Position numbers and translations under genes: made by a program. From assembly GCA_005223045.1 (NCBI GenBank), contig NJBM01000014.1, positions 62,001-126,000 on the forward strand: 64,000 bases of DNA. The letters are read 5' to 3'. Shown one piece after another: positions 1 to 64,000 of the stretch (position 1 is its first letter; every line of letters begins with the position of its first letter). The notes beneath the pieces are model-generated. The model ran no database searches and was not told where the DNA came from. It saw only the letters and a list, made by a program, of their open reading frames with translations. The DNA comes from Planctomycetes bacterium B3_Pla. GTDB taxonomy: Bacteria > Planctomycetota > Phycisphaerae > Sedimentisphaerales > Anaerobacaceae.

Positions 1-122
1 CTCTTCGAATTTGGACATTGCACTAACTGGAGATTAGGTACAGAATCCGGATATTCTTCTTACGGCACCATTATACAAGAAGTCATTAAGTTATAGAACT
101 ACTAATGGCGAGCCGAGAACAG

Positions 123-151
123 TTGAAATATGATTGTCAATGCTGTATTAT
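123..151 (+). promoter_or_regulatory. Candidate sigma70-type promoter for the Gfo/Idh/MocA gene
   Basis: A -35 box TTGAAA (123-128) and a -10 box TATTAT (146-151) are separated by exactly 17 bases; each box differs from consensus at one position. It lies about 150 bases upstream of the ATG at 302, with no other gene between. The rest of positions 1-301 shows no convincing coding sequence. Confidence 0.45.
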
Positions 152-301
152 ACCGGACGAAAGTACAGGAGCACTATTTGTGGCATCAAACAGAAAATTG
201 AAGTTGCATTTTCCTGCGTTCACGGCGTCTGATACATGCCCGTGTGCGTATGCCAGGAAAGCGAAATCCGATCAATTTCATCACCAATCCAGGAGGTAAA
301 C

Positions 302-1663
302 ATGACTGAACGTATCAACAAGTCCAATCTCAACCGTCGAGAGTTTCTCAAGAAGAGTGGTTCGCTCGCCGCCGGTGCGGCAGTGCTCGGTAGTATCGCA
401 CCGTCCGCCTTTGCCGGTGAAGACAACACAATTCGCCTGGCGCTGATCGGCTGCGGCGGACGCGGCAACGGCGCCGTCGGCGACGCGCTGTCTGTTGTCG
501 GCAAGGGGCCGGTCAAGCTGCACGCCATGGCCGATCTGGTGAAAGCCAAGATGGATTCGTCGCACAAGGCGCTGCACAAGAGATTCCCGGATCAGGTCGA
601 TGTTACCGAGGACCGCAAGTTTGTCGGTTTTAAGGGTTACCGCAAGGCCATCGACATCCTCAGGCCGGGTGACGTGGCGATGTGTACAACGAGATCCTAT
701 ATCCGGCCGCTGCACGTTGAGTACGCCATCAGCAAGGGCATCAACGTCTTTATGGAAAAGCCTTTCGCGTCCGATCCGGGCGGTCTGCAACGCATTCTCC
801 GCGCCGATGCAGTGGCAAAGAGCAAGAACCTCAAAGTCGCCGCGGGGCTTCAGTGCCGACACTCACCGGCCCGCCAGGCGCTGATTGAGAAAATCCGCAA
901 CGGCGAGATGGGCGATATACCGCTGATCCGCGCCAACCGCCTGGGAGGCAGCAGGTGGCTCTCGGATCAGGGCGACGCTTCCAACAAGCTAATGGACCAA
1001 CTCCAGTTCGGCAAGATCCATCTGCTGTGGGTCGGCTCGGGCCACATGGTCGATAACCTGATCCACCAGATTGACGAGTGCTGCTGGATCAAGGATGCCT
1101 GGCCGGTTTCGGTGGTCGGTATGGGCGGGCGCGAGCCCCACAGCACGGACCACGGGCAGAACATCGACATTTACGCTATGGAGTACACGTACCCCGACGG
1201 GACCAAGGCATTCTGCGGTTTTCGCCGGGCGAGCAAAACACGCTCAGAATTCGCCACGTTCATTCACGGCACCAAGTGTGCGGCACAGTTCTCAGGCAGG
1301 ACGCACCGCGCTACAGTCCACATGTTCAAAAACCAGCAGATCGAGAACAGCAATATCTCATGGACGCCGACAAAGGACGCCCACAGTCCGTGGCAGTACG
1401 AGTGGAACGAGCTGATCGAGAGTATCCGCAAGGACCGGCCTCACAATGAAATCAAGCGCGCTGTTTACTCGGATCTGACATCGTTGATGGGCCGTGCAGC
1501 CTGTCATACCGGCCAGGAAGTGACCTGGGACCAGATCATGGCGTCCAAATTCCAGTTCTGCGACTATCTGGACGATTTGTACTACGACAGCCCGCCGCCC
1601 GTTAAAGCCGACGAGAACGGCCAGTTCCCCTTCCCCATTCCGGGAAAGTGGACGGAAGTCTAA
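302..1663 (+). CDS. Gfo/Idh/MocA family oxidoreductase, Tat-exported
   Basis: A 453-residue NAD(P)-dependent sugar-type dehydrogenase of the Gfo/Idh/MocA family. The N-terminus carries a twin-arginine signal (NRREFLKK followed by a hydrophobic Ala/Gly segment ending SAFAG), so it is probably folded in the cytoplasm and exported. The Rossmann motif is visible as ALIGCGGRGNGAV, and the EKPFA motif, with the conserved lysine of the family, lies near residue 155. The ATG at 302 was chosen because a perfect AGGAGG lies at 291-296; an in-frame upstream extension to 236 would disrupt the signal peptide. It stands alone and converges with the thioredoxin gene 30 bases downstream. The substrate cannot be read from the sequence; planctomycetes carry many paralogues tied to polysaccharide breakdown. 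Confidence 0.93.
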   Translation: MTERINKSNLNRREFLKKSGSLAAGAAVLGSIAPSAFAGEDNTIRLALIGCGGRGNGAVGDALSVVGKGPVKLHAMADLVKAKMDSSHKALHKRFPDQVDVTEDRKFVGFKGYRKAIDILRPGDVAMCTTRSYIRPLHVEYAISKGINVFMEKPFASDPGGLQRILRADAVAKSKNLKVAAGLQCRHSPARQALIEKIRNGEMGDIPLIRANRLGGSRWLSDQGDASNKLMDQLQFGKIHLLWVGSGHMVDNLIHQIDECCWIKDAWPVSVVGMGGREPHSTDHGQNIDIYAMEYTYPDGTKAFCGFRRASKTRSEFATFIHGTKCAAQFSGRTHRATVHMFKNQQIENSNISWTPTKDAHSPWQYEWNELIESIRKDRPHNEIKRAVYSDLTSLMGRAACHTGQEVTWDQIMASKFQFCDYLDDLYYDSPPPVKADENGQFPFPIPGKWTEV

Positions 1664-1692
1664 GAGAGAGTCGGTCATACGCTCGACCGGGA

Positions 1693-2529
1693 TCAGGTTG
1701 TTTTGGCAGGTTGTGAGGCATGTTTCGGCAGAGACGGGCCAAGCTGCGCTTTGAGTTTCCTGAGAGCTTCGGCCCGTTCGTCGCTCGGTGCCCAGGGGTC
1801 AAACTTGTACTGAGCGCCTTTCAATTTGCCGACCACTTTCCACGCCGCGATGCGGGTCCCGAGATACTTGCTCTCGAGAGCCGGAATCACCGTCGGCATC
1901 GCTTTGAGTCCGCCCTTGACGAGGGCATCTATAACCTCGCGGCGAATGCCGGGATTCTTGTGGCCCAGGAGACTGATGAGTTCGTCAGTGTCGCTGCGAT
2001 TGATCTTGACAGCTTCAAAAAGTTGATTTGGTTTAGCAGCGTCTTCTCGCACTTTCGGCATGCGCGAGGTGCCGGTCTGCGTGTGGGTGTATTCCCACAC
2101 ATCCTTCAGCAATTTAGAGAATTCAGCGGGGTCGCGATAACCGAGCCAGTCGCCGACAATCTCGTTATGAGTATTTACAACGATGATTCGAGGCAATGTC
2201 TTGATCTTGTAGGCAAGGGCTACGTTGCGCTGTTTGTCCACGTCGATCCTAATGCAGATATAATTCTCCAGCATCTTGATGATCTGAGGCTGAGCAAATA
2301 CTTCACGATCCATCTTCTCACACCACGAGCACCACTCGGCCTCGAACTTGATCAGAACTGGACGTTTCCGGGCTTTTGCCGCGCTGATCCCGGCCTGGTA
2401 CGAGTCAAACCATATCGGCTTCTTTTCTCTGCCGGCGGCGATGTCCTGCCGGGGCGGGCTTTGCGCCGAAACCAGACTCGTTATCACGAAAATCGTCAGC
2501 GAGACTACCACGTATTTATTCGTTGCCAT
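1693..2529 (-). CDS. Exported thioredoxin-fold protein with C-terminal HEAT-like region
   Basis: A 278-residue protein with a signal peptide (residues 1-22), a thioredoxin domain with redox motif C67-S-W-C70, the cis-proline segment TLPRI near residue 110, and a C-terminal helical part (about 165-240) that reads like HEAT/armadillo repeats (NPGIRREVIDALVKGG). The domain resembles the thioredoxin-7/DsbD-gamma type (EAEWCSWCEKMDREVF). It is the last gene of the eight-gene minus-strand cluster, and its ATG overlaps the end of the cytochrome gene by 14 bases, which suggests translational coupling. A role in reducing the apocytochrome CxxCH thiols or other periplasmic disulfides is inferred from this coupling, not shown. 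Confidence 0.85.
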   Translation of the reverse strand: MATNKYVVVSLTIFVITSLVSAQSPPRQDIAAGREKKPIWFDSYQAGISAAKARKRPVLIKFEAEWCSWCEKMDREVFAQPQIIKMLENYICIRIDVDKQRNVALAYKIKTLPRIIVVNTHNEIVGDWLGYRDPAEFSKLLKDVWEYTHTQTGTSRMPKVREDAAKPNQLFEAVKINRSDTDELISLLGHKNPGIRREVIDALVKGGLKAMPTVIPALESKYLGTRIAAWKVVGKLKGAQYKFDPWAPSDERAEALRKLKAQLGPSLPKHASQPAKTT

Positions 2530-3922
2530 GAGCGATCTTCTCCCAATATGTACCTTCCTCGAAATCGGGGCTGTTGTCTTTATCGTGACATTCCGTGCAC
2601 GGAGTTTGTTTCATTATTACCCGCTTGACGGAAAGCTGCTGCTCAGACATGAGCTTGACATGGTGATCTCCGCGACCGTGGCACGCCTCACAGGAGACGT
2701 TCTTGAGCTTTGGAGTCAGCTTTTGGTTGATGTAGCCGTCGGAAGCCATGTAGCCAACCGTGTGACATTTGAGGCATTTTGGATTGTACTGGTTTCCTTG
2801 CCGCTCGAGCGCTTCAAAGGCGCGGGCATGAGCCGATTGCACCCAAATCTCATGCGCCATCTTATGACATTCCACGCAGCTCTCGGAGCCGATGTATCTG
2901 TCGGCATTCCTGCTCCGAGCGGCGGAAATAGAAGACAGGCCTTCTTCGTCGTCCTTTAGAGGATGAAAATCTCGTTCCTTCAGTTGCAGCTTATACTCTT
3001 CCACCAGCGCCGCGACCTGGGGGGCCATTTTCATGGATTCGGCCAGCAGAAAGAAATCGTTGGTGTACAGCCAATCTGCTTCCGGTGCGGGCAGGATGTC
3101 AAGCCGGCCGACGGTTTTGCCCTTGTCGGTGTTGAACACGATCACCGATTGATTCTCCTTTATCAGCTCGTTGCTGGCCTGCTCGACCTTTCCACCGATT
3201 ATCACATCGACCTCGAAGAACTGCCGGGCCAGCTCTTGCATCGTTGGCTTGTCGGCGAAAGCAAGCAGTACGATGAAATCGGCTTTGCTTTTCAGCTCCG
3301 GCAGGAATTTTGCAAGGGCGTCGGCCGGAGGCGTCAGGCTGAGCCCCTCGCCGATATTGTCGGAAAGCACGCTGTCATCGGTGACGCCGATGATCCCGCA
3401 CCTGTAGCCGTTCGACAATTCCGTCACGAGATAAGGCTCGAAGATAAGTTGCCCGTCGGGACCAAGCAGATTGGCCGAAACAAATCGGCTGTACTGCTCC
3501 TTCATTTTCTCGAGGGCTTCATAACTAAACGATAGTTCACGGTGCCCGACATTGACCGCATGATAGCCCATCTTGTCGTAGCCCTTGAGGATGTACTCCA
3601 GCTCTAAAACCTCCCATGGGCGAGGGCCGGCGGTCACATCTCCGGCGTCAACGAGCAGGAAGTCTCGGGGAATGGCCTTTGCGAGGTACGTTTGCCGCCG
3701 GCTTATGCCGCCGGCCATGCCGCTGGTGCAGCCGCACGGCTCGATGTGACCTCGCGTGTCGCAGGTATAGAAAACAGTAAAAACGGCCGGCGGGGAATTC
3801 ACTGTTGTACCGGATGCGCGGCGGCTTTTAAGAATACATAGCAGAATTGTCAGTAACACTATGCAGGCAGCTACGATTGCCAGGCCTATCGTCTTCGAAT
3901 TGCCGCGCCTTCGCGAAGCCAT
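2516..3922 (-). CDS. Tetraheme cytochrome c fused to a 5'-nucleotidase-like phosphoesterase domain
   Basis: A 468-residue membrane-anchored protein with one N-terminal transmembrane helix (about 13-32). Residues 48-290 resemble the UshA/5'-nucleotidase metallophosphatase fold (YTCDTRGHIEPCGC, LLVDAGDV, NVGHRE), but several metal ligands look altered. Residues 345-450 hold four c-type heme motifs: CVECH 349-353, CLKCH 383-387, CEACH 411-415 and CTECH 442-446, in a cytochrome c554-like pattern. The EPCGCTSGMAGGISRR motif is, from memory, typical of a planctomycete/deltaproteobacterial family. It lies 11 bases after the DUF4159 gene and overlaps the thioredoxin gene. It probably acts in periplasmic electron transfer; the phosphatase activity is doubtful. 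Confidence 0.88.
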   Translation of the reverse strand: MASRRRGNSKTIGLAIVAACIVLLTILLCILKSRRASGTTVNSPPAVFTVFYTCDTRGHIEPCGCTSGMAGGISRRQTYLAKAIPRDFLLVDAGDVTAGPRPWEVLELEYILKGYDKMGYHAVNVGHRELSFSYEALEKMKEQYSRFVSANLLGPDGQLIFEPYLVTELSNGYRCGIIGVTDDSVLSDNIGEGLSLTPPADALAKFLPELKSKADFIVLLAFADKPTMQELARQFFEVDVIIGGKVEQASNELIKENQSVIVFNTDKGKTVGRLDILPAPEADWLYTNDFFLLAESMKMAPQVAALVEEYKLQLKERDFHPLKDDEEGLSSISAARSRNADRYIGSESCVECHKMAHEIWVQSAHARAFEALERQGNQYNPKCLKCHTVGYMASDGYINQKLTPKLKNVSCEACHGRGDHHVKLMSEQQLSVKRVIMKQTPCTECHDKDNSPDFEEGTYWEKIAHGNE

Positions 3923-3933
3923 GTCATTGTTTC

Positions 3934-4635
3934 CTAATGGGTAAGTGCGTATGTAAAGATGTTGACGTTAATCTCCCGGCTGTTCTTAATCTCGTTTCCT
4001 CCACAGCAGCAGCATTTCTTGCCTCCGCTTCCCGTTTTTCCCGTCTTGCCGGCCGTTGCAGTGTCGTTCAATCCTTCAGGCGAGTATATCAGAACAATCT
4101 TGCCGTCGATTTCCAATCCCTCAAGCTGGGTCGTCCCTCCCTTTTTCAGCGTGATTGTCCTGACATCGAAGACAGTGTGAAACAGCGGATGGCTCATCTT
4201 CAGTTTGGTCAACCTCTTATCGGGGAATATCCGCCTTACCTCCTGCCTGAACGAACGGTCCCACTCCTGAGACGAACAGCCCGCCGAAGCAAGCAGAAAA
4301 CCGCCCCGCATCAGGTAGGACTTGAGAATCTGACGCTCCCTGTCCATAAGTCTGAAAGTGCCCTCTCCCGTCATGATGGCGAAGGGAAACTTGAACATGT
4401 CGTCCTTGGCAAGTCTGACCGGCGAGAACCTGCTTTCCGGCTCGCAGTTTGTCTCCCGGCGAATCGTGGACAAAAACTCCTCGCTGAAACAGACGGAACT
4501 CTTCGATCCGGCGTACGTCAGATTTGCGCACTTGAGCGGTTCCTTGTCGCCCATATTCGGAGCCCTCCGGCTCCAGGACGTTGCCGGAAGGGTCAGTAAG
4601 AAGATCATGAATGTAATTGTGCCGTGCCTGATCAT
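3934..4635 (-). CDS. DUF4159-type exported protein with a Cys4 run
   Basis: A 233-residue protein with a Sec signal (MIRHGTITFMIFLLTLPATSWS). The body matches the DUF4159 type found beside Bat-like operons (LTYAG, FPFAIMTGEGTFRL, GGFLLASAGCSS, HPLFHTVF, IVLIYSPEGLN), a GATase-like fold thought to be non-catalytic. Near the C-terminus a Gly/Lys/Thr-rich loop contains four consecutive cysteines, encoded at 4003-4014. The ATG at 4635 has a GGGAG ribosome site; an earlier in-frame TTG at 4668 would overlap the upstream gene and has no site. It sits 16 bases after the DUF4175-like gene. Function unknown. Confidence 0.82.
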   Translation of the reverse strand: MIRHGTITFMIFLLTLPATSWSRRAPNMGDKEPLKCANLTYAGSKSSVCFSEEFLSTIRRETNCEPESRFSPVRLAKDDMFKFPFAIMTGEGTFRLMDRERQILKSYLMRGGFLLASAGCSSQEWDRSFRQEVRRIFPDKRLTKLKMSHPLFHTVFDVRTITLKKGGTTQLEGLEIDGKIVLIYSPEGLNDTATAGKTGKTGSGGKKCCCCGGNEIKNSREINVNIFTYALTH

Positions 4636-4651
4636 TTTTCGCTCCCGTTTT

Positions 4652-7510
4652 CTATTTGTCTTCTGCAAGACGCTGGAAATACGCTTCGATAAGCCGATTG
4701 TATTCAGCCATCATCCGGCCCTGCCCTTCGACTTCAAATTCGGCGTTACTTTTCTTCTGTGCGGAAAGTTCCTCGATGTTGCCTGCCAGCGGATCCGGCT
4801 GCCTGTGGCCCTCTACCGTCTCGGCATTCACCCGTTTTGTGCCCATCATCGAGCCGTCACTCACAAGATTCTCTCCGAATGTGTCGCCGCCGAACATCGC
4901 AAGATTAGACTGGCCTCCCCCAGTTCCAGAGGCGCCGCGGCCCATCGCACCTGCAAAACCCATTCCCGGACTCCCCCCCATGTTCAAGCCCTGGGCCAAC
5001 TGGTCCATCGTATTACCGGGATTCAGCATCATCTGTATCTTGAGCCGGAATTCACATTGTTTGCATCCTTTTCCGCCTGCACTTTCGCAGAATGAGATCA
5101 TGGCGTGCATCATCGCGTAGGCTTCGTGAACTTTCGGATACGCCTCTTGTCCGTTGCCGTCATCCAGGAAGTCTTCTCCTTCCTGCATCAGCTCGGCAAT
5201 ATTCCGTCTCTCAATTTCCCGGGCGATTACGTACGCATCGCCGGCGACCTTCGGATACTCCTTCTCGATTTGGGCCGCGTGCTCGCGCAGTTTCTCTTTC
5301 AATTCGTTGAGTTCGTCCTTTATGAGAGCTTCATTCTCCGCCAGTTCTTTGAGCCGGACCCGCGTGTCGAAATCAGGTGTTGTGACATTACTCAGCGACC
5401 GCGTCTGCCGGGTAAGGTGTTTTTGGGCGAGATATAATTGCTTGAAGGTCTCCACGTCGGCCATAAGATTGAACATTTTTTCAATCTCGCTGTTGGCCTG
5501 CCGGATCGTATCTCTTAGTTCCTGCGTTTGTTGCCCCAGCTCTTTCAGGGCTTTTTCCTGCTCTACCCCGGCCTGAGCCAGAGAACCGGGGCAGTTTCCG
5601 GGCGAATCAGATCCCTCCTTGATCTTGTCGGCGCCGGCATTCATGTGGCCTTTGGCGTTATCCAGATGCTTTGCAAACTCCGACAGGGCTTTTTTGAAGT
5701 CTTTTTCGATGTCGAAAACCGGAGGCGTCTTTGATTCCTGCTGCAGCTTCGCCGACAACGACCGCGTTTTGTCGCCAAGCTCAGCCTGCTTTTGGGCAAG
5801 CTCGGCCAGACGGTCCTTAATGCTCTGCGAGTTTGGATCGGCCTTGTTTTCCTGAATCTGCTGCTTGAGATCGCTGGTCTCGCTATGGAGCTGCTGCTGG
5901 GCCTTGAGCAATTCCTCCATTTTGGCAAGCATATTGTCATATTTGAGCCGAAGGTCCTTTGCCGTCATTTGGCTCTGCATGAAGCGGGCGTATTCTTCTT
6001 CGGAGATGATTTGCAGCTTGAAAGATTCGGATGCGGCCGTCTGCGGGGCCTGTGGCAGAGAATCGGTCGCCGTAGCGTAATAGTCAATTGTGTCGCCAGG
6101 CCTAAGACCGAGGTCGCCAAGGTCAAGCGTCTCGGCTACCCGCACATACCCCTCGGCCTCGTTCACGTCGTAAAGCGCCTTTCGGGCATCGTCGGACTCA
6201 TTATGACTGCGGAAGATGCTGACATTCTGTATGCCGAGATCATCCTGCGCCTCGATAACGAGCGGAACTATGGCCGTGGGAATAGCGAGAGAATTCATCC
6301 CCGGACTGACAATTGAGACGTATGGCTTATTGTCTGCAATTAGCTTGACCTTGCCTGCGAACGGGTCCGTGCTGTTGTTGCCTTCTATGTCCGTGACGAT
6401 GACGGAGAACTTGCCGTCCTCGACAAGTGGAAAGGTCGCTTTGACAGTGTTTTCATTCTCGATGCGGCATTGGTATTGCCTGTTGCCCACCGTGACGGTT
6501 CCGGTCTTGAGCGGACGGTTCGACTGCATAGCCATTGTCACCTGCGTGCCACGATACCCTTTCAGGGTGCTCTCTTTGTCCGTTAGCGCCCTGGTCTTCT
6601 CGGAAATTCCGGTATAGTCAGGATACCGGTAATGGGCCAGCACAGATTCGATCCTCGGTATCCTGGACAGTTCGATTCGGTAGTATTTGCTGCGTCCTCT
6701 CTCTATGGCAGCATGATATATTATCTCCGAGCGAATGTTCTCGATAGTCTGAAAGAACGTGCCGTCGCCGGAGTCGAGCATCCCGGCCTCGCTGAGCACC
6801 TCTCCCGCAGGATTCACGGCAACAAGCGTGACGGCTTTTGGCATCGGCCCTTTGGCTGTGACGGTTATCGTCAGGTCCTGGCCGTAATCGACAATCGTCC
6901 CGGCGGGATCGACTATGAGCTTCGTCGGGTTGTATCGAGGATGGTCCCCGAACGGGTCAAGAAAACGCGGAATCTCAGCGAAGAACCAGCCGTAGAATAT
7001 TGCCGCAAGCAGCACCCAGGTTGCCAGGACACCCTTGAGGATGCGCGATTCGGCCCGCATCGTGGGCAGCTCGAGACTGTCCAGATTTTCCACCCGGTCA
7101 AGTTTGTTGACGGCAAGATCGATCCCTCTTTTCATCAGGGGCACTGAGACATTTTGCGTTTCCTGATCCTTGATCCTCTGGTCGAAATCAATTGCATTGA
7201 CCAGCTCGTTGTTCATCTCCGGATGTTCGCTTTCGATGAGCCTTGCCAGCATCTTTTCTCTGCAACCTGTGCGATTCAGGTATATGCGCGTCAGCACGTA
7301 TGTGGCTGCGATCACAACACCAAATGCTGAGATCAGTGTCAGACGCTGATGCCCGCTTAAAGCAGCAACGGCGTCAAGATAGAAACATAAAGCGCTGAAG
7401 ACAAAGCCCACCCAGAGGGTCCTGACAAGGGCAAGCCTGCGAACGCGCCGTCGCCGGGCCGCATCCAGATAGGCTAATGTCTCGGCTAAAGATGTCGTTG
7501 TCTCGTTCAT
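4652..7510 (-). CDS. DUF4175-like large membrane protein of the Bat-type cluster
   Basis: A 952-residue protein. Two hydrophobic segments near residues 30-80 and a third near 165-185 anchor it; the remainder is mostly periplasmic. Residues about 190-500 look like beta-rich immunoglobulin-type modules (FSVIVTDIEGN, DDLGIQNVSIF). Residues about 515-780 form long Gln/Lys/Glu-rich coiled coils, followed by a Gly/Met-rich low-complexity stretch (GMGFAGAMGRGASGTGGG). This layout fits the DUF4175-type protein usually encoded in planctomycete MoxR/VWA clusters. The ATG at 7510 has AAGGAAGG nine bases upstream; the in-frame ATG at 7519 abuts that site and is less likely. Function unknown; probably a scaffold for the neighbouring VWA proteins. 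Confidence 0.82.
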   Translation of the reverse strand: MNETTTSLAETLAYLDAARRRRVRRLALVRTLWVGFVFSALCFYLDAVAALSGHQRLTLISAFGVVIAATYVLTRIYLNRTGCREKMLARLIESEHPEMNNELVNAIDFDQRIKDQETQNVSVPLMKRGIDLAVNKLDRVENLDSLELPTMRAESRILKGVLATWVLLAAIFYGWFFAEIPRFLDPFGDHPRYNPTKLIVDPAGTIVDYGQDLTITVTAKGPMPKAVTLVAVNPAGEVLSEAGMLDSGDGTFFQTIENIRSEIIYHAAIERGRSKYYRIELSRIPRIESVLAHYRYPDYTGISEKTRALTDKESTLKGYRGTQVTMAMQSNRPLKTGTVTVGNRQYQCRIENENTVKATFPLVEDGKFSVIVTDIEGNNSTDPFAGKVKLIADNKPYVSIVSPGMNSLAIPTAIVPLVIEAQDDLGIQNVSIFRSHNESDDARKALYDVNEAEGYVRVAETLDLGDLGLRPGDTIDYYATATDSLPQAPQTAASESFKLQIISEEEYARFMQSQMTAKDLRLKYDNMLAKMEELLKAQQQLHSETSDLKQQIQENKADPNSQSIKDRLAELAQKQAELGDKTRSLSAKLQQESKTPPVFDIEKDFKKALSEFAKHLDNAKGHMNAGADKIKEGSDSPGNCPGSLAQAGVEQEKALKELGQQTQELRDTIRQANSEIEKMFNLMADVETFKQLYLAQKHLTRQTRSLSNVTTPDFDTRVRLKELAENEALIKDELNELKEKLREHAAQIEKEYPKVAGDAYVIAREIERRNIAELMQEGEDFLDDGNGQEAYPKVHEAYAMMHAMISFCESAGGKGCKQCEFRLKIQMMLNPGNTMDQLAQGLNMGGSPGMGFAGAMGRGASGTGGGQSNLAMFGGDTFGENLVSDGSMMGTKRVNAETVEGHRQPDPLAGNIEELSAQKKSNAEFEVEGQGRMMAEYNRLIEAYFQRLAEDK

Positions 7511-7534
7511 GGTCAACATCCTTCCTTATCGGCT

Positions 7535-9784
7535 TCAGACAAGACCGGAAGCGCGACGTATAAACCATTCTACACCCAGTAGAGAAACCAGCACACCGAA
7601 AACAGACAAACGGTCCCAGATATCCTGGGGCTTGCTTCGCACACACGAGAGTTTTTCAAAGACCCGCACCTTCTCAGGCAACGTTCCAAGCTCGGCAAGC
7701 TCCAAAGACTCACCGCCTGTCGTGTGTGAAAGCTGATCCAGGAACTCCCTGTCGGCGCTTACATACCGCGTCTCTATTGAATCGTGATAGACCGTAAAAC
7801 GAAGCGTGTCCTGCTCGGGCTGGCCAATATTATTGTGCAACGTGGCTTTGTACTCACCTTGCTGCTCCGGCGCATAGCGGGCCACGTAAATACTGGCATT
7901 GTCTCGCTCTAATTGCGGAGTCAGGCGCGTTTTCGTGCCGTCAGGAGCAATCAATTCCACCCACGGTTTGTATTGCGACCGGTCAACAAGTTTCGCCCTG
8001 ACGCCGATGTGCACCGTGTCGCCGGGCTTGCAGTTGTTTTTGTCGATCACGAACGAAATGTCCTGGCCCGGTAGAAACTCGGAATCCGAGACCAGCCAGC
8101 GGATCATCTGGCCCCAGAATCGCCCGTAAACGTCGTCATATTCCTGCAGGTCTCCCGGCAGGAATCCCCATTGCCACAGGCCCGAAGCGCCGATGCTCAT
8201 GACCTTGCCTTTGCCATATCGCTGATACGCCACGGTTGCTACTTCTCTGTCCATCCTGCCGGCCTTTGTCTGTGCCAGAACAACCGCGAGTGACTTCTCG
8301 TTGATTACTTTTGTGACGCTCGTCATCGAAGGAAGCTCGCGAATGATAACGTCGCTGGTCCTGTCGTGAGGATCGTAATTGAATATTGGATTCGATTTGC
8401 CCTGGACAGTCAGCTCAAAACGGACGTCTTTAAGCGTCTCGGCGGCCCATTCGACCGGCTCAATTCCCGCCAGCTCCGGACTTCTATCGGAATAAGGCTT
8501 GCCGCGAAAGAACACAATGCTGCCTCCTCGGTCGGTAAGGTAATCGCGCATAAGTTTCAATTCGGACGATGTGAAGGCCTGCTGAATGTCTTTGCCGAGA
8601 AAGATGCAGTCATACTTGAACAGCTCGTCCCGCGTTCTCGGCATCTGAATGCCCGGCGCCACCGTCTTGGTGAACACGTTGTCTTCGGAGATTCTTTCGA
8701 CCACCGCAAAAGTCTTGCGCCGGTTGATGTGGAAAATAGAAGTCACTTCGACGTTGGTGTCGGCGCGAAGCGCCCGAAGGAGAAACTTGCTGTCCCAGTG
8801 CGGGCGGGCCTCCACTACCAGCACCCTTGTTCGCTCGTCAATGACCCTGGCAATCAGGCTTCGCTCGTTGTTGTGCAGGTCGCTCTCGCCTACGAGCGGC
8901 TCGACCTCGACCCGGTACTGGATGACGCCCCTTCTTTCTTCGCGAATCGGAAACGTGACGTTGCCAGCGCCGTTTCGCAGGTTCACCTGCGATGAGGTCA
9001 CATACTTGTCCTCGCGGTAGAGATTGACCTTTGCGTTCCAATCCGCGTAGCCGGTTCCGACGAGCGTAACGTGGACGGACGCCGGCTGGTCAACAAAAAC
9101 GAAGTTCGAGCCGAGCCTGGCGGTAATGTACACGTCTTTGGCCTCGACAGAGGTGCCTAACGGCACGCTCCATACCGGCACGTTCATCGAGCGAAAGTAC
9201 CGCCCTACACTTCGCACGCTTGCGAGACTGTCGATCTCATTACTCCTGCCGTCACTCAGCAGCAACACCGATCTGAGTTTCTTGCCGGGATTACTCCTGG
9301 CCAGGTTCATAAGGGCCGAGGCGATATGTGTTTCTTCACCGTCCGTGCGCGTCTTTGACGATAATTGCTGCAATGAGGTATGTCGAAAGTCTTTATCGAA
9401 ACTGTAGAATCTCAGATCATAATCATTCTCTAACTGCCCCACCAGACCACTTTTGTCGTCCGCCAGGGCCTTTATCATCGTTTCGTACCGGCTTGCCTGG
9501 CCTATATCCTTGGTGTTCATACTCGCCGAGGAATCCGCCAGCACGCAGAATACGGGCCTCTGGGCAACTTCTTCCTGGGGCTTGAGCGCCATCGGCCTGG
9601 CGAGTATCACGAGCATTACAGCCAGCGCACAGAGCCGTATCAATGTCAGGATTCCCCTTCGCAGCCGGCCCGCAGCTCGAGCGCCGGCGAAATAGCCTGC
9701 CACTATCAGCACGCTCATAATCGCTCCGATGCCGATTATCAACGGCATCGAAATACACGGATCAAATACTACTCGTCCAAACAT
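7535..9784 (-). CDS. VWA-domain membrane protein with GATase-like domain
   Basis: A 749-residue protein with two N-terminal membrane helices (about 13-35 and 43-62), a VWA domain beginning at FCVLADSSASM (MIDAS motif DxSxS), an immunoglobulin-like middle (FVFVDQPASVHVTLVG), a class I GATase-like module (VLVVEARPHWDSKFLLRAL to LTDRGGSIVFFRG) and a C-terminal membrane helix (about 725-742). This architecture is common for the large membrane member of Bat-type clusters. It lies 53 bases after the BatA-like gene and 24 bases before the DUF4175-like gene. It probably forms a periplasmic complex with the other VWA proteins; no enzyme activity is predicted because a GATase Cys/His pair is not evident. 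Confidence 0.85.
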   Translation of the reverse strand: MFGRVVFDPCISMPLIIGIGAIMSVLIVAGYFAGARAAGRLRRGILTLIRLCALAVMLVILARPMALKPQEEVAQRPVFCVLADSSASMNTKDIGQASRYETMIKALADDKSGLVGQLENDYDLRFYSFDKDFRHTSLQQLSSKTRTDGEETHIASALMNLARSNPGKKLRSVLLLSDGRSNEIDSLASVRSVGRYFRSMNVPVWSVPLGTSVEAKDVYITARLGSNFVFVDQPASVHVTLVGTGYADWNAKVNLYREDKYVTSSQVNLRNGAGNVTFPIREERRGVIQYRVEVEPLVGESDLHNNERSLIARVIDERTRVLVVEARPHWDSKFLLRALRADTNVEVTSIFHINRRKTFAVVERISEDNVFTKTVAPGIQMPRTRDELFKYDCIFLGKDIQQAFTSSELKLMRDYLTDRGGSIVFFRGKPYSDRSPELAGIEPVEWAAETLKDVRFELTVQGKSNPIFNYDPHDRTSDVIIRELPSMTSVTKVINEKSLAVVLAQTKAGRMDREVATVAYQRYGKGKVMSIGASGLWQWGFLPGDLQEYDDVYGRFWGQMIRWLVSDSEFLPGQDISFVIDKNNCKPGDTVHIGVRAKLVDRSQYKPWVELIAPDGTKTRLTPQLERDNASIYVARYAPEQQGEYKATLHNNIGQPEQDTLRFTVYHDSIETRYVSADREFLDQLSHTTGGESLELAELGTLPEKVRVFEKLSCVRSKPQDIWDRLSVFGVLVSLLGVEWFIRRASGLV

Positions 9785-9837
9785 AAGTGTTCGCTCGTTT
9801 CAACGGTCCAATTTAACACAGAAACTCCGGCAGCCAA

Positions 9838-11955
9838 TCAGCGCTTCCAGATTGAAACAAGAATCTGTTCGAGCGCAAGCAGGCCGATGGCGCCCAGCAG
9901 AAAATAATGCCATACCTGTCTGCCCGCCAGCAGCTTGTTAATGCTTGCCTGGCTGCCCGCAGTCGCATGGAAGTTGGAGCCGGGGATCTGCGCCAGTTCC
10001 CGCAATTGCGAGACGGCTAACGTCTCAAGGTTACTTTCGAGCGGATTGACATTCACCGCAATTGAGCCGACTGACTCGTCACCGACGTATATGCGATAGA
10101 ATCCGCATTGTTTCGTCTTTGGGAAGAACACGGCGGCACCGCTTACGCTTACCTCAATATTGCCGTCCACTACTTCATCCGCCGGGCTCCTGAACTCAAC
10201 CTGATCGCCCTTGGTCACGGCGCTGGTTGTCATGGAGCATTGGTCGCCCACTTCGAACGAATTCCTTGCGCCGGCGCTCGGGCGCAGGCCCTTGATAATC
10301 TCATGCACAAGCGGCACAAAAAGCGTATGCCGGGCAATGTCGCTGTGTTCGAGCGAACAGCCGAAGTTGCAGAGCAGCATAGCGCCAGACCCGACGGTTT
10401 TCTCCGCCATCGCGATGTTGCGGTCGTCGTAGCGAAGCAGGATTCGGCCTTTTTGTTTGACCCTTTCGGTACTGAAGAAACTATAGAATTTAAGGTCGCT
10501 CAACTGGCCGGATTCCTTGAACTTGCTCAGCAGGCGGTGGTCGAAGTTGGCCTCGGCCAGAGTCGCGTAATTGCCTTTCAGTGAAAGGTCAATCTGCCCG
10601 GTCATCGTAAATGGCGCCACAAAATCACCATCCGAAACATCCGCCAGGAGCTTGAGGTTGTGGGCGTCGGCGCCGCCGACGTGAAAGTACACAACGCTTC
10701 CGCCATCTCTGAGGTAGTTTATCAGCACCTCGGCGGCGGCTCGCGACAACTCGTTGATGCCGGAGAGCATGACCACCTGTGCCCCGGCGACATTCAGCTC
10801 GCTCAATTGGCCGGACCGGATAACAGAGGCAACGGCCGTAGCATCCTGCGATTCCCAAAAAGGATTGATGGCCCGGTTCAGGAACAGGCTGCCGGATTTG
10901 GCTTTGCCGGGCGTATCATCCGAGACGAGCAGGATGTTTATCGCCTGAGTCACGCCGAAAGTGAAAAACCTCTTGTTATCTACATCGAGGCCGTCATTCG
11001 GGATCGACAGCCTGCATTCATAGCGGCCGCTCTTGTGAATGCGCACACGAAAACTCGTCGAGGCGGTCATACGCGGCCCAAGCGATACGTTCTGGCTGAG
11101 CACTTCGCCATCCTCGAACATCAACTCAAGCGGCACCTCGCACGGCCGGTCACCGTAATTGGCTACTTTACATACAATTTCAGCCGGTTCGGCGACCGTA
11201 GGCGAAGCCGGCAGCACGGCCACCGAGGTAATCGAGACGTTCTCGGCGTTGTTCGGTCCGACCGGAATGAAGATTAGTTCGATGTTCCGGCTGACAACGC
11301 CGAAGTTCACCGATGACCAGTTGCTCCGCTGAAAATCCGAGATGAGGTAGATTTCTTTTCTACGGCCGGGGACGCTGTTAAGCTCCCGCACGGCTTCGGC
11401 CAGCGCGGCGTTAATGTCGGCGTGTTCCTCTGTCAGGTGGGCGTCCCGGATGTCCTTGCGCAACGGAAACAGGTTCTTGCTAAGTGAGTCGAAGGAGCTT
11501 TGCGGCACGGCGCCCATGAGAATAAGGTTCACGTGGTCCTTGGCACTATGGTGGTCGAGAATCTCCAGAGCCGCGACCTTTGCCTGCGAAAAAGAGGTAA
11601 CTGCCCCTCTTGAGTATCCCATGCTCGCCGAGGCGTCCATGAGAATGACGGTTGACTTGCCCGCCTTGTCGTTCTTGGAGGCAAAGCCTGTTCCGCGGAT
11701 AAGTATCGGCTTTAGAAAAGCAAACAGGATGAACAGAAACAGCGCGGTGCGCACCAGCAGGAGCAATATGTGCCGCAGCCGATGAACGCTGGATTGGTTC
11801 GCCTTTGCCGAGCGGATGAATTGGAGTGTTGGGAAGACCATGTCGCGGGGCGTCCGCCGGGTAAGCAGGTGAATTATAATAGGCACTCCAAGCGCAACCG
11901 AGCCGATCCACAGGGCCGGATTGCTGAAGAATATAGCACCTACGATCAGCTCCAT
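9838..11955 (-). CDS. BatA-like protein: N-terminal aerotolerance domain plus VWA
   Basis: A 705-residue protein. The N-terminus shows the BatA pattern (two helices around FFSNPALWIGSVALGVPIII and LLLLVRTALFLFILFAFLKP, joined by a PRDMVFPTLQFI loop). A VWA domain follows with MIDAS motif ILMDASASM, then a CARDB-like beta domain, a GATase-like segment (VVMLSGINELS, YLRDGGSVVYF) and a C-terminal helix (about 683-700). The ATG at 11955 overlaps the DUF58 stop by 10 bases, suggesting coupling. Members of this family are linked to stress tolerance, metal-dependent complex assembly or envelope integrity. The exact role here is inferred only. Confidence 0.88.
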   Translation of the reverse strand: MELIVGAIFFSNPALWIGSVALGVPIIIHLLTRRTPRDMVFPTLQFIRSAKANQSSVHRLRHILLLLVRTALFLFILFAFLKPILIRGTGFASKNDKAGKSTVILMDASASMGYSRGAVTSFSQAKVAALEILDHHSAKDHVNLILMGAVPQSSFDSLSKNLFPLRKDIRDAHLTEEHADINAALAEAVRELNSVPGRRKEIYLISDFQRSNWSSVNFGVVSRNIELIFIPVGPNNAENVSITSVAVLPASPTVAEPAEIVCKVANYGDRPCEVPLELMFEDGEVLSQNVSLGPRMTASTSFRVRIHKSGRYECRLSIPNDGLDVDNKRFFTFGVTQAINILLVSDDTPGKAKSGSLFLNRAINPFWESQDATAVASVIRSGQLSELNVAGAQVVMLSGINELSRAAAEVLINYLRDGGSVVYFHVGGADAHNLKLLADVSDGDFVAPFTMTGQIDLSLKGNYATLAEANFDHRLLSKFKESGQLSDLKFYSFFSTERVKQKGRILLRYDDRNIAMAEKTVGSGAMLLCNFGCSLEHSDIARHTLFVPLVHEIIKGLRPSAGARNSFEVGDQCSMTTSAVTKGDQVEFRSPADEVVDGNIEVSVSGAAVFFPKTKQCGFYRIYVGDESVGSIAVNVNPLESNLETLAVSQLRELAQIPGSNFHATAGSQASINKLLAGRQVWHYFLLGAIGLLALEQILVSIWKR

Positions 11956-12896
11956 CTTCGACCTCGTCCGGCAATATAGTCCCGAAGCGCCATTTGGTAT
12001 GGTGTCTCCGTGCTCAACAATTGGTAATCGATCTTTCGAGCCTGGGCGGTGGACGATACGGTATCAATGTACTCGTGCAACTGCTTGTGGTAGGAATCGC
12101 GTATATCGTCCGGGATGGATGTCAGTCGCTCATCGGATTCAGAATCAATGAAGTTCACGCTCGGCACACGCGGAAGCTCAAGCTCGTGTTTGTGCAGCAG
12201 ATGAAACAGGATGACCTCGAAATTCTTGTGGCGATACATATCCAGCGCCCCGAATATCTCATCGGGGTCGTCAAGCAGGTCTGAAATCAGTATTATCACG
12301 CCTTTGCGCTTGAACAACGGAAAGGTCTCTCGCAGCGCTTGTGAAATTGACGTTTCCTCGCCGACCTTGTTGGTCTCAAGCCGGCTCACCATTTTATACA
12401 AATGCGAGTAGGTGCCGCCGGCTGGCGCGTGATATTTGACTTTTGAATCGAACAGTGTCAGTCCGACCTTGTCTCCCTGCTTGATTGTCAGATAGCAAAT
12501 TGCCGCCGCTAAGTAACAGGCATAGTCGAATTTCGAGACATCATCCCGCCCGAAGAACTGCTCATGCCATTTGCCGCCAAATGCCATCGATGCGCTGCTG
12601 TCAACGAGCAGATAGCACGTCATGACCGTCTCTTTTTCCGAGAGCTTGATGACATAGCGGTCCGTGCGGGCGTACACTTTCCAGTCTATGGTCCTGATCG
12701 AATCGCCGGGATAGTATTCGCGGTAGTCCGTGAACTCCTGCGAGTGCCCCTTGAACGGAGACTTGTGCCTGCCCGAATAAGCGCCTTCCACCGTCACTCG
12801 CGCTGAAAGGCAGAGGCTCTCCAAATACCGAAGACTGTCCGCGTTCAAATACTTCTGTCCGGCTGTATCAGCCTGTCTTTTTCCTTGTAACGACAT
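11946..12896 (-). CDS. DUF58 domain protein (VWA-like)
   Basis: A 316-residue cytoplasmic protein with the DUF58 signature (DYREYYPGDSIRTIDWKVYA, residues about 58-76) and an integrin-I/VWA fold with MIDAS-like DSSAS at 99-103 and a second acidic strand ILISDLLDDPDE. DUF58 proteins are encoded beside MoxR ATPases and are thought to be their substrate or adaptor. It lies 101 bases after moxR and overlaps the BatA-like gene. The ATG at 12896 gives the expected family length. Confidence 0.92.
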   Translation of the reverse strand: MSLQGKRQADTAGQKYLNADSLRYLESLCLSARVTVEGAYSGRHKSPFKGHSQEFTDYREYYPGDSIRTIDWKVYARTDRYVIKLSEKETVMTCYLLVDSSASMAFGGKWHEQFFGRDDVSKFDYACYLAAAICYLTIKQGDKVGLTLFDSKVKYHAPAGGTYSHLYKMVSRLETNKVGEETSISQALRETFPLFKRKGVIILISDLLDDPDEIFGALDMYRHKNFEVILFHLLHKHELELPRVPSVNFIDSESDERLTSIPDDIRDSYHKQLHEYIDTVSSTAQARKIDYQLLSTETPYQMALRDYIAGRGRRWS

Positions 12897-12997
12897 TTGA
12901 CTCGATCCGGGCCGAATCGCAGAGACCGAACGGAACTATCAACACCTGCAAGCGCTCGCTCTGTCCGTGAGTCTCATCGAAGCGGCCTGCTCTTCCA

Positions 12998-14155
12998 TCA
13001 TTCAGTATCGGGCGCTTGTCTGACCCTGTCCAGGGCTTGCGCAATCTTCTTGGCGGCCTTCGTTTTATGCAAAGTGATGCCCGGCCGGTTCAAGGTTATC
13101 TTCGCCGCCGAACCTTTTCTGATTTCTTTGCGAGTGTAGTCCGATTCCTTCACCGACTTGAGCAGATTCTGTATTATCATTTTCGTGGTTACGCCCTTGC
13201 CGGCCGCCTTGTAATTGCGCAGTATTCGGTGACGGAGAACGGGAAGCGCAACGTCGCGCACTTCCTTGCATGACGGCGCCGGCAGACCCCTGAGCAATGC
13301 AAGGCTTTTCGCACCAAGGACCAGGTATTGCGAAGCCCTGACACCGGCGCCCCATTCCACATATTCATTAACGTACGGATTACCGACCGACGAAGGCCGG
13401 CTCGCTTTTGCGAGGTCAACGGCGTATGCAAGAACGTGTTTAGATACCGGTATGCGACGAATCAGATTCTGAAAGGTAATGATCTGCTCTTTGGTCAGTA
13501 TCGGGCGAACGGGCGCTGCATCATGCGCCGTCGTCTCGTCCACAATGCGCATCTCATTCTCGGCAAGCGGATAGTCAACCTCGATGTTGAACATGAAGCG
13601 GTCGAGCTGGGCCTCGGGAAGAGGATACGTGCCTTCCTGCTCGATCGGATTCTGAGTTGCAACCACCATAAAAGGCTGCTCCAGCTCGTATGTGGTCCCG
13701 GCTGCCGTGACCGTGTATTCCTGCATCGACTCAAGAAGGGCGGCCTGCGTCTTGGGAGGGGCGCGATTGATCTCGTCGGCGAGTATCAGGTTGGCGAAAA
13801 CCGGCCCCTTGACAAACTTCATGTGCCGTTTGCCTGTCTCAGGGTCCGACTGTAGTATCTCGGTTCCGGTGATATCGGATGGCATCATATCCGGCGTGAA
13901 CTGGATTCGCTTGAAGTCCCATCCCAATACGCCGGCAAGAGTCTTGACGAGAAGCGTCTTAGCGAGTCCGGGCACGCCAATCAACAGGGCATGTCCTCGC
14001 GAGAAAAGGGCTATGAGCAGCCTGTCAACAACCTGCTCCTGACCGATAATGACCTTGTGAATCTCCTCTCTCAAAGCCTTGAACTGGCTGCAAAAGCTCT
14101 CGACCATCTCGCCCTCATCGCTGTTATGAACTCGCTGTTTTTTCAAACCATCCAT
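12998..14155 (-). CDS. MoxR-family AAA+ ATPase
   Basis: A 385-residue AAA+ ATPase. Walker A is GVPGLAKT (60-67), Walker B is LILADE (123-128), and the sensor-1 region reads MVVATQNPIEQEGTYPLPEA. MoxR ATPases act as chaperones that insert metals or help assemble VWA-containing complexes. It is the first gene of the eight-gene minus-strand cluster. The ATG at 14155 has GAAGGGG about nine bases upstream; an adjacent in-frame TTG at 14158 is less likely. I found no convincing promoter in the 200 bases upstream. Confidence 0.95.
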   Translation of the reverse strand: MDGLKKQRVHNSDEGEMVESFCSQFKALREEIHKVIIGQEQVVDRLLIALFSRGHALLIGVPGLAKTLLVKTLAGVLGWDFKRIQFTPDMMPSDITGTEILQSDPETGKRHMKFVKGPVFANLILADEINRAPPKTQAALLESMQEYTVTAAGTTYELEQPFMVVATQNPIEQEGTYPLPEAQLDRFMFNIEVDYPLAENEMRIVDETTAHDAAPVRPILTKEQIITFQNLIRRIPVSKHVLAYAVDLAKASRPSSVGNPYVNEYVEWGAGVRASQYLVLGAKSLALLRGLPAPSCKEVRDVALPVLRHRILRNYKAAGKGVTTKMIIQNLLKSVKESDYTRKEIRKGSAAKITLNRPGITLHKTKAAKKIAQALDRVRQAPDTE

Positions 14156-14671
14156 CAAGGAACCCCTTCAGTGAAATAATGTCTCTATAGTACCATAAAG
14201 ACAGGATTCTGCGAGTATTCTTTTCAAAAAAACCTTAAGAATCCGTCTCTGGTGTCCCACGAATCCTATTCCGGGCGACATAGCCGGAACACGTCCAACT
14301 GATGTGTAACCGTGGCCGGGAGCGACTTTCGGTCTCAACACGTTAATTAAGACGCAGGTTTGGGCCAAATGTTACAATTATTTTGTGTTTTTCTGAGACT
14401 GGAGCGGCAATACCAAGTTCTTTTGCCGTTGAAGGCACAGGGCCGACCGGTGCGGAATCAGAGTAAAAACTGGCTCCAAGACAACTCTTTCGTATCGCAG
14501 ACTTTAAACCGGGAGCTTCCAGGAGACAATATAGGGCGCATCTCTGCTTTTTGGCCGTAAAAAAAGCCTCGATTGGTGCAAAAATACGTAGTCACCACAA
14601 TAGACGGAGATTGAACAGCTTGATACAATATGCTATTGAAGGCTGCACGCATGGTAGTGTGCCGTCCCTTC
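14156..14671. other. Intergenic region, no gene recognised
   Basis: About 500 bases between the moxR start and a plus-strand terminator. Short open frames occur on both strands, but none has a ribosome site or a recognisable product. It should contain the moxR promoter on the minus strand, though I could not define it. Confidence 0.5.
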
Positions 14672-14716
14672 AAGCCCCTGCTTTCAACAATTCCCTCTAC
14701 TTAGCAGGGGCTTTTT
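14672..14716 (+). terminator. Rho-independent terminator, plus strand
   Basis: AAGCCCCTGCT (14672-14682) pairs perfectly with AGCAGGGGCTT (14703-14713) across a 20-base loop and runs into TTTTT (14712-14716). The T-run exists only in the plus direction. No intact plus-strand gene ends before it, so it may close a small RNA or belong to a lost gene. Confidence 0.6.
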
Positions 14717-14763
14717 ATGGATACGTCCCAAACCCGCTGTACGACGCTTGCGAGGCACAGTGA

Positions 14764-15117
14764 CAGTATATTCTCAGGGGTGAGAAATACGCCAAAATTC
14801 ATCAGATTTGCAGTGACTTTTCTTGGTGCAGATACAATGAGTTGTGGCTGGACAGCGTAAAACTTGCTGATACACATGACTATTCGCCGAACTCGTATTA
14901 CAACACCGTGCCGTGGTCTTATGATTTTGATCCATCCGAGTTCCCCGTACTGGCGGATGGTATCGCGGAATTCCATACCATCCAGACTTCAGAATTCGTA
15001 GTGCGTTTAGGGGAGACAACATTGAGGATCGAGTCAATTCCCGCGCCGGGTGCTATTTTGTCAGGCAGCCTCGGCGTAGGTTTTGTCAGTTGTCTGCCGC
15101 TTTGGTTGTATCCACGA
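14764..15117 (+). pseudogene. Remnant of a PEP-CTERM-like sorted protein gene
   Basis: A plus-strand frame is open from just after a TGA at 14761 but has no plausible start. It reads as the C-terminal part of a secreted protein (NELWLDSVKLADTHDYSPNS) and then RIESIPAPGAILSGSLGVGF, near 15031-15090. This closely resembles the Pro-Ala-Pro/Gly hydrophobic sorting tail of planctomycete PEP-CTERM proteins. The normal Arg-rich end is missing: the frame continues into LPLWLYPRN and runs antisense into the next gene. I read it as a decayed 3' fragment; chance resemblance is possible. Confidence 0.45.
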
Positions 15118-15120
15118 AAC

Positions 15121-17127
15121 TTACCGAATCAACTGAATGTCGTCGAAGTACATCGTCCCTGTGCCGCCGGCGGCCGGGCTGTTCTTGGTGCCGAAGCCAA
15201 GGGTAATCGAATCGATGTTGGTCAAGTCCACGCCTGCGAACGCTGCCAGATCGATGACCCACTCATTCCAGCCGCTTGTCTGCGTTGCGGCGGCATCGTC
15301 ATGATAGACTACTGCTGTGCCGTTTAGAGCAACAAACATCCGCTCGGCTGAGTTGCCCGATGCGGCACGGAACCACAACGACAGCTTCGCAACGCCTTGC
15401 TCGGTCCAGTCGCGCGGATAAACCAAAGTCATCGTTGCCTCTGAGGTCTTGTTGGCGTTATCGTAGCGGTATATCATCGACTGAGCACCGCTGTGAACAA
15501 TAGTCTGCTCGGCATAAGGAGGCAGGTCATTACCGACCAGTGCTCCGTTGTCAGCAGTTCCGAAACCGTCTTTCCACTTATCGAATATTCTATTGCTGTT
15601 AGGATCAGGGGGGTCGAAGTCATTGTAGGACTCGAAATCGTCCACGAGAATAAAGTCGGCCGTCGAGAAGCTCCAGACAAGACCTTTGACAGTTCCGTCC
15701 GGATAGACCTCATCCACACGCCAGGTATAGCTGCTGTCGAAGGCAAGTCCTTCGGGATCATAGCTCTCGGCGCCAAGCGCTCTGGGGCCTATATACTCGG
15801 GTGAGGCTGTAGTGGCATTCTTGACAGCATCCGCATCGGCGCCGAAGTACAGCTCATGCGAGGCGGCATTGTCGGCCGCTGTCCAGCTTAGCGTTGCGAT
15901 CATCTGCACGTCCGCCGCGCCGTTAGCCGGCTGTGGATTGGCGATGGCGCCCGGGGTCGCGAAGCTCCAAACCTCGCCTTTGTGGGTTTCAAGAGCGTCA
16001 AACTCATCCACCCGCCAGTAGTAAACCTTCTCCCCTTCGAGAGAGGCGGGTGTAAACGATGTAGCGGACTGAGGGGGACCTCCCACGGCGTTGCTGACGG
16101 TATCGAAATCGTCGCCGAAATACACCGTATGCAGCCGCGATCCAAAACCAGCCGTCCAGCTAAGCTCTGAGTCCAGCGCAATCGAGTCAGTGCCATCGGC
16201 TGGAACGGGGTTGTAGGCCGTCTTTGGAGGAATCGAAAAGCTCCAGACATCGCCTTTCCACGGGCTGTTCGGGTCGGCGTCGTTGACCTCGTCAATTCGC
16301 CAGTAATAAGTCGTGCCCGGAACAAGACCGTCCGGATAAGGAAATCCGGGAAAGCCTACGATTAGGGTCGTGTCGGCCTGGTTGCCCACAAACGCACCTT
16401 CGGCTCCGTTGTCCACATCTTCTAAATTATCCCCGATATACACATCATGTGAGACCGCATGACCGCCAGCCCTCCAGGAAAGGTTCGCCCATGTATCCGG
16501 ATGCAGGGCGCCATCGGCGGGCTCCGGAGCAGCAGCCTTTACTCGGGACGACGCTCCCGGTTCAATTCCGGCAACATACTCTCCTTCATACACCAAAACA
16601 AAATCCAACCAGTGTGGAACTTCAGAGCCGGCACACAAAAACTCAAGCTTTACATCGACGTGCTGAACATCTGAGGTATAGTAATACTCAGCCCACTCGG
16701 TCGTCAAATCAAAGTCTGTTGCTCCCCAGGCATTGACAGAGTTGTCCGATGCTTTCATCTGTACGGTCAGGGTACGGGGTTCCTCCGCTTTGGCCCAGAA
16801 ACTGGCAGTATAGTTTTTATTAAGATCGGCCGGGAAGCCTATATTCACCACAATAAAATGCCAGTTCTCAGGCCCTTTAGGATCAATCCTAAGGCTTCTG
16901 GCGCCGTCAATAAATTCTGTATCGACTACGGTAACGCTACTACCGGCACCCTCGGCTGGATTCCAGGTACACCATTGTTCCCAGGTCGGATCGTCGAGGA
17001 TATCCTCATCCTCTTCCTCTTCAAAACTCGGATTTTGCAGTAGGTTATCGACTTGTGCATGACTTACCGGCGGCAAAACAACCAGCACCAAAACAAAGCG
17101 AGCCAAGTAGATGAGTCTTTTACACAT
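15121..17127 (-). CDS. Exported modular protein: CBM-like domain, three FN3-like modules, C-terminal beta-sandwich
   Basis: A 668-residue secreted protein. It has a signal peptide (MCKRLIYLARF to VSHAQ), a carbohydrate-binding-type N-terminal domain (LLQNPSFEEEEDED, FWAKAEEPRTLTVQMKAS), three repeated fibronectin-III-like modules each with a 'SW.A....H.VYFGD...V' start and 'YYWRVDE...KG.VWSFS' end, and a C-terminal 'VDDFESY' beta-sandwich ending in MYFDDIQLIR. There is no catalytic motif. The ATG at 17127 has AAGGAGG eight bases upstream; the 23-residue upstream extension is not supported. Such proteins are very common in Phycisphaerae and probably bind extracellular polysaccharides. Monocistronic. 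Confidence 0.85.
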   Translation of the reverse strand: MCKRLIYLARFVLVLVVLPPVSHAQVDNLLQNPSFEEEEDEDILDDPTWEQWCTWNPAEGAGSSVTVVDTEFIDGARSLRIDPKGPENWHFIVVNIGFPADLNKNYTASFWAKAEEPRTLTVQMKASDNSVNAWGATDFDLTTEWAEYYYTSDVQHVDVKLEFLCAGSEVPHWLDFVLVYEGEYVAGIEPGASSRVKAAAPEPADGALHPDTWANLSWRAGGHAVSHDVYIGDNLEDVDNGAEGAFVGNQADTTLIVGFPGFPYPDGLVPGTTYYWRIDEVNDADPNSPWKGDVWSFSIPPKTAYNPVPADGTDSIALDSELSWTAGFGSRLHTVYFGDDFDTVSNAVGGPPQSATSFTPASLEGEKVYYWRVDEFDALETHKGEVWSFATPGAIANPQPANGAADVQMIATLSWTAADNAASHELYFGADADAVKNATTASPEYIGPRALGAESYDPEGLAFDSSYTWRVDEVYPDGTVKGLVWSFSTADFILVDDFESYNDFDPPDPNSNRIFDKWKDGFGTADNGALVGNDLPPYAEQTIVHSGAQSMIYRYDNANKTSEATMTLVYPRDWTEQGVAKLSLWFRAASGNSAERMFVALNGTAVVYHDDAAATQTSGWNEWVIDLAAFAGVDLTNIDSITLGFGTKNSPAAGGTGTMYFDDIQLIR

Positions 17128-17486
17128 AACAATCCTCCTTCGAACAATAAATATAGATTTCCGTTGAAATGCTAAAATATCTTTAGGGCAAAGCACAAAA
17201 TCCGCATCTCAATTCAGTGCCTTGCATAATACAAATACACATCCTCCTCATATAAAGAATTAAAGAGGCTACGCCCATTGGAAGGCCAAATGCCACAGAT
17301 GCTCAACCATGCAGACACAATCTTTACTAATATACCTATACCAAATTAGCCTACTTCCCGTCAAGAAGAATCTCCGGACGATCTTCCTTGAAATCCATTT
17401 CAAGATGCAGTTTAATAGCTGCCAAATCAATTGTACGTAAACTGTTGAACCTGTAATATGAACAAAATCGAGTTATTGGAGATTTT
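17128..17486. other. Divergent intergenic region
   Basis: About 360 AT-rich bases between two divergent genes, so it should contain both promoters. On the plus strand TTGTAC (17431-17436) and TAATAT (17454-17459) are 17 bases apart, a weak candidate for the DUF1080 gene. I see no coding sequence. Confidence 0.4.
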
Positions 17487-18074
17487 ATGAGAACATCAAA
17501 TGTGCTTTACACCATGGTTGTTACGGCAGCATTATTAACGTCATGTGCGGTTTTTAAGGGCGGGGGCAAACGCGCAGCGCTATTTGACGGAAAAACCTTG
17601 GAAGGCTGGACGGTCATCAATTGCGAAGCGGCCGTCGATGACGGGGATATCCTGCTCAAGACCGGCAACGGCCTGATACAAACCGAAAAGAAATACGGCG
17701 ATTTTGTTTTAGAATTCGAGTGGAAGGCCCTTCGAGACAACAAGTGGGACAGCGGAGTCTATTTCCGCTACGAGACTGTGCCGGAGGGACGACCCTGGCC
17801 CAGGCGATACCAGGTCAACCTCAGGCAAGGCATGGAGGGCAACGTGGGCGAGCTGGAAGGAGCTAAAAGCGAGGGGCTCGTCAAGATCGGCCAATGGAAT
17901 AGATTCAAGCTCACAGTGCAGGGCACGAAAGCCTCGCTGGAGATCAACGGCACACCCGCATGGCAAGCGGACGGTCTCGGCGAGCCTGAAACCGGATTCA
18001 TCGCCCTTCAGGCCGAGGTGCCCGGCGGCGGACAGTACCGATTTCGAAATATCTACCTGACCGAACTGAACTAA
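17487..18074 (+). CDS. DUF1080 (3-keto-disaccharide hydrolase-like) lipoprotein
   Basis: A 195-residue protein with a lipoprotein signal (AALLTSC lipobox) and a single DUF1080 beta-sandwich (ALFDGKTLEGWTV, DFVLEFEWKA, WDSGVYFR, WNRFKLTVQG). The family is abundant in planctomycetes and related to concanavalin-like lectins; some members hydrolyse 3-keto-glycosides made by Gfo/Idh/MocA-type oxidoreductases. It has a TTGGAG ribosome site before the ATG. It is monocistronic and convergent with the GspF-like gene. Confidence 0.9.
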   Translation: MRTSNVLYTMVVTAALLTSCAVFKGGGKRAALFDGKTLEGWTVINCEAAVDDGDILLKTGNGLIQTEKKYGDFVLEFEWKALRDNKWDSGVYFRYETVPEGRPWPRRYQVNLRQGMEGNVGELEGAKSEGLVKIGQWNRFKLTVQGTKASLEINGTPAWQADGLGEPETGFIALQAEVPGGGQYRFRNIYLTELN

Positions 18075-18188
18075 TCCATTGACGGTAAGACAGAACGCAG
18101 GCCCGCCCGCTGCAAACAAAGCAGGTTCAGGCCGCTATTGCCGAACTCCAGAAGAGATTCACGCTGTGATGCCGGAAGAACTCGGTTT

Positions 18189-18206
18189 GGTGGGGCAAGC
18201 CCCACC
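18189..18206. repeat. Perfect hairpin palindrome between convergent genes
   Basis: GGTGGGGC (18189-18196) and GCCCCACC (18199-18206) form an 8-bp perfect stem with a two-base gap. There is no T-run, so it is not a standard terminator. It lies in the 177-base gap between the convergent DUF1080 and GspF-like genes and resembles a REP-type element. Confidence 0.55.
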
Positions 18207-18251
18207 CTACGTGTTCCAGGCGCGCCGGCATTTGACCGCGACACCCTGTGG

Positions 18252-19208
18252 TCAGTACATACTTCTTATGCCGCCGGCAAGTTGAATGATCATCATAATC
18301 AGCATAATGCAAATCAAAAGATAGACGATGCGAGGGAACCAGCGGGCGAACTCGTGGAGCCAGAATTCCGCCCGTTCGGTATAGGTGTCGGCCAGACGCT
18401 TTGAAATATCGTCGAGCTGGCCGGTTTCCTCGCCGACCTTCCACAACTCCACAAGATCAAAGGGAAGCTTGGGGGAGAATCCCTCGGACATCAACCCCCC
18501 GGCCGCGACGCTTGCGGCCGCCGGCCGGAACAGGTCCCCCACAACGAGGTTGCCCGCAACTGAGATCGACATCTCGACAGACTCGGTTATGGGCACACCG
18601 GCTTTGCTGAGCATGTGAAAAGCCCAGCAGAACCGGCTGACCGCGAGCTTGTGGACAGCAGCTCCCAGGATGGGGATGCGCAGTGCTATGTGGTCCAGGA
18701 TTCTGCGAAGAGGTCCCGTCTTGGGTGTTAGAATAATGATAGCGACGATGACCGCAGCCGGCACCCAAAACAGCGCGAGGATACCCGCCACTCTGAACAG
18801 GTAAGACTTGACATCCCATTCGCCCAGCACGAAACCGGGAAGCGGGAAGACAAACGCGGCGATCAAAAGAACCAGAGCAGGCAACATGAATCCCGACATC
18901 ATCCTTCTTCGCATTCGGCTGGCCATTTCATGCCACTTTGACAGAAGCCCGATCAGGCCGGGAAGATTGCCGGACTTCTCGGCAACTTCGACAATCATCA
19001 CATCAACCGGGTCGAAAACCCTGCGATGCAGAACCATCGTTTCGGCCAGCGTATTACCTTGCGAGACGCCCTCAGCCAATGCGAGAAAGGCTTTTCGCAT
19101 ACGCGGCTTCAAACCCGGAGTGACGGTATTGAGCGAGCGAAGTATCGGTACGCCGGCATCGAGCATGGAAGAAAGATTGTGATAGGCCATCGCAAGGGCA
19201 TCTGGCAT
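18252..19208 (-). CDS. Type II secretion/type IV pilus inner-membrane protein (GspF/PilC-like)
   Basis: A 318-residue protein with two T2SF domains (about 5-125 and 195-310) and three membrane helices (about 108-130, 145-170, 297-312). Diagnostic segments are LSSMLDAGVPILRSL, VAEKSGNLPGLI, LSKAGVPITESVEMS and VGEETGQLDDISKRL. GspF/PilC is the platform protein of the secretion or pilus motor. It is shorter than typical GspF (about 400), lacking the N-terminal extension. The ATG at 19208 follows AGAGGAAG; a TTG at 19256 is a possible alternative. No GspE or other motor gene is adjacent; the only possibly related gene here is the pseudopilin at 37387. Confidence 0.88.
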   Translation of the reverse strand: MPDALAMAYHNLSSMLDAGVPILRSLNTVTPGLKPRMRKAFLALAEGVSQGNTLAETMVLHRRVFDPVDVMIVEVAEKSGNLPGLIGLLSKWHEMASRMRRRMMSGFMLPALVLLIAAFVFPLPGFVLGEWDVKSYLFRVAGILALFWVPAAVIVAIIILTPKTGPLRRILDHIALRIPILGAAVHKLAVSRFCWAFHMLSKAGVPITESVEMSISVAGNLVVGDLFRPAAASVAAGGLMSEGFSPKLPFDLVELWKVGEETGQLDDISKRLADTYTERAEFWLHEFARWFPRIVYLLICIMLIMMIIQLAGGIRSMY

Positions 19209-19490
19209 CGCTGCTTCCTCTTTGAGATCGTCCAAGGAACGCAAATTCTCAATCAAGAGCCAACATCTCGGACCCTTAGAATAATTGAATCGTCAGTTAA
19301 TGTCAAACAACGTCTGCGTTTATCGGTAACGGACTGCCAGATCGCAAAAAGCTTGACTTTTTGCGGCCGGTTCGACATCCTATGGTTCCGGGTATGAGGC
19401 TCGGCGACGTGCCCCGGCAGAGAAGGTTGAGAATGTTAGAGAGCGATCGTTCCGGTATGACTTTGGCTTAGCGCTGAAAGGATGTTTAAT

Positions 19491-21182
19491 ATGCTTATGC
19501 AGAAAAATCGCCTGTTTATTGTTTGTATGCTTTGCAGTTTTTCTTTTTTAACATTTGTCTCTTTTGGCCAGGAGGCGAAGCAGGAGTATTCTGCGACGAC
19601 AATATCCGATCCGCAGATTCCCGTCGAGGACCTGGAGCTGCTGCTCAAACCCTTGACAAAAAGTGAACTGATCGTGGAAGCCGAATCCTGGCTCCAACTG
19701 CTAAAAGTAAAAGTCACGGAGATCAGTGCCGTGGAAATTCAAATGCGGCGGAAATCCAGAGAGATCGACGAGAAGCAAGAGCAGATAGAGCAGAAGATCG
19801 AGAAAATCGAAAAGACGCAGGAGCAAATAGAGGAAGAAACCGCCACGACCGTGGAGGCCACCGAAGAGTTACAGCAGAAGGTCGAGGCCGTGGCCGAAGT
19901 GGAAAAGGAGATACAGGAGAAAGTCGAGACTATTGACGAGACAGAATCAGAGATTGAGGAAATCGCCGCCGACTCTCAGATTGAGTTGGAAGGCAAAGCC
20001 CAAGAGGAATTGAGCAGCTCCGAAGAGGATTTGAAGGAAAAGACTGAAGAGGTAATCGAGGCCACCGAGAAGATCAAAGAGACTGTCGAGGGAATTGCCA
20101 AATCCGATATTGAGCTAACGGAGAAGGTCAAGAGAATCGGCGAAGCAGAGGTTGAATTGCACGCCAAAGTGAAAGAGCAGATGTTGGTGAATATCATCAA
20201 GCTCCGGGACGAACAGACGGCGCTGATTGACCGGTTTAATGTCGTGGTGACCGCCCTGAAAAACAAAGGCGGAGAGGTGGATGAATATGAAAAGTACGCC
20301 GCAGCGGTCTCAGGATTGAGTCTGGATATCCAGGAGATTAAGGATGTCAGCGCTTTTAGGATAATAGTCTGGGGCTGGCTCAAATCATCCGAGGGCGGCC
20401 TGCGATGGTTGAAGAACATTGCATTTTTCCTGCTCACGTTGCTGGTGTTTTACGGCTTTGCTTGCCTTGCGGGCAGAATAATCCATAAAGCGGTGTCACC
20501 ATCGAAAAAATGCTCGGATTTGCTCAAGCAGTTTTTCGTAAATGCCGCGCGCAAGATTGTTATGCTGATCGGTCTAATTGTAGCCCTGTCCATGCTGGAA
20601 ATTAGCGTTGCTCCATTTATCGCCGGCCTCGGCGTGGCGGGATTCATCCTCGGTTTCGCTCTCCAGGGAACGCTGAGCAATTTTGCTTCGGGCCTGATGA
20701 TATTGATCTATCGTCCCTACGACGTGGACCAGATCATCGAGGTCGCGGGCGTCACGGGAATTGTGGATTCCATGAACCTGGTTTCTACTACTATCAAGAC
20801 CTATGACAATCAGGTCGTAGTCATCCCGAACGGCGAGATATGGGGAGGAGTAATTACAAACCTTACCGGCAGTGATACGCGACGTGTGGACATGGTCTTC
20901 GGAATCAGCTACAGTGACGATATTTCAAAAGCTGCGAAGGTTCTCGACGGTATCGTCTCGAAGCACGAGTTGATACTGAAGGAGCCTGAGCCGGTGATAA
21001 AGCTGCATGAACTGGCCGACTCTTCGGTCAACTTTGTCTGCCGGCCCTGGGTCAAGACCGACGACTATTGGAACGTCTATTGGGATGTGACGCGTGCCGT
21101 CAAAGAGCGATTCGACGCCGAAGGCATATCCATCCCGTTTCCGCAACAGGACGTACACCTGTATAAAACCGGCGGCGGCTAA
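19491..21182 (+). CDS. MscS-family mechanosensitive channel with long N-terminal coiled coil
   Basis: About 563 residues. It has a signal peptide (ending near SFGQEAK), a Glu/Lys-rich coiled coil from about residue 75 to 235 with repeats of 'EKxEEIEE' type, three or four membrane helices (about 310-400), and the MscS pore and beta domain (GVAGFILGFALQGTLSNFASG, RPYDVDQIIEVAGVTGIV, VVVIPNGEIWGG). It is probably a pressure-relief or signalling channel whose periplasmic coil senses the envelope. AAAGG at 19476-19480 best fits the ATG at 19491; ATGs at 19482 and 19497 are also possible. It is followed about 100 bases later by a DUF481 gene on the same strand. Confidence 0.9.
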   Translation: MLMQKNRLFIVCMLCSFSFLTFVSFGQEAKQEYSATTISDPQIPVEDLELLLKPLTKSELIVEAESWLQLLKVKVTEISAVEIQMRRKSREIDEKQEQIEQKIEKIEKTQEQIEEETATTVEATEELQQKVEAVAEVEKEIQEKVETIDETESEIEEIAADSQIELEGKAQEELSSSEEDLKEKTEEVIEATEKIKETVEGIAKSDIELTEKVKRIGEAEVELHAKVKEQMLVNIIKLRDEQTALIDRFNVVVTALKNKGGEVDEYEKYAAAVSGLSLDIQEIKDVSAFRIIVWGWLKSSEGGLRWLKNIAFFLLTLLVFYGFACLAGRIIHKAVSPSKKCSDLLKQFFVNAARKIVMLIGLIVALSMLEISVAPFIAGLGVAGFILGFALQGTLSNFASGLMILIYRPYDVDQIIEVAGVTGIVDSMNLVSTTIKTYDNQVVVIPNGEIWGGVITNLTGSDTRRVDMVFGISYSDDISKAAKVLDGIVSKHELILKEPEPVIKLHELADSSVNFVCRPWVKTDDYWNVYWDVTRAVKERFDAEGISIPFPQQDVHLYKTGGG

Positions 21183-21283
21183 CAGGACTTGAGCCCCAGC
21201 TCCTTGAAGCCCGCTGGGAATTCAGTTAGTTATAAGTAACAGAATAGAAATTTTATGGTTGTTCGGAATAAAAGGAAATAGCG

Positions 21284-22303
21284 ATGCGTTGTCGAAGTCT
21301 GATCGGATTGGTGTGCCTGATGCTGCTTGCCCAGTCAAGCCGGGCGGATGAGCTGTTATTCAAGAACGGAGACCGCCTGACCGGCAAGATCGCCCACCTG
21401 GTTGACGGCAAATTGCTTTTCAAGTCGGATATTGCAGGCGCAGTGACCGTCAAGCTCTCGGACATCCGGACTCTCAGCAGCGACGATCCGATAGAAGTCA
21501 ACCTCAAAGACAATACGGGCTTCAAGCAGAAGATCCTAAGCGCCGAGGCCGGCCGGTTCGGCGTCGAAGGCAGTGAGGCGCTGATGGCGCAGGAATTTGC
21601 CGTTGACGACATCGTGTCCATAAATCCCCCCATACCGAAGTGGACGGGGAACATTTCAGCCGGGATTACATCCACGCACGGCAACACCAAGACCGAGATG
21701 ATAAGCGCCAACTTCGCTCTCTCGAAACGAACCAAAAACGACCGTACGCAGCTCACCGCCGATTACGCCAAGGGCGACCAGGAAGACCCTGCCACCGGCC
21801 AGACCGTGACAATCGAGGACTGGTGGCGGGCAAAGGGCAAGTACGACTACTTCTTCAGCAAGAAAAAGTACGCTTACGTGGACGGCCGATACGAAAAGGA
21901 TGCTGTCGCCGAGCTGGATCGACGAGTTATAATCGGCGGCGGAGGCGGCTATCAATGGATCGAGTCGAAAAACACCAAATTCTCGACCGAGCTTGGTCTG
22001 GCCTCTCTCTACGAGAAATTCGACAACCAGACCGACAGCAACAGCAAGCTGTCAGCTCAGATCGGCTACAACTTCGACAAAAAGCTGACCGAGAAAATCA
22101 AGTTCACGCACGACCTTACTTACTATCCGAGCATTGACAAGTTTTCCGACTACTTCCTGACCTCCACGGCGGGAGTTCGCGCCGACCTTTCGGCAAGAAT
22201 TTTTGCTAATTTCAAGACCATCTTCAATTACGATGAAACGCCGGCTATCGGCGCCCACAAAACCGATATCAAGTACTTCATAGGTCTTGGATACAACTTT
22301 TAA
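21284..22303 (+). CDS. DUF481 (YdiY-like) outer-membrane beta-barrel protein
   Basis: A 339-residue protein with a signal peptide (MRCRSLIGLVCLMLLAQSSRA), an N-terminal Sm-like/beta part (LLFKNGDRLTGKI, VKLSDIRTLSS) and a C-terminal DUF481 barrel (GNISAGITSTHGNTKTE to IKYFIGLGYNF, ending in the terminal aromatic expected of outer-membrane barrels). YdiY-type proteins are salt- or acid-induced in other bacteria. The AAAGGA ribosome site supports the ATG at 21284. It is near the MscS channel, which suggests a shared envelope-stress theme, but the 100-base gap leaves the operon uncertain. Confidence 0.88.
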   Translation: MRCRSLIGLVCLMLLAQSSRADELLFKNGDRLTGKIAHLVDGKLLFKSDIAGAVTVKLSDIRTLSSDDPIEVNLKDNTGFKQKILSAEAGRFGVEGSEALMAQEFAVDDIVSINPPIPKWTGNISAGITSTHGNTKTEMISANFALSKRTKNDRTQLTADYAKGDQEDPATGQTVTIEDWWRAKGKYDYFFSKKKYAYVDGRYEKDAVAELDRRVIIGGGGGYQWIESKNTKFSTELGLASLYEKFDNQTDSNSKLSAQIGYNFDKKLTEKIKFTHDLTYYPSIDKFSDYFLTSTAGVRADLSARIFANFKTIFNYDETPAIGAHKTDIKYFIGLGYNF

Positions 22304-22370
22304 CGCGGATTACGGAGGGCTTGAAAGGCCTGTTGAAAAATAAAGAAAAGGAAGATTGGAAGGATCGCGG

Positions 22371-23606
22371 TTATTTGCTCGATTGCAGCTCGCGCCCGAC
22401 CTTTTCCACATCCGACCATACTCTCAGAAAGTTCTCAGAGCAGATTTTGCTGATATCTTGTTCTGTGTACCCTTTTTTCAAAAGCTCGTGGATCAGGTTC
22501 GGATAGCAGGAAACGTCCTTCATGCCGTTGGGCAGATTGTCTCCGACGCCGTCGAAATCGGATCCCAGACCGACGTGGTCTATGCCGCCCAGCTTCACGG
22601 CGTGATCGATATTCGCAGCTATGTCGGCGACGTCGGCGTCACCGATTGGATTCTCTTTCATATATTCTTTGGCGTATTTTTCTTTCTCCTCGCCCTTTAA
22701 ATTGTTGGCCTTGACATATTCTCTTATATGCTTTCTCCGGGCCGCCGATTCCTTGTTGACTCGCCCGTTCACAAACATTGAGCCGAAGGTTATTTGAATG
22801 ACTCCTTCTTTTTTGGCCAGCAGTCTAATCATCTCGTCATTCATATTACGCTCCCACTCCGGGGTAAAATGTCGGCAAGATGAGTGCGTAGCCACCACAG
22901 GCGCTTTCGAGAGTTCCATGATCTGATAGAACGTATCGTCTGAAACATGCGAGACGTCCACGATCATCCCCAGGCGATTCATCTCAGGCACAACTTTCCT
23001 GCCGAACGGACTCAGGCCGTTCCATTTTCGCTCTTCGTCGAAGGACGAGTCGCAAATGTGATTGCTCTTCGAGTGAGCAAGTGTAATGTAGCGAATGCCG
23101 CGATCATAGAAGTGCTTCAGGTTGGCAAGATCACCTTCGATAGGCGCGCCGTTTTCTATTCCCATCGCCAGAGATATCGCGCCGGCGCCGAACCGGCGTT
23201 TCACATCTGCGACCGACTTTGCGAGAACAAACTTGTCGGGCCAGGTCGCGGCCCAGCCCTCCACCATGTCGATCGTTTCATCGGCAAAAGCATAAGCTCC
23301 GCCATCGTCTTCATATTCGGGGGGAACATAGACGGCCATGAACACCGCATCAAGGCCTCCCTCCTTCGCCCTTGGATAATCAAAGTTGCCGCCCTCGGTT
23401 CGCTTCGAGATGTCCTCGGCCTTCTTGTTGAGCCGATACGGCACATCCTGGTGGGTGTCGATAATGAGGTACTTTTGCGCCAATTCTTTTGCTTTCATTT
23501 TCAGTCCAATGTCTGCCGCTAATGTAGTCCGTTGCCAACAGCAAGCAAGAAGCAGCCCCGGCAATAAGATAATAACTCGCGACGGAATCCCCCTGCTATT
23601 GGTCAT
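22371..23606 (-). CDS. Membrane dipeptidase (peptidase family M19), exported
   Basis: A 411-residue zinc dipeptidase of the renal dipeptidase family. It has an N-terminal signal segment, then zinc-site motifs IDTHQDVP (HxD), a MGIENG segment with the bridging glutamate, IVDVSHVSD, THSSCRH, and GLGSDFDGV. It hydrolyses dipeptides, and in some families D-amino-acid-containing peptides or beta-lactams. Its ATG at 23606 overlaps the stop of the upstream C69 dipeptidase gene by four bases (ATGA), so the two are surely cotranscribed and translationally coupled. Confidence 0.93.
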   Translation of the reverse strand: MTNSRGIPSRVIILLPGLLLACCWQRTTLAADIGLKMKAKELAQKYLIIDTHQDVPYRLNKKAEDISKRTEGGNFDYPRAKEGGLDAVFMAVYVPPEYEDDGGAYAFADETIDMVEGWAATWPDKFVLAKSVADVKRRFGAGAISLAMGIENGAPIEGDLANLKHFYDRGIRYITLAHSKSNHICDSSFDEERKWNGLSPFGRKVVPEMNRLGMIVDVSHVSDDTFYQIMELSKAPVVATHSSCRHFTPEWERNMNDEMIRLLAKKEGVIQITFGSMFVNGRVNKESAARRKHIREYVKANNLKGEEKEKYAKEYMKENPIGDADVADIAANIDHAVKLGGIDHVGLGSDFDGVGDNLPNGMKDVSCYPNLIHELLKKGYTEQDISKICSENFLRVWSDVEKVGRELQSSK

Positions 23607-25066
23607 TGCGCGCCTGCTATGCGGTTTACGATTCCTTCCATAGCCTCCAGAGAAGACATGTAGATTCCATTGGAGTAGTTGGCTAATGTTTGTGCTGTCG
23701 CTGTTTTGTCTTGTGCGTGCACCCGGCAGGCCGCCTCTTCAATAGCCCTCTGCGCAGCAAAAGCACTCTTCTCGATCTGCTCGGCCCGGATTCTTGTCAG
23801 TTCTGCTACGTCGGCCTCGGCGCCGTCAACCTTGTCGCGAAAGTTCGAGAACGTCCAGAAAGCCTGGAGCGAGTCGGCTTTGAAGGGAGAGTCCACCTTG
23901 CTTTGATAGAAAGGCATAGACGGTCTCTGCGATTTCGAGCAAAAGCCCGCTGGGAAATCGGAAACGCCGAAATGGAAAGGAATGTAGAACGAAGTACGGG
24001 GCATCGCCAGACAGACCCAGTAAACGATGCCGATATCCAGCGGCATACCCCTGCGCAACTGAGCGACGAAGCTGGTTTGAGTGCCGCCGTTGCAAATACG
24101 ACAGATGCCTTCTTCCGGACCGTCTGAAGATTCGGATGTCTTTGCCTTATTATCGTGGCGCAGGACCTGCATGATCTTCGCAGGGCTTACCTTGCTTCGC
24201 GGCGCCACCGAAAAGGGCAGCTCCCCTCCGGCCGGAATCGGCTCGGCACAAACATAGTTCAGCCCGCCCCGCTGCCTGCCAAGATTGGACGGATGCACGG
24301 CAGAGCCGGGATTTGCATAGACGGCGGCAAAATCAAACGGCCCATCATCCTGCGGATCGTACCAACCTCTTGACTTTGCATACTCGACGATGTCAGCCGA
24401 AGCCAGGCAATTGTCCCCGTCAGCCGGATCAACTTCGCGGACCGTATAGGTGTTCGCCACCATCGCCACCTTATCATCGGCGACCCGCTTAGCCAGCCAG
24501 TGCTTGCCGTTTACAACGCAGAAAAGCCATCCTTCGTCGGGATCGCAGATAATGTACGTTCGGCCTGAGTCGATATAGCCAAATCGTTCAACCAGCTTTC
24601 CGGCCAGCAGGACACCTTCGCGCGCGGTCCCGGCCCGCTGGGCCACCAGGGCCCGCAGCATGTAGCCTATGCCGCCGTCTGTGATTTCGGGCCTGTCCTC
24701 CCGCGAGGGGCAATTATCCGACGTGACGCCGACACCCCACTCATTGATGTAGCTGTCGGAGAAAATCATGCCGGGCATTTCCGACCATATATAGGCCCAT
24801 GTTTCCGGGACCTGGTCCAGCTCACCGCCGTTGCGGAGAATTACCTTCTCGCCGGGCGAGTATTTCCTGCGCGGGACCTTGTGATGGTTTACAATCTGGG
24901 GCGAACCGTCGTCCTCGTTGTGCGCCATGATGACATAGCCATCGGCCGAAGCGTCCTTTCCAACGACTATGGAAAAACACGCGTCAACCGATGCCGCAGG
25001 CATCAAGGCCGGCACAAACACAAGGGCAAGCAGAAATGTCTTCGTGAGCACTCTTCTTGCTACCAT
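23603..25066 (-). CDS. C69-family dipeptidase (PepD-like N-terminal nucleophile hydrolase), exported
   Basis: A 487-residue Ntn-hydrolase of peptidase family C69. It has a signal sequence (VLTKTFLLALVFVPALMPAASVDA) followed directly by the probable nucleophile in CFSIVVGKDAS, family motifs MAHNEDDG and SDSYINEWGVGVTSDN, and EGICRICNGGTQTSFVAQLR later. Removal of the signal would expose or leave near-terminal the catalytic cysteine. GAGGAG upstream supports the ATG at 25066. It forms an overlapping operon with the M19 dipeptidase, so the pair likely degrades short peptides outside the cytoplasm. Confidence 0.9.
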   Translation of the reverse strand: MVARRVLTKTFLLALVFVPALMPAASVDACFSIVVGKDASADGYVIMAHNEDDGSPQIVNHHKVPRRKYSPGEKVILRNGGELDQVPETWAYIWSEMPGMIFSDSYINEWGVGVTSDNCPSREDRPEITDGGIGYMLRALVAQRAGTAREGVLLAGKLVERFGYIDSGRTYIICDPDEGWLFCVVNGKHWLAKRVADDKVAMVANTYTVREVDPADGDNCLASADIVEYAKSRGWYDPQDDGPFDFAAVYANPGSAVHPSNLGRQRGGLNYVCAEPIPAGGELPFSVAPRSKVSPAKIMQVLRHDNKAKTSESSDGPEEGICRICNGGTQTSFVAQLRRGMPLDIGIVYWVCLAMPRTSFYIPFHFGVSDFPAGFCSKSQRPSMPFYQSKVDSPFKADSLQAFWTFSNFRDKVDGAEADVAELTRIRAEQIEKSAFAAQRAIEEAACRVHAQDKTATAQTLANYSNGIYMSSLEAMEGIVNRIAGAQ

Positions 25067-25120
25067 ATCAGTTCTCCTCGCCACATTAACCGGCGCGACA
25101 CCCCGGCACATAATTGAACC

Positions 25121-25149
25121 TTGACAATTTGACCGGCACTTTCGATCAT
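25121..25149 (+). promoter_or_regulatory. Candidate sigma70-type promoter for the PuuD-like gene
   Basis: A perfect TTGACA (25121-25126) is followed after 17 bases by GATCAT (25144-25149), which matches four of six -10 positions. It is about 95 bases upstream of the ATG at 25243 and lies in the divergent region next to the C69 dipeptidase. Confidence 0.4.
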
Positions 25150-25242
25150 ACGAATCCCAAGTTCAAACGTATAGTAATGGAGAAGAACATGAAAGTCAAG
25201 GAATGCACGACCTCCCGACGGCATTATGCTGAGGAACAGACC

Positions 25243-26016
25243 ATGAAAAGAGTACTGTTAGTGTTGTGTTTTGCCGTCCTGACGGTGTCGTTCGGGTGTC
25301 AAAATCAGGACACTGCATCGACGCCGGTAATAGGAATCACGAGCGTCTATAAATTGAACGAGGACACCGGCTCGGAACAGACGTTTGTGAATTTCGCTTA
25401 TGTCCGGGCCGTAGCGGAGAACGGCGGCGCCCCGGTGGTATTGCCGACAATCGCCGATGATACGCTCTTGCAGAGATACATCGAAGAACTGGACGGCCTG
25501 GTGCTGGTTGGCGGCGCTGATATTCCCCCGTCGGCGTATGGACAGCAGCCCCACGAGACGGTCGTGCCGTTGACATCGCAGCGGTACAACTTCGAGCGAA
25601 AATTGATTAAGAAGTGGCTGGCCGGCGGAAAACCTTTGTTGGGCGTTTGCCTGGGAATGCAATTCACAAACGTTGTTTCCGGAGGATCGATGACCCAGGA
25701 CATTCCATCTCAGATAGGTGCGAAGGTGAACCACCGCGGGTATCACACCGTCCGGATTGAGCCGGACAGCTCTCTGGCGAAAATCCTCGGCGACGAAAAA
25801 GCGTCTGTCTGGTCAAACCACCACCAGGCCGTCAGAGACATAGGCAATGACCTGAGAATCATCGCTCACAGCGAAGACGGCATCGTCGAAGCCCTCGAAC
25901 GAATTGACGGCGGATTCGGCCTGTTCGTGCAGTGGCATCCGGAACAGATGGCCGACAAGCAGCACCGTAACGCAATCTACGGCGCTCTGGTCAAAGCATC
26001 AGCGTCGCGCAAATGA
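25243..26016 (+). CDS. Class I glutamine amidotransferase-like hydrolase (PuuD/peptidase C26), lipoprotein
   Basis: A 257-residue protein with lipobox VSFGC, followed by the gamma-glutamyl-GABA hydrolase fold (PVIGITSVY, GLVLVGGADIPPS). The catalytic triad is complete: Cys136 in LLGVCLGMQF, His232 and Glu234 in WHPEQ. Cytoplasmic PuuD cleaves gamma-glutamyl amides; the lipoprotein signal here is unusual and places the enzyme outside. TGAGGA supports the ATG at 25243, although ATGs at 25177 and 25189 are in frame. Its stop overlaps the convergent giant PQQ gene by 18 bases. Confidence 0.85.
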   Translation: MKRVLLVLCFAVLTVSFGCQNQDTASTPVIGITSVYKLNEDTGSEQTFVNFAYVRAVAENGGAPVVLPTIADDTLLQRYIEELDGLVLVGGADIPPSAYGQQPHETVVPLTSQRYNFERKLIKKWLAGGKPLLGVCLGMQFTNVVSGGSMTQDIPSQIGAKVNHRGYHTVRIEPDSSLAKILGDEKASVWSNHHQAVRDIGNDLRIIAHSEDGIVEALERIDGGFGLFVQWHPEQMADKQHRNAIYGALVKASASRK

Positions 26017-29000
26017 AACCGACGAGACGACCTCCACGCCCGACAATATCGGCAGTCCTGTGGCTTTCGGCGCTAACTCGATCTCCAAGTTGCGGCCAAC
26101 CCGAACACCGGGGAACTCTCGAACGACCGCCCTGTGAGAACCTCCGGCTTCCTTGACAAGGTCAAAGCCGGCAAGGACCGTCTGTCCCTGCAATTTGACA
26201 TCAAAGATTCGGCCGCCCGCCTGCTCGTTTTCCAGTTCCGCAAAATACAGCCTGACTGTATATTCGCGGGCCTTGTCGCCCTCGCCTAATAGTGGGATGA
26301 TGCATCGCTTTAGCCCGCGCCCGCAGGAGCTGAATACCCACGAGTTTTCGGCCCCGGCAACAGGTTGGCTCTCACTGTTCTGCCGGAAGTATCCGCCGCC
26401 TTTGAAGAATTCCGTTTGCAGCTTGAAAGAGAATCCCATTGCCGCTCTGTCGCCGGGCAATCCCGGTCGAGGATATCCGAACCACATTTCGCCGGCGGCG
26501 TCGCGCCTGTCGCCCGGTGCGCCCAGGTTAACCGCGAGACGCTGTACCGGAGTATAAGTGTTGGCGGCACTGTAGATTCCCCATCGCTCATGGTCGCGAC
26601 GAGGCTCCAGGGCGAGCGAACAGGTTATTGGATGCAGGCAAATGCACCCGGCGCTGGCTTCCGGGACAAGGGCAAGCCCGTCGGCGGGTATGGCGTTGAT
26701 CCAGCAGCCAAGCCTCTGGCCGGAGAAATGACGAATGCCACTGTCGTCCTGCAGGTCGTAATAGGAGGTATCGCCCGACCGCATCAGGAGCATCTGCGGC
26801 GATGCCGAGATCGCGCCGCAGTGATGGCCGGGCCGCAGGAACTGCCAGGGCGTCTCGACGCCGCTGACCGGATGGCAGCGAGTTTCCTGAACGCCGGTCT
26901 GCAGATTGTAGGCCCACGGTTCGGCAAGAACCGTATCGCCGATGATTACGGGTCGGTGACGGTAGTCGGCGTCCCGCGCCCACAGCAGCTCGCCGCTCTT
27001 GGCCGACAGCGCTACCAGTCGCCGTTGTGAGAATTCGCCCGCGAGGAACTGCCGCCAGTAATGACCGTTAGCGTTGGCCCCGCACAAAACCACGACGCCT
27101 TCACGATACATCAATGTCAGCTCACCGCCGCCGATTCCGATCTGGCTGCAATCTGTCACATCCACCGCTTCGCTCCAGAGTTTACCTCCGGTCCGGGCGT
27201 CCAAAGCGACGACCCGCCGGACATCAAGTTTCTTCTGGGCCTCTTCGGCCTTTTTTGCCTGCTCGCTGCTGAGACTCCGCAGGTGTGTCTTGTCCATCGC
27301 TAACAACGCCAGTCGCTGCTGCGGAGATATCGAGCTGTCAACGAAGAACAGCCAGCCATTGCCGATGGCGATTGTCAGGTTGACGATATTCTTGCCATCA
27401 CTACTCCATAGCGTTTTGCCGTCTTGCGTGTCAATCGCGAAGACAGAACTGGATACCCCCGTTCGCGTCAATGTGCTGCCGTACAGGATGCCGTCAACAC
27501 AGGCGATATATCCCCACTTTGGGGAACCTTTTGACTCGCCGGGAACGATATAAGTCGCGCGGGTCTCACCCGTCTCGGCGTCGAGCTTAAGGCACTTACT
27601 GCCGACCGCAACAAACAAACTGTCTTGTGAAGCCGCGATGTTGCCGCACTCGGCTTTTTTGAGTCGCGTGCGCATCGCCCCGGGAATCTCACGCTTCCAT
27701 AACTCCATACCGTTGTACGAATCATGAGCCATGATCATGTTCTCGCCCTGGATGAACAGTTTGCCGTTTATTGCAAGCGGCGCTGCGGCGGCATTGTGAC
27801 GGTTGACCATCGGCGCCGGCCCCGGCGCGCCGAACCACAGCAGGCCAAGCGGGCCACCGACAAGCTGATCGTCGCTGCAAGCGGTATTGCCCGGTTCGGC
27901 ATATTGGTGCGTCCATGCCCCGGCGCCGGACAGCGACCCGCGCTGCAACGTGGCCCAGATTCCGTTTGTCTGGCTGACCCGACACTGACCCAACTGCGAG
28001 CCGGCGATCCAGCGATTCAATTGATCCGAAGTTAACCGTTTGGCCTGATTCGGCGCGTTCGCAGGCACACCGAGACAGATAGCGCCGCCCCACGGCTTTA
28101 CATGCCGGGCAAGTTCGCCCGGATCACCCGGAATTTTCCCCGTCAGGAGCAAGCTGTCGGAAACTACAAGATTCGCAAAGTAATTTGAGTACGGCAGCTT
28201 TGAAATATCGCCCTGCTCGATAGTCACACGCTCGCCGTACAGCCCGGCTGCATCCAATGCTAATCTTGCCGCACGGGCTTTTTCGGCATCGGGTTCGACT
28301 CCGATAATCGTCAGTTCCGTGCGCAAAGCCAGCTCCCGAGCCAATCGGCCGCGCTCGGCGCCGAGCATAAGGCAATAGCCTTTCTTGACACCCGTCTCCA
28401 TGATGATAGCTTCGGCGGCAGCTTTATATGCATCGGTGAGACTGTCTTTAGGGTAGGGATTAGTAACCGGACGAACAATCGGATTTTTCTTTCTGGCCAT
28501 AGTTGCCGAGGCAAAGCAGTAAACCCTGCCCTTGTCCGTACTGACGTAGAGGCGTCCATTAGCCAAAGCCAGGCCGCGCGTCAGCCCATCGACTTCTGCG
28601 CTCCAGATTGATTCGCCGTTGTCCCGGTCAAACGCGCTGACTTTACCTTTTCCGCCGGCGATAACCACGTTGCCGCCCAGTATTAATTCTGCATCGCATT
28701 CACTTCGGACGCGCCACGGCACCGTTGGCGTGATTTTTTCCTTCCGATGCCTGTCCAGATCCTGACGCGCCGTCTTTAGCTCTTCTTCCAGCTTCGCACG
28801 CTGGTCGCCCTTGGCGCTCCTGACCTGGCTCGCCAATGTTTTGATCTTATGCTCCAATGAATTTCGACGGCCGCTGGCCTTCGCATAAGCGGATCGGTCC
28901 ATCGCGACAAGCTCGCGCCCGGTCGCCATGTAGGCCATGTTTCCTCCTACCGCGAGTCGCCGGCCGGGGAACCAGGCAAAACCAGTCTTGCCAGTCCTCT

Positions 29001-29925
29001 GATCGAGAGCCAGGAGGTGATTCTGCGTGCCGGTGTAGATTTGGTTGTCGGCCAGCAGCGCGTATGTGCCGCCGACAGCGCCTCCGGCCTGCTCGCCTCT
29101 CCAGCCGTATTTAGAACTGAACGCCATTCGCCCGTTCGTGCGGTCGAAAGCCACGGGCAAAGCCCTGCCGGACGGCACAAAAAGCCGGTTCCCGGAGGCC
29201 AGCAGATAACCCTGAGGCGTGAATTCGCTGCGGTTGGCGCTTTCCTGGCTGATCGTGTCGTTCTTCCAGACAGAAGAACCGTCGTTCACACGGACGGCGT
29301 GGAGGTACACATTCTCATGCGGGAAGATTCCTGCACCGAAGTACGCAATCCCCTCATCGACGATCACGCCGGTTCGGACAGGCCAGCGGGAGATCATCTT
29401 GCCGTGCCCCAGAAGCCTCTCATCGTTCGGCCCCCCGCGCAATTTCCAGAGCAACTTCCCGTCATCCGCATTCAGGCAGTAAACGAAGCCGTCATCCGAG
29501 CCAAACAACAGCCGACCTTTCGAGACGGTCGGCGCGAGCCGAACCGGGCCGCCGGTAAAGAAAGACCAGCGCTCTTGCCCAGTGGTCGCATCGAGGGCAT
29601 AGACCTTATTGTCGGACGAGGACCCGAAATATACCAAATCACCTGCGGCGGCAACCTGAAAGGCATCGTCGAAAATTACCCGGTGGCGCAGTTGCCAGCC
29701 CTCTCGCGGACGCATGGCGGGCCTCGGCCATGCCGGGCGAGGAGGATGGACCGGAACATAAACCCAATCCAGCGCCAATGGCGCCGCCAACGATTCTGCC
29801 GTACAGCCGCTGCGAGCATTGTCATGGCGATAAGTCGGCCAGTCCGCCGCTGAGGCCGCCGAGCCCAAAAGGATCACTCCCACAAAAACGCAGGTGGACA
29901 ATTGACGAGATTTTGTAGTTACCAT
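25999..29925 (-). CDS. Giant exported PQQ-propeller protein with inserted methyltransferase-like domain and C-terminal malectin domain
   Basis: A 1308-residue protein. It has a Sec signal (VFVGVILLGSAASA). Residues about 90-350 and 410-475 are PQQ/BamB-type propeller blades (VYALDATTGQERWSF), interrupted by a coiled coil (352-398). Residues about 500-660 form a class I SAM-methyltransferase-like fold (GYCLMLGAERGRLAREL, IIGVEPDAEKARAARLALD, QGDISKLPYSN). Residues about 670-1150 form a second propeller (LLWFGAPGPAPMV), and about 1170-1308 a malectin-like carbohydrate-binding domain (YTVRLYFAELENEQAGGRIFDV). GAAGGAG supports the ATG at 29925. A methyltransferase outside the cytoplasm would lack SAM, so the domain may be non-catalytic. 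It is the last gene of a minus-strand group. Confidence 0.85.
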   Translation of the reverse strand: MVTTKSRQLSTCVFVGVILLGSAASAADWPTYRHDNARSGCTAESLAAPLALDWVYVPVHPPRPAWPRPAMRPREGWQLRHRVIFDDAFQVAAAGDLVYFGSSSDNKVYALDATTGQERWSFFTGGPVRLAPTVSKGRLLFGSDDGFVYCLNADDGKLLWKLRGGPNDERLLGHGKMISRWPVRTGVIVDEGIAYFGAGIFPHENVYLHAVRVNDGSSVWKNDTISQESANRSEFTPQGYLLASGNRLFVPSGRALPVAFDRTNGRMAFSSKYGWRGEQAGGAVGGTYALLADNQIYTGTQNHLLALDQRTGKTGFAWFPGRRLAVGGNMAYMATGRELVAMDRSAYAKASGRRNSLEHKIKTLASQVRSAKGDQRAKLEEELKTARQDLDRHRKEKITPTVPWRVRSECDAELILGGNVVIAGGKGKVSAFDRDNGESIWSAEVDGLTRGLALANGRLYVSTDKGRVYCFASATMARKKNPIVRPVTNPYPKDSLTDAYKAAAEAIIMETGVKKGYCLMLGAERGRLARELALRTELTIIGVEPDAEKARAARLALDAAGLYGERVTIEQGDISKLPYSNYFANLVVSDSLLLTGKIPGDPGELARHVKPWGGAICLGVPANAPNQAKRLTSDQLNRWIAGSQLGQCRVSQTNGIWATLQRGSLSGAGAWTHQYAEPGNTACSDDQLVGGPLGLLWFGAPGPAPMVNRHNAAAAPLAINGKLFIQGENMIMAHDSYNGMELWKREIPGAMRTRLKKAECGNIAASQDSLFVAVGSKCLKLDAETGETRATYIVPGESKGSPKWGYIACVDGILYGSTLTRTGVSSSVFAIDTQDGKTLWSSDGKNIVNLTIAIGNGWLFFVDSSISPQQRLALLAMDKTHLRSLSSEQAKKAEEAQKKLDVRRVVALDARTGGKLWSEAVDVTDCSQIGIGGGELTLMYREGVVVLCGANANGHYWRQFLAGEFSQRRLVALSAKSGELLWARDADYRHRPVIIGDTVLAEPWAYNLQTGVQETRCHPVSGVETPWQFLRPGHHCGAISASPQMLLMRSGDTSYYDLQDDSGIRHFSGQRLGCWINAIPADGLALVPEASAGCICLHPITCSLALEPRRDHERWGIYSAANTYTPVQRLAVNLGAPGDRRDAAGEMWFGYPRPGLPGDRAAMGFSFKLQTEFFKGGGYFRQNSESQPVAGAENSWVFSSCGRGLKRCIIPLLGEGDKAREYTVRLYFAELENEQAGGRIFDVKLQGQTVLAGFDLVKEAGGSHRAVVREFPGVRVGRNLEIELAPKATGLPILSGVEVVSSVSFARR

Positions 29926-30181
29926 TGCACTTACTCCTTCAACTCCAGAAAATTGCATGTACAATCCGGCCGAGAGGAAAGGCGAAGGCCACACAGCACT
30001 ACACGCGCAACCCAAGACCAGAAGAATCCCTGATTCAAAGGCGGTTCTTGAAAACCAAGTTTACCAGAACGGACCTGTAATGCAAGAAACTCCAGTTCAT
30101 CTCCAGGACCGGGCGAGTTTCCCGCGTGTGCAAAACAAAGCTTGCACAGCCGGCCTGCAGTGACAGTTCGCAGTTCAGTTT

Positions 30182-30784
30182 CTACGGCTCTTTGTAAACA
30201 CAGAAAGATTCCGCCAGCATGTCGTGTAATGCGCGTTTTCTGGAGGTAAAGGCAGCGAAAACACACTCGATCAGTACGAGCACATTCATAACAGTACCAA
30301 TGGGACCCAGGAAATTGCCCTGTTGCGCCTGACCGATTTCCACCATTGACTCGGCAGATTGAAACTGCGATGATGTAAACATAATCAGTTGACCTGCCAG
30401 GCCGACACCAGCTAACAAGAGAAATGGGAAAAACCTAACATACGCACCGAATAAAGAGAGCTTGTTGCCGTTATCGTCGATGACTTTGATCCCGCAAGCC
30501 ATCTTGCCGAGTGTCGCCCCGAAATACGATTCCATCAAAGGTTTGTATATGAGCCCCGGCAGACTTGCTAAAACCAGCACAACAGTGCTTTTGAGTGAGT
30601 ATAAATTCCAGATGGCCAGAATCCCAATCGGGATAAATATCAGAGAATCGATGATCTGCGCACCAACCCTGATCCAGAATCCTGCCGGCCGTGAATAACC
30701 TTCGATGGCTTCCCCGCAATGGGGACAAAATTCAACCCACTCTTGAAATTCCTGTCCGCAACTTTCGCATTTTTTGGCATCCAT
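30182..30784 (-). CDS. RDD-family membrane protein with N-terminal zinc ribbon
   Basis: A 200-residue protein. A zinc ribbon with two CxxC knuckles (CESCG, CPHCG) occupies residues 6-24, and an RDD domain follows (GFWIRVGAQIIDSLIFIP, with the Arg and Asp of the family; then TLGKMACGIKVIDDNG and RALHDMLAESFCV). Three to four membrane helices are visible. RDD proteins are of unknown or transport-related function. GAGGAG precedes the ATG. It lies 32 bases after the nitrilase-family gene, so they are probably cotranscribed. About 250 bases without a gene separate it from the PQQ gene. Confidence 0.88.
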   Translation of the reverse strand: MDAKKCESCGQEFQEWVEFCPHCGEAIEGYSRPAGFWIRVGAQIIDSLIFIPIGILAIWNLYSLKSTVVLVLASLPGLIYKPLMESYFGATLGKMACGIKVIDDNGNKLSLFGAYVRFFPFLLLAGVGLAGQLIMFTSSQFQSAESMVEIGQAQQGNFLGPIGTVMNVLVLIECVFAAFTSRKRALHDMLAESFCVYKEP

Positions 30785-30816
30785 GTTTTCTCCTCAATCT
30801 TAATCGGGATTGAACA

Positions 30817-31692
30817 TCATAACTTGTAAATATCCGGCCGGCGATCGACTATGTGGCCGCCCGTGTTTGCCGGGGCTTTGGCCAGGTCGATTTCGGTGAC
30901 GGTGTACGTTTGAGTTTTATCTACATTATTGCACACAACGGCGCCGTTGGGGCCGGTGATCAGCGATTGTCCCGGGTGGGTAAACACTATGAAAATTCCA
31001 TTTTCGTAGGAGCGCGTTCTCATCATGCACAGATTCAAATCCCCGTGCATTCCGTATGTCGGATTGAAGATAACGCGGGCGCCTTTTAGCGTGAGCGTTC
31101 GCGCTGTCTCGGGCCAGCGGCGGTCGGCGCAAATCATCACGCCAAACGTGCCGAAATCAGACTCATATACATTCAGGTGTTTGCCCGGCAGATATTTGTG
31201 GTCGTGCGTCTGAATATGAGTCTTGTCGTACATTCCCACCAGCGCACCTTTGCGGTTGTATATCAGCGCGGTGTTGTACACTCCACCTGCCGTCTTGCGG
31301 GCACATCCATATATGACCCATGCGTTGTTTCGCTTTGCCCAGTCGGACGCCGCGTGCGTGTAGGCCGAGCGCTCCGGGTCGATCGCATACCTCGGCAGGT
31401 CTTCTTTGGCCACCGATTTCTCCGTCACTACATACCCGTCGAGAAAACCCTCCGGCGTTACAAGCACGTCCACCTCATCTGTTTTCTCAACCTCGGCCAG
31501 TATCTCCATGAGCTTGCCGTGGTTCGCCTGCAACCGGCCTTTTTCCGGATAGACTCTTATCTGTGCGACGCGTATTCCGGACCGCCACTTGTTCTCTGAG
31601 GTTTTGCTCTGAGCTAAAAGCTGTGATGCTCCGATGCCGACGAGGCCGGCTGCTTTGAGAAACTCTCGCCTCGTTTGCTCTAACATAGCCAT
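30817..31692 (-). CDS. Carbon-nitrogen hydrolase (nitrilase superfamily), Tat-exported
   Basis: A 291-residue enzyme with a twin-arginine-type signal (QTRREFLKAAGLVGIGASQ) and the nitrilase fold. The Glu-Lys-Cys triad is visible as LVTPEGFLDG (Glu), YDKTHI (Lys) and VMICADRRWPE (Cys). The family hydrolyses amides or N-carbamyl compounds; the substrate is unknown. The ATG at 31692 follows AAGGGAAG; a second ATG at 31686 is equally compatible. An exported member is less common than cytoplasmic ones. It lies about 200 bases after the HzsA-like gene. Confidence 0.9.
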   Translation of the reverse strand: MAMLEQTRREFLKAAGLVGIGASQLLAQSKTSENKWRSGIRVAQIRVYPEKGRLQANHGKLMEILAEVEKTDEVDVLVTPEGFLDGYVVTEKSVAKEDLPRYAIDPERSAYTHAASDWAKRNNAWVIYGCARKTAGGVYNTALIYNRKGALVGMYDKTHIQTHDHKYLPGKHLNVYESDFGTFGVMICADRRWPETARTLTLKGARVIFNPTYGMHGDLNLCMMRTRSYENGIFIVFTHPGQSLITGPNGAVVCNNVDKTQTYTVTEIDLAKAPANTGGHIVDRRPDIYKL

Positions 31693-31898
31693 TCGCTTCC
31701 CTTTTAGTCTATGTTTATCGTCCGAATGCACGTTTGATGCCAGGCAAGCTCTGACATATAATAACGCAACGAGCCGGACAACTCCAATCTTTTCTATGGC
31801 GTGCTTTCTTCGGACTGACTCTTGCCAATCCATTTTACACTCAACCACCATTGCCCTTTTCGTCCGGACGGTGTAGCCGGCGCGTGCACGAAGCGGGA

Positions 31899-34409
31899 CT
31901 ACTGAGAATCAGAATCGTAGAGTCTCCGGCCCTCGCTAATAGCGCGGCGGCTGGATATTTCCGCCTGCTGACGCATTGCGTAGTCCTGCTGACGCCGCTG
32001 ATCGGTTGGGCACGCCTCGAAACCCGGCATGTCCGCTCGCGGGCGTCGTTCCAGCATTTGCCTGCCGGCTTCGATGATTGCCACAGCCTCAAGGTACTCG
32101 GCAGCGCCGGTGTCCTCGAACTTAGCCAGGCACGGACTCATTCGCGGCCGGTCGAAGCTTACCTGCGGCCCGGCATTCTGCGAGTGAGTGGCCAGCTTCG
32201 CAAATGACACGCCCGTCAGTTCGGTAAGTCGCTTGAGCTGCTTGTTATCGAGCGGGCATCGCCCGGCAAGATTGTCCGGATAGGCACAATCGTAGCGAGG
32301 ATAATACGGCGCATTAAGGTCGATCCACGTTACGACACGCTCGAATTCGTCCTCATTTAATTCGACGCCGAAATGTCCCGCGCGAATCACCTTGACAAGC
32401 CTGCTGACCTGCGAACCCCACGAGCCGGCCCCCTGCGTGTCGGATGGCCCGGCGCCGATGGCCCGGATGTACTTCTTGCGCCACAATTCGTTGTAAGAGG
32501 TGTTGAACGTGTTGGTGCGGTCGCCTGCGAGATTGAGCGTCTTGCCGGCCTCCTGACCGTAGTCGTGACAACTGACACAGTGCCTGTCGAAAACAGGCTG
32601 CACCTCGCGTATGTAGCTAAACAATCGCGGCTCTCCCTTCCAGCCGTTAAGTTTGCTCGGCGGCCCCTCCAAAGCCATCGGCGTCTTTTTCCTAACCTGC
32701 CCCGGCGCCTCCCGGCGATTTTCATGGCAGCCCGTGCAGCCTGTTACCTCGCCCGACTGAACGACCGTTCCGCTGCGCATCGACTGCACCATCATCTTCT
32801 TGTGATCGAGAAGTTGAAAGTAAACGAACCTGTCCGAGGGCACCTCGAAATAAGCCGAGCCGTCCGCGGCCACCGGAACGGTGCCGAGAATTCGTTTGTT
32901 CTCGAAACTGTGCCAATTCAGGGCCGGGCAATGCACGCCCTGACCGCCCCACTGCGCATGCGTCCAGAAACGCTTTTCGGGCGATTCGACCACGCGCAGA
33001 TACTTCACCGCCCCGCGACTCACACCCTCCATGTGCGTCCCCTCGTAAACATTCAGGATGTAGAAGTACCCTTTCTCGTCCTTGAAGTCACGCCGGGACG
33101 GTACGACCATCGGCCTGTGCCGCGGCCCCATCGGCATAGGATCGAAACAGCCTGGCCCCTCGGTGTGCAGCAGTATCTCGTTGCCAAACGTATCGATCAG
33201 GTAAATCCCCATCTGCTCGCCCTGCCCGGTCATGCGCGAACAGAGGAAATATTTGTCATTCAGCGGATATGGATCTTCATACTTCGGATTCACCTTTTGG
33301 AACTTGTCAAATCCATACACATCAGGCCTGGGGCCCGCCTCGGTCACAAGATTGATCGCACCGGCGTCCCATGTGCGAACGACCGGCTTTCGGCCGTCAA
33401 CGCCAAGCCGCCGGTCAATGATAGCCAGCGCCCCCCAAGGACGGTCATGGCACGAGCCGAAAACGCACAGAACCTGCTCGGTGCCGGGGATGGCGCGGGC
33501 ATCGATCACGCCGCCGGGAGACCACGTATTGTTGCCCCAATAGACCGCTTGGTTCGTGCCGTCAGGGTTTATCGTCCAAAGCCCCTGGGCATCCCCGAAA
33601 TTGCGGTCCACGTACTCCCAGCGGTCGTAGAGTATTCGCCCATCCGGCATAAGTGCGGCGTGGCCCTCGTGCAGTGTGCTCTTGCCGACCTGATGGATGT
33701 TGGCGCCGTCGGCGTCCATCCGAAAGAGGTTGCCCATTATGTGGCGGTTGCACATGCAATATTTAGGCTCGCGCGTCGAAGAGAAGACAATGCTGTCATC
33801 CGGCAGATATAGAGGATCGAAATCCGCCACGCCGAGTGCGCAGGTAAGCTGCCTCAGCCCCGTGCCGTCGGCGTTGATCTCGTAGATATGGTAATCGTCC
33901 TTGATGTCTTTCCGCATGGAAAAGACGATTTTGCCGCCGTCGAAATGAATCTCAGGGTCGCGCATGAGACCTTCGGACGTTTCGATCAAAGTTGTGACTT
34001 TACCTCCTCGGGCGAAGTCTATGGTCTTCATCGCCCCGCCGCCTCGAAAGCTCTTCGTGTTGATCTCGCCGGTCTTAAAAATCGTCGCGCTGTTGTGATG
34101 ATCGCTCTTGTACTGGGCCCGCATGATAAACAGAATCGGCTCGCCGCTAACCAAAGGATTAGAAATGAGCGCTTCCCGCCGGAGCGATCTAAATTCCGCC
34201 TGATTCCAACGCCGTTCGATATCGCGCAGCTTCGTCAGATACTCGCCGCCGTTTGGATATTTGTCGCCGAAGGCCCTCGTCAGGTCTTCTATCGCCGCGG
34301 TCAATGCCGCCGCCTCTTCGGCTGGGACTTTAGCTTCGCATATATCCGGCAGACCCAACAAGAAAACCGCCAAAACAGCCGCAAATACACCTCGAACATA
34401 GGTTGACAT
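31899..34409 (-). CDS. Exported TolB/PD40-propeller protein with two c-type heme-like motifs (HzsA-related type)
   Basis: An 836-residue protein with a signal peptide (VFAAVLAVFLLGLPDICEA). The N-terminal two thirds are PD40/TolB propeller blades (IYEINADGTGLRQLTC, LFRMDADGANIHQVG), and the C-terminal third has CxxCH motifs in TGCTGCHENRR and RHCVSCHDYG. This layout matches proteins I remember as hydrazine-synthase-alpha ('HzsA')-related in planctomycetes that do not perform anammox. It may be an extracytoplasmic electron-transfer or cytochrome enzyme. GAGGTGAAG supports the ATG. There is no hydrazine synthase beta/gamma partner nearby, so a hydrazine role is not implied. Confidence 0.85.
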   Translation of the reverse strand: MSTYVRGVFAAVLAVFLLGLPDICEAKVPAEEAAALTAAIEDLTRAFGDKYPNGGEYLTKLRDIERRWNQAEFRSLRREALISNPLVSGEPILFIMRAQYKSDHHNSATIFKTGEINTKSFRGGGAMKTIDFARGGKVTTLIETSEGLMRDPEIHFDGGKIVFSMRKDIKDDYHIYEINADGTGLRQLTCALGVADFDPLYLPDDSIVFSSTREPKYCMCNRHIMGNLFRMDADGANIHQVGKSTLHEGHAALMPDGRILYDRWEYVDRNFGDAQGLWTINPDGTNQAVYWGNNTWSPGGVIDARAIPGTEQVLCVFGSCHDRPWGALAIIDRRLGVDGRKPVVRTWDAGAINLVTEAGPRPDVYGFDKFQKVNPKYEDPYPLNDKYFLCSRMTGQGEQMGIYLIDTFGNEILLHTEGPGCFDPMPMGPRHRPMVVPSRRDFKDEKGYFYILNVYEGTHMEGVSRGAVKYLRVVESPEKRFWTHAQWGGQGVHCPALNWHSFENKRILGTVPVAADGSAYFEVPSDRFVYFQLLDHKKMMVQSMRSGTVVQSGEVTGCTGCHENRREAPGQVRKKTPMALEGPPSKLNGWKGEPRLFSYIREVQPVFDRHCVSCHDYGQEAGKTLNLAGDRTNTFNTSYNELWRKKYIRAIGAGPSDTQGAGSWGSQVSRLVKVIRAGHFGVELNEDEFERVVTWIDLNAPYYPRYDCAYPDNLAGRCPLDNKQLKRLTELTGVSFAKLATHSQNAGPQVSFDRPRMSPCLAKFEDTGAAEYLEAVAIIEAGRQMLERRPRADMPGFEACPTDQRRQQDYAMRQQAEISSRRAISEGRRLYDSDSQ

Positions 34410-34859
34410 TCTTCACCTCAACAGCAGTTGACCCATATCGTAACATTTGCCCTTCACATAGGATACCAAATCCACCCGCAGAATTTAAGTCTCTTTTGCC
34501 ACGTTGACGGACATTTTTTCTTTGAATCTTGTTCTTGACCCGGATTTCCTCGGATAATGCGTGACAAACAGACTCACACCCGTTAAGATAGAACTTATGG
34601 ATGGTCGTAGACGAAAGAGCAAAGGACGAAATCTGGCTCCGCGCTGTGGGCTACGGCGAGATGTGGCCACAGGGCCAACCATGGAAGGAAGTTGACATTC
34701 TATTTCCGTTACGCTAAATTGCTGGCGAAAAGTGTCGTGTATCATTATGTACGGAGTAGTTGAGAAACTGATTTTCTATGTTGATCTACGCAATTTAGGT
34801 GCCGTGTGCACAAAGGCCCGAAAAGTAAGTAGCCACAGGGAGCTTGGAGAGGAATCCAT
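34410..34859. other. Intergenic region upstream of the ParA-type pair
   Basis: About 450 bases, AT-richer by eye than the flanking genes. One candidate promoter lies at 34692-34720. A minus-strand open frame (34485-34745) has no ribosome site and no recognisable product, so I do not call it a gene. Confidence 0.5.
34692..34720 (+). promoter_or_regulatory. Candidate sigma70-type promoter for the unknown/ParA-type gene pair
   Basis: A perfect -35 TTGACA (34692-34697) is followed after 17 bases by TAAATT (34715-34720), a four-of-six -10 match. It lies about 140 bases before the ATG at 34860 and supports a separate transcription unit for the two-gene island. Confidence 0.45.
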
Positions 34860-35399
34860 ATGTCACCCAAATGGCCGATGGGGAAAACCTACAATGTGAA
34901 ATGCCCGGACGGCAGCGTGAAGACCGTTTACAGAAACGTCAATGATGCGTTCCCACTGCATCTGACCGGTTGGGAAGGCAAACTGGCTTCTGACGCAGAT
35001 GTCCTTGATAAGGTCAAGGTAGACCTGAAAGCAGAATACGCGAGTAAGGTGCACGGCCTCTTATACGCACTAGACGAGCTTAATCAGCATCTCATGATGG
35101 GCTTCCGTGGTGCATACATTACGTTCCAGAGCGACCCGTGTGGAGCAGCGCAGTTCCTGCAACGCGAAGTGACCAAGCTCCTGGAAGAACAACGGCGTTT
35201 ACGGGAACGGAAGCTGCAGATCGATGGGCTAATCCAGCTCGCAAAGGCTCATGACACGAAGCCGGAAGATTTCCTTCGAGTTTTCAGCAATATTGTCGAC
35301 AGCATGGCTACCCTTCGGCTTCCGGAAGCGACGGCAGCCGAAATCGAGGAAGCGAGAAGAATTGCGCGTGAACTGGCTGGGGGAAAAGACAATGAGTAA
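34860..35399 (+). CDS. Unknown protein upstream of a membrane-anchored ParA-type ATPase
   Basis: A 179-residue protein with no signal peptide, membrane helix or recognised domain. It begins with a small beta-hairpin-like segment (YNVKCPDGSVKTVYRNVNDA) and becomes helical and charged, with likely coiled coil around 118-140 (REVTKLLEEQRRLRERKLQ) and 160-175. The ribosome site GGAGAGGA precedes the ATG. Its last eight bases overlap the start of the ATPase gene, which implies translational coupling and probably physical interaction. By analogy with ParB/MinE-type partners it could regulate or be positioned by the ATPase; this is inference. Confidence 0.75.
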   Translation: MSPKWPMGKTYNVKCPDGSVKTVYRNVNDAFPLHLTGWEGKLASDADVLDKVKVDLKAEYASKVHGLLYALDELNQHLMMGFRGAYITFQSDPCGAAQFLQREVTKLLEEQRRLRERKLQIDGLIQLAKAHDTKPEDFLRVFSNIVDSMATLRLPEATAAEIEEARRIARELAGGKDNE

Positions 35400-36609
35400 G
35401 ATATTCTGTTTTGCAAGCTCGAAAGGGGGTTCAGGCAAAACCGTCCTCACTGCGACTTTTGCAACGTTCTTGACCGCTATCGGCAAGAGAACACTTATGA
35501 TCGATGTCGATCGAGCTACGCATGGGCTGACGCTCCTTTACTTGAGCGAAGTGAAGAAGCACATGGACGGGATAGAGGGCGGAAATGGAACGCCAAAAGG
35601 CCTGTTTGATACGCCGCTGCATGTGAGTGACCGTGATGTGATCACACTCAATAGCCAGGTTTCACTAGTTCCTGCAACATATGACTTCAAAGAGGCTGAG
35701 GAATTCAGTCATCACGATTTCACCATCTTTCTTCGAGAGCTGCTGAAGAAGCTTCGAGAGTCATACGATTTCATTTTCTTGGACGCTCAAGCGGGCAGTG
35801 ACCAACTGTCACGGCTTGCAATGAGCGGGAAGATATCCGATGAGGTTATAATCGTAAGTGAATACGACCCTATGTCAGCCGCCGGGGTTGAGCGACTAAA
35901 GGGATTGCTTAGAGAAGAACTCACTTACATGAGGACTTGGGTGCTCCTGAATAAAATGCTCCCAGACTTCGTGGACACCTTCAGCGATTTTCTTGAAGTA
36001 ACGAAGTACCTTAGCCCAATCCCGTGGGATGCCGACGTAGTCAGAGCATATTCGCGCAGACGATTGGCGTTGGATCTGGAGTACGGCAACGAATACACCC
36101 TTGCAGTGATGCAAACATTAAAGGGCCTCCTGGGTGAGGATATTGGCTCTGAAATAGAGCAGTGGGCGGAGACGCGCGCGTTGAACATACGTCAACCGCT
36201 TGAAGAGCAGTACAGAGATGCCGAGAAAGAATTAGAGGGTTTGCTGAAAGCAAAAGCTCGTTACGAGCAAGAGCAAGTAAAGCGCCGTTTTGCGAAGAGG
36301 ATGTCGTTTTTGATCACTTCTATGCTCATCTCCTTTTCTGGGTTGTATTTTGTTCTAAGAGGCGCGTATTCATTCTCTTTCTCCTCAAAGCTCATGCTCG
36401 CGTTGATCGCAGGCGGATTTTTGATGGTAGGAATCATGTTCTCATTCTATTACGTGCAACTCTCGGAGAAAAAACGTGAATTCGGAATTGAGGAGTCTCG
36501 GTTTGTTAGGCAGGCGGGAATCCTAGAAGATCGGCTCAAACGCCTCGAGATTCTCCGCAAAGGCGACCTTAAGACCTTGATCAAGAAACGCCAAGAGCCG
36601 GTAGGATAG
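35392..36609 (+). CDS. ParA/MinD-type P-loop ATPase with C-terminal coiled coils and two membrane helices
   Basis: A 405-residue protein. Residues 1-240 are a deviant-Walker ATPase: SSKGGSGKT (9-17) with the signature lysine, DVDRATHGLTL as the switch I region, and FIFLDAQAGSDQL as Walker B. Residues about 255-300 form a coiled coil; two membrane helices follow (about 304-326 and 333-355), then another coiled coil to the end. Typical ParA/MinD proteins (250-300 residues) lack such membrane helices, so this is a membrane-tethered variant. Start ATG at 35392, with GGGGG nine bases upstream, inside the previous gene. The flanking DNA looks compositionally different, suggesting acquisition. Function unknown. 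Confidence 0.82.
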   Translation: MSKIFCFASSKGGSGKTVLTATFATFLTAIGKRTLMIDVDRATHGLTLLYLSEVKKHMDGIEGGNGTPKGLFDTPLHVSDRDVITLNSQVSLVPATYDFKEAEEFSHHDFTIFLRELLKKLRESYDFIFLDAQAGSDQLSRLAMSGKISDEVIIVSEYDPMSAAGVERLKGLLREELTYMRTWVLLNKMLPDFVDTFSDFLEVTKYLSPIPWDADVVRAYSRRRLALDLEYGNEYTLAVMQTLKGLLGEDIGSEIEQWAETRALNIRQPLEEQYRDAEKELEGLLKAKARYEQEQVKRRFAKRMSFLITSMLISFSGLYFVLRGAYSFSFSSKLMLALIAGGFLMVGIMFSFYYVQLSEKKREFGIEESRFVRQAGILEDRLKRLEILRKGDLKTLIKKRQEPVG

Positions 36610-36619
36610 GCAACTTGAT

Positions 36620-36661
36620 TGCCCATGCTGCTAACATAACGTAACCCAAACCGCATGGGCA
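36620..36661. repeat. Inverted repeat after the ParA-type gene
   Basis: TGCCCATGC (36620-36628) and GCATGGGCA (36653-36661) form a perfect 9-bp inverted repeat with a 24-base loop just after the gene's stop. There is no T-run. It may act as a weak terminator or transcript-end structure. Confidence 0.45.
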
Positions 36662-36668
36662 GTCCACA

Positions 36669-36685
36669 GGACGCCTTGCGGCGGA
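36669..36685. repeat. Short palindromic element, copy 1
   Basis: A 17-base sequence with core CGCC-TTGC-GGCG recurs with one base change (TTAC) at 46898-46914 in another intergenic gap. Both copies lie outside genes, consistent with a dispersed REP-like element. Confidence 0.5.
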
Positions 36686-36950
36686 AACCTGCCCATCCTG
36701 CTTGCCCGGCATCCGATAAAATAGTTTCCCCAAATTCCTAATATTCTCGAGATTTATCTTGATGTTCAGCCTTACTCTGTGTATGATAACTATAGAACTA
36801 CTATAGCATATAGCAGGTAGCGTATGATGGACAGTTGAGAATGGAGCATTAAGCATGAACAGCCAGCAGACAATCGCAAACCTGTGCTCTTGAAGGCTGG
36901 TATCGAAAATCGTTAATGGAGCCCGGCGCAACGGGAGATTGCGACCCTTT

Positions 36951-37289
36951 ATGCAAAACAAAGCCAATTTACAGAAGGCCAAATGAATGTATGCCTCTTT
37001 TCCAAAAAGGATTATGACGATGCCGCCCACTTTTAAGCTCCAAAAACAAACCCAATTCAAAGCCAATGTCGGAAAAGCCTAATTATGAAAAACAAAGCCA
37101 ATCGCCGGCCTTCGCCGGAAATCCGAAGCACGAAGCCCTAAATTCTAAACAAACCCGATTCGCGGAGGCCGCTGTGCAAAACAAAGCCAATTTGAAAAAG
37201 CCAGATGAGCATAACCTATTGATATACAAAGTGTTATGAGCTAACATTCGTCTTTTGGCCGCGAGAAAACAAAGCCAATCAAAGCCAAT
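36951..37289 (+). repeat. Interspersed intergenic repeat array with core ACAAAGCCAAT
   Basis: The motif AAAACAAAGCCAAT or a close variant occurs near 36955-36968, 37043-37067 (a degenerate plus a core copy), 37087-37101, 37177-37191 and 37264-37289 (two cores in tandem). Copies often follow an ATG or GTG-like triplet and are spaced roughly 45-90 bases apart. No frame is conserved across copies and there is no ribosome site, so the region is non-coding. The whole gap 36610-37386 holds no gene. Confidence 0.6.
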
Positions 37290-37321
37290 TTCCAGGCCCC
37301 TGGGGTTGAAACAGTATTTGC

Positions 37322-37349
37322 TTGGATTACAACGGCGACGTGGTATGAT
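37322..37349 (+). promoter_or_regulatory. Possible promoter for the pseudopilin gene
   Basis: TATGAT (37344-37349) is a five-of-six -10 match, preceded after 16 bases by TTGGAT (37322-37327), a weak -35. It lies just upstream of the pseudopilin start. Confidence 0.3.
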
Positions 37350-37386
37350 ATACTCTTAGAAGGAAGATTTGGAATTTTGGTGCAGG

Positions 37387-38277
37387 ATGCGACATCAGAC
37401 TGTGACACCAACTGTGTACGACGATACATCGGGCTCGACCGACGGACCGGCTGCGGCACTCCTGCTCGGACGGCATCGGCGGGCTTTTACGCTGGTCGAG
37501 CTGCTGGTCGTCATTGCGGTTATCGCCCTTCTCGCAGCGCTGTTGCAGCCGGTGCTCTCGCGGGCGAAGGCCAAGGCCCGGGAGGTGGTGTGCCTCAACA
37601 ATCTCAAACAGCTTCAGACCTGCGCAAAACTCTATTCACTCGACAACGACGATTTCCTGCCGCCCAACCGATACGTCTATTATATCAACACCGGAGGACC
37701 TTCGGCCGGGTTCGATCCCAATCTGACATGGTGCGCCGGGCTTGCGCCGTTCGATACGACCACCGAGAATATCGAACGCGGCCTGCTCTTTCGTTACAAT
37801 ACATCGACCGAGATCTACCGCTGTCCGTCCGACAAGTCGCGGGTGCGAACGCCCGATGGGCAATACCTGCAACTCCGGCGGACGCGCAGCTACAACATGA
37901 GCCAGTCGATCAACGGCCTGCCGGATTCCGAGCAGGCAACCTTGCTGCCGAGCTTCGCGAAGGAATCCGAGATCGACGATCCGGCGCCGTCGAAGCTGCT
38001 GTTCTTCGTCGGCGTCCACGAGGACAGCATTCTTGATTCTCACTTCGGTATCCCGCCGCGAGGCCCGATGTTCGCCGGCGTGTCGCCGCAATGGTGGGAC
38101 CTCCCGACCGGCAGGCATGCGCAGGGAGGCAGTTTCTCCTTCGCCGACGGCCACGTCGAACGCTGGCGTTGGGCCGCGCCGAAGATCTTCACCGAACGCG
38201 CCCAGCCCGTCAGGCAGGATGGTGAAATGCAGGATTTCCAGAGGGTACAGCGAGGCGTCAAAGCCGAAGATCGATAG
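37387..38277 (+). CDS. Type II/IV pseudopilin with H-X9-DG C-terminal motif
   Basis: About 296 residues. A leader ending RRA is followed by the prepilin motif FTLVELLVVIAVIALLAALL, with the conserved Glu at +5 of the mature protein, so it is cleaved by a prepilin peptidase. The body ends with HAQGGSFSFADGH, an exact H-X9-DG motif as in planctomycete DUF1559-like pseudopilins. Such proteins occur in dozens of paralogues per genome and their role is unclear. The ATG at 37387 is chosen; a TTG at 37369 has a better ribosome site (AAGGAAG) and would add six residues. It ends about 145 bases before the activase gene. Confidence 0.85.
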   Translation: MRHQTVTPTVYDDTSGSTDGPAAALLLGRHRRAFTLVELLVVIAVIALLAALLQPVLSRAKAKAREVVCLNNLKQLQTCAKLYSLDNDDFLPPNRYVYYINTGGPSAGFDPNLTWCAGLAPFDTTTENIERGLLFRYNTSTEIYRCPSDKSRVRTPDGQYLQLRRTRSYNMSQSINGLPDSEQATLLPSFAKESEIDDPAPSKLLFFVGVHEDSILDSHFGIPPRGPMFAGVSPQWWDLPTGRHAQGGSFSFADGHVERWRWAAPKIFTERAQPVRQDGEMQDFQRVQRGVKAEDR

Positions 38278-38422
38278 ATGGTGCGATACATCGCACCCTA
38301 CTCGTCTACGGACGATAAACTTCCAGCGCCGAACCCGCTCAAGGCAATTGCTTTTGTCGTGCGGATTTGGTATGGTAGGGACGGAAACCGTGACAGATTT
38401 TGCTGATCTGAGGCCAACTCCG

Positions 38423-39358
38423 ATGGCACTCCAACCGGATAAATCAGGGCCGGAGACAAGCGGCTACGTCTTCGACATCAAGAAATATGCCATACATGAC
38501 GGGCCGGGCATACGGACCACCGTCTTTTTCAAAGGCTGCCCCCTGCAATGCCGATGGTGCCACAATCCCGAAAGCTGGAAAAAAAGCCCGGAGCCAGGCT
38601 TTCGCAGCGTTCGCTGTGTGAGATGCGGTCAATGCGTCGAATCATGCCAGGAGCAGGCCATCTCATTTACCGATAACGGACCTGTAACAGCCGTGGACAA
38701 ATGCAATGTGTGCGGTGAATGTGTGAGTGTTTGCCTGAGCAGTGCGCGAGAGATAATCGGGCAAGAGTTGACCGTTCGCAAGGTTATGAATGAGATCGAA
38801 AAAGACATCATTTTTTACGATGAGTCGGGCGGCGGCGCAACTTTCTCCGGCGGCGAGCCGCTGATGCAGCCGGATTTCCTGCTGGCCCTGCTGAATCAGT
38901 GCCGAAGACAGGGAATACACACCGCTGTAGATACGACCTGCCATGCAAAACCCGAGATCATGAAGAAAGTCGCCGGGCAAACGGACTTGTTTCTCTGTGA
39001 CCTCAAGTGTATGGACCCGGCTTTGCACAGAGATTTTACGGGTGTGGACAACGAGCTGATATTGTATAATATAAGATGTCTGTCGGACGCCGGGAAGAGA
39101 ATAGTGATCAGAGTGCCGATTATCCCCGGCTTTAACGACGACGAGGCTAATATCGAGACGACGGCGGAATTTGTCAAATCGCTGGGCAATGTCAGCGAAA
39201 TTGATATTCTGCCGTACAACAGTGGTGGAAAAGAGAAATCGGCCCGATTGACAGCCGAGTTCGACCTTATGGAGACCGAAGTCCCGGGGGGGCAGAGTAT
39301 GGCCGCGATTGCAGATGCTCTCAGAGGCTACGGATTCGACGTCAAGACAGGGGGCTAA
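38423..39358 (+). CDS. Glycyl-radical enzyme activase (radical SAM)
   Basis: A 311-residue radical SAM protein. The cluster motif is CPLQCRWC (CxxxCxxC), followed by a dicluster ferredoxin insert with CVRCGQCVESC and CNVCGECVSVC. This is the normal layout of activases for PFL-like dehydratases and lyases. SGGEPLMQPDF and the VPIIPGFNDDE segment agree. It installs the glycyl radical on the next gene's product and needs anaerobic conditions. GAGG upstream supports the ATG at 38423; an ATG at 38372 is possible but would overlap a candidate -10 element. The enzyme gene starts four bases after its stop. Confidence 0.93.
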   Translation: MALQPDKSGPETSGYVFDIKKYAIHDGPGIRTTVFFKGCPLQCRWCHNPESWKKSPEPGFRSVRCVRCGQCVESCQEQAISFTDNGPVTAVDKCNVCGECVSVCLSSAREIIGQELTVRKVMNEIEKDIIFYDESGGGATFSGGEPLMQPDFLLALLNQCRRQGIHTAVDTTCHAKPEIMKKVAGQTDLFLCDLKCMDPALHRDFTGVDNELILYNIRCLSDAGKRIVIRVPIIPGFNDDEANIETTAEFVKSLGNVSEIDILPYNSGGKEKSARLTAEFDLMETEVPGGQSMAAIADALRGYGFDVKTGG

Positions 39359-39362
39359 TGAT

Positions 39363-41729
39363 ATGAACGAAAGAGTAAGAAAGCTGCGTCAGCAGAGCGT
39401 CGAGACCAGACCGTACATCTCGACCGAGCGGGCGGAACTGATAACCGAGTTCTACCGCAGCGACGCCCCTCTGAGCAAATCTGTCCCGGTCTGCCGTGCC
39501 TTATCGTTCAAGCACATCATGGAACATAAGACCGTCTGTATAAACGATGGTGAGCTTATCGTAGGCGAGCGCGGCCCGGCGCCCAAGGCTACGCCCACTT
39601 ATCCCGAATTGTGCTGTCACAGCACCGACGACCTTCGAATACTCGACAGCCGGGAAAGAACACCCTTCGCAATCTCGGAAGAAGTCAAAAAGACTTATCA
39701 AGAGAAGATCATCCCCTTCTGGGCCGGCAAGACTATACGGGAGAAAGTCTTCGCGGCAATGGACGAAGAGTGGCACCGGGCGTTCAACGCCGGAGTGTTC
39801 ACGGAATTTATGGAGCAGCGCGCGCCGGGGCACGCCATTCTCGACGATAAGATTTACCGCAAAGGGATGCTGGACTTTAAGCGCGACATTGCCGAGAACC
39901 GTGAGAAACTCGACTATTTCAACGACCCCCGCGCTTACGAAAAAGAGCAGGAATACCAGGCTATGGAAATCTGTGCCGATGCGATTATTGCTTTCGCGCA
40001 GCGGCACGCTGACAAGGCAGAACAACTCGCACAACAAGAAACTGATCCTGTCCGGCGAGGCGAGCTGGAACGGATAGCCGACATCTGTTTACACGTTCCG
40101 GCGCATGCGCCGCGCGATTTCCAGGAGGCATTGCAGTCATACTGGTTCGTACACTTGTCGGTGATAACGGAGCTGAATACCTGGGATTCATTCAATCCGG
40201 GCCGGCTCGACCAGCACCTGCTGCCGTTCTATGAGAAGGGTTTGCAGGATGGGACGTTGACGCCCGAGCAGGCCGAAGAACTGTTGCAGTGCTTCTGGAT
40301 CAAGTTCAACAATCAGCCGGCCCCTCCCAAAGTGGGTGTGACCGAGCAGCAAAGCGGCACTTACACCGATTTCGCCCTGATCAATATCGGCGGACTCAGG
40401 CCAGGCGACGGAACCGACGGCGTTAATGACATCTCGTACATGATGTTGAGTGTAGTGGACGAGATGCATCTGACCCAGCCCAGCGCGTGCATTCAGATTA
40501 GCAAGAGGAATACGGACCGTTTCCTCAAGCGCGCCTGCGAGGTGATTCGCACGGGAACCGGACAACCCTCCGTGTTCAACACGGACGTTATCATCAAGGA
40601 AATGCTCCAGGACGGCAAGAGCATGACGGACGCCCGCAGCGGCGGGCCAAGCGGCTGCGTTACGGTCAGCTCATTCGGCAAAGAAAGCTGCACCCTGACC
40701 GGCTACATAAACTGGCCGAAGATTCTGGAACTTGCCTGCTATGACGGCATCAATCCCGGCTCAGGCGAGCAGGTCGGCCCACGGACGGGAGATGCCCGCC
40801 GGTTCACATCCTACCGGCAGATGATGGATGCCTACACCAAACAGCTCGAGTATTTCATCGACTTGAAAATCCGGGGCAACAACGTCATCGAGCGAATTTT
40901 CGCCAATCATATACCCGCGCCGTTCATGTCAATCGTGATGGACGATTGTATCGCCCGCGGGCTGGATTACCACAACGGCGGAGCGCGGTACAACCCGACA
41001 TACATTCAGGGAGTCGGCATCGGCACGGTGACCGATTCGTTGGCGGCGGTAAAGCGCCACGTATTCGAGCAGCAAGATGTCACAATGGATGAATTGCTGG
41101 CCGCGATGAAAGCCGATTTTGACGGATACGAGCATTTACAGCACACGCTGTTCGAACATTCACCCAAGTACGGCAACGACGACGATTATGCCGACAGCAT
41201 CACCGAGGAAGTATTTGACGCTTATTACGATTTGCTCAACGGCCGTCCGAATACCAAGGGCGGAAAATATCGCGTCAACCTTCTGCCTACAACAGTTCAC
41301 ATTTATTTCGGCTCGGCAACGGGCGCGCTTCCATGCGGCCGGAGGGCGGGCGAGCCGGTCTCGGAGGGTATCTCGCCCAGCCGGGGCGGCGACCGCCACG
41401 GGCCTACCGCCGTTGTCAAGTCGGCGGCGAGAATCGACCACGCCCGCACGGGGGGGACGCTTCTGAATATGAAGTTTAATCCGCAGGTGCTGGCCGGCGA
41501 GGACGGTATCGAGAAGCTGGCACATCTGATCAGGGCCTACTTCAAGCTGGACGGTCACCATATCCAGTTCAACGTCACCACCGCCGAGACGCTGCGAGAG
41601 GCCCAGCAGAATCCCGAACACCATCGAGACCTGATCGTAAGAGTGGCCGGTTACAGCGATTATTTCGTGGACGTGGGCCGGGACCTGCAGGAGGAAATCA
41701 TCGCCCGCACCGAGCAGCAGGCACTATAA
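39363..41729 (+). CDS. Glycyl-radical enzyme, HypD/dehydratase-like with altered GCVE motif
   Basis: A 788-residue PFL-family protein. The glycyl radical loop is RVAGYSDYF with Gly763. The thiyl-radical cysteine is Cys432 in GPSGCVTVSSFGKE. The surrounding SSFGKESCTLTGYINWPKILEL resembles trans-4-hydroxyproline dehydratase (HypD), and the residue numbers and length are almost the same as I remember for HypD. However, the catalytic Glu two residues after the Cys in the dehydratases (GCVE) is Thr434 here. The reaction may therefore differ from dehydration. AGGGGG precedes the ATG. The downstream peptidase, symporter and prolidase-type genes point to proline- or hydroxyproline-related substrates. 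Confidence 0.9.
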   Translation: MNERVRKLRQQSVETRPYISTERAELITEFYRSDAPLSKSVPVCRALSFKHIMEHKTVCINDGELIVGERGPAPKATPTYPELCCHSTDDLRILDSRERTPFAISEEVKKTYQEKIIPFWAGKTIREKVFAAMDEEWHRAFNAGVFTEFMEQRAPGHAILDDKIYRKGMLDFKRDIAENREKLDYFNDPRAYEKEQEYQAMEICADAIIAFAQRHADKAEQLAQQETDPVRRGELERIADICLHVPAHAPRDFQEALQSYWFVHLSVITELNTWDSFNPGRLDQHLLPFYEKGLQDGTLTPEQAEELLQCFWIKFNNQPAPPKVGVTEQQSGTYTDFALINIGGLRPGDGTDGVNDISYMMLSVVDEMHLTQPSACIQISKRNTDRFLKRACEVIRTGTGQPSVFNTDVIIKEMLQDGKSMTDARSGGPSGCVTVSSFGKESCTLTGYINWPKILELACYDGINPGSGEQVGPRTGDARRFTSYRQMMDAYTKQLEYFIDLKIRGNNVIERIFANHIPAPFMSIVMDDCIARGLDYHNGGARYNPTYIQGVGIGTVTDSLAAVKRHVFEQQDVTMDELLAAMKADFDGYEHLQHTLFEHSPKYGNDDDYADSITEEVFDAYYDLLNGRPNTKGGKYRVNLLPTTVHIYFGSATGALPCGRRAGEPVSEGISPSRGGDRHGPTAVVKSAARIDHARTGGTLLNMKFNPQVLAGEDGIEKLAHLIRAYFKLDGHHIQFNVTTAETLREAQQNPEHHRDLIVRVAGYSDYFVDVGRDLQEEIIARTEQQAL

Positions 41730-41732
41730 AAC

Positions 41733-41800
41733 TCGTTCTGCGTACTATGTGCTGCGTTCTGAGCCGCGGAACGCCGAACGATGAACTCTGAACGAAGAAT
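41733..41800. repeat. Intergenic GTTC/GAAC-rich simple repeat
   Basis: The gap between the glycyl-radical enzyme and the peptidase is built from degenerate units of 'CGTTCTG/CGAACG/TGAAC' type, with GTTCTG-AGCCGC-GGAAC as a local hairpin. It contains the peptidase ribosome site only near its end (GGAG at about 41801). Similar low-complexity intergenic DNA recurs at 46849-46924 and 48333-48398. Confidence 0.45.
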
Positions 41801-41811
41801 GGAGACCTGTT

Positions 41812-43506
41812 ATGAAAGGAAATGTAGGGTGTGCTACAGCACACCTTTTGACTCTGTGCGTTCTGCCGCTTCTTCTTTTCGGCTGTGCGCATAACGCCCA
41901 GGAGAGGCAGTTGCAGGAATTCATCACGGCTTACGAGACAAAGATCGAACCCTTGTCCACCCAGACCAATCTAACCTACTGGGACGCATCAACTACCGGC
42001 AAGGCTGAGTTCTATGAAAAGCTCAGTGAATTGCAGACCAGGATTCGCCAGATTCATAGCAATCAGCAGGAATACGACTTTCTCAAAGATACAAAAGAAG
42101 CGGGACAAATTAAAGATGCCCGGCTGGCCCGGCAGTTAGACAAACTTTACTTCGCATATAAGCAGAATCAGATAGAGCCGGAGTTGTTGAAGAAGATCGT
42201 TGATGCGGACACGAAGGTGCAGGAAAAGTACAACAACTTTCGCGGCACCATGGAGGGCAAGAAAGTCACCAACAGCGACGTCTATACAATCCTGACGACG
42301 GAGAAGGACTGCCGCAAAAGGGAATTGGCCTGGAAGGCGAGCAAGCAAGTCGGGGAGGCGATCATCGATGAATTTCTCCAATTGGTAAAGCTGCGCAACG
42401 CCGCGGCGCAAAAGCTTGGCTTCGACAATTACCATACACTCTCGATAGTCACGGGCGAGCAGAGCATAGAAGAGCTGGACCGTATCTTCGATGACCTCAG
42501 CGAATTGACCGGCGAACCCTTCGCCCGGCTGAAGCAGGAACTCGACGGTATTTTGGCAAACGACTACGGCATCGCGCCGGAGGATTTGATGCCCTGGTAC
42601 TATCACGATCCATTTTTTCAGAGGACCCCTTTGGTGTATGACCTGGATTTGGACACCTATTACAAAAACCAGGACGTCAAGGAATTAGCGGAAGACTATT
42701 ATGCCGGCATCGGTCTTCCTGTGGATGATATTCTCGCCAAGAGTGATTTATATGACCGCGAAGGCAAGTATCCCCATGCTTTTAGCTTTGAAGGAGACCG
42801 GCATGGAGACGTTCGCATCTTGTGCAACCTTCAGAATACCGAACGCTGGATGGAGACTATATTGCATGAATTGGGTCATGCCGTTTACAGCAAGTATCAC
42901 AACCGCGAAGAGCCCTGGTTGCTCAGAGAGCCGGCACACAGTTTCACAACTGAAGCGATTGCGATGTTCTTCGGACGCTTGAGCCGCAATCCCGTCTGGA
43001 TGCAGAAGATGCTCGGTCTGGCGGACAAAGAGAGGGCGGAAATCGAAGGGATCAGCAGGAAATACTTGCAGTTCCAGCAGGTCCTGTTTACCCGATGGGC
43101 GATGGTAATGTACAGCTTTGAAAAGCAGCTTTACGCCGATCCCGATCAGGATTTGAACGATTTGTGGTGGGACCTAGTTGAGAAATATCAGCTCATCAAG
43201 AGGCCGCCGGGGCCAGCCGACGCGGGCTGGGCTTCCAAGCTGCATTTCACGACGGCGCCCTGTTACTATCACAACTATATGTTGGGTGAATTATTGGCCT
43301 CTCAACTGCACCACCATGTTGTCCACGAAGTTCTCAGGCTCGAATCCGACCACGACGTCAGTTATGTGGGCGACACGGCCCTCGGGGATTATCTGCGCAG
43401 GAAAGTCCTCGGCCCCGGTGCTCGCTACCACTGGAATGATATGATCGAACGAGCAACCGGCGAGCCGCTGACGCCTAAATACTTTGTCGAACAATTCGTG
43501 CAATAA
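41812..43506 (+). CDS. M2/M3-like zinc peptidase lipoprotein
   Basis: A 564-residue gluzincin with lipobox LLFGC. Zinc motif HELGH at residues 352-356 and a likely third ligand Glu in HSFTTEAIAMFFG about 25 residues later. The helical body and the C-terminal APCYYHNYMLGELLASQL segment fit M3/M2 (oligopeptidase or ACE-like) families. It probably cleaves oligopeptides at the cell surface. GGAG precedes the ATG. It lies between the glycyl-radical enzyme and the symporter; the 82-base repeat-filled upstream gap leaves cotranscription likely but not certain. Confidence 0.88.
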   Translation: MKGNVGCATAHLLTLCVLPLLLFGCAHNAQERQLQEFITAYETKIEPLSTQTNLTYWDASTTGKAEFYEKLSELQTRIRQIHSNQQEYDFLKDTKEAGQIKDARLARQLDKLYFAYKQNQIEPELLKKIVDADTKVQEKYNNFRGTMEGKKVTNSDVYTILTTEKDCRKRELAWKASKQVGEAIIDEFLQLVKLRNAAAQKLGFDNYHTLSIVTGEQSIEELDRIFDDLSELTGEPFARLKQELDGILANDYGIAPEDLMPWYYHDPFFQRTPLVYDLDLDTYYKNQDVKELAEDYYAGIGLPVDDILAKSDLYDREGKYPHAFSFEGDRHGDVRILCNLQNTERWMETILHELGHAVYSKYHNREEPWLLREPAHSFTTEAIAMFFGRLSRNPVWMQKMLGLADKERAEIEGISRKYLQFQQVLFTRWAMVMYSFEKQLYADPDQDLNDLWWDLVEKYQLIKRPPGPADAGWASKLHFTTAPCYYHNYMLGELLASQLHHHVVHEVLRLESDHDVSYVGDTALGDYLRRKVLGPGARYHWNDMIERATGEPLTPKYFVEQFVQ

Positions 43507-43570
43507 CGATCAAGACCACCATGAACAACTGTACCAACCTCGGTTGCCAACATACGCTGTGGAGCAATAC

Positions 43571-45454
43571 ATGACTTATTTGGTCGCTATATTTATCTAC
43601 TTGTTCGTCCTGGCGGGCATCGGCATCTACAAGTCGCGACAGGTCAAGACGCAGGAGGATTTCACCGTCGCCGGGCGCACTCTTTCGCCGTGGATAATGG
43701 TCTGTACAATGCTCGCCGTCTGGATCGGGACCGGCTCGATCGTGGGCAACGCCGGCAAGACTTATCAAGTCGGCATGTCGGCCTTATGGCTGCCGTGCGG
43801 GACCTTCATAGGAATGATTCTGCTTTCTTTTATCGCCACCCGTGCGCGCAACATCGAGGCGCTGACCGTGCCGGAGATAATCGGCAGGCGCTTCGGCGGC
43901 CAAGCGAGGATATTGGCCGTCGTGGCTCTGATCGTCGCCTACATGGTGATTGTCAGTTACCAGTTCAATGCCGGCGGCATGGTTCTGGAAGTAATCGCGG
44001 GCCAGAAGGACAAAGTCACACTCAGTACGGGCAGCCTGCTGACCAAAAGGCAGGTCCGCAAAGGCTATTTCAGGTATGAACCGCCGGCGGACTGGATGGG
44101 CGCTGCGCACATTGGTTTCGACGCCAGGGACAAGAGCACGGGGCAGTGGTCCGGCGGCGCCGAGCGGTTCACCGTTCTGGTCGTGCCTTCGGCCCGAATC
44201 ATTGGAGTCAAAGAGGCCCTGGAGGCGGCGCGCAACGAAGCCTCCATCGCACCCCTTGTTGAGGCGGTCGGCTCCCTCGATGTCATCGGCGCAGCCGAGA
44301 TCGAGGGCCTGGACAATCTCGACAACGTCGTCGCTATCAAGCAAAATACAATCACCCGGATTACGATTACCGGGCACGGCGAGGGCTTTGCCGGCAACGA
44401 GCAAATCTTCCGGCTGGCCGGGCCGCCGAAAACGGGAAATGCGTATCTGCATGAACCCAAGCTGACTTCGGAGAAGGCCACGATCATCGCTGCGGTTTTC
44501 ATCGTGGCCTATACCATGTTGGCCGGCCTGATGAGCCTGGCCTTTGCCGATGTCGTCACCGGAACCGTGATCATGGGGACTTTGCTGATTGCGTTTCCCA
44601 TCGCATTGATCAAAGCGGGCGGTATCTCCGGCATGGAAGCGGCCTTCGCGGAAATGGCCGACCGGCCCGATCACATGCGGATGTTGGGCGTGTGGGGGGC
44701 CGTGGATTACATCAACTTCTGTCTGCCCGTGTTTCTGCTTGTACTGGGCGACGCCAATCAATACCAACGCATTTTTGCCAGCCGCAATGCCAAAGGAGCC
44801 AGGACGGCTGTAATCATCATGATCTTTGTCGCCTTGATCATTGAAGAGCTAATCATCGCCGAAGCATGGTTTGCCAGCAGCCTGATACCCGATCCCGAAA
44901 ATGGACGCTTTGTCCTGATCTATGCCGCCCGGCACTTTATGCCGCTTGCTCTCGGACTGCTTTTCATGATAACCGTCGTGGGGATCATCATCTCCACCGC
45001 CGACTCATTCCTGCTGGTGCCCGCCACGACCTTCATCAAGGACGTTTATCAGGCGCACATCAACCCAAAGGCGCCGGAGAAGAAAATCGTCTTTATGAGC
45101 CGCCTGATGGTGTTGACCTTTGGAGTAATTGCCTGGCTCATTTCACTGGCATTCGCCGAGAGCACGACCGTTTTTGAAAAGTCGCTGTACGCCTTCACAG
45201 TTTACGGCTCGGCCATCACGCCGTGCCTGGTGGCGGCACTGTTCTGGAAGGGGGCGACCAAAGCGGGTGCAATCAGCTCGATCCTCGCCGGCACCGTCAC
45301 CACGCTCCTGTGGGGAGAAGTGCTGAAGGACCGCCTGCCCGCCCATGTGGCCAGGCTCGACGCAGTGCTGCCCGCGATAACACTCTCGGTCGTTTGCCTG
45401 ATAGTCGTCAGTCTCTTGACTCGAAATCCACAGCTAACCGGAGGTGATTCATAA
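43571..45454 (+). CDS. Sodium:solute symporter (SSS family) with periplasmic insert domain
   Basis: A 627-residue transporter of the PutP/SGLT family. The helices begin TYLVAIFIYLFVLAGIGIY and LSPWIMVCTMLAVWIGTGS, and the core signatures include LVLGDANQYQRIFASRNAKG and ISTADSFLLVPATTF. Between the fourth and fifth helices an insert of about 160 residues (about 143-302) replaces a short loop; it is soluble-looking and likely periplasmic. GGAG supports the ATG at 43571. The stop abuts the aminopeptidase P ATG (TAA immediately before ATG), so the two are cotranscribed. Substrate is probably an amino acid or small peptide-derived compound. Confidence 0.9.
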   Translation: MTYLVAIFIYLFVLAGIGIYKSRQVKTQEDFTVAGRTLSPWIMVCTMLAVWIGTGSIVGNAGKTYQVGMSALWLPCGTFIGMILLSFIATRARNIEALTVPEIIGRRFGGQARILAVVALIVAYMVIVSYQFNAGGMVLEVIAGQKDKVTLSTGSLLTKRQVRKGYFRYEPPADWMGAAHIGFDARDKSTGQWSGGAERFTVLVVPSARIIGVKEALEAARNEASIAPLVEAVGSLDVIGAAEIEGLDNLDNVVAIKQNTITRITITGHGEGFAGNEQIFRLAGPPKTGNAYLHEPKLTSEKATIIAAVFIVAYTMLAGLMSLAFADVVTGTVIMGTLLIAFPIALIKAGGISGMEAAFAEMADRPDHMRMLGVWGAVDYINFCLPVFLLVLGDANQYQRIFASRNAKGARTAVIIMIFVALIIEELIIAEAWFASSLIPDPENGRFVLIYAARHFMPLALGLLFMITVVGIIISTADSFLLVPATTFIKDVYQAHINPKAPEKKIVFMSRLMVLTFGVIAWLISLAFAESTTVFEKSLYAFTVYGSAITPCLVAALFWKGATKAGAISSILAGTVTTLLWGEVLKDRLPAHVARLDAVLPAITLSVVCLIVVSLLTRNPQLTGGDS

Positions 45455-46840
45455 ATGTTTGCCCCAAACGTATATATCGAAAGAAGAAAACGCCTGCGAA
45501 CCGACGTCGAGTCGGGCGTGATTCTGTTCTTAGGCAATGAAGAAAGCCCTATGAACTATCCTGACAATCAATATCCCTTTCGGCAGGACAGTTCGTTTCT
45601 CTATTTCTTCGGGCTTGACTGCCCCGGACTGGCCGCTGTTATTGACATTGACCAGGGCAGCGAGTGTATCTTCGGCGACGATCTTACCGTTGACGATATT
45701 GTCTGGACCGGTCCGCAGCCACCGTTAAGAGAAAAATGCCAAGAGGTCGGTATTTCTCAGACTGCCGCACACGATCAACTGCCGGTGACGTTGATAAGAG
45801 CTGCTGAGCAGGGCAGAACCATCCATTTTCTGCCCCAATATCGGGCCGACAATGTTCTGAAGATCGAGCAGTTGCTGGCAATCCCACCGGCGGTAATTGA
45901 GGATCACGACTCGGAGAGATTGATCAGGGCGGTCATCGCACAAAGGTCCATAAAGGCCGAAGAGGAAATTACGCAAATTGAAGCGGCCCTGGACATTGCA
46001 TACGAGATGCAGACAACAGCAATGAAGATGTCGAAACCAGGCGTCTATGAGCGCCAGATCGCCGGGGCTATGGAGGCAATCGCACTCTCGCATGGGGGAC
46101 GCCTGTCATTCCCCACAATTTTCTCAATCCACGGCGAAACGCTTCACAACCACTATCATGGAAATCTGATGAAAGACGGCGACATTGCCGTAAACGATTC
46201 GGGGGCGGAATCCCCATCTCACTACACGAGTGACATTACCAGGACGATTCCCGTCAGTGGAAAATTCTCGCAGAGACAAAAAGAAATCTATGCTATCGTT
46301 TTGGACGCACAAAACAAAGCGATTGAAGCAGTCAAGCCCGGCGTTGAATTCAGAGATATTCATCGCCTCGCGTCTGAAGTTCTCGTATCGGGGCTGAAAG
46401 ACCTTGGACTTGTCAAGGGCAACGTGACCGAGGCGGTGCAGGCCGGAGTTCACACATTGTTCTTTCAGTGCGGCTTAGGGCACATGATGGGGCTTGACGT
46501 CCATGACATGGAGGGACTGGGGGAAGATTATGTCGGCTATACCGACACCATCAAGCGCAATCCGGAGTTTGGCTGGCGCTCGTTGAGGCTGGCAAAGGCA
46601 CTCAAACCCGGATTTGTCATCACCGTAGAGCCGGGGCTGTACTTCATCCCTGAGTTGATCGACCGCTGGAAAACCGAGCAGAAGAACGCGCAGTATATCA
46701 ATTACGATGCCGTCGAGAAATACAGGGATTTCGGCGGAATCAGGATAGAAGACGACGTGCTGGTAACGCAGCAGGGCTGCCGCATATTAGGCAAGCCTAT
46801 ACCCCGGACCATCGAAGAAGTTGAAGCGATGTCCTCGTAA
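45455..46840 (+). CDS. Xaa-Pro aminopeptidase (aminopeptidase P, M24B)
   Basis: A 461-residue pita-bread metallopeptidase. The N-terminal AMP_N domain (NVYIERRKRLRTDVESGVI) is followed by the catalytic domain with metal ligands Asp in NDSGAES, Asp in SDITRTIPV, His in GHMMGLDVHDMEG, Glu in VEPGLYF and Glu in GIRIEDDVLV. It removes N-terminal residues before proline (or hydroxyproline). The ribosome site is GGAGGTG in the end of the symporter gene. Context with a HypD-like enzyme and a symporter supports prolyl-peptide catabolism. Confidence 0.94.
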   Translation: MFAPNVYIERRKRLRTDVESGVILFLGNEESPMNYPDNQYPFRQDSSFLYFFGLDCPGLAAVIDIDQGSECIFGDDLTVDDIVWTGPQPPLREKCQEVGISQTAAHDQLPVTLIRAAEQGRTIHFLPQYRADNVLKIEQLLAIPPAVIEDHDSERLIRAVIAQRSIKAEEEITQIEAALDIAYEMQTTAMKMSKPGVYERQIAGAMEAIALSHGGRLSFPTIFSIHGETLHNHYHGNLMKDGDIAVNDSGAESPSHYTSDITRTIPVSGKFSQRQKEIYAIVLDAQNKAIEAVKPGVEFRDIHRLASEVLVSGLKDLGLVKGNVTEAVQAGVHTLFFQCGLGHMMGLDVHDMEGLGEDYVGYTDTIKRNPEFGWRSLRLAKALKPGFVITVEPGLYFIPELIDRWKTEQKNAQYINYDAVEKYRDFGGIRIEDDVLVTQQGCRILGKPIPRTIEEVEAMSS

Positions 46841-46848
46841 CTCGTATC

Positions 46849-46924
46849 TCGTATTGCGTATTGCGTATTGCGTATATCGTATCACGCACTCCCTAGGGGA
46901 CGCCTTACGGCGGACGCAATACGA
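46849..46924. repeat. Tandem GCGTATT repeat enclosed in an 11-bp inverted repeat, with palindromic element copy 2
   Basis: Between two convergent genes, (CGTATTG) units repeat about three times (46849-46876). TCGTATTGCGT (46849-46859) is the exact inverse of ACGCAATACGA (46914-46924). The palindrome with core CGCCTTACGGCG (46898-46914) lies inside. The structure could end transcription from both sides, but no T-run supports a classic terminator. Confidence 0.5.
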
Positions 46925-46925
46925 A

Positions 46926-48317
46926 TCAACTTTTGTACTTTTCCCAAAAATCGGGGAAGAACTCCTTCGCCTTAACCTCAAGCTCCTGGTCGCTGATGGC
47001 GGTCAGACGGCCCTCGACGTCGTATTGGTCGATGACCCAGCGAGCCAGCTTGTGGACCCTGATCTTATTGAGCCGGTCGCCGCCGGCCAGACCGAAGAAT
47101 TCGTTGACCCAATGGGCCACTCCGTCGGCGCCGCTCTTGTCGGTAATGGCAACCCGCGGGGGCCTGCCCAGGAGTTTCTCGGTATCGAAGATATTGTAAA
47201 TCCGCTCGTCCTGTCGGAGTCCGCCGGCGTGAATGCCGGCCCGCGTCACGTTGAAAGCCCTGCCCGCGAACGGGTAGTTGTCGGGAATGGGCAGCCCGAT
47301 GGATCTCATGTAATCGGCCAGCTCGGTTATGACCATCGTATCAAGCCCGCATGTATCACCCTTGAGGGCTATATACTCGAAAACGGCAGCCTCCAGGGGT
47401 GGATTGCCTGTCCGCTCTCCAAAACCGAAGAGCGTGGTATTTACAAAATCGACGCCGTAAAGCCATGCCGTTCCGCCGTTGGCGTGGACTTTGTGGAAGT
47501 CGTTGTGCCCGTGCCATTCCAACCTGTCGCTCGGCACGCCGCACTCCTGGTTGAGTTTGTAGATGAGCTTGGGGATGCTCCTCGGCAGCCCGGCTCCGGG
47601 ATAGCTTACGCCGAAGCCCATAGTATCGCACAACCTGATTTTCGCCGACAACTCTTCCGGCACCTGCTCACTCATCTCCATCAGCCTGTCGACGAAGGGC
47701 AGCACAAAGCCCTCAATATCAGCGCGCGTCACATCCTCCAGATGACACCGGGGACGAACACCTGCTTCAAAAGCGGCGGCCACTACCTCGCAATAACTCT
47801 CCATGCACTCCTTGCGGGTGCGGAATTTCAGCTTTTGGAATATGTGATAATCCGAGCAGCTCGTGAGCATGCCTGTTTCCTTCAATCCGGCTTCTTTTAC
47901 GAGCCGGAAATCCCCCTTGACGGCACGAATCCAGCCGGTGCACTCGGGATACGTGTGCCCCAGCGCACGGCATCGGTCCAGAGTCTCGCGGTCGTTCTTT
48001 GTATAAAGGAAAAACTCGGTCTGCCGGATCACGCCGTTGGGCCCGCTGAGCTTTGCCAGCAGGTCGTAAATGTGGACCATCTGCTCGATGGTGTAAGGGG
48101 GCCTGGCCTGCTGACCGTCTCGAAAAGTCGTATCTGTTATCAGTATCGGCCTGTCCTTGACGGCCTCGAAGTCAAACTCGACCGGCTTGCCGTCGATGTA
48201 CTCGATAGCCGGGTTACTTAGAGGGATCAGTGGGGGAAGATTGTATGGAAAGACATCCTCTACCAGATTCGGTACTTTCGCATCCACCAGACGATGTTTC
48301 TTTTTGACATTACCCAT
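46926..48317 (-). CDS. Isopropylmalate/homocitrate-type synthase (Re-citrate synthase-like)
   Basis: A 463-residue DRE-TIM metallolyase. The catalytic DRE-type motif is DTTFRDGQQARPPYT, with metal-site motifs WHGHNDFHKVHANGG and TLFGFGERTGNPPLEA. It lacks the C-terminal leucine-binding regulatory domain of LeuA. The RDGQQARPPYT subfamily includes, from memory, the Re-citrate synthases of clostridia and sulfate reducers, so either 2-isopropylmalate or (R)-face citrate synthesis is possible. AAAGGA precedes the ATG. It is the last gene of a minus-strand set with the acyl carrier protein, separated by an 83-base repeat-rich gap. Confidence 0.88.
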   Translation of the reverse strand: MGNVKKKHRLVDAKVPNLVEDVFPYNLPPLIPLSNPAIEYIDGKPVEFDFEAVKDRPILITDTTFRDGQQARPPYTIEQMVHIYDLLAKLSGPNGVIRQTEFFLYTKNDRETLDRCRALGHTYPECTGWIRAVKGDFRLVKEAGLKETGMLTSCSDYHIFQKLKFRTRKECMESYCEVVAAAFEAGVRPRCHLEDVTRADIEGFVLPFVDRLMEMSEQVPEELSAKIRLCDTMGFGVSYPGAGLPRSIPKLIYKLNQECGVPSDRLEWHGHNDFHKVHANGGTAWLYGVDFVNTTLFGFGERTGNPPLEAAVFEYIALKGDTCGLDTMVITELADYMRSIGLPIPDNYPFAGRAFNVTRAGIHAGGLRQDERIYNIFDTEKLLGRPPRVAITDKSGADGVAHWVNEFFGLAGGDRLNKIRVHKLARWVIDQYDVEGRLTAISDQELEVKAKEFFPDFWEKYKS

Positions 48318-48332
48318 AAAAGTCCTTTCTCT

Positions 48333-48398
48333 TGAATTTGGAATTTAGAATGCAGAATGTAGAATTCTCAATTCTTCATTCTCAATTCTCAATTCTTA
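48333..48398. repeat. Intergenic AATTCTC-type tandem repeat
   Basis: The gap between the acyl carrier protein and synthase genes consists of AGAATG/AGAATT units followed by (CAATTCT) units about four times. It is low-complexity and non-coding, and the middle AGAATTCT is self-complementary. It belongs to the same style of intergenic repeat as at 41733 and 46849. Confidence 0.5.
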
Positions 48399-48400
48399 TG

Positions 48401-48655
48401 CTACTGTTCTATTTCGACGCCCTGCTCCTTGCAGACGTTCGTGATGAATACGACGGCATCGCCCACCGTCTGAACGGCAAGCGCCGCGTCCTCGTCCATC
48501 TCTATGCCGAACTCCTCTTCGAACATTGCCACCAGCTCGATCGAGTCCACGCTCTCGGCGCCCAGATCGGCGGTAAAGTTATCTTCGATTTTAACCTCAT
48601 CAACGCCCAGCTTCTTACTGGCGATTGCCTTGACACGTTCTTCTACTGTTGCCAT
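48401..48655 (-). CDS. Acyl carrier protein
   Basis: An 84-residue acyl carrier protein. The phosphopantetheine serine is in VDSIELVAMFEEEF (DS-[IL]-EL motif), and length and acidity are normal. GGAGAAG supports the ATG. It may serve fatty acid synthesis or a specialised acyl pathway; no ketoacyl synthase is adjacent. It lies between the GlmU-like gene (24 bases upstream) and the isopropylmalate-type synthase. Confidence 0.95.
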   Translation of the reverse strand: MATVEERVKAIASKKLGVDEVKIEDNFTADLGAESVDSIELVAMFEEEFGIEMDEDAALAVQTVGDAVVFITNVCKEQGVEIEQ

Positions 48656-48678
48656 ATTATCTTCTCCTGTTTGTCGGT

Positions 48679-49959
48679 TTACATTGACATCCTTCTGCGG
48701 CCCTTCTTGATAGCGGCTTTGCGAACGGGCGACGTCATCTCAAACACCGCGTCCCACATCGCCTCTGCTTCCTCGGACCACTGGCATCCTCGCCGGCTCA
48801 TGGCGGTCCTGGCCGTCTCGTATAGCCTGCCCTTGCCAAAGCCCTTGGTCGTGATTCCCTCGATAAACCAGCCGAAGGATGGTATATGCTTTGGCAGCGG
48901 CTTGCCGGTCGCCATTATAAGCGCCATTGCTCCTACATACGAACCGGTATTCAACAACGTCCCTATCGACGTCTTCGCGTGGTCGCCGATCAGCGAGCCG
49001 ACTTTGGTCGAGCCGGTGTCGATGGAACGTTTGCCGTCCAGCATTACCGAGACACTCGAATAGTCGTTCTTTAGGTCGCTGTTAGTCGTGAGCGCCCCGA
49101 GGTTGACCCATTCGCCGACGTAGCTGTGCCCGAGGAACCCGTCATGGTACTTGTTGGAATAGCCGTGAATGATCGATTCTTCCACCTCGCCGCCGATCCG
49201 GCAGAAAGGTCCGATACTATTGCCCTCACGACACTTGGCGCCCAACAGAATCGAATTCTTACCGACATAGCAGGGTCCCTCAACCCGGCTGAAGGGGTGA
49301 ATCTCGACACCCTCGTCAATATAAACCGGCCCGTGCTCGGCATCAATAGTGACCATCGGATGCACTTTCGCTCCCGGCGCGATGTAAACGTCCTTTTTGT
49401 CGCCCCGAATCGCGAGAGGCTCCTCGACTTTTCCGTCGATCCCGCTCTGTCCGGCCGCCGCAAACTCAGCGGTTATCTGCTCACCGTTGGCCAATACGAG
49501 GTCCCAGGTGTACTGCCAGGTGGGCAGCTTGCACGGCACGTTAGGCAGGCTCGCCTTGGCCGAGGCGACAAATTGCTCGATATCGTCCACCTTGAGTTGG
49601 CCGATATCCTTCCGGCTGATTCTGGCGTAAAGTACCTGTCCTTGCTCATCCAAGCCAATCTCGCTGGCGCCTTCAGTGGGAATATCAAAGCTCCCTGCTT
49701 TGACTGTGGGATCTATGAGAAGTAAATCGTCATCCGCCAGCAAGGCCATGTCGTTCACTGGCTTTTCCACCTGCGTCCTATAATACGCCGCCATATAGTC
49801 CGGAACAAAATATGCAACCTCATCGGGCTTGACCGCCGCCGACAGCTTCTCTTCGAGCGAAGTCATGCCGCATCGAAGCTCCCAGATGGGATGCCCGAAT
49901 GCCAGAGGGTAGAAGTTGGATCTGTTGTCACGCAAACTGTCGATTAGAACTAACCGCAT
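48679..49959 (-). CDS. GlmU-like sugar nucleotidyltransferase/left-handed beta-helix protein
   Basis: A 426-residue protein with a degenerate NTP-transferase N-terminal domain (MRLVLIDSLRDNRSNFYPLA) and a C-terminal hexapeptide beta-helix (VYIDEGVEIHPFSRVEGPCYVG, SLIGDHAKTSIGTLLNTGS). It resembles the putative sugar nucleotidyltransferase family described as GlmU-related in Bacteroidetes and planctomycetes. The classical GxGTRM nucleotide loop is not evident, so its activity is unsure. AAGGAG supports the ATG at 49959. It is the first gene of the minus-strand three-gene set. Confidence 0.85.
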   Translation of the reverse strand: MRLVLIDSLRDNRSNFYPLAFGHPIWELRCGMTSLEEKLSAAVKPDEVAYFVPDYMAAYYRTQVEKPVNDMALLADDDLLLIDPTVKAGSFDIPTEGASEIGLDEQGQVLYARISRKDIGQLKVDDIEQFVASAKASLPNVPCKLPTWQYTWDLVLANGEQITAEFAAAGQSGIDGKVEEPLAIRGDKKDVYIAPGAKVHPMVTIDAEHGPVYIDEGVEIHPFSRVEGPCYVGKNSILLGAKCREGNSIGPFCRIGGEVEESIIHGYSNKYHDGFLGHSYVGEWVNLGALTTNSDLKNDYSSVSVMLDGKRSIDTGSTKVGSLIGDHAKTSIGTLLNTGSYVGAMALIMATGKPLPKHIPSFGWFIEGITTKGFGKGRLYETARTAMSRRGCQWSEEAEAMWDAVFEMTSPVRKAAIKKGRRRMSM

Positions 49960-50193
49960 CAAGGCTCCTTAATTCTTTAGATGCTCAGATTTACACAAGA
50001 CAAGGCATTTCAGCATTGATATTGCATATCGAGCCAAGCATTTTACCAGAAAGACACACCCGCGTCCACTGCAAAGCCAATCCAAAAATATAGAAAATTC
50101 CGGCGATGTGCTACCCTGGTCGAGGCCATGATTTTCGACGATTTGGCCCGGTCGTCGGGCCGGCGATTTACCTGCCACATTCGACAAGCGGCC

Positions 50194-51678
50194 CTATTGG
50201 GCCGTAAAGCGGTCCTCGTTGAGGACATTGCCGTCAACGCTGTGATGTCGGAATGTAACGGTTGGCCCGCCTTCGTTGCGGTCAACAGTGACGGCAAGGA
50301 ATCCGCCAATCACGTTGAGGTACTTATGCTCGGGATATCGTTGGTCATTGCTCCAGCCGCCGGCATGTTTGTCGCTTGCGGGCCCGCACGAGTATTCCCG
50401 CACGCCGGTGTCGGCGTCCACCGAAACATATTGCCAGTGACGGTCGCCGCATATTACGTACATATTCTTCTGCTTTGAAATGAACCGCCTGATCTCGCCG
50501 CCTTCGTGTTGAAAGTCTTTGTTAGAGTGGTTGTCGTGCTTGTTCGTCCGATCCGGTCCGACTACGGGAGTCGCGCTGATCAGGATGCGAAATGCAGCGT
50601 CAGACTGCCTGACGGTGCGTTTGAACCATGCCTTCTGCTCTTTGCCCCAAATTGTCTTGTCCGGGCCGTCAGGCATTGTGTTGGGACTGCGGAAATCGCG
50701 CCCCTCGACGAGCCAAATCTGGAGGTCCCTGCCCCATCGAAACGTCCGCCAGGTCCGGTCGCCCATCGGCACCTGCTCTAAGAATACCGTCTGGCCCTGC
50801 TTAAACGTAAAATCTCCCATGAACCGGCTCTTCCTTGTAGGCCAACAGTCGTTCATCCAGGTATCGTGATCGTCCTTGATAAAGTAGCTGGCGACATGGC
50901 GATGAAACTCCACATTGGTCGGCAGACTATACATGCGTGCCCAATGCCAGCGAGCCAACGGCAGGGTCTTGGCCAGCTTGTCATAGTAGAGAATATCGCC
51001 CGTATGAACGAAAAAGCTGGGATCAAGCTTCAGTATCGCGGCATAAATCTTGTATCCCCCGCCGGCAACGTCCTGATCCGGATATGCCTGTCCCGTCGAA
51101 ACCGTAAAGACAACTCGCTCAGATTGGTCGGCGCGCGGTGCTGTTTTGAAATGACCGTCCAGCGTCTGTCCACTCTCGCCCCCAGCGTTTGGCCTGGCCT
51201 CAACGCGTACCTGATAGTCTGCATTAGCCTCCAGGCCGGTCAGTCTGAACTGATGCGTATAGTCGTGCTTTGGATCCACCGAGCGCCAATCGGTCGCCTT
51301 CCAATCCGAAGCTCCCGCCACCTTATACAAAGCCCTGACGTTCCCCGGTGCGCCGGGCACGGCCCCTTCGATCGTCTGAATTGTCGAACCATTGGGAAAC
51401 TCGACAACCGGCGCTATGTCAGGCCTTCCGCTTTTACGTCTCTCGGAAAGCTTGCCGCTCTCGGAATCGCGATAGAGAACCTTCGGCATCGGCGCATCTG
51501 ATCCTTCACGCTCCGGATGCTGTGTCAGGCGCGTCCAGAGAATCGCCGAATTATCCGTCACCTCGCCGATCCTGATTCCAGTGGCTTGATAAGGCCCCTG
51601 GGACAGAACCTTGCCGCAGCCAATAGTGATTAAGAGAACTACTATCAAGATCGTCTTTGTAATGTGTCGTAAACTCAT
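50194..51678 (-). CDS. PhoD-like metallophosphatase lipoprotein
   Basis: A 494-residue protein with a lipobox (LITIGCG), an N-terminal Fn3/purple-acid-phosphatase-like domain (ATGIRIGEVTDNSAILWTRL) and a PhoD-type catalytic domain (FFVHTGDILYYD, IKDDHDTWMND, YVICGDRHWQYVS). It probably hydrolyses phosphate mono- or diesters outside the cytoplasm. AAAGGA precedes the ATG. It lies 21 bases after the HExxH protein gene and is likely cotranscribed with it. The 234 bases downstream (49960-50193) hold no gene I can support. Confidence 0.9.
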   Translation of the reverse strand: MSLRHITKTILIVVLLITIGCGKVLSQGPYQATGIRIGEVTDNSAILWTRLTQHPEREGSDAPMPKVLYRDSESGKLSERRKSGRPDIAPVVEFPNGSTIQTIEGAVPGAPGNVRALYKVAGASDWKATDWRSVDPKHDYTHQFRLTGLEANADYQVRVEARPNAGGESGQTLDGHFKTAPRADQSERVVFTVSTGQAYPDQDVAGGGYKIYAAILKLDPSFFVHTGDILYYDKLAKTLPLARWHWARMYSLPTNVEFHRHVASYFIKDDHDTWMNDCWPTRKSRFMGDFTFKQGQTVFLEQVPMGDRTWRTFRWGRDLQIWLVEGRDFRSPNTMPDGPDKTIWGKEQKAWFKRTVRQSDAAFRILISATPVVGPDRTNKHDNHSNKDFQHEGGEIRRFISKQKNMYVICGDRHWQYVSVDADTGVREYSCGPASDKHAGGWSNDQRYPEHKYLNVIGGFLAVTVDRNEGGPTVTFRHHSVDGNVLNEDRFTAQ

Positions 51679-51699
51679 CGGAAGGTCCTTTCTGTAAGC

Positions 51700-52392
51700 C
51701 TATTCCACTTTCCACAATTTTCTGAGCAGTTTGTACATTTCCTCGTCATGCTGCTTCAATTCGGAGCGAACAAACGGGTAAAAATCGTTCGTGCCGAAAA
51801 AAGCCTCGCTGCACTCGGCAAAATATTCCTGGTCGTTGTTCAAGGCGTAGGCGCGTTTTGATTTTCCGGAGATATGTAGCACCGACTCGTATTTCTTGCT
51901 TTCCACGGCTTTCTCGAAGGTCTGATGGAGTTCCTTGTGGTCGTAGCCAGGCACGCTGTGATGGTAAGCGTGGGCCAGCTCGTGCAGAACCATCCAGGGT
52001 TGGCCGATAGTCCACTTTAGAAAATTCTCGGCATTGGCTATCTCGACGCTTCGCTCCTTCTCCGGATTGAAGCCGTTGTTGCTCAGCCATTGTCTGCTCG
52101 GATGATAACACATGCACGGATGTCGCGGGGCTTTGTACTCCACCCATATCGGAACGTTCCTGAGTGCTTCGAGAGGCTCGTCCGCAACGACGCGGGTAAT
52201 CTGATAGAGTTGAAACTCCAGCAGATCCAACACTTCACCGGCAAGTTCGGCATGATCCAACAGCAACTCTTTGTTGACAAGAATCTTCCAACCTTCGATC
52301 CGGCGGACGGCATAGCCAGTCGTCGGGGTGTATTCGCTTGCAGCGGCACTAAAGGCCAGAAATACGTTACAAATCAGCACAACCTTTCTCAT
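51700..52392 (-). CDS. Exported HExxH metallopeptidase-like protein
   Basis: A 230-residue secreted protein with signal peptide MRKVVLICNVFLAFSAAASE. The zinc motif is HELAHAYHH near residue 137, with a possible third ligand Glu in NDQEYFAECSEAFFG about 52 residues later. The family is not recognised precisely; similar planctomycete proteins are annotated as metallopeptidases or hypothetical. GGAG lies about ten bases before the ATG at 52392. It is the first gene of a two-gene minus-strand operon with the PhoD-like gene. Confidence 0.8.
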   Translation of the reverse strand: MRKVVLICNVFLAFSAAASEYTPTTGYAVRRIEGWKILVNKELLLDHAELAGEVLDLLEFQLYQITRVVADEPLEALRNVPIWVEYKAPRHPCMCYHPSRQWLSNNGFNPEKERSVEIANAENFLKWTIGQPWMVLHELAHAYHHSVPGYDHKELHQTFEKAVESKKYESVLHISGKSKRAYALNNDQEYFAECSEAFFGTNDFYPFVRSELKQHDEEMYKLLRKLWKVE

Positions 52393-52618
52393 CGCAGACG
52401 GTCTCCTAAATTGAGCATTTGGCCAAGACCTGCTGAACTTATCACAGACACGTGAGCCGGCCGACACATTCTTCTTCTCTTCCAATGTATCAAAAATACG
52501 GTGAAAATAAAGCCGTTTCCGTTCTCGCTTTGTTTGACCGTCTCCTTGCTATTGCCGGTAAATCTGATACACTTGCTCGTATGGGGTCAGCAGACGAATT
52601 TGGGTGGACAAAAGTAAT

Positions 52619-53698
52619 ATGGAAAAGCAATACATGAGAAGAAGGTTGTCCTCAGCGGCGACGGCTGTATTGCTGTTTTCTCTGCTGATTCCCGGCGCCA
52701 CCGAAGAAGCCTTTAGCGAACAGCAACTCCGAAAGAGGGTGAGGCCCAGAAGGTTCCCCTCTTCGCCGGACCAGCTGAATCTCGCTGATATTCCTTTCAA
52801 AATTCTGTTCGAGACCTACCGCAGAACCGACGGCAAACTTAACTGGGAACTGTACCAGATAGACGCGGACGGCTCCAACCCGATCAATCTCACGCAGAGC
52901 CGCGACCTGGATGAGATGTATCCGCACGCCTCTCCTGACGGCACAAAGATATGCTTCGTTGCCGACAAAGGTGCGGGAAGAAGAAGGCTTCGAAACGTCT
53001 ATTACATGAACATCGACGGGACCGAGCGAGTCGAAGTCGCTCGAAACGGCCGGCAGCCTTGCTGGAGTCCCGACGGCAAAAGCATCGCATATCTAAAGGG
53101 CGAGTACGAACGCTACAGCACCCGGGAGTATGCAACTTCGGAACTTTCGTTCTACGATCTGAAGACCGGGCAGAATAAGCTGCATCCAAACAGGACCCTG
53201 CACCACATCTACGCTATATGCTGGTCGCCCGACGGCAATTGGTTTCTCGGCGCCGTGCACGGGGGGATGGGGTACAGCGACACGATCATCGCTTTCGACG
53301 CCCAGGGTACGCGCGTTTTCGATCTGGCGCGATGGGGAGTTAAGGGATGCAGGCCGGACCTTAGTTTCGACGGCATGAAAATGACCTGGGGCGAGACCGA
53401 CTGGGACCTGTGCCTTGCGGACATTGACCTGGCGGGCCGCTCGCCCCGCGTGCACAACGTACGCAAAATCATCGGATGCCGGAGTTCATCGAAGGTTTAC
53501 CACGTTGACCTGTCGCCGGACAAGAAGTATATCGTTTTCAGTTACGGCCCTTCCACAGGCGGACAACAGGTTGGCGGCAGAGCGAAGGGCTGGAACATCT
53601 GCGTGAGTGATCTAAGTGGAAAATGGGTCAAGATTACTACTGATGGGCTCCACAACAAGGAGCCTGACTGGGTGCCGATTCCTGCGGCGGACCCTTGA
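52619..53698 (+). CDS. Exported TolB-like propeller, paralogue 1
   Basis: A 359-residue protein with a signal peptide (VLLFSLLIPGATEEAFS) and WD40-like/PD40 blades: WELYQIDADGSNPINLT, PHASPDGTKICFVAD, NVYYMNIDGTERVEV, QPCWSPDGKSIAYLKGEYERY. It ends with HNKEPDWVPI, shared with two paralogues. The ATG at 52619 is chosen; an ATG at 52634 also gives a good signal. It begins the seven-gene plus-strand operon; the next gene starts 13 bases after its stop. It likely binds a ligand or protein partner on the cell surface. I found only weak promoter candidates in the 226 bases upstream. Confidence 0.87.
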   Translation: MEKQYMRRRLSSAATAVLLFSLLIPGATEEAFSEQQLRKRVRPRRFPSSPDQLNLADIPFKILFETYRRTDGKLNWELYQIDADGSNPINLTQSRDLDEMYPHASPDGTKICFVADKGAGRRRLRNVYYMNIDGTERVEVARNGRQPCWSPDGKSIAYLKGEYERYSTREYATSELSFYDLKTGQNKLHPNRTLHHIYAICWSPDGNWFLGAVHGGMGYSDTIIAFDAQGTRVFDLARWGVKGCRPDLSFDGMKMTWGETDWDLCLADIDLAGRSPRVHNVRKIIGCRSSSKVYHVDLSPDKKYIVFSYGPSTGGQQVGGRAKGWNICVSDLSGKWVKITTDGLHNKEPDWVPIPAADP

Positions 53699-53711
53699 GA
53701 AAGGAGATATG

Positions 53712-54788
53712 ATGGCAAAAAGATGTCGTGTTACAAGAAATGGGTTGTCCATACAGAGCATCTGCGTTCTGTTCTCTCTGCTGCTTTGTCTTTTTCTGAC
53801 GACCGAGGCTTTCTGTCGGCCGGGGGACCAGCCAGAACTCAGAACAACTCCATCACCTCGGACTGAGCTGAATCTAAAGGAAATCCCCTGCAAAATTGTG
53901 TATGAAACGTTCCGTAAAACCAGCGGCAAGGAGAACTGGGAACTGTACCTGATAAATGCCGACGGCTCCGATCCGGCCAATCTTACCAATACTCCCGATG
54001 CCGACGAGATGTATCCAAAAGCCTCACCCGACGGCACGAAGGTCTGTTGCGTCGCCGATGAAATCGTCAATTCCAAAAAAGTCAGGAATGTCTATTGCAT
54101 GAACATTGACGGAAGCAGCCGTGTGAAAGTTGCCGACAATGCCCGCCAGCCCTGCTGGAGTCCCGACAGTAAAACCATCGCATACCTGCCGGGGGAATTC
54201 GAGCGCTACACCATCAAGGATTTTGCTACTAAGGGGCTTGTCTTTTATGATCTGAAAACCCGCAAGCACAGAGAACACCGAAACAAGAAGCTGTATCATC
54301 TTTACAATATTTCCTGGTCGCCTGACGGACAGTGGTTTCTTGCCACCGTGCACGGAGGAATGGACTTCAAACACGCCATACTGGCATTCAAGGTCGATGG
54401 AACCAGAATTTACGATCTGACTAAGTTCGGCGTAACCGGTTGCAGGCCGGAATTCAGCCCCGACGGCAAACGGATAACGTGGGGTCTGACCGACTGGGAT
54501 TTATGTACGGCCGACATCGACGTAACATCCGGTGAACCCCTGGTTACTAATGTTCGCCGCGTCGTCAAGTGTGAGAAGGAATATGAGGTTTATCATACCG
54601 ACTTCTCACCAAAGGGAAGGTATCTGGCTTTCAGCTATGGTCTAAAGGCAGTGGAAATGGTGGGCGGCAAAGCGCCGGGCTGGAACATTTGTGTAACCGA
54701 CTTGACAGGTAAATGGGTGGTAATCACCTCCGACGGAAACCACAATAAGGAACCTGATTGGGTTCCGATTAGCACAGGGGGCCTATAG
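53712..54788 (+). CDS. Exported TolB-like propeller, paralogue 2
   Basis: A 358-residue paralogue of the preceding gene, with signal segment SICVLFSLLLCLFLTTEAF and blades WELYLINADGSDPANLT, PKASPDGTKVCCVAD, NVYCMNIDGSSRVKV and QPCWSPDSKTIAYLPGEFERY, ending HNKEPDWVPI. GGAG at 53703-53706 best fits the ATG at 53712; the ATG at 53709 is also possible. It follows paralogue 1 by 13 bases and precedes the ankyrin gene by 24. Confidence 0.87.
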   Translation: MAKRCRVTRNGLSIQSICVLFSLLLCLFLTTEAFCRPGDQPELRTTPSPRTELNLKEIPCKIVYETFRKTSGKENWELYLINADGSDPANLTNTPDADEMYPKASPDGTKVCCVADEIVNSKKVRNVYCMNIDGSSRVKVADNARQPCWSPDSKTIAYLPGEFERYTIKDFATKGLVFYDLKTRKHREHRNKKLYHLYNISWSPDGQWFLATVHGGMDFKHAILAFKVDGTRIYDLTKFGVTGCRPEFSPDGKRITWGLTDWDLCTADIDVTSGEPLVTNVRRVVKCEKEYEVYHTDFSPKGRYLAFSYGLKAVEMVGGKAPGWNICVTDLTGKWVVITSDGNHNKEPDWVPISTGGL

Positions 54789-54812
54789 AGCACAAGATCG
54801 GAAGAAACAAAA

Positions 54813-56456
54813 ATGAAACTCTTAAAACTACTCTGCTTTGTTTTGCCATTGACGCTTATCGCTGCCGGAGTCAAGAGCGAATCGGAAAAAGACAATGAAT
54901 TGAGCGAGTCACTTCTCCAGGTCGCGGCTAAAGGTGACATTGCCCGGGTCAAATCCCTCCTGTCGAAGGGGGCCGACGTCAACGCAAAGGATAAGTTCGG
55001 ATGGACTGCCCTTCACTTAGCAACAGCTCAAGGCTCAGAAGATGTGGTCAAGTTCCTTATTGCCGGCGGTGCCGACGTCAATGCAAAGGAGAAAGCCGGC
55101 GATACACCTCTGCACTTAGCGACAGATCTGGGCCAAAAGGCTATGGTGGAATTATTTCTTGTCAAAGGCGCCGACGTTAATATAAGGCGCAAGGATGGCT
55201 CAACACCTCTGCACATCGCGGCCGAAAATGGTCGGAAAGACTCCGCCGAACTCCTTATTGACAGGGGTGCAGATGTTAACGCGAAAGATGCGGAAAATCG
55301 GACACCGTTACACAGGGCAACAAACAAAGAGGTGGCTGAACTGCTTATTGTAAAAGGGGCAGATATCAAAGCAAAGAACAAGCGGGGCGTAACGCCGTTG
55401 CACGAGGCGGCCGGGCATGGCCAGAAAGATATAGCAGAACTGCTTATCGCCAAAGGGGCAGACATCAAAGCAAAGAACAAGTGGGGCGTAACGCCGTTGC
55501 ACCGGGCGGCCGTGTATGGCCAGAAAGATATAGCAGAACTGCTTATCGCCAAAGGTGCCGATATCAATGCAAGAGGCTCCCAGAAGCGCACACCTCTTCA
55601 CTTTGCAAGCGCAAGGGGCCATGAGGAAATCGCAGAGTTTCTGCTGGCAAATGGTGCCGAGGTGGACGCACGAACCATGCGCGGCCAGACGGGACTGCAC
55701 CTCGCGGTCGTAGAAAGTAACAAGGATATGTTTGAGCTGCTGTTAGCCCATGGCGCCGACCTGCATGCCACTGACTACTGTCACTGGACAGTTCTGCAAA
55801 CAGCTATGTGGTGGTGGAATTGGGGTGGTGGTGGAGGGGAGGAAATGGTCCGATACCTGCTCGGCAAAGGTCTCAAGGCCCCGCCTATCCACTTAGCGGC
55901 CTACTTTGGAGAGCTTCAGAAGGTGCAGGGCCTCCTTGCCGATGGGGTCAGCGTCAATTCGAGAGACAGCGCCGGCTTTACTCCACTACACTATGCCCTC
56001 GACCGAGGTCATGAAGAAGTGGCCGAATTGCTCATCAGCAAAGGTGCGGATGTCAATGCAAGGACTTTGCATGACCAGACACCACTGATAGCAGCAAAAA
56101 CTACGGATATGACGGCCCTGCTCATTGCCAAAGGCGCTGATGTAAACATAAACACCAAATCTGGGCATAGTCCTCTCCTCAGGGCGATAGATCGAGTCAA
56201 TACCCAACAGGCGGAGCTGCTTATCTCCCACGGAGCTGACGTCAATGCGAAGATGTCCTTGTGGGCCGGGAAAGGGAAAACGCCTTTGCACCTGGCGTGC
56301 ATAGTAGGGGACAAGGCCATCGTCGAAATGCTCCTTGCTAAGGGGGCGGATATAAACGCTAAGACCGACAAGGGTGATACACCCCTGTCTCTGGCAAAGG
56401 AGAGGGGTCGCGAGCGAATCGTCGAACTGCTCCGCCGGCACAGGGCCAAAGAATAA
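54813..56456 (+). CDS. Exported ankyrin-repeat protein
   Basis: A 547-residue protein with a signal peptide (MKLLKLLCFVLPLTLIAAGVKS) and about fifteen ankyrin repeats (TALHLATAQGSEDVVKFLI, DVNAKEKAGDTPLHLAT). Two neighbouring repeats are nearly identical copies at DNA level (55359-55556). An odd Trp/Gly-rich insertion (WWWNWGGGGG) interrupts the series around residues 331-340. Ankyrin proteins mediate protein binding; extracytoplasmic forms are less usual. It sits between TolB-like paralogues 2 and 3 (95 bases before paralogue 3). Confidence 0.9.
   Translation: MKLLKLLCFVLPLTLIAAGVKSESEKDNELSESLLQVAAKGDIARVKSLLSKGADVNAKDKFGWTALHLATAQGSEDVVKFLIAGGADVNAKEKAGDTPLHLATDLGQKAMVELFLVKGADVNIRRKDGSTPLHIAAENGRKDSAELLIDRGADVNAKDAENRTPLHRATNKEVAELLIVKGADIKAKNKRGVTPLHEAAGHGQKDIAELLIAKGADIKAKNKWGVTPLHRAAVYGQKDIAELLIAKGADINARGSQKRTPLHFASARGHEEIAEFLLANGAEVDARTMRGQTGLHLAVVESNKDMFELLLAHGADLHATDYCHWTVLQTAMWWWNWGGGGGEEMVRYLLGKGLKAPPIHLAAYFGELQKVQGLLADGVSVNSRDSAGFTPLHYALDRGHEEVAELLISKGADVNARTLHDQTPLIAAKTTDMTALLIAKGADVNINTKSGHSPLLRAIDRVNTQQAELLISHGADVNAKMSLWAGKGKTPLHLACIVGDKAIVEMLLAKGADINAKTDKGDTPLSLAKERGRERIVELLRRHRAKE
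55359..55556 (+). repeat. Two tandem 99-bp ankyrin units, recently duplicated
   Basis: Units 55359-55457 and 55458-55556 differ at about seven of 99 positions by eye. Each encodes one 33-residue ankyrin repeat, so the reading frame is preserved. The other repeats in the gene are far more divergent, which points to a recent unit duplication. Confidence 0.8.
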
Positions 56457-56551
56457 TTAGGGCTGCCATGCATCAGGCTGACCATTGAATCAGCAGCAGA
56501 TTCACTGATGCCGGTGAACCTGAGTTGCGCCGAATGAAAGGAGAATGTAAT

Positions 56552-57628
56552 ATGAGAATAACATTTGATTACAAAAAACACATATCATTCCCATGCATTC
56601 TTTTCTATTTGTGGCTCTGTATTTTTTCATTCGTCCAGACAACTCAGAGCTCACAACCTGTAAATGAAGATGAACCGTCGGTGGGGCCTAATGAGAAATC
56701 GGGAATAGATCTCAAAGCGATTCCCTTCAAGATCATCTATGAAACTTTCAGAGAAACGGACGGCAAAGAAAACTGGGAGTTATTTCTCATGAACGCGGAC
56801 GGTTCCAACGCAACTAACCTGACCCGGACACCGGATGTGGATGAAATGTGTCCCCATGCCTCGCCCGATGGGACAAAGGTTTGTTTTGTTGCCGATGAGG
56901 GAACGGGCAGAAACAAGGTTCGCAATGTTTATTACATGAATATTGACGGTACCGGCCGGGTCAAGGTTGCCGACAATGCCAGACAGCCGTGCTGGAGTCC
57001 GGATGGCAAGACCATCGCCTATGTAAAGGGCGAATACGAGCGTTACACTACCCGAGCCTACGGTACGAAAGGATTGTTCTTTTACGATATAGCAACTGGA
57101 AGTCATGAGCAACATCCAAACAAAGAGCTGCACCATATATACAACATCTGCTGGTCACCGGACGGCAAGTGGTTTGTCGCCTCCGTGACCGGCGGGATGG
57201 GTTTCGGAGGTTCTAATATTGCCTTTGAAGCGCACGGGACAGGAGTGTTTGACCTTAAAAAGTATGGAATCGATGGTTGTCGGCCGGACCTCAGTCCCGA
57301 CGGCGGAACAATAGGTTGGGCAGAGATAAGTGAGGTGGATGTGTACGTTGCCGATATCGACCTGACTTTGTCGATGCCGCGGGTGGCTGCTCTTCGCGGC
57401 GTTGCCAAGTGTGAAACGGGAAACTGTGTCAACCACACTGACTTTTCACCGGACGGCCGGTACATTGCTTTTGGCTATGGTCCCGAGGTCTATTACGAGG
57501 TCGGCCGCAAAGCGGCAGGCTGGAATATCTGCGTAGGTGACCTGACGGGCAAATGGGTCCAGATCACTACCGACGGAAAACACAACAAGGAGCCCGACTG
57601 GGTGCCGATTCGGACGCTGAGTCGTTAA
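56552..57628 (+). CDS. Exported TolB-like propeller, paralogue 3
   Basis: A 358-residue paralogue with signal segment CILFYLWLCIFSFVQTTQS and blades WELFLMNADGSNATNLT, PHASPDGTKVCFVADEGTGR, NVYYMNIDGTGRVKV and QPCWSPDGKTIAYVKGEYERY, ending HNKEPDWVPI. AAAGGAG lies eight bases before the ATG at 56552. The blades are closest in sequence to paralogues 1 and 2. It precedes the FGE/HDAC-type fusion gene by 15 bases. Confidence 0.88.
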   Translation: MRITFDYKKHISFPCILFYLWLCIFSFVQTTQSSQPVNEDEPSVGPNEKSGIDLKAIPFKIIYETFRETDGKENWELFLMNADGSNATNLTRTPDVDEMCPHASPDGTKVCFVADEGTGRNKVRNVYYMNIDGTGRVKVADNARQPCWSPDGKTIAYVKGEYERYTTRAYGTKGLFFYDIATGSHEQHPNKELHHIYNICWSPDGKWFVASVTGGMGFGGSNIAFEAHGTGVFDLKKYGIDGCRPDLSPDGGTIGWAEISEVDVYVADIDLTLSMPRVAALRGVAKCETGNCVNHTDFSPDGRYIAFGYGPEVYYEVGRKAAGWNICVGDLTGKWVQITTDGKHNKEPDWVPIRTLSR

Positions 57629-57643
57629 TTAGGAGTATGTCAG

Positions 57644-59482
57644 ATGGGGACGCGATTGATCAAAATGACAGTGGGGATCTCTTGTTTGCTGCTGATATTG
57701 CCGGTCATCTCCGGCTGCCGCCGTGCCAAGGACACCGCCAGTATACCAGAGGTTATAAAAACAAAGACGGGAATTGAGATGGTGAAAATTCCCGGAGGCT
57801 GGTTTGAGATGGGAAGCGAGAATGGCGAGTCCGACGAGTCGCCGGCGCACAAGGTATGGATAACCCCCTTCTTGATGGATAAATACGAGGTGGTCCAGGA
57901 GCAGTTCAAAAAGTATCAGCTCCCCGATCCCTCTCACTTCAAGAATCCGCAGCATCCTTTAGAGCAGATAAACTGGACCGATGCGACCCTGTACTGCAAC
58001 GACCGTTCGCTTGCAGAAGGTCTTGAGCCTTGCTACGATGAAGAAACCTGGGCGTGCAACTTCGCGGCAAACGGATACAGACTCCCCACGGAAGCGGAAT
58101 GGGAATACGCCTGCCGCGCGGGCACAAGCTCGAAGTACAGTTTTGGAAACAACGCACGGACTTTAAGAGCGCATGCGTGGTTCACCGAAAACTCGTCCGA
58201 AAAGACGCAACACACAGGGCAGAAGAAGCCCAACCCGTGGGGACTCTACGACATGCACGGAAACGTCTCGGAGTGGTGCAATGATTTCTATTCCGAGCAC
58301 TATTACGGACAAAGCCCTCAAAGAGATCCCAAGGGACCGCCCGAAGGAAAAGAAAGGGTCCTGCGCGGCGGAGCGTGGAACTCCAGCGCCGACAGTTGCC
58401 GGTCAACATATCGTGCGAGCGATCCTTCAATAAATGACACCTGTCTGGCTAATGACGCCATAGGATTTCGCTGCGTTAGAAACGCGCCCGATAATCAATC
58501 AAGTGAGCCAAATATGACGAGCGACAAGCAAAGCAAGAACACCACGAAGACAGGGCTGATCTACGACGACATTTATCTGGAACACAAGACCACGCCCGGT
58601 CACCCGGAAAGGCCTGAAAGATTAGTCGAGATCACCAGCAGGTTGAAAGCGGAGGGGCTGCATAGTCAGTTGTTTGAAGTAAAGCCCGCCCCGGCCGGCG
58701 TGGATTGGATCCAGACGGTCCACTCACTGGAGTATATAGACCGCGCGATGCGATGTAGTGAAAACAACGTCGGGTATCTGGATTCGCTGGATGTCCCGAT
58801 ATCCCCCAGGTCCTACGAAGCGGCAGTGATGGCCGCAGGTGGCGTGCTGGCCGCCGTCGATGCCGTTATGGAAAAGAAAGTCGCAAACGCATTCTGTGCC
58901 GTCCGTCCGCCCGGTCACCATGCACTCGAGGACCAGGCGATGGGATTCTGTATTTTCAATAACGTCGCTATCGGCACAAAGTATGTCCAGAAGAAGTACG
59001 GACTGTCGAACGTGCTCATCGTGGACTGGGACGTACACCACGGCAACGGCACCCAGGCGACATTTTACGATGACCCGACGGTGCTCTATTTCAGCGTGCA
59101 CCAGTATCCCTTCTATCCCGGCACGGGAAGCGAAGCCGAAAAGGGCGCCGGCAAAGGCTTGAACTCCTGCATTAACGTGCCCTTGCAGGCCGGCTCCGGC
59201 GACAGTGTGTACGTGGAGGCTTTTGAAAAGAAGCTCCGGCCCGCGGCCCTCGATTTCTCGCCCGACTTCGTGTTTATCTCCGCCGGATTCGACGCCCACG
59301 AGAATGATCTGCTCGGCGGCATGGCAGTCACCGCGGAAGGATTCGCCAAACTGACCGAGATTGTCAAAGGAATCGCGCAGAAGTGCTGCGAAGGACGGCT
59401 CGTTTCTGTTCTCGAAGGAGGCTATCACATGGAAGGGCTCGCCGCCTCGGTAGAGTCGCACATCCGCGTTTTGACAAGATAA
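57644..59482 (+). CDS. Lipoprotein fusion: FGE/SUMF1-type domain plus histone-deacetylase-type amidohydrolase
   Basis: A 612-residue protein with lipobox VISGC. Residues about 45-280 are an FGE-sulfatase/SUMF1 domain (VKIPGGWFEMGSENGESDE, GYRLPTEAEWEYACRAGT, LYDMHGNVSEWCNDFY, VLRGGAW). Of the two active cysteines of true FGE, only Cys252 remains; the first position is Ser247, so formylglycine formation is unlikely. After a linker, residues about 300-612 are a class I/II HDAC fold with complete catalytic residues: His425-His426 (PPGHH), zinc ligands Asp463 and His465 (DWDVHHGNGT), Asp550 (GFDAHEND) and Tyr594 (LEGGYH). It may remove acyl groups from surface amides. AGGAG supports the start; no stop or frameshift separates the halves. 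Confidence 0.88.
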   Translation: MGTRLIKMTVGISCLLLILPVISGCRRAKDTASIPEVIKTKTGIEMVKIPGGWFEMGSENGESDESPAHKVWITPFLMDKYEVVQEQFKKYQLPDPSHFKNPQHPLEQINWTDATLYCNDRSLAEGLEPCYDEETWACNFAANGYRLPTEAEWEYACRAGTSSKYSFGNNARTLRAHAWFTENSSEKTQHTGQKKPNPWGLYDMHGNVSEWCNDFYSEHYYGQSPQRDPKGPPEGKERVLRGGAWNSSADSCRSTYRASDPSINDTCLANDAIGFRCVRNAPDNQSSEPNMTSDKQSKNTTKTGLIYDDIYLEHKTTPGHPERPERLVEITSRLKAEGLHSQLFEVKPAPAGVDWIQTVHSLEYIDRAMRCSENNVGYLDSLDVPISPRSYEAAVMAAGGVLAAVDAVMEKKVANAFCAVRPPGHHALEDQAMGFCIFNNVAIGTKYVQKKYGLSNVLIVDWDVHHGNGTQATFYDDPTVLYFSVHQYPFYPGTGSEAEKGAGKGLNSCINVPLQAGSGDSVYVEAFEKKLRPAALDFSPDFVFISAGFDAHENDLLGGMAVTAEGFAKLTEIVKGIAQKCCEGRLVSVLEGGYHMEGLAASVESHIRVLTR

Positions 59483-59491
59483 GGACGCTAA

Positions 59492-60868
59492 ATGTACTTC
59501 CACACCTGGCCGTTTCTGCTGTTCTTCCTGATCGTCTATCCGACGTATCTGGCTCTAAAAGCAACAAAGCTCAGGCTCCCGGTCCTTTTGGCCGCCTCCT
59601 ATTTCTTCTACGGATGGCTCAATCCGCTCTACCTGCTTCTTATCACGTACTCGACCGCCCTTGACTACACAGTCGTTACGAGAATGGCAAAAAGCCAACA
59701 CAAAAAAACCTGGCTTGCCGTAAGCATAGTGAACAATCTCGGCCTCCTGGGCTTTTTCAAATACGGCGCCTTCGTCACCGACAATTTTAACGCTCTCTTG
59801 TCGTCTCTGAATATCCCGTATCTTGTCCCGGCGCCGGGCATGCTCCTGCCCGTCGGATTGTCCTTCTACACCTTTCAATCGCTGAGCTACACTATCGATT
59901 ACTATCGCGGCAACGTCGAAAGGGAGACAAGTATCATAAGATATGCCGCTTTTGTCTCGCTTTTCCCCAGGCTGCTGGCCGGTCCCATCGAGAGAGCCAG
60001 GAATCTTCTGCCTCAATTGCACAAGACGCCGAAAGTCTCAGGACAGGATGTCGCCGACGGCCTGTCTCTGTTCATCGTGGGGCTTTTCAAGAAAGTCGCG
60101 TTAGCCGACTACCTGGCTCTCTATGTCAACAAGGTTTATGCCGCTCCCGATCAGTTTCAGTCGCCCGCCCTGATTCTTGCGACTTTTCTGTTCGCCTGGC
60201 AGATATATTTCGACTTCAGCGGCTACACCGACATGGCGCGAGGCATAGCGAGGATGATGGGCTTTCGCCTGATGCTCAACTTCAATAATCCATATTTGGC
60301 CGCAAGCCTTGGAGATTTCTGGTCGAGGTGGCACATCAGCCTCTCTTCATGGTTCAAAGATTACCTGTATATCCCTCTTGGCGGAAATCGCAAAGGGACA
60401 TTCAACACCTACAGGAATATGTTCCTGGTCATGGTGATTTCAGGATTGTGGCACGGTGCGGCATGGACATTTGTCATCTGGGGCGCGCTGCACGCGCTCG
60501 GGCGTTTTTTCACGCGAGAGCTGGAAAGGACCGCGTTTTATAAAGAAAAGGTGCCGAAGCTGATCAAACAACTGCTCGTATTCGCCTTTGTCACCTTTGC
60601 CTGGATTTTCTTCCGGGCCGAGGGCATCGGCGAGGCGTGGGTGATTGTGAGAAGGATATTCAGTTCAGGATGGGCAGACCCTTATTGTCCCGTATTGGCG
60701 TTGGCTCTTATTCTCGCAGTGTGGCTCTATCAGTTTGCTTATGAGTCGAGGATTAAATGGCTCCTTGAGTCGAGGCCTGTTCGCGTGGGAATCGTTGTCG
60801 CCATGATTGTTTACTTAGCCGTTTTCGCCCCATCGAGCGACCAGGCGTTTATCTATTTGCAGTTCTGA
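59492..60868 (+). CDS. AlgI-like MBOAT O-acyltransferase
   Basis: A 458-residue polytopic membrane protein of the MBOAT family. Conserved motifs are PVGLSFYTFQSLSYTIDYYRG, FPRLLAGPIERA, YFDFSGYTDMARGIARMMGF, DFWSRWHISLSSWFKDYLY and the catalytic His321 in ISGLWHGAAWTFVIWG. In alginate and peptidoglycan O-acetylation systems such proteins move acetyl groups across the membrane to an SGNH-type partner. It begins nine bases after the HDAC-type fusion gene, with AAGGA before the ATG, and is followed 61 bases later by an SGNH-type gene. Confidence 0.94.
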   Translation: MYFHTWPFLLFFLIVYPTYLALKATKLRLPVLLAASYFFYGWLNPLYLLLITYSTALDYTVVTRMAKSQHKKTWLAVSIVNNLGLLGFFKYGAFVTDNFNALLSSLNIPYLVPAPGMLLPVGLSFYTFQSLSYTIDYYRGNVERETSIIRYAAFVSLFPRLLAGPIERARNLLPQLHKTPKVSGQDVADGLSLFIVGLFKKVALADYLALYVNKVYAAPDQFQSPALILATFLFAWQIYFDFSGYTDMARGIARMMGFRLMLNFNNPYLAASLGDFWSRWHISLSSWFKDYLYIPLGGNRKGTFNTYRNMFLVMVISGLWHGAAWTFVIWGALHALGRFFTRELERTAFYKEKVPKLIKQLLVFAFVTFAWIFFRAEGIGEAWVIVRRIFSSGWADPYCPVLALALILAVWLYQFAYESRIKWLLESRPVRVGIVVAMIVYLAVFAPSSDQAFIYLQF

Positions 60869-60929
60869 CTCGGAAAGTTACCAGCGGGCAGGCCTATGTG
60901 CCGGCTCCTGTAATAGAGGTAAAAAAGCA

Positions 60930-62054
60930 ATGCAGAAAGAAAGCATACCGGATGCCCGCAGAAGCGAGGACATCCCTTTCGGCTCAAACGGCATACGACT
61001 GTCCGCATGGGAATGGGTCGTCGTCGCAGTCCTCTGTTCGGCTTTGTTCTATTTCGGACCGGCCCTCTGGGGGCAACTCGGAGAACTTGAATCCGGACCC
61101 GACTACCGCCTGGGCTACAAGCTCAGCGGCGACTATTGGCTCTATGACCGCCTCTGCCGCCAGGCCTGCTCGCGGCACGAAACAGTCGTGCTCGGAGACT
61201 CGGTCGTATGGGGCCATTACGTACCCGGGGCCGGCACGCTGTCGCACTATCTCAATGAAAATGCCGGGCACGATCAGTTCGTCAACCTGGGCGTGGATGG
61301 TTTTCATCCCGCGGCGCTTGGGGGATTGCTCAGGTACTACGGCCGGGACATCTCGGGCAAGAAAGTGATCCTGCATCTTAATCCCCTTTGGATGACCTCC
61401 AGAAAACACGACCTGCAAATTGAAAAGGAGTTCCGTTTCAATCATCCAAAGCTGGTCCCACAGTTTACTACCAGGATTCCATGCTACAAGGATTCGTTTT
61501 CAAAGAGGTTTTCCGCCGTGTTGGAACGCAATACGCCTTTACTCGGCTGGACTTCACATCTAAAGATGGCGTATTTCGAGAACATGGATCTGCCGACGTG
61601 GACTATGGAGCATCCCTACCGTAATCCCCTGGCCGCAATCACGCTCGAACTGCCGGTCTCCGAGAATGATGATCCACAAGAGTACGTTTCCTGGGAGGAC
61701 AGAGGGATTTCCAAACAAGATTTTCAATGGGTCGAACCTGGGACGTCGCTGCAATGGAGCTTCTTCCGGCAGACCATTAAATTGTTAAGAGCAAGGAAAA
61801 ACACGGTCTTTGTCCTGGTCGGCCCGTTCAACGAGCACATATTCAAGGGTCAAAGCGCAGACGTTTATCGAAAGATGCAAAATGAAATTGCCGATTGGCT
61901 CCGGCAGAACAACGTCGCCTTCTTCATGCCGCCGGCGTTGCCCAGTGAGCTTTACAGCGACGCCAGCCACCCGTTAGCCGAAGGATACGCCATGCTCGCA
62001 GAGCAACTCTTCGAGAATGAATCTTTCAGATCGAGCATCCTCCAGGCGCATTAG
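60930..62054 (+). CDS. Membrane-anchored SGNH-type esterase/acyltransferase
   Basis: A 374-residue protein with one N-terminal membrane helix (about 27-46, WVVVAVLCSALFYFGPALW). The catalytic set of an SGNH fold is visible: Ser91 in VLGDSVVWG (block I), Gly/Asn-like blocks after it, and Asp344-x-x-His347 in SDASHPLAEGY (block V). It is like the AlgJ/AlgX or DUF1574 partners of MBOAT acyltransferases. AGAGGT precedes the ATG. It is the last gene of the operon and converges with a PQQ gene 48 bases downstream. Confidence 0.85.
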   Translation: MQKESIPDARRSEDIPFGSNGIRLSAWEWVVVAVLCSALFYFGPALWGQLGELESGPDYRLGYKLSGDYWLYDRLCRQACSRHETVVLGDSVVWGHYVPGAGTLSHYLNENAGHDQFVNLGVDGFHPAALGGLLRYYGRDISGKKVILHLNPLWMTSRKHDLQIEKEFRFNHPKLVPQFTTRIPCYKDSFSKRFSAVLERNTPLLGWTSHLKMAYFENMDLPTWTMEHPYRNPLAAITLELPVSENDDPQEYVSWEDRGISKQDFQWVEPGTSLQWSFFRQTIKLLRARKNTVFVLVGPFNEHIFKGQSADVYRKMQNEIADWLRQNNVAFFMPPALPSELYSDASHPLAEGYAMLAEQLFENESFRSSILQAH

Positions 62055-62102
62055 CAACGTGTTCGCCCGTCAAGTATGAATCTATAAGCCGTTGCCGCCC
62101 AA

Positions 62103-64000
62103 TTATTTTGATGTGAGTGATTGGGCCTCCGATCCGTAAACCTGCGAGACCTGCAGGCCGTTTGCCTGGGATGTGTAGAAAATGCGGCCGTTAGAGACAA
62201 CCGAACCGACACATTCTCGTAGGTCAACACACGGACCCGAAGAGACCAGTTTGTTGCCGTCGGAGATGTCGATCATGTCCATATTAGAGCCAAGCACGTA
62301 AGGCTCCGACATAGCGAATCGGGTGCACGCATAGCGCTTGTCGAAGTTAGAATGGATTTTGCCCGTATCCTTGTGTATGACGAAACTCGGCTTGCCCGTC
62401 GAGCCATGTACGAAAACAGAATTGCGCCCAATCGTCACGACATTGACAGCTTTTCCGACCGGCTCCGACTGCCAGACCAATGAGCCGCTCTCGGCATCGA
62501 GACAGAAAACATAGCGATTTTGCGTTCTCTCGGTGGGTGCGTTGTACCCCCCAAGATACAGGCGTCCATCGTCTGCCGAGATGGTGCAGCCGGCAGTGAC
62601 ATAATACTTTGTTGTCAGCCAGATGACCTGGCCGGTCGTCGGTTCGATAGCCGCCGTCAGGCCTCTCGCCTTGGGTTTGCCGTCCTTCCTTCTCGGAGCG
62701 TATCCGAAAAAGGTCGAATAGTAGAGCGTACCATCCATCAGGCATACACCTGCATCGTTGCCGCCGGAACCGAATTGCGAGAAATCAATTGTCCAGACTT
62801 CATCTCCGGTCTCGATGTCCCACGCCCGCACGAAAGGCTTGTTGTCCCTGGGATAGTACGGATTGTTGTGCGTGTAAATCCAGCTCATAATCTCGGCGTC
62901 ATCCGGCGCTTTCACCGGCTCGCCTTTCTGAACATAAGCCTTTTCCGTCCCCTGCGGTGCATATTTGCCCGACCCAAAAACATAAACGGCAAGGTCCTTG
63001 TATATGATCGGCGGCTGCTGCCGGCTCCAGCTCGGCGAGCCGGTAAACGGAGCCTCCCAGATCAGCTCGCCCGTAGCCGCATTCAGGCAGCGCATACGGG
63101 ATTCTCGCAATCCCGCCTGCGGGACCAGCAGGCGTTCCCGGAAGTAATGCGGGCCTGTGAAGGATACATGGACACCGGGCCAATACCGCCGCCACAGCAA
63201 CCTCCCCGTCTCCTGCTCTACGGCAAAAATCTGCCCTTCGGCTGTATGTGTGTACATACGCCCGCCACCACAGACGGGCATGTGCTTGAAAGTGCCTTCA
63301 TAGCGCCGAATCCATTTGACTCTGAAAGGAGGTTTCAAGCCCTGGTCGTTGGCATTTGTACTTGCCTGGTTGCCGAAATTGGTGAACCAGTCATACTTCG
63401 AGTCGGCCAGTTGGCTCGTCAGTGGGCTTCTTATCTCCTGCACTTGAAGGTCCTTTGACGGCAGTGAAGCCTTGCCTTTTTGCCCTAAGACGTACAGATA
63501 CCCGTCCTCGCAGCCGAAATAAACCCTGCCGTCGCAGACAGCCGCCGGGGCAGAGATAGCTTTGCCGAAAGCGGTCTTGAACGACCACACCTCGCCGCTT
63601 CCCGATAGCGGGACAACGTAAAGACTGCCGTCCAAGCCGCCATATACTCCCTTATCGCGAAGAAGGATCGGCGACGCGATAGACGGATAGCCCCCGAGAT
63701 ACTGGGCCTGCTCTTTGTCCGGAGAATGCTTGCAGAAACCGAAACCTTCTTCGGGACGGCACCGGTAAACATCCCTGCCGCGAATGCTGACCGAGCAGAA
63801 GCTCAGCAGGCCCGGCCGATTTATCTCGGTCTGTGTGCCGGGAACATAGTCGGTTATTTCTTTACTGACGGCGACTTGAATTACTTCCACCCGGCCTGTG
63901 TTATCCCGTCGATGCCACTGTCTGTAGAGGGCCCCATCTTCGCTTATGCTTATCCCAAACGTAGCCGGTTTCTCTGAACCCGCGTAAGCGGGCACCTCGG
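62103..64000 (-). CDS. PQQ/BamB-type beta-propeller protein, 5' end beyond the window
   Basis: At least 630 residues, with many PQQ-like blades (YVFCLDAESGSLVWQSEPVGK, FAVEQETGRLLWRRYWPG). The frame is still open at the right window edge and there is no signal peptide or convincing start inside (a GTG at 63995 is in a palindrome), so the gene is 5'-truncated. The family usually binds cofactors or partner proteins outside the cytoplasm. It reads toward the SGNH gene. Function otherwise unknown. Confidence 0.83.
   Translation of the reverse strand, partial: EVPAYAGSEKPATFGISISEDGALYRQWHRRDNTGRVEVIQVAVSKEITDYVPGTQTEINRPGLLSFCSVSIRGRDVYRCRPEEGFGFCKHSPDKEQAQYLGGYPSIASPILLRDKGVYGGLDGSLYVVPLSGSGEVWSFKTAFGKAISAPAAVCDGRVYFGCEDGYLYVLGQKGKASLPSKDLQVQEIRSPLTSQLADSKYDWFTNFGNQASTNANDQGLKPPFRVKWIRRYEGTFKHMPVCGGGRMYTHTAEGQIFAVEQETGRLLWRRYWPGVHVSFTGPHYFRERLLVPQAGLRESRMRCLNAATGELIWEAPFTGSPSWSRQQPPIIYKDLAVYVFGSGKYAPQGTEKAYVQKGEPVKAPDDAEIMSWIYTHNNPYYPRDNKPFVRAWDIETGDEVWTIDFSQFGSGGNDAGVCLMDGTLYYSTFFGYAPRRKDGKPKARGLTAAIEPTTGQVIWLTTKYYVTAGCTISADDGRLYLGGYNAPTERTQNRYVFCLDAESGSLVWQSEPVGKAVNVVTIGRNSVFVHGSTGKPSFVIHKDTGKIHSNFDKRYACTRFAMSEPYVLGSNMDMIDISDGNKLVSSGPCVDLRECVGSVVSNGRIFYTSQANGLQVSQVYGSEAQSLTSK
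63979..63992. repeat. Palindrome CCCGC-GTAA-GCGGG inside the PQQ gene
   Basis: A perfect 5-bp stem with a four-base loop lies at the 5' end of the visible coding part and encodes Pro-Ala-Tyr-Ala on the minus strand. It resembles the intergenic palindromes of this window in style. Confidence 0.4.

Follow-up and report, generated by a model that had tools for sequence, protein, structure and literature searches.

A Cys-x-Thr variant of the glycyl radical enzyme HypD in a planctomycete peptide-degradation operon, predicted to be a hydroxyproline dehydratase

The window analysed here is a stretch of 64,000 nucleotides from contig NJBM01000014.1 of Planctomycetes bacterium B3_Pla (assembly GCA_005223045.1). 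It contains an operon in which an activase, a glycyl radical enzyme, an M2/M3-like peptidase, an SSS symporter and an Xaa-Pro peptidase follow one another in one direction. The genes, and the residues of the enzyme that are discussed below, are located as follows.

38423..39358, forward strand: glycyl-radical-enzyme activase (radical SAM and ferredoxin-type clusters), start codon set from the translation
39363..41729, forward strand: HypD-like glycyl radical enzyme, Thr-form, 788 aa, with Pfam PFL-like and Gly_radical domains
39831..39833, forward strand: His157, equivalent to HypD His160, invariant
40185..40187, forward strand: Asp275, equivalent to HypD Asp278 (proposed base/acid, PMC7077986), invariant
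40656..40664, forward strand: Cys432-Val433-Thr434, codons TGC GTT ACG, equivalent to HypD Cys434-Val-Glu436
40995..40997, forward strand: Pro545, equivalent to HypD Thr547, a site that changes along with residue 434
41301..41303, forward strand: Ile647, equivalent to HypD Ile649, the associated site ranked second
41649..41651, forward strand: Gly763, the glycyl radical site, equivalent to HypD Gly765 by alignment
41812..43506, forward strand: M2/M3-like zinc metallopeptidase with a signal-type N-terminus (Pfam M2 8e-25, M3 1e-17), a conserved neighbour
43484..45454, forward strand: SSS-family symporter, closest to PutP-type models (Pfam SSF in two stretches; TIGR02121 158 bits)
45455..46840, forward strand: Xaa-Pro aminopeptidase/prolidase-type M24B peptidase (Pfam AMP_N and Peptidase_M24)

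The activase scores 354 bits against TIGR02494, the GRE-activase family (cut-off 174), and its stop codon lies 4 nt before the ATG of the enzyme, which places a cognate activase directly alongside. Its best equivalog is NF043069, the HypD activase, at 377 bits, under the cut-off of 425. The top NCBIfam models for the M24B peptidase are Xaa-Pro aminopeptidase and Xaa-Pro dipeptidase, both under their cut-offs. The start of the symporter probably lies downstream of the listed TTG. Its SSF domain is split by an insert of about 150 aa that has no Pfam match, and the length of the symporter varies between operons.

The enzyme is about 56% identical to the trans-4-hydroxy-L-proline dehydratase HypD of C. 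difficile (6vxc) in phmmer and MAFFT alignments, and it passes the HypD equivalog NF043068 with 1249 bits (cut-off 1100). It is the sole match to the glycyl-radical domain PF01228 in its genome. The catalytic Cys434 and the radical Gly765 of HypD are both present, as Cys432 and Gly763, and Asp278, Asp339, His160, Ser334, Phe340, Tyr450 and Thr645 are all matched. The Glu436 of the CXE motif is absent, and Thr434 aligns with it in both the phmmer and the MAFFT alignments. The Cys loop thus reads Cys-Val-Thr where glycyl radical eliminases are recognized by Cys-x-Glu, and for this reason the enzyme is filed as a HypD-type variant and not as HypD proper. A sequence-only reading of this DNA had described a HypD-like enzyme with Cys-Val-Thr in place of C-x-E, an intact radical Gly763 and a complete neighbouring activase; all of these observations are confirmed.

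The fold points to the same relative. The top Foldseek match is 6vxc (TM 0.94), far above glycerol dehydratase, the N-methyl-hydroxyproline dehydratases and others. The likeness to C. difficile HypD (6vxc/6vxe) covers the fold over the whole length, the adjacent activase and every substrate contact and catalytic residue but one. The differences are Thr for Glu436, Pro for Thr547, Ser for Gly438, several second-shell substitutions and the setting of the window enzyme in a peptide-degradation operon. Identity to all relatives other than HypD is 22–36%. The N-methyl-4-hydroxyproline dehydratases 8id1 and 8iof (presumably HpyG and HpzG, with reactions as given in the PDB titles) also dehydrate a hydroxyproline derivative by glycyl radical chemistry, but they are only about 33% identical and both keep Cys-Val-Glu. 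HplG (7vua), which acts in anaerobic hydroxyproline degradation via C-N cleavage, is likewise a hydroxyproline-degrading glycyl radical enzyme, but is 30% identical. The B12-independent glycerol dehydratase (1r8w) and CutC (5fau) share the fold, the Cys loop and the Gly loop, but they are 33–36% identical and retain the Glu of C-V-E, which is proposed as their base. By its own account, the sequence-only reading would be overturned by placement in a characterized subfamily from which the Glu is naturally absent; none was found, 8id1 and 8iof both having the Glu. A PDB search with a segment of the enzyme returned CutC alone beyond HypD, and another, with a consensus composed ad hoc for the glycyl loop, yielded no useful match. 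No description of a Thr-type HypD was found in the open literature, with subscription journals outside the coverage, so its novelty is provisional; open papers likewise yielded no description of the N-methyl-hydroxyproline dehydratases.

The importance of the missing residue has been established in C. difficile HypD, where the mutants C434S, E436Q, H160Q, D278N, D339N, S334A and F340A are all inactive (PMC7077986). In the mechanism proposed there, Asp278 acts as base towards the amine and as acid towards the departing hydroxyl, while the 4-OH is held in position by Glu436, itself hydrogen-bonded to His160 (PMC7077986). Glu436 is therefore essential in HypD without being its proposed general base, unlike the Glu of the diol dehydratases, CutC and IslA (PMC7077986). 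The sequence-only reading had named this Glu as the general base of HypD, glycerol dehydratase and CutC; this agrees with what is proposed for the latter two, but for HypD it conflicts with the structure paper. Since E436Q inactivates the C. difficile enzyme (PMC7077986), loss of the Glu is not trivially tolerated.

The same mutant could be taken to mean that the window enzyme is decaying or inactive, or that the codon carries a sequencing or assembly error. A scan of contigs across genomes returned 80 loci in a first set, with Thr in 36 rows, the window included. The enlarged genome set holds 109 non-redundant sequences: 51 with Thr, 11 with Glu and Ser438 and 47 canonical forms with Glu and Gly438. 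The 58 Glu-forms are thus made up of the 11 Ser438-type sequences, which belong to the same subfamily as the Thr-forms, and the 47 canonical ones. Thr-forms occur mostly in Planctomycetota, with single or few copies in metagenome-assembled genomes (MAGs) labelled Thorarchaeota, Latescibacteria and Lentisphaeria. Reading frames are intact in dozens of MAGs, and pairwise dN/dS values of 0.05–0.14 among the homologues reflect strong purifying selection. A change from ACG to GAR takes two substitutions, and the recurrence of Thr in 51 of the 109 homologues, from independent assemblies, rules out chance as well as the error that the earlier reading had considered at this codon. The absence of the Glu is a conserved trait of a subfamily. 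With Thr fixed across phyla and the activase and operon retained, decay or error has a negligible probability. HypD residues F152, H160, W277, D278, K326, S334, D339, F340, Y450 and T645 are invariant in 109/109 sequences, whether these carry Thr or Glu.

The Thr-forms and the Ser438-type Glu-forms fall together on one side of a branch with an SH-aLRT of 100. Fixed differences of this subfamily from canonical HypD lie in the second shell and include Y144F, T161A, E333Q, N342L, T431P, G438S and Y445C, among others. Counting supported branches, residue 436 has changed no fewer than six times within the subfamily, and a topology that unites all Thr-forms in one clade is rejected (p-AU 5.8e-6), in a tree built without columns 436 and 547. 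Across six independent pairs with unlike residues at 436, HypD site 547 shifts the same way in 5.3 and the opposite way in 0.1, which places it at the top of 448 variable columns; site 649 is second. With only six pairs a sign test is bounded at about 0.03–0.06, so it is the ranking and not a p-value that bears weight for site 547. Of the 51 Thr-forms, 44 have Pro at this position; none of the 58 Glu-forms does. At position 649, Thr-forms have Ile and canonical Glu-forms mostly Val.

The gene order of the window recurs around the Thr-forms L002, L005, L006, L012 and L053, and around L021 from the enzyme onward. It is also found around Glu-forms of the subfamily, at L041 (L178 lies on the same contig) and at L015, where the peptidase ORF is split in two. 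The same order surrounds the canonical HypD of Planctomycetota at six loci (L032, L033, L037, L038, L174 and L175), and Xaa-Pro peptidases adjoin canonical HypD in some Chloroflexota (L039, L049, L052 and L068). The other loci of the subfamily retain just the activase and the enzyme.

The two forms also replace one another in place. Five genomes of genus g5 carry Glu and one carries Thr; the Thr-form L170 and the Glu-form L176 of this genus have the same genes on either side, 75% and 86% identical. Within genus g273, the Thr-form L021 and the canonical HypD L175 occupy the same operon. Their peptidases, symporters and Xaa-Pro peptidases are 79%, 82% and 75% identical and the flanks 68–69%, whereas the enzymes are 66% identical. 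The L021 enzyme is 80% identical to that of the window, against 62–70% for the operon genes of these two loci. In the symporter tree, the Thr-form loci L016 and L021 join the canonical loci L032, L033 and L175 with a support of 100, in conflict with the enzyme tree. As the downstream genes are alike, the enzymes unlike and the trees discordant, the enzyme has most likely been exchanged within a retained operon, judging from these sequence comparisons. The upstream join of L021 is doubtful: the activase and the N-terminal 74 residues of the enzyme are absent, but from residue 75 onward the enzyme is contiguous with the downstream genes. On the chromosome of this MAG (G399:C1), positions 3580436-3580888 and 5889170-5891305 hold, 2.3 Mb apart, a detached HypD-like N-terminal fragment (66% identity) and the truncated enzyme, which suggests a mis-join.

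The motif is present in 73 of 148 genomes of the order, as 40 Thr, 16 Glu/Ser and 18 Glu/Gly copies. None of the 148 has both a subfamily enzyme and a canonical HypD, against 6.7 expected (Fisher p about 1e-4, a significance inflated by kinship since related genomes are counted as independent). A whole-protein search of 31 genomes returned one HypD-like copy in each, the exceptions being a MAG with two Thr copies and another with split pieces.

These data bear on the suggestion, made in the sequence-only reading, that the loss of the Glu signals another reaction. Glycyl radical enzymes that are not eliminases are known to lack the Glu of CXE, and its absence here might accordingly mark a wholly different chemistry, such as C-N cleavage, decarboxylation or addition. 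Such a change is very unlikely, as the enzyme is 56% identical to HypD against 22–36% to all others, the catalytic set of HypD is complete save for the Glu, and Thr-forms interchange with Glu-forms. The suggestion is not favoured by the interconversion of Thr- and Glu-forms within one clade and at the same site in sister species, nor by an operon for prolyl peptides that is shared with canonical HypD, which never occurs in one genome with the subfamily. The companion suggestion of another residue as the base fares better: that a different residue or arrangement may do the job fits these observations more readily than a different reaction.

The window enzyme is therefore likely, though by no means certain, to dehydrate hydroxyproline as a member of a separate HypD subfamily whose Cys-x-Glu motif has become Cys-x-Thr; the activity is predicted from sequence. 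The interchange with Glu-forms in an unchanged prolyl-peptide operon and the integrity of the other catalytic residues argue for the same net reaction. This is most likely the conversion of Hyp to P5C, with both substrate and product deduced from the comparisons above. The Thr-form would probably do the job of HypD by a slightly different route. If the reaction is the same, the missing Glu would signify an altered way of holding the leaving hydroxyl, coupled to site 547.

In the proposed pathway, the M2/M3-like and Xaa-Pro peptidases would process peptides rich in Hyp and Pro, and the symporter would import the product. The activase would generate the radical on Gly763, and Cys432 would abstract a hydrogen from C5 of Hyp. 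Asp275 would deprotonate the amine and then protonate the departing 4-OH. The role of Glu436 and His160 in holding this hydroxyl may have passed to a re-packed pocket, in which Thr434, the freed invariant His157 or water would be the candidate groups to meet the 4-OH, with Pro545 and Ile647 as putative coupled changes. The AlphaFold model has a pLDDT below 50 in the pocket (residues 150-156, 326-336, 641-648 and 755-775), and no claim about contacts is drawn from these low-confidence loops. The P5C released would be reduced by ProC. A proC (P5C reductase) match above cut-off lies at G000:C17 in the window's genome, outside the operon; an aldehyde dehydrogenase of this genome scores under the P5C-dehydrogenase cut-off.

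The chief rival to a hydroxyproline dehydratase is that the subfamily as a whole has moved to another substrate, as the second-shell differences from canonical HypD could indicate. The Thr-form would then act on a related compound, e.g., a different isomer of hydroxyproline or a derivative with a modified 4-oxygen, and a different group at C4 would account for the loss of the Glu. In keeping with such a shift, eight to ten residues of the second shell near His160, Ser334 and the Cys loop have become fixed in states unlike those of canonical HypD, Thr is strictly retained in many genera and the activase falls under the HypD-activase cut-off. However, the second-shell changes are also found in Glu-forms of the same clade, and the switch between Thr and Glu recurs while operon and chromosomal place stay unchanged. 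All direct substrate contacts are invariant, and canonical HypD substitutes for the Thr-form in the same operon. A related substrate is thus a possibility of modest weight, unlikely overall. A stronger version, in which the Thr-subfamily dehydrates a substrate new to glycyl radical enzymes (e.g., a modified or isomeric hydroxyproline) and Glu/Thr acts as a natural substrate switch within one operon type, is also improbable.

A Glu that is essential in C. difficile HypD has been removed by nature repeatedly among close relatives, with the operon and the remaining pocket kept. Natural pairs of about 80% identity (e.g., the Thr-form L170 and the Glu-form L177) separate what is needed for the chemistry from what is needed in one scaffold, and site 547 is a specific partner site and a candidate for compensation. 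The Thr variant is hidden when HypD is annotated by family model. The range of probable anaerobic hydroxyproline breakdown now takes in Planctomycetota of sediments as well as genomes assigned to Thorarchaeota.

In two MAGs labelled Thorarchaeota (L043, 7941-12317, and L045, 7992-12346) the Thr-type enzyme is immediately followed downstream by ribosomal protein genes. These are annotated as L3, L4 and L2 in L043, and the gene lengths in L045 are identical. With ribosomal protein genes adjoining, this neighbourhood gives no functional hint. A MAG of the Lentisphaeria (G414, locus L057) has nine matches to glycyl radical enzymes, eight of them at 29–37% identity to the query. Elsewhere in the window, the product of a reverse-strand gene at 31899-34409 combines the middle domain of hydrazine synthase alpha (PF18582) with CxxCH motifs of the haem type, and members of this protein's cluster occur close to the enzyme in L016, L026 and L036. 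A 1338-aa ORF at 25999-30015, also on the reverse strand, combines PQQ-type propeller stretches with a malectin domain and a stretch that appears methyltransferase-like by eye.
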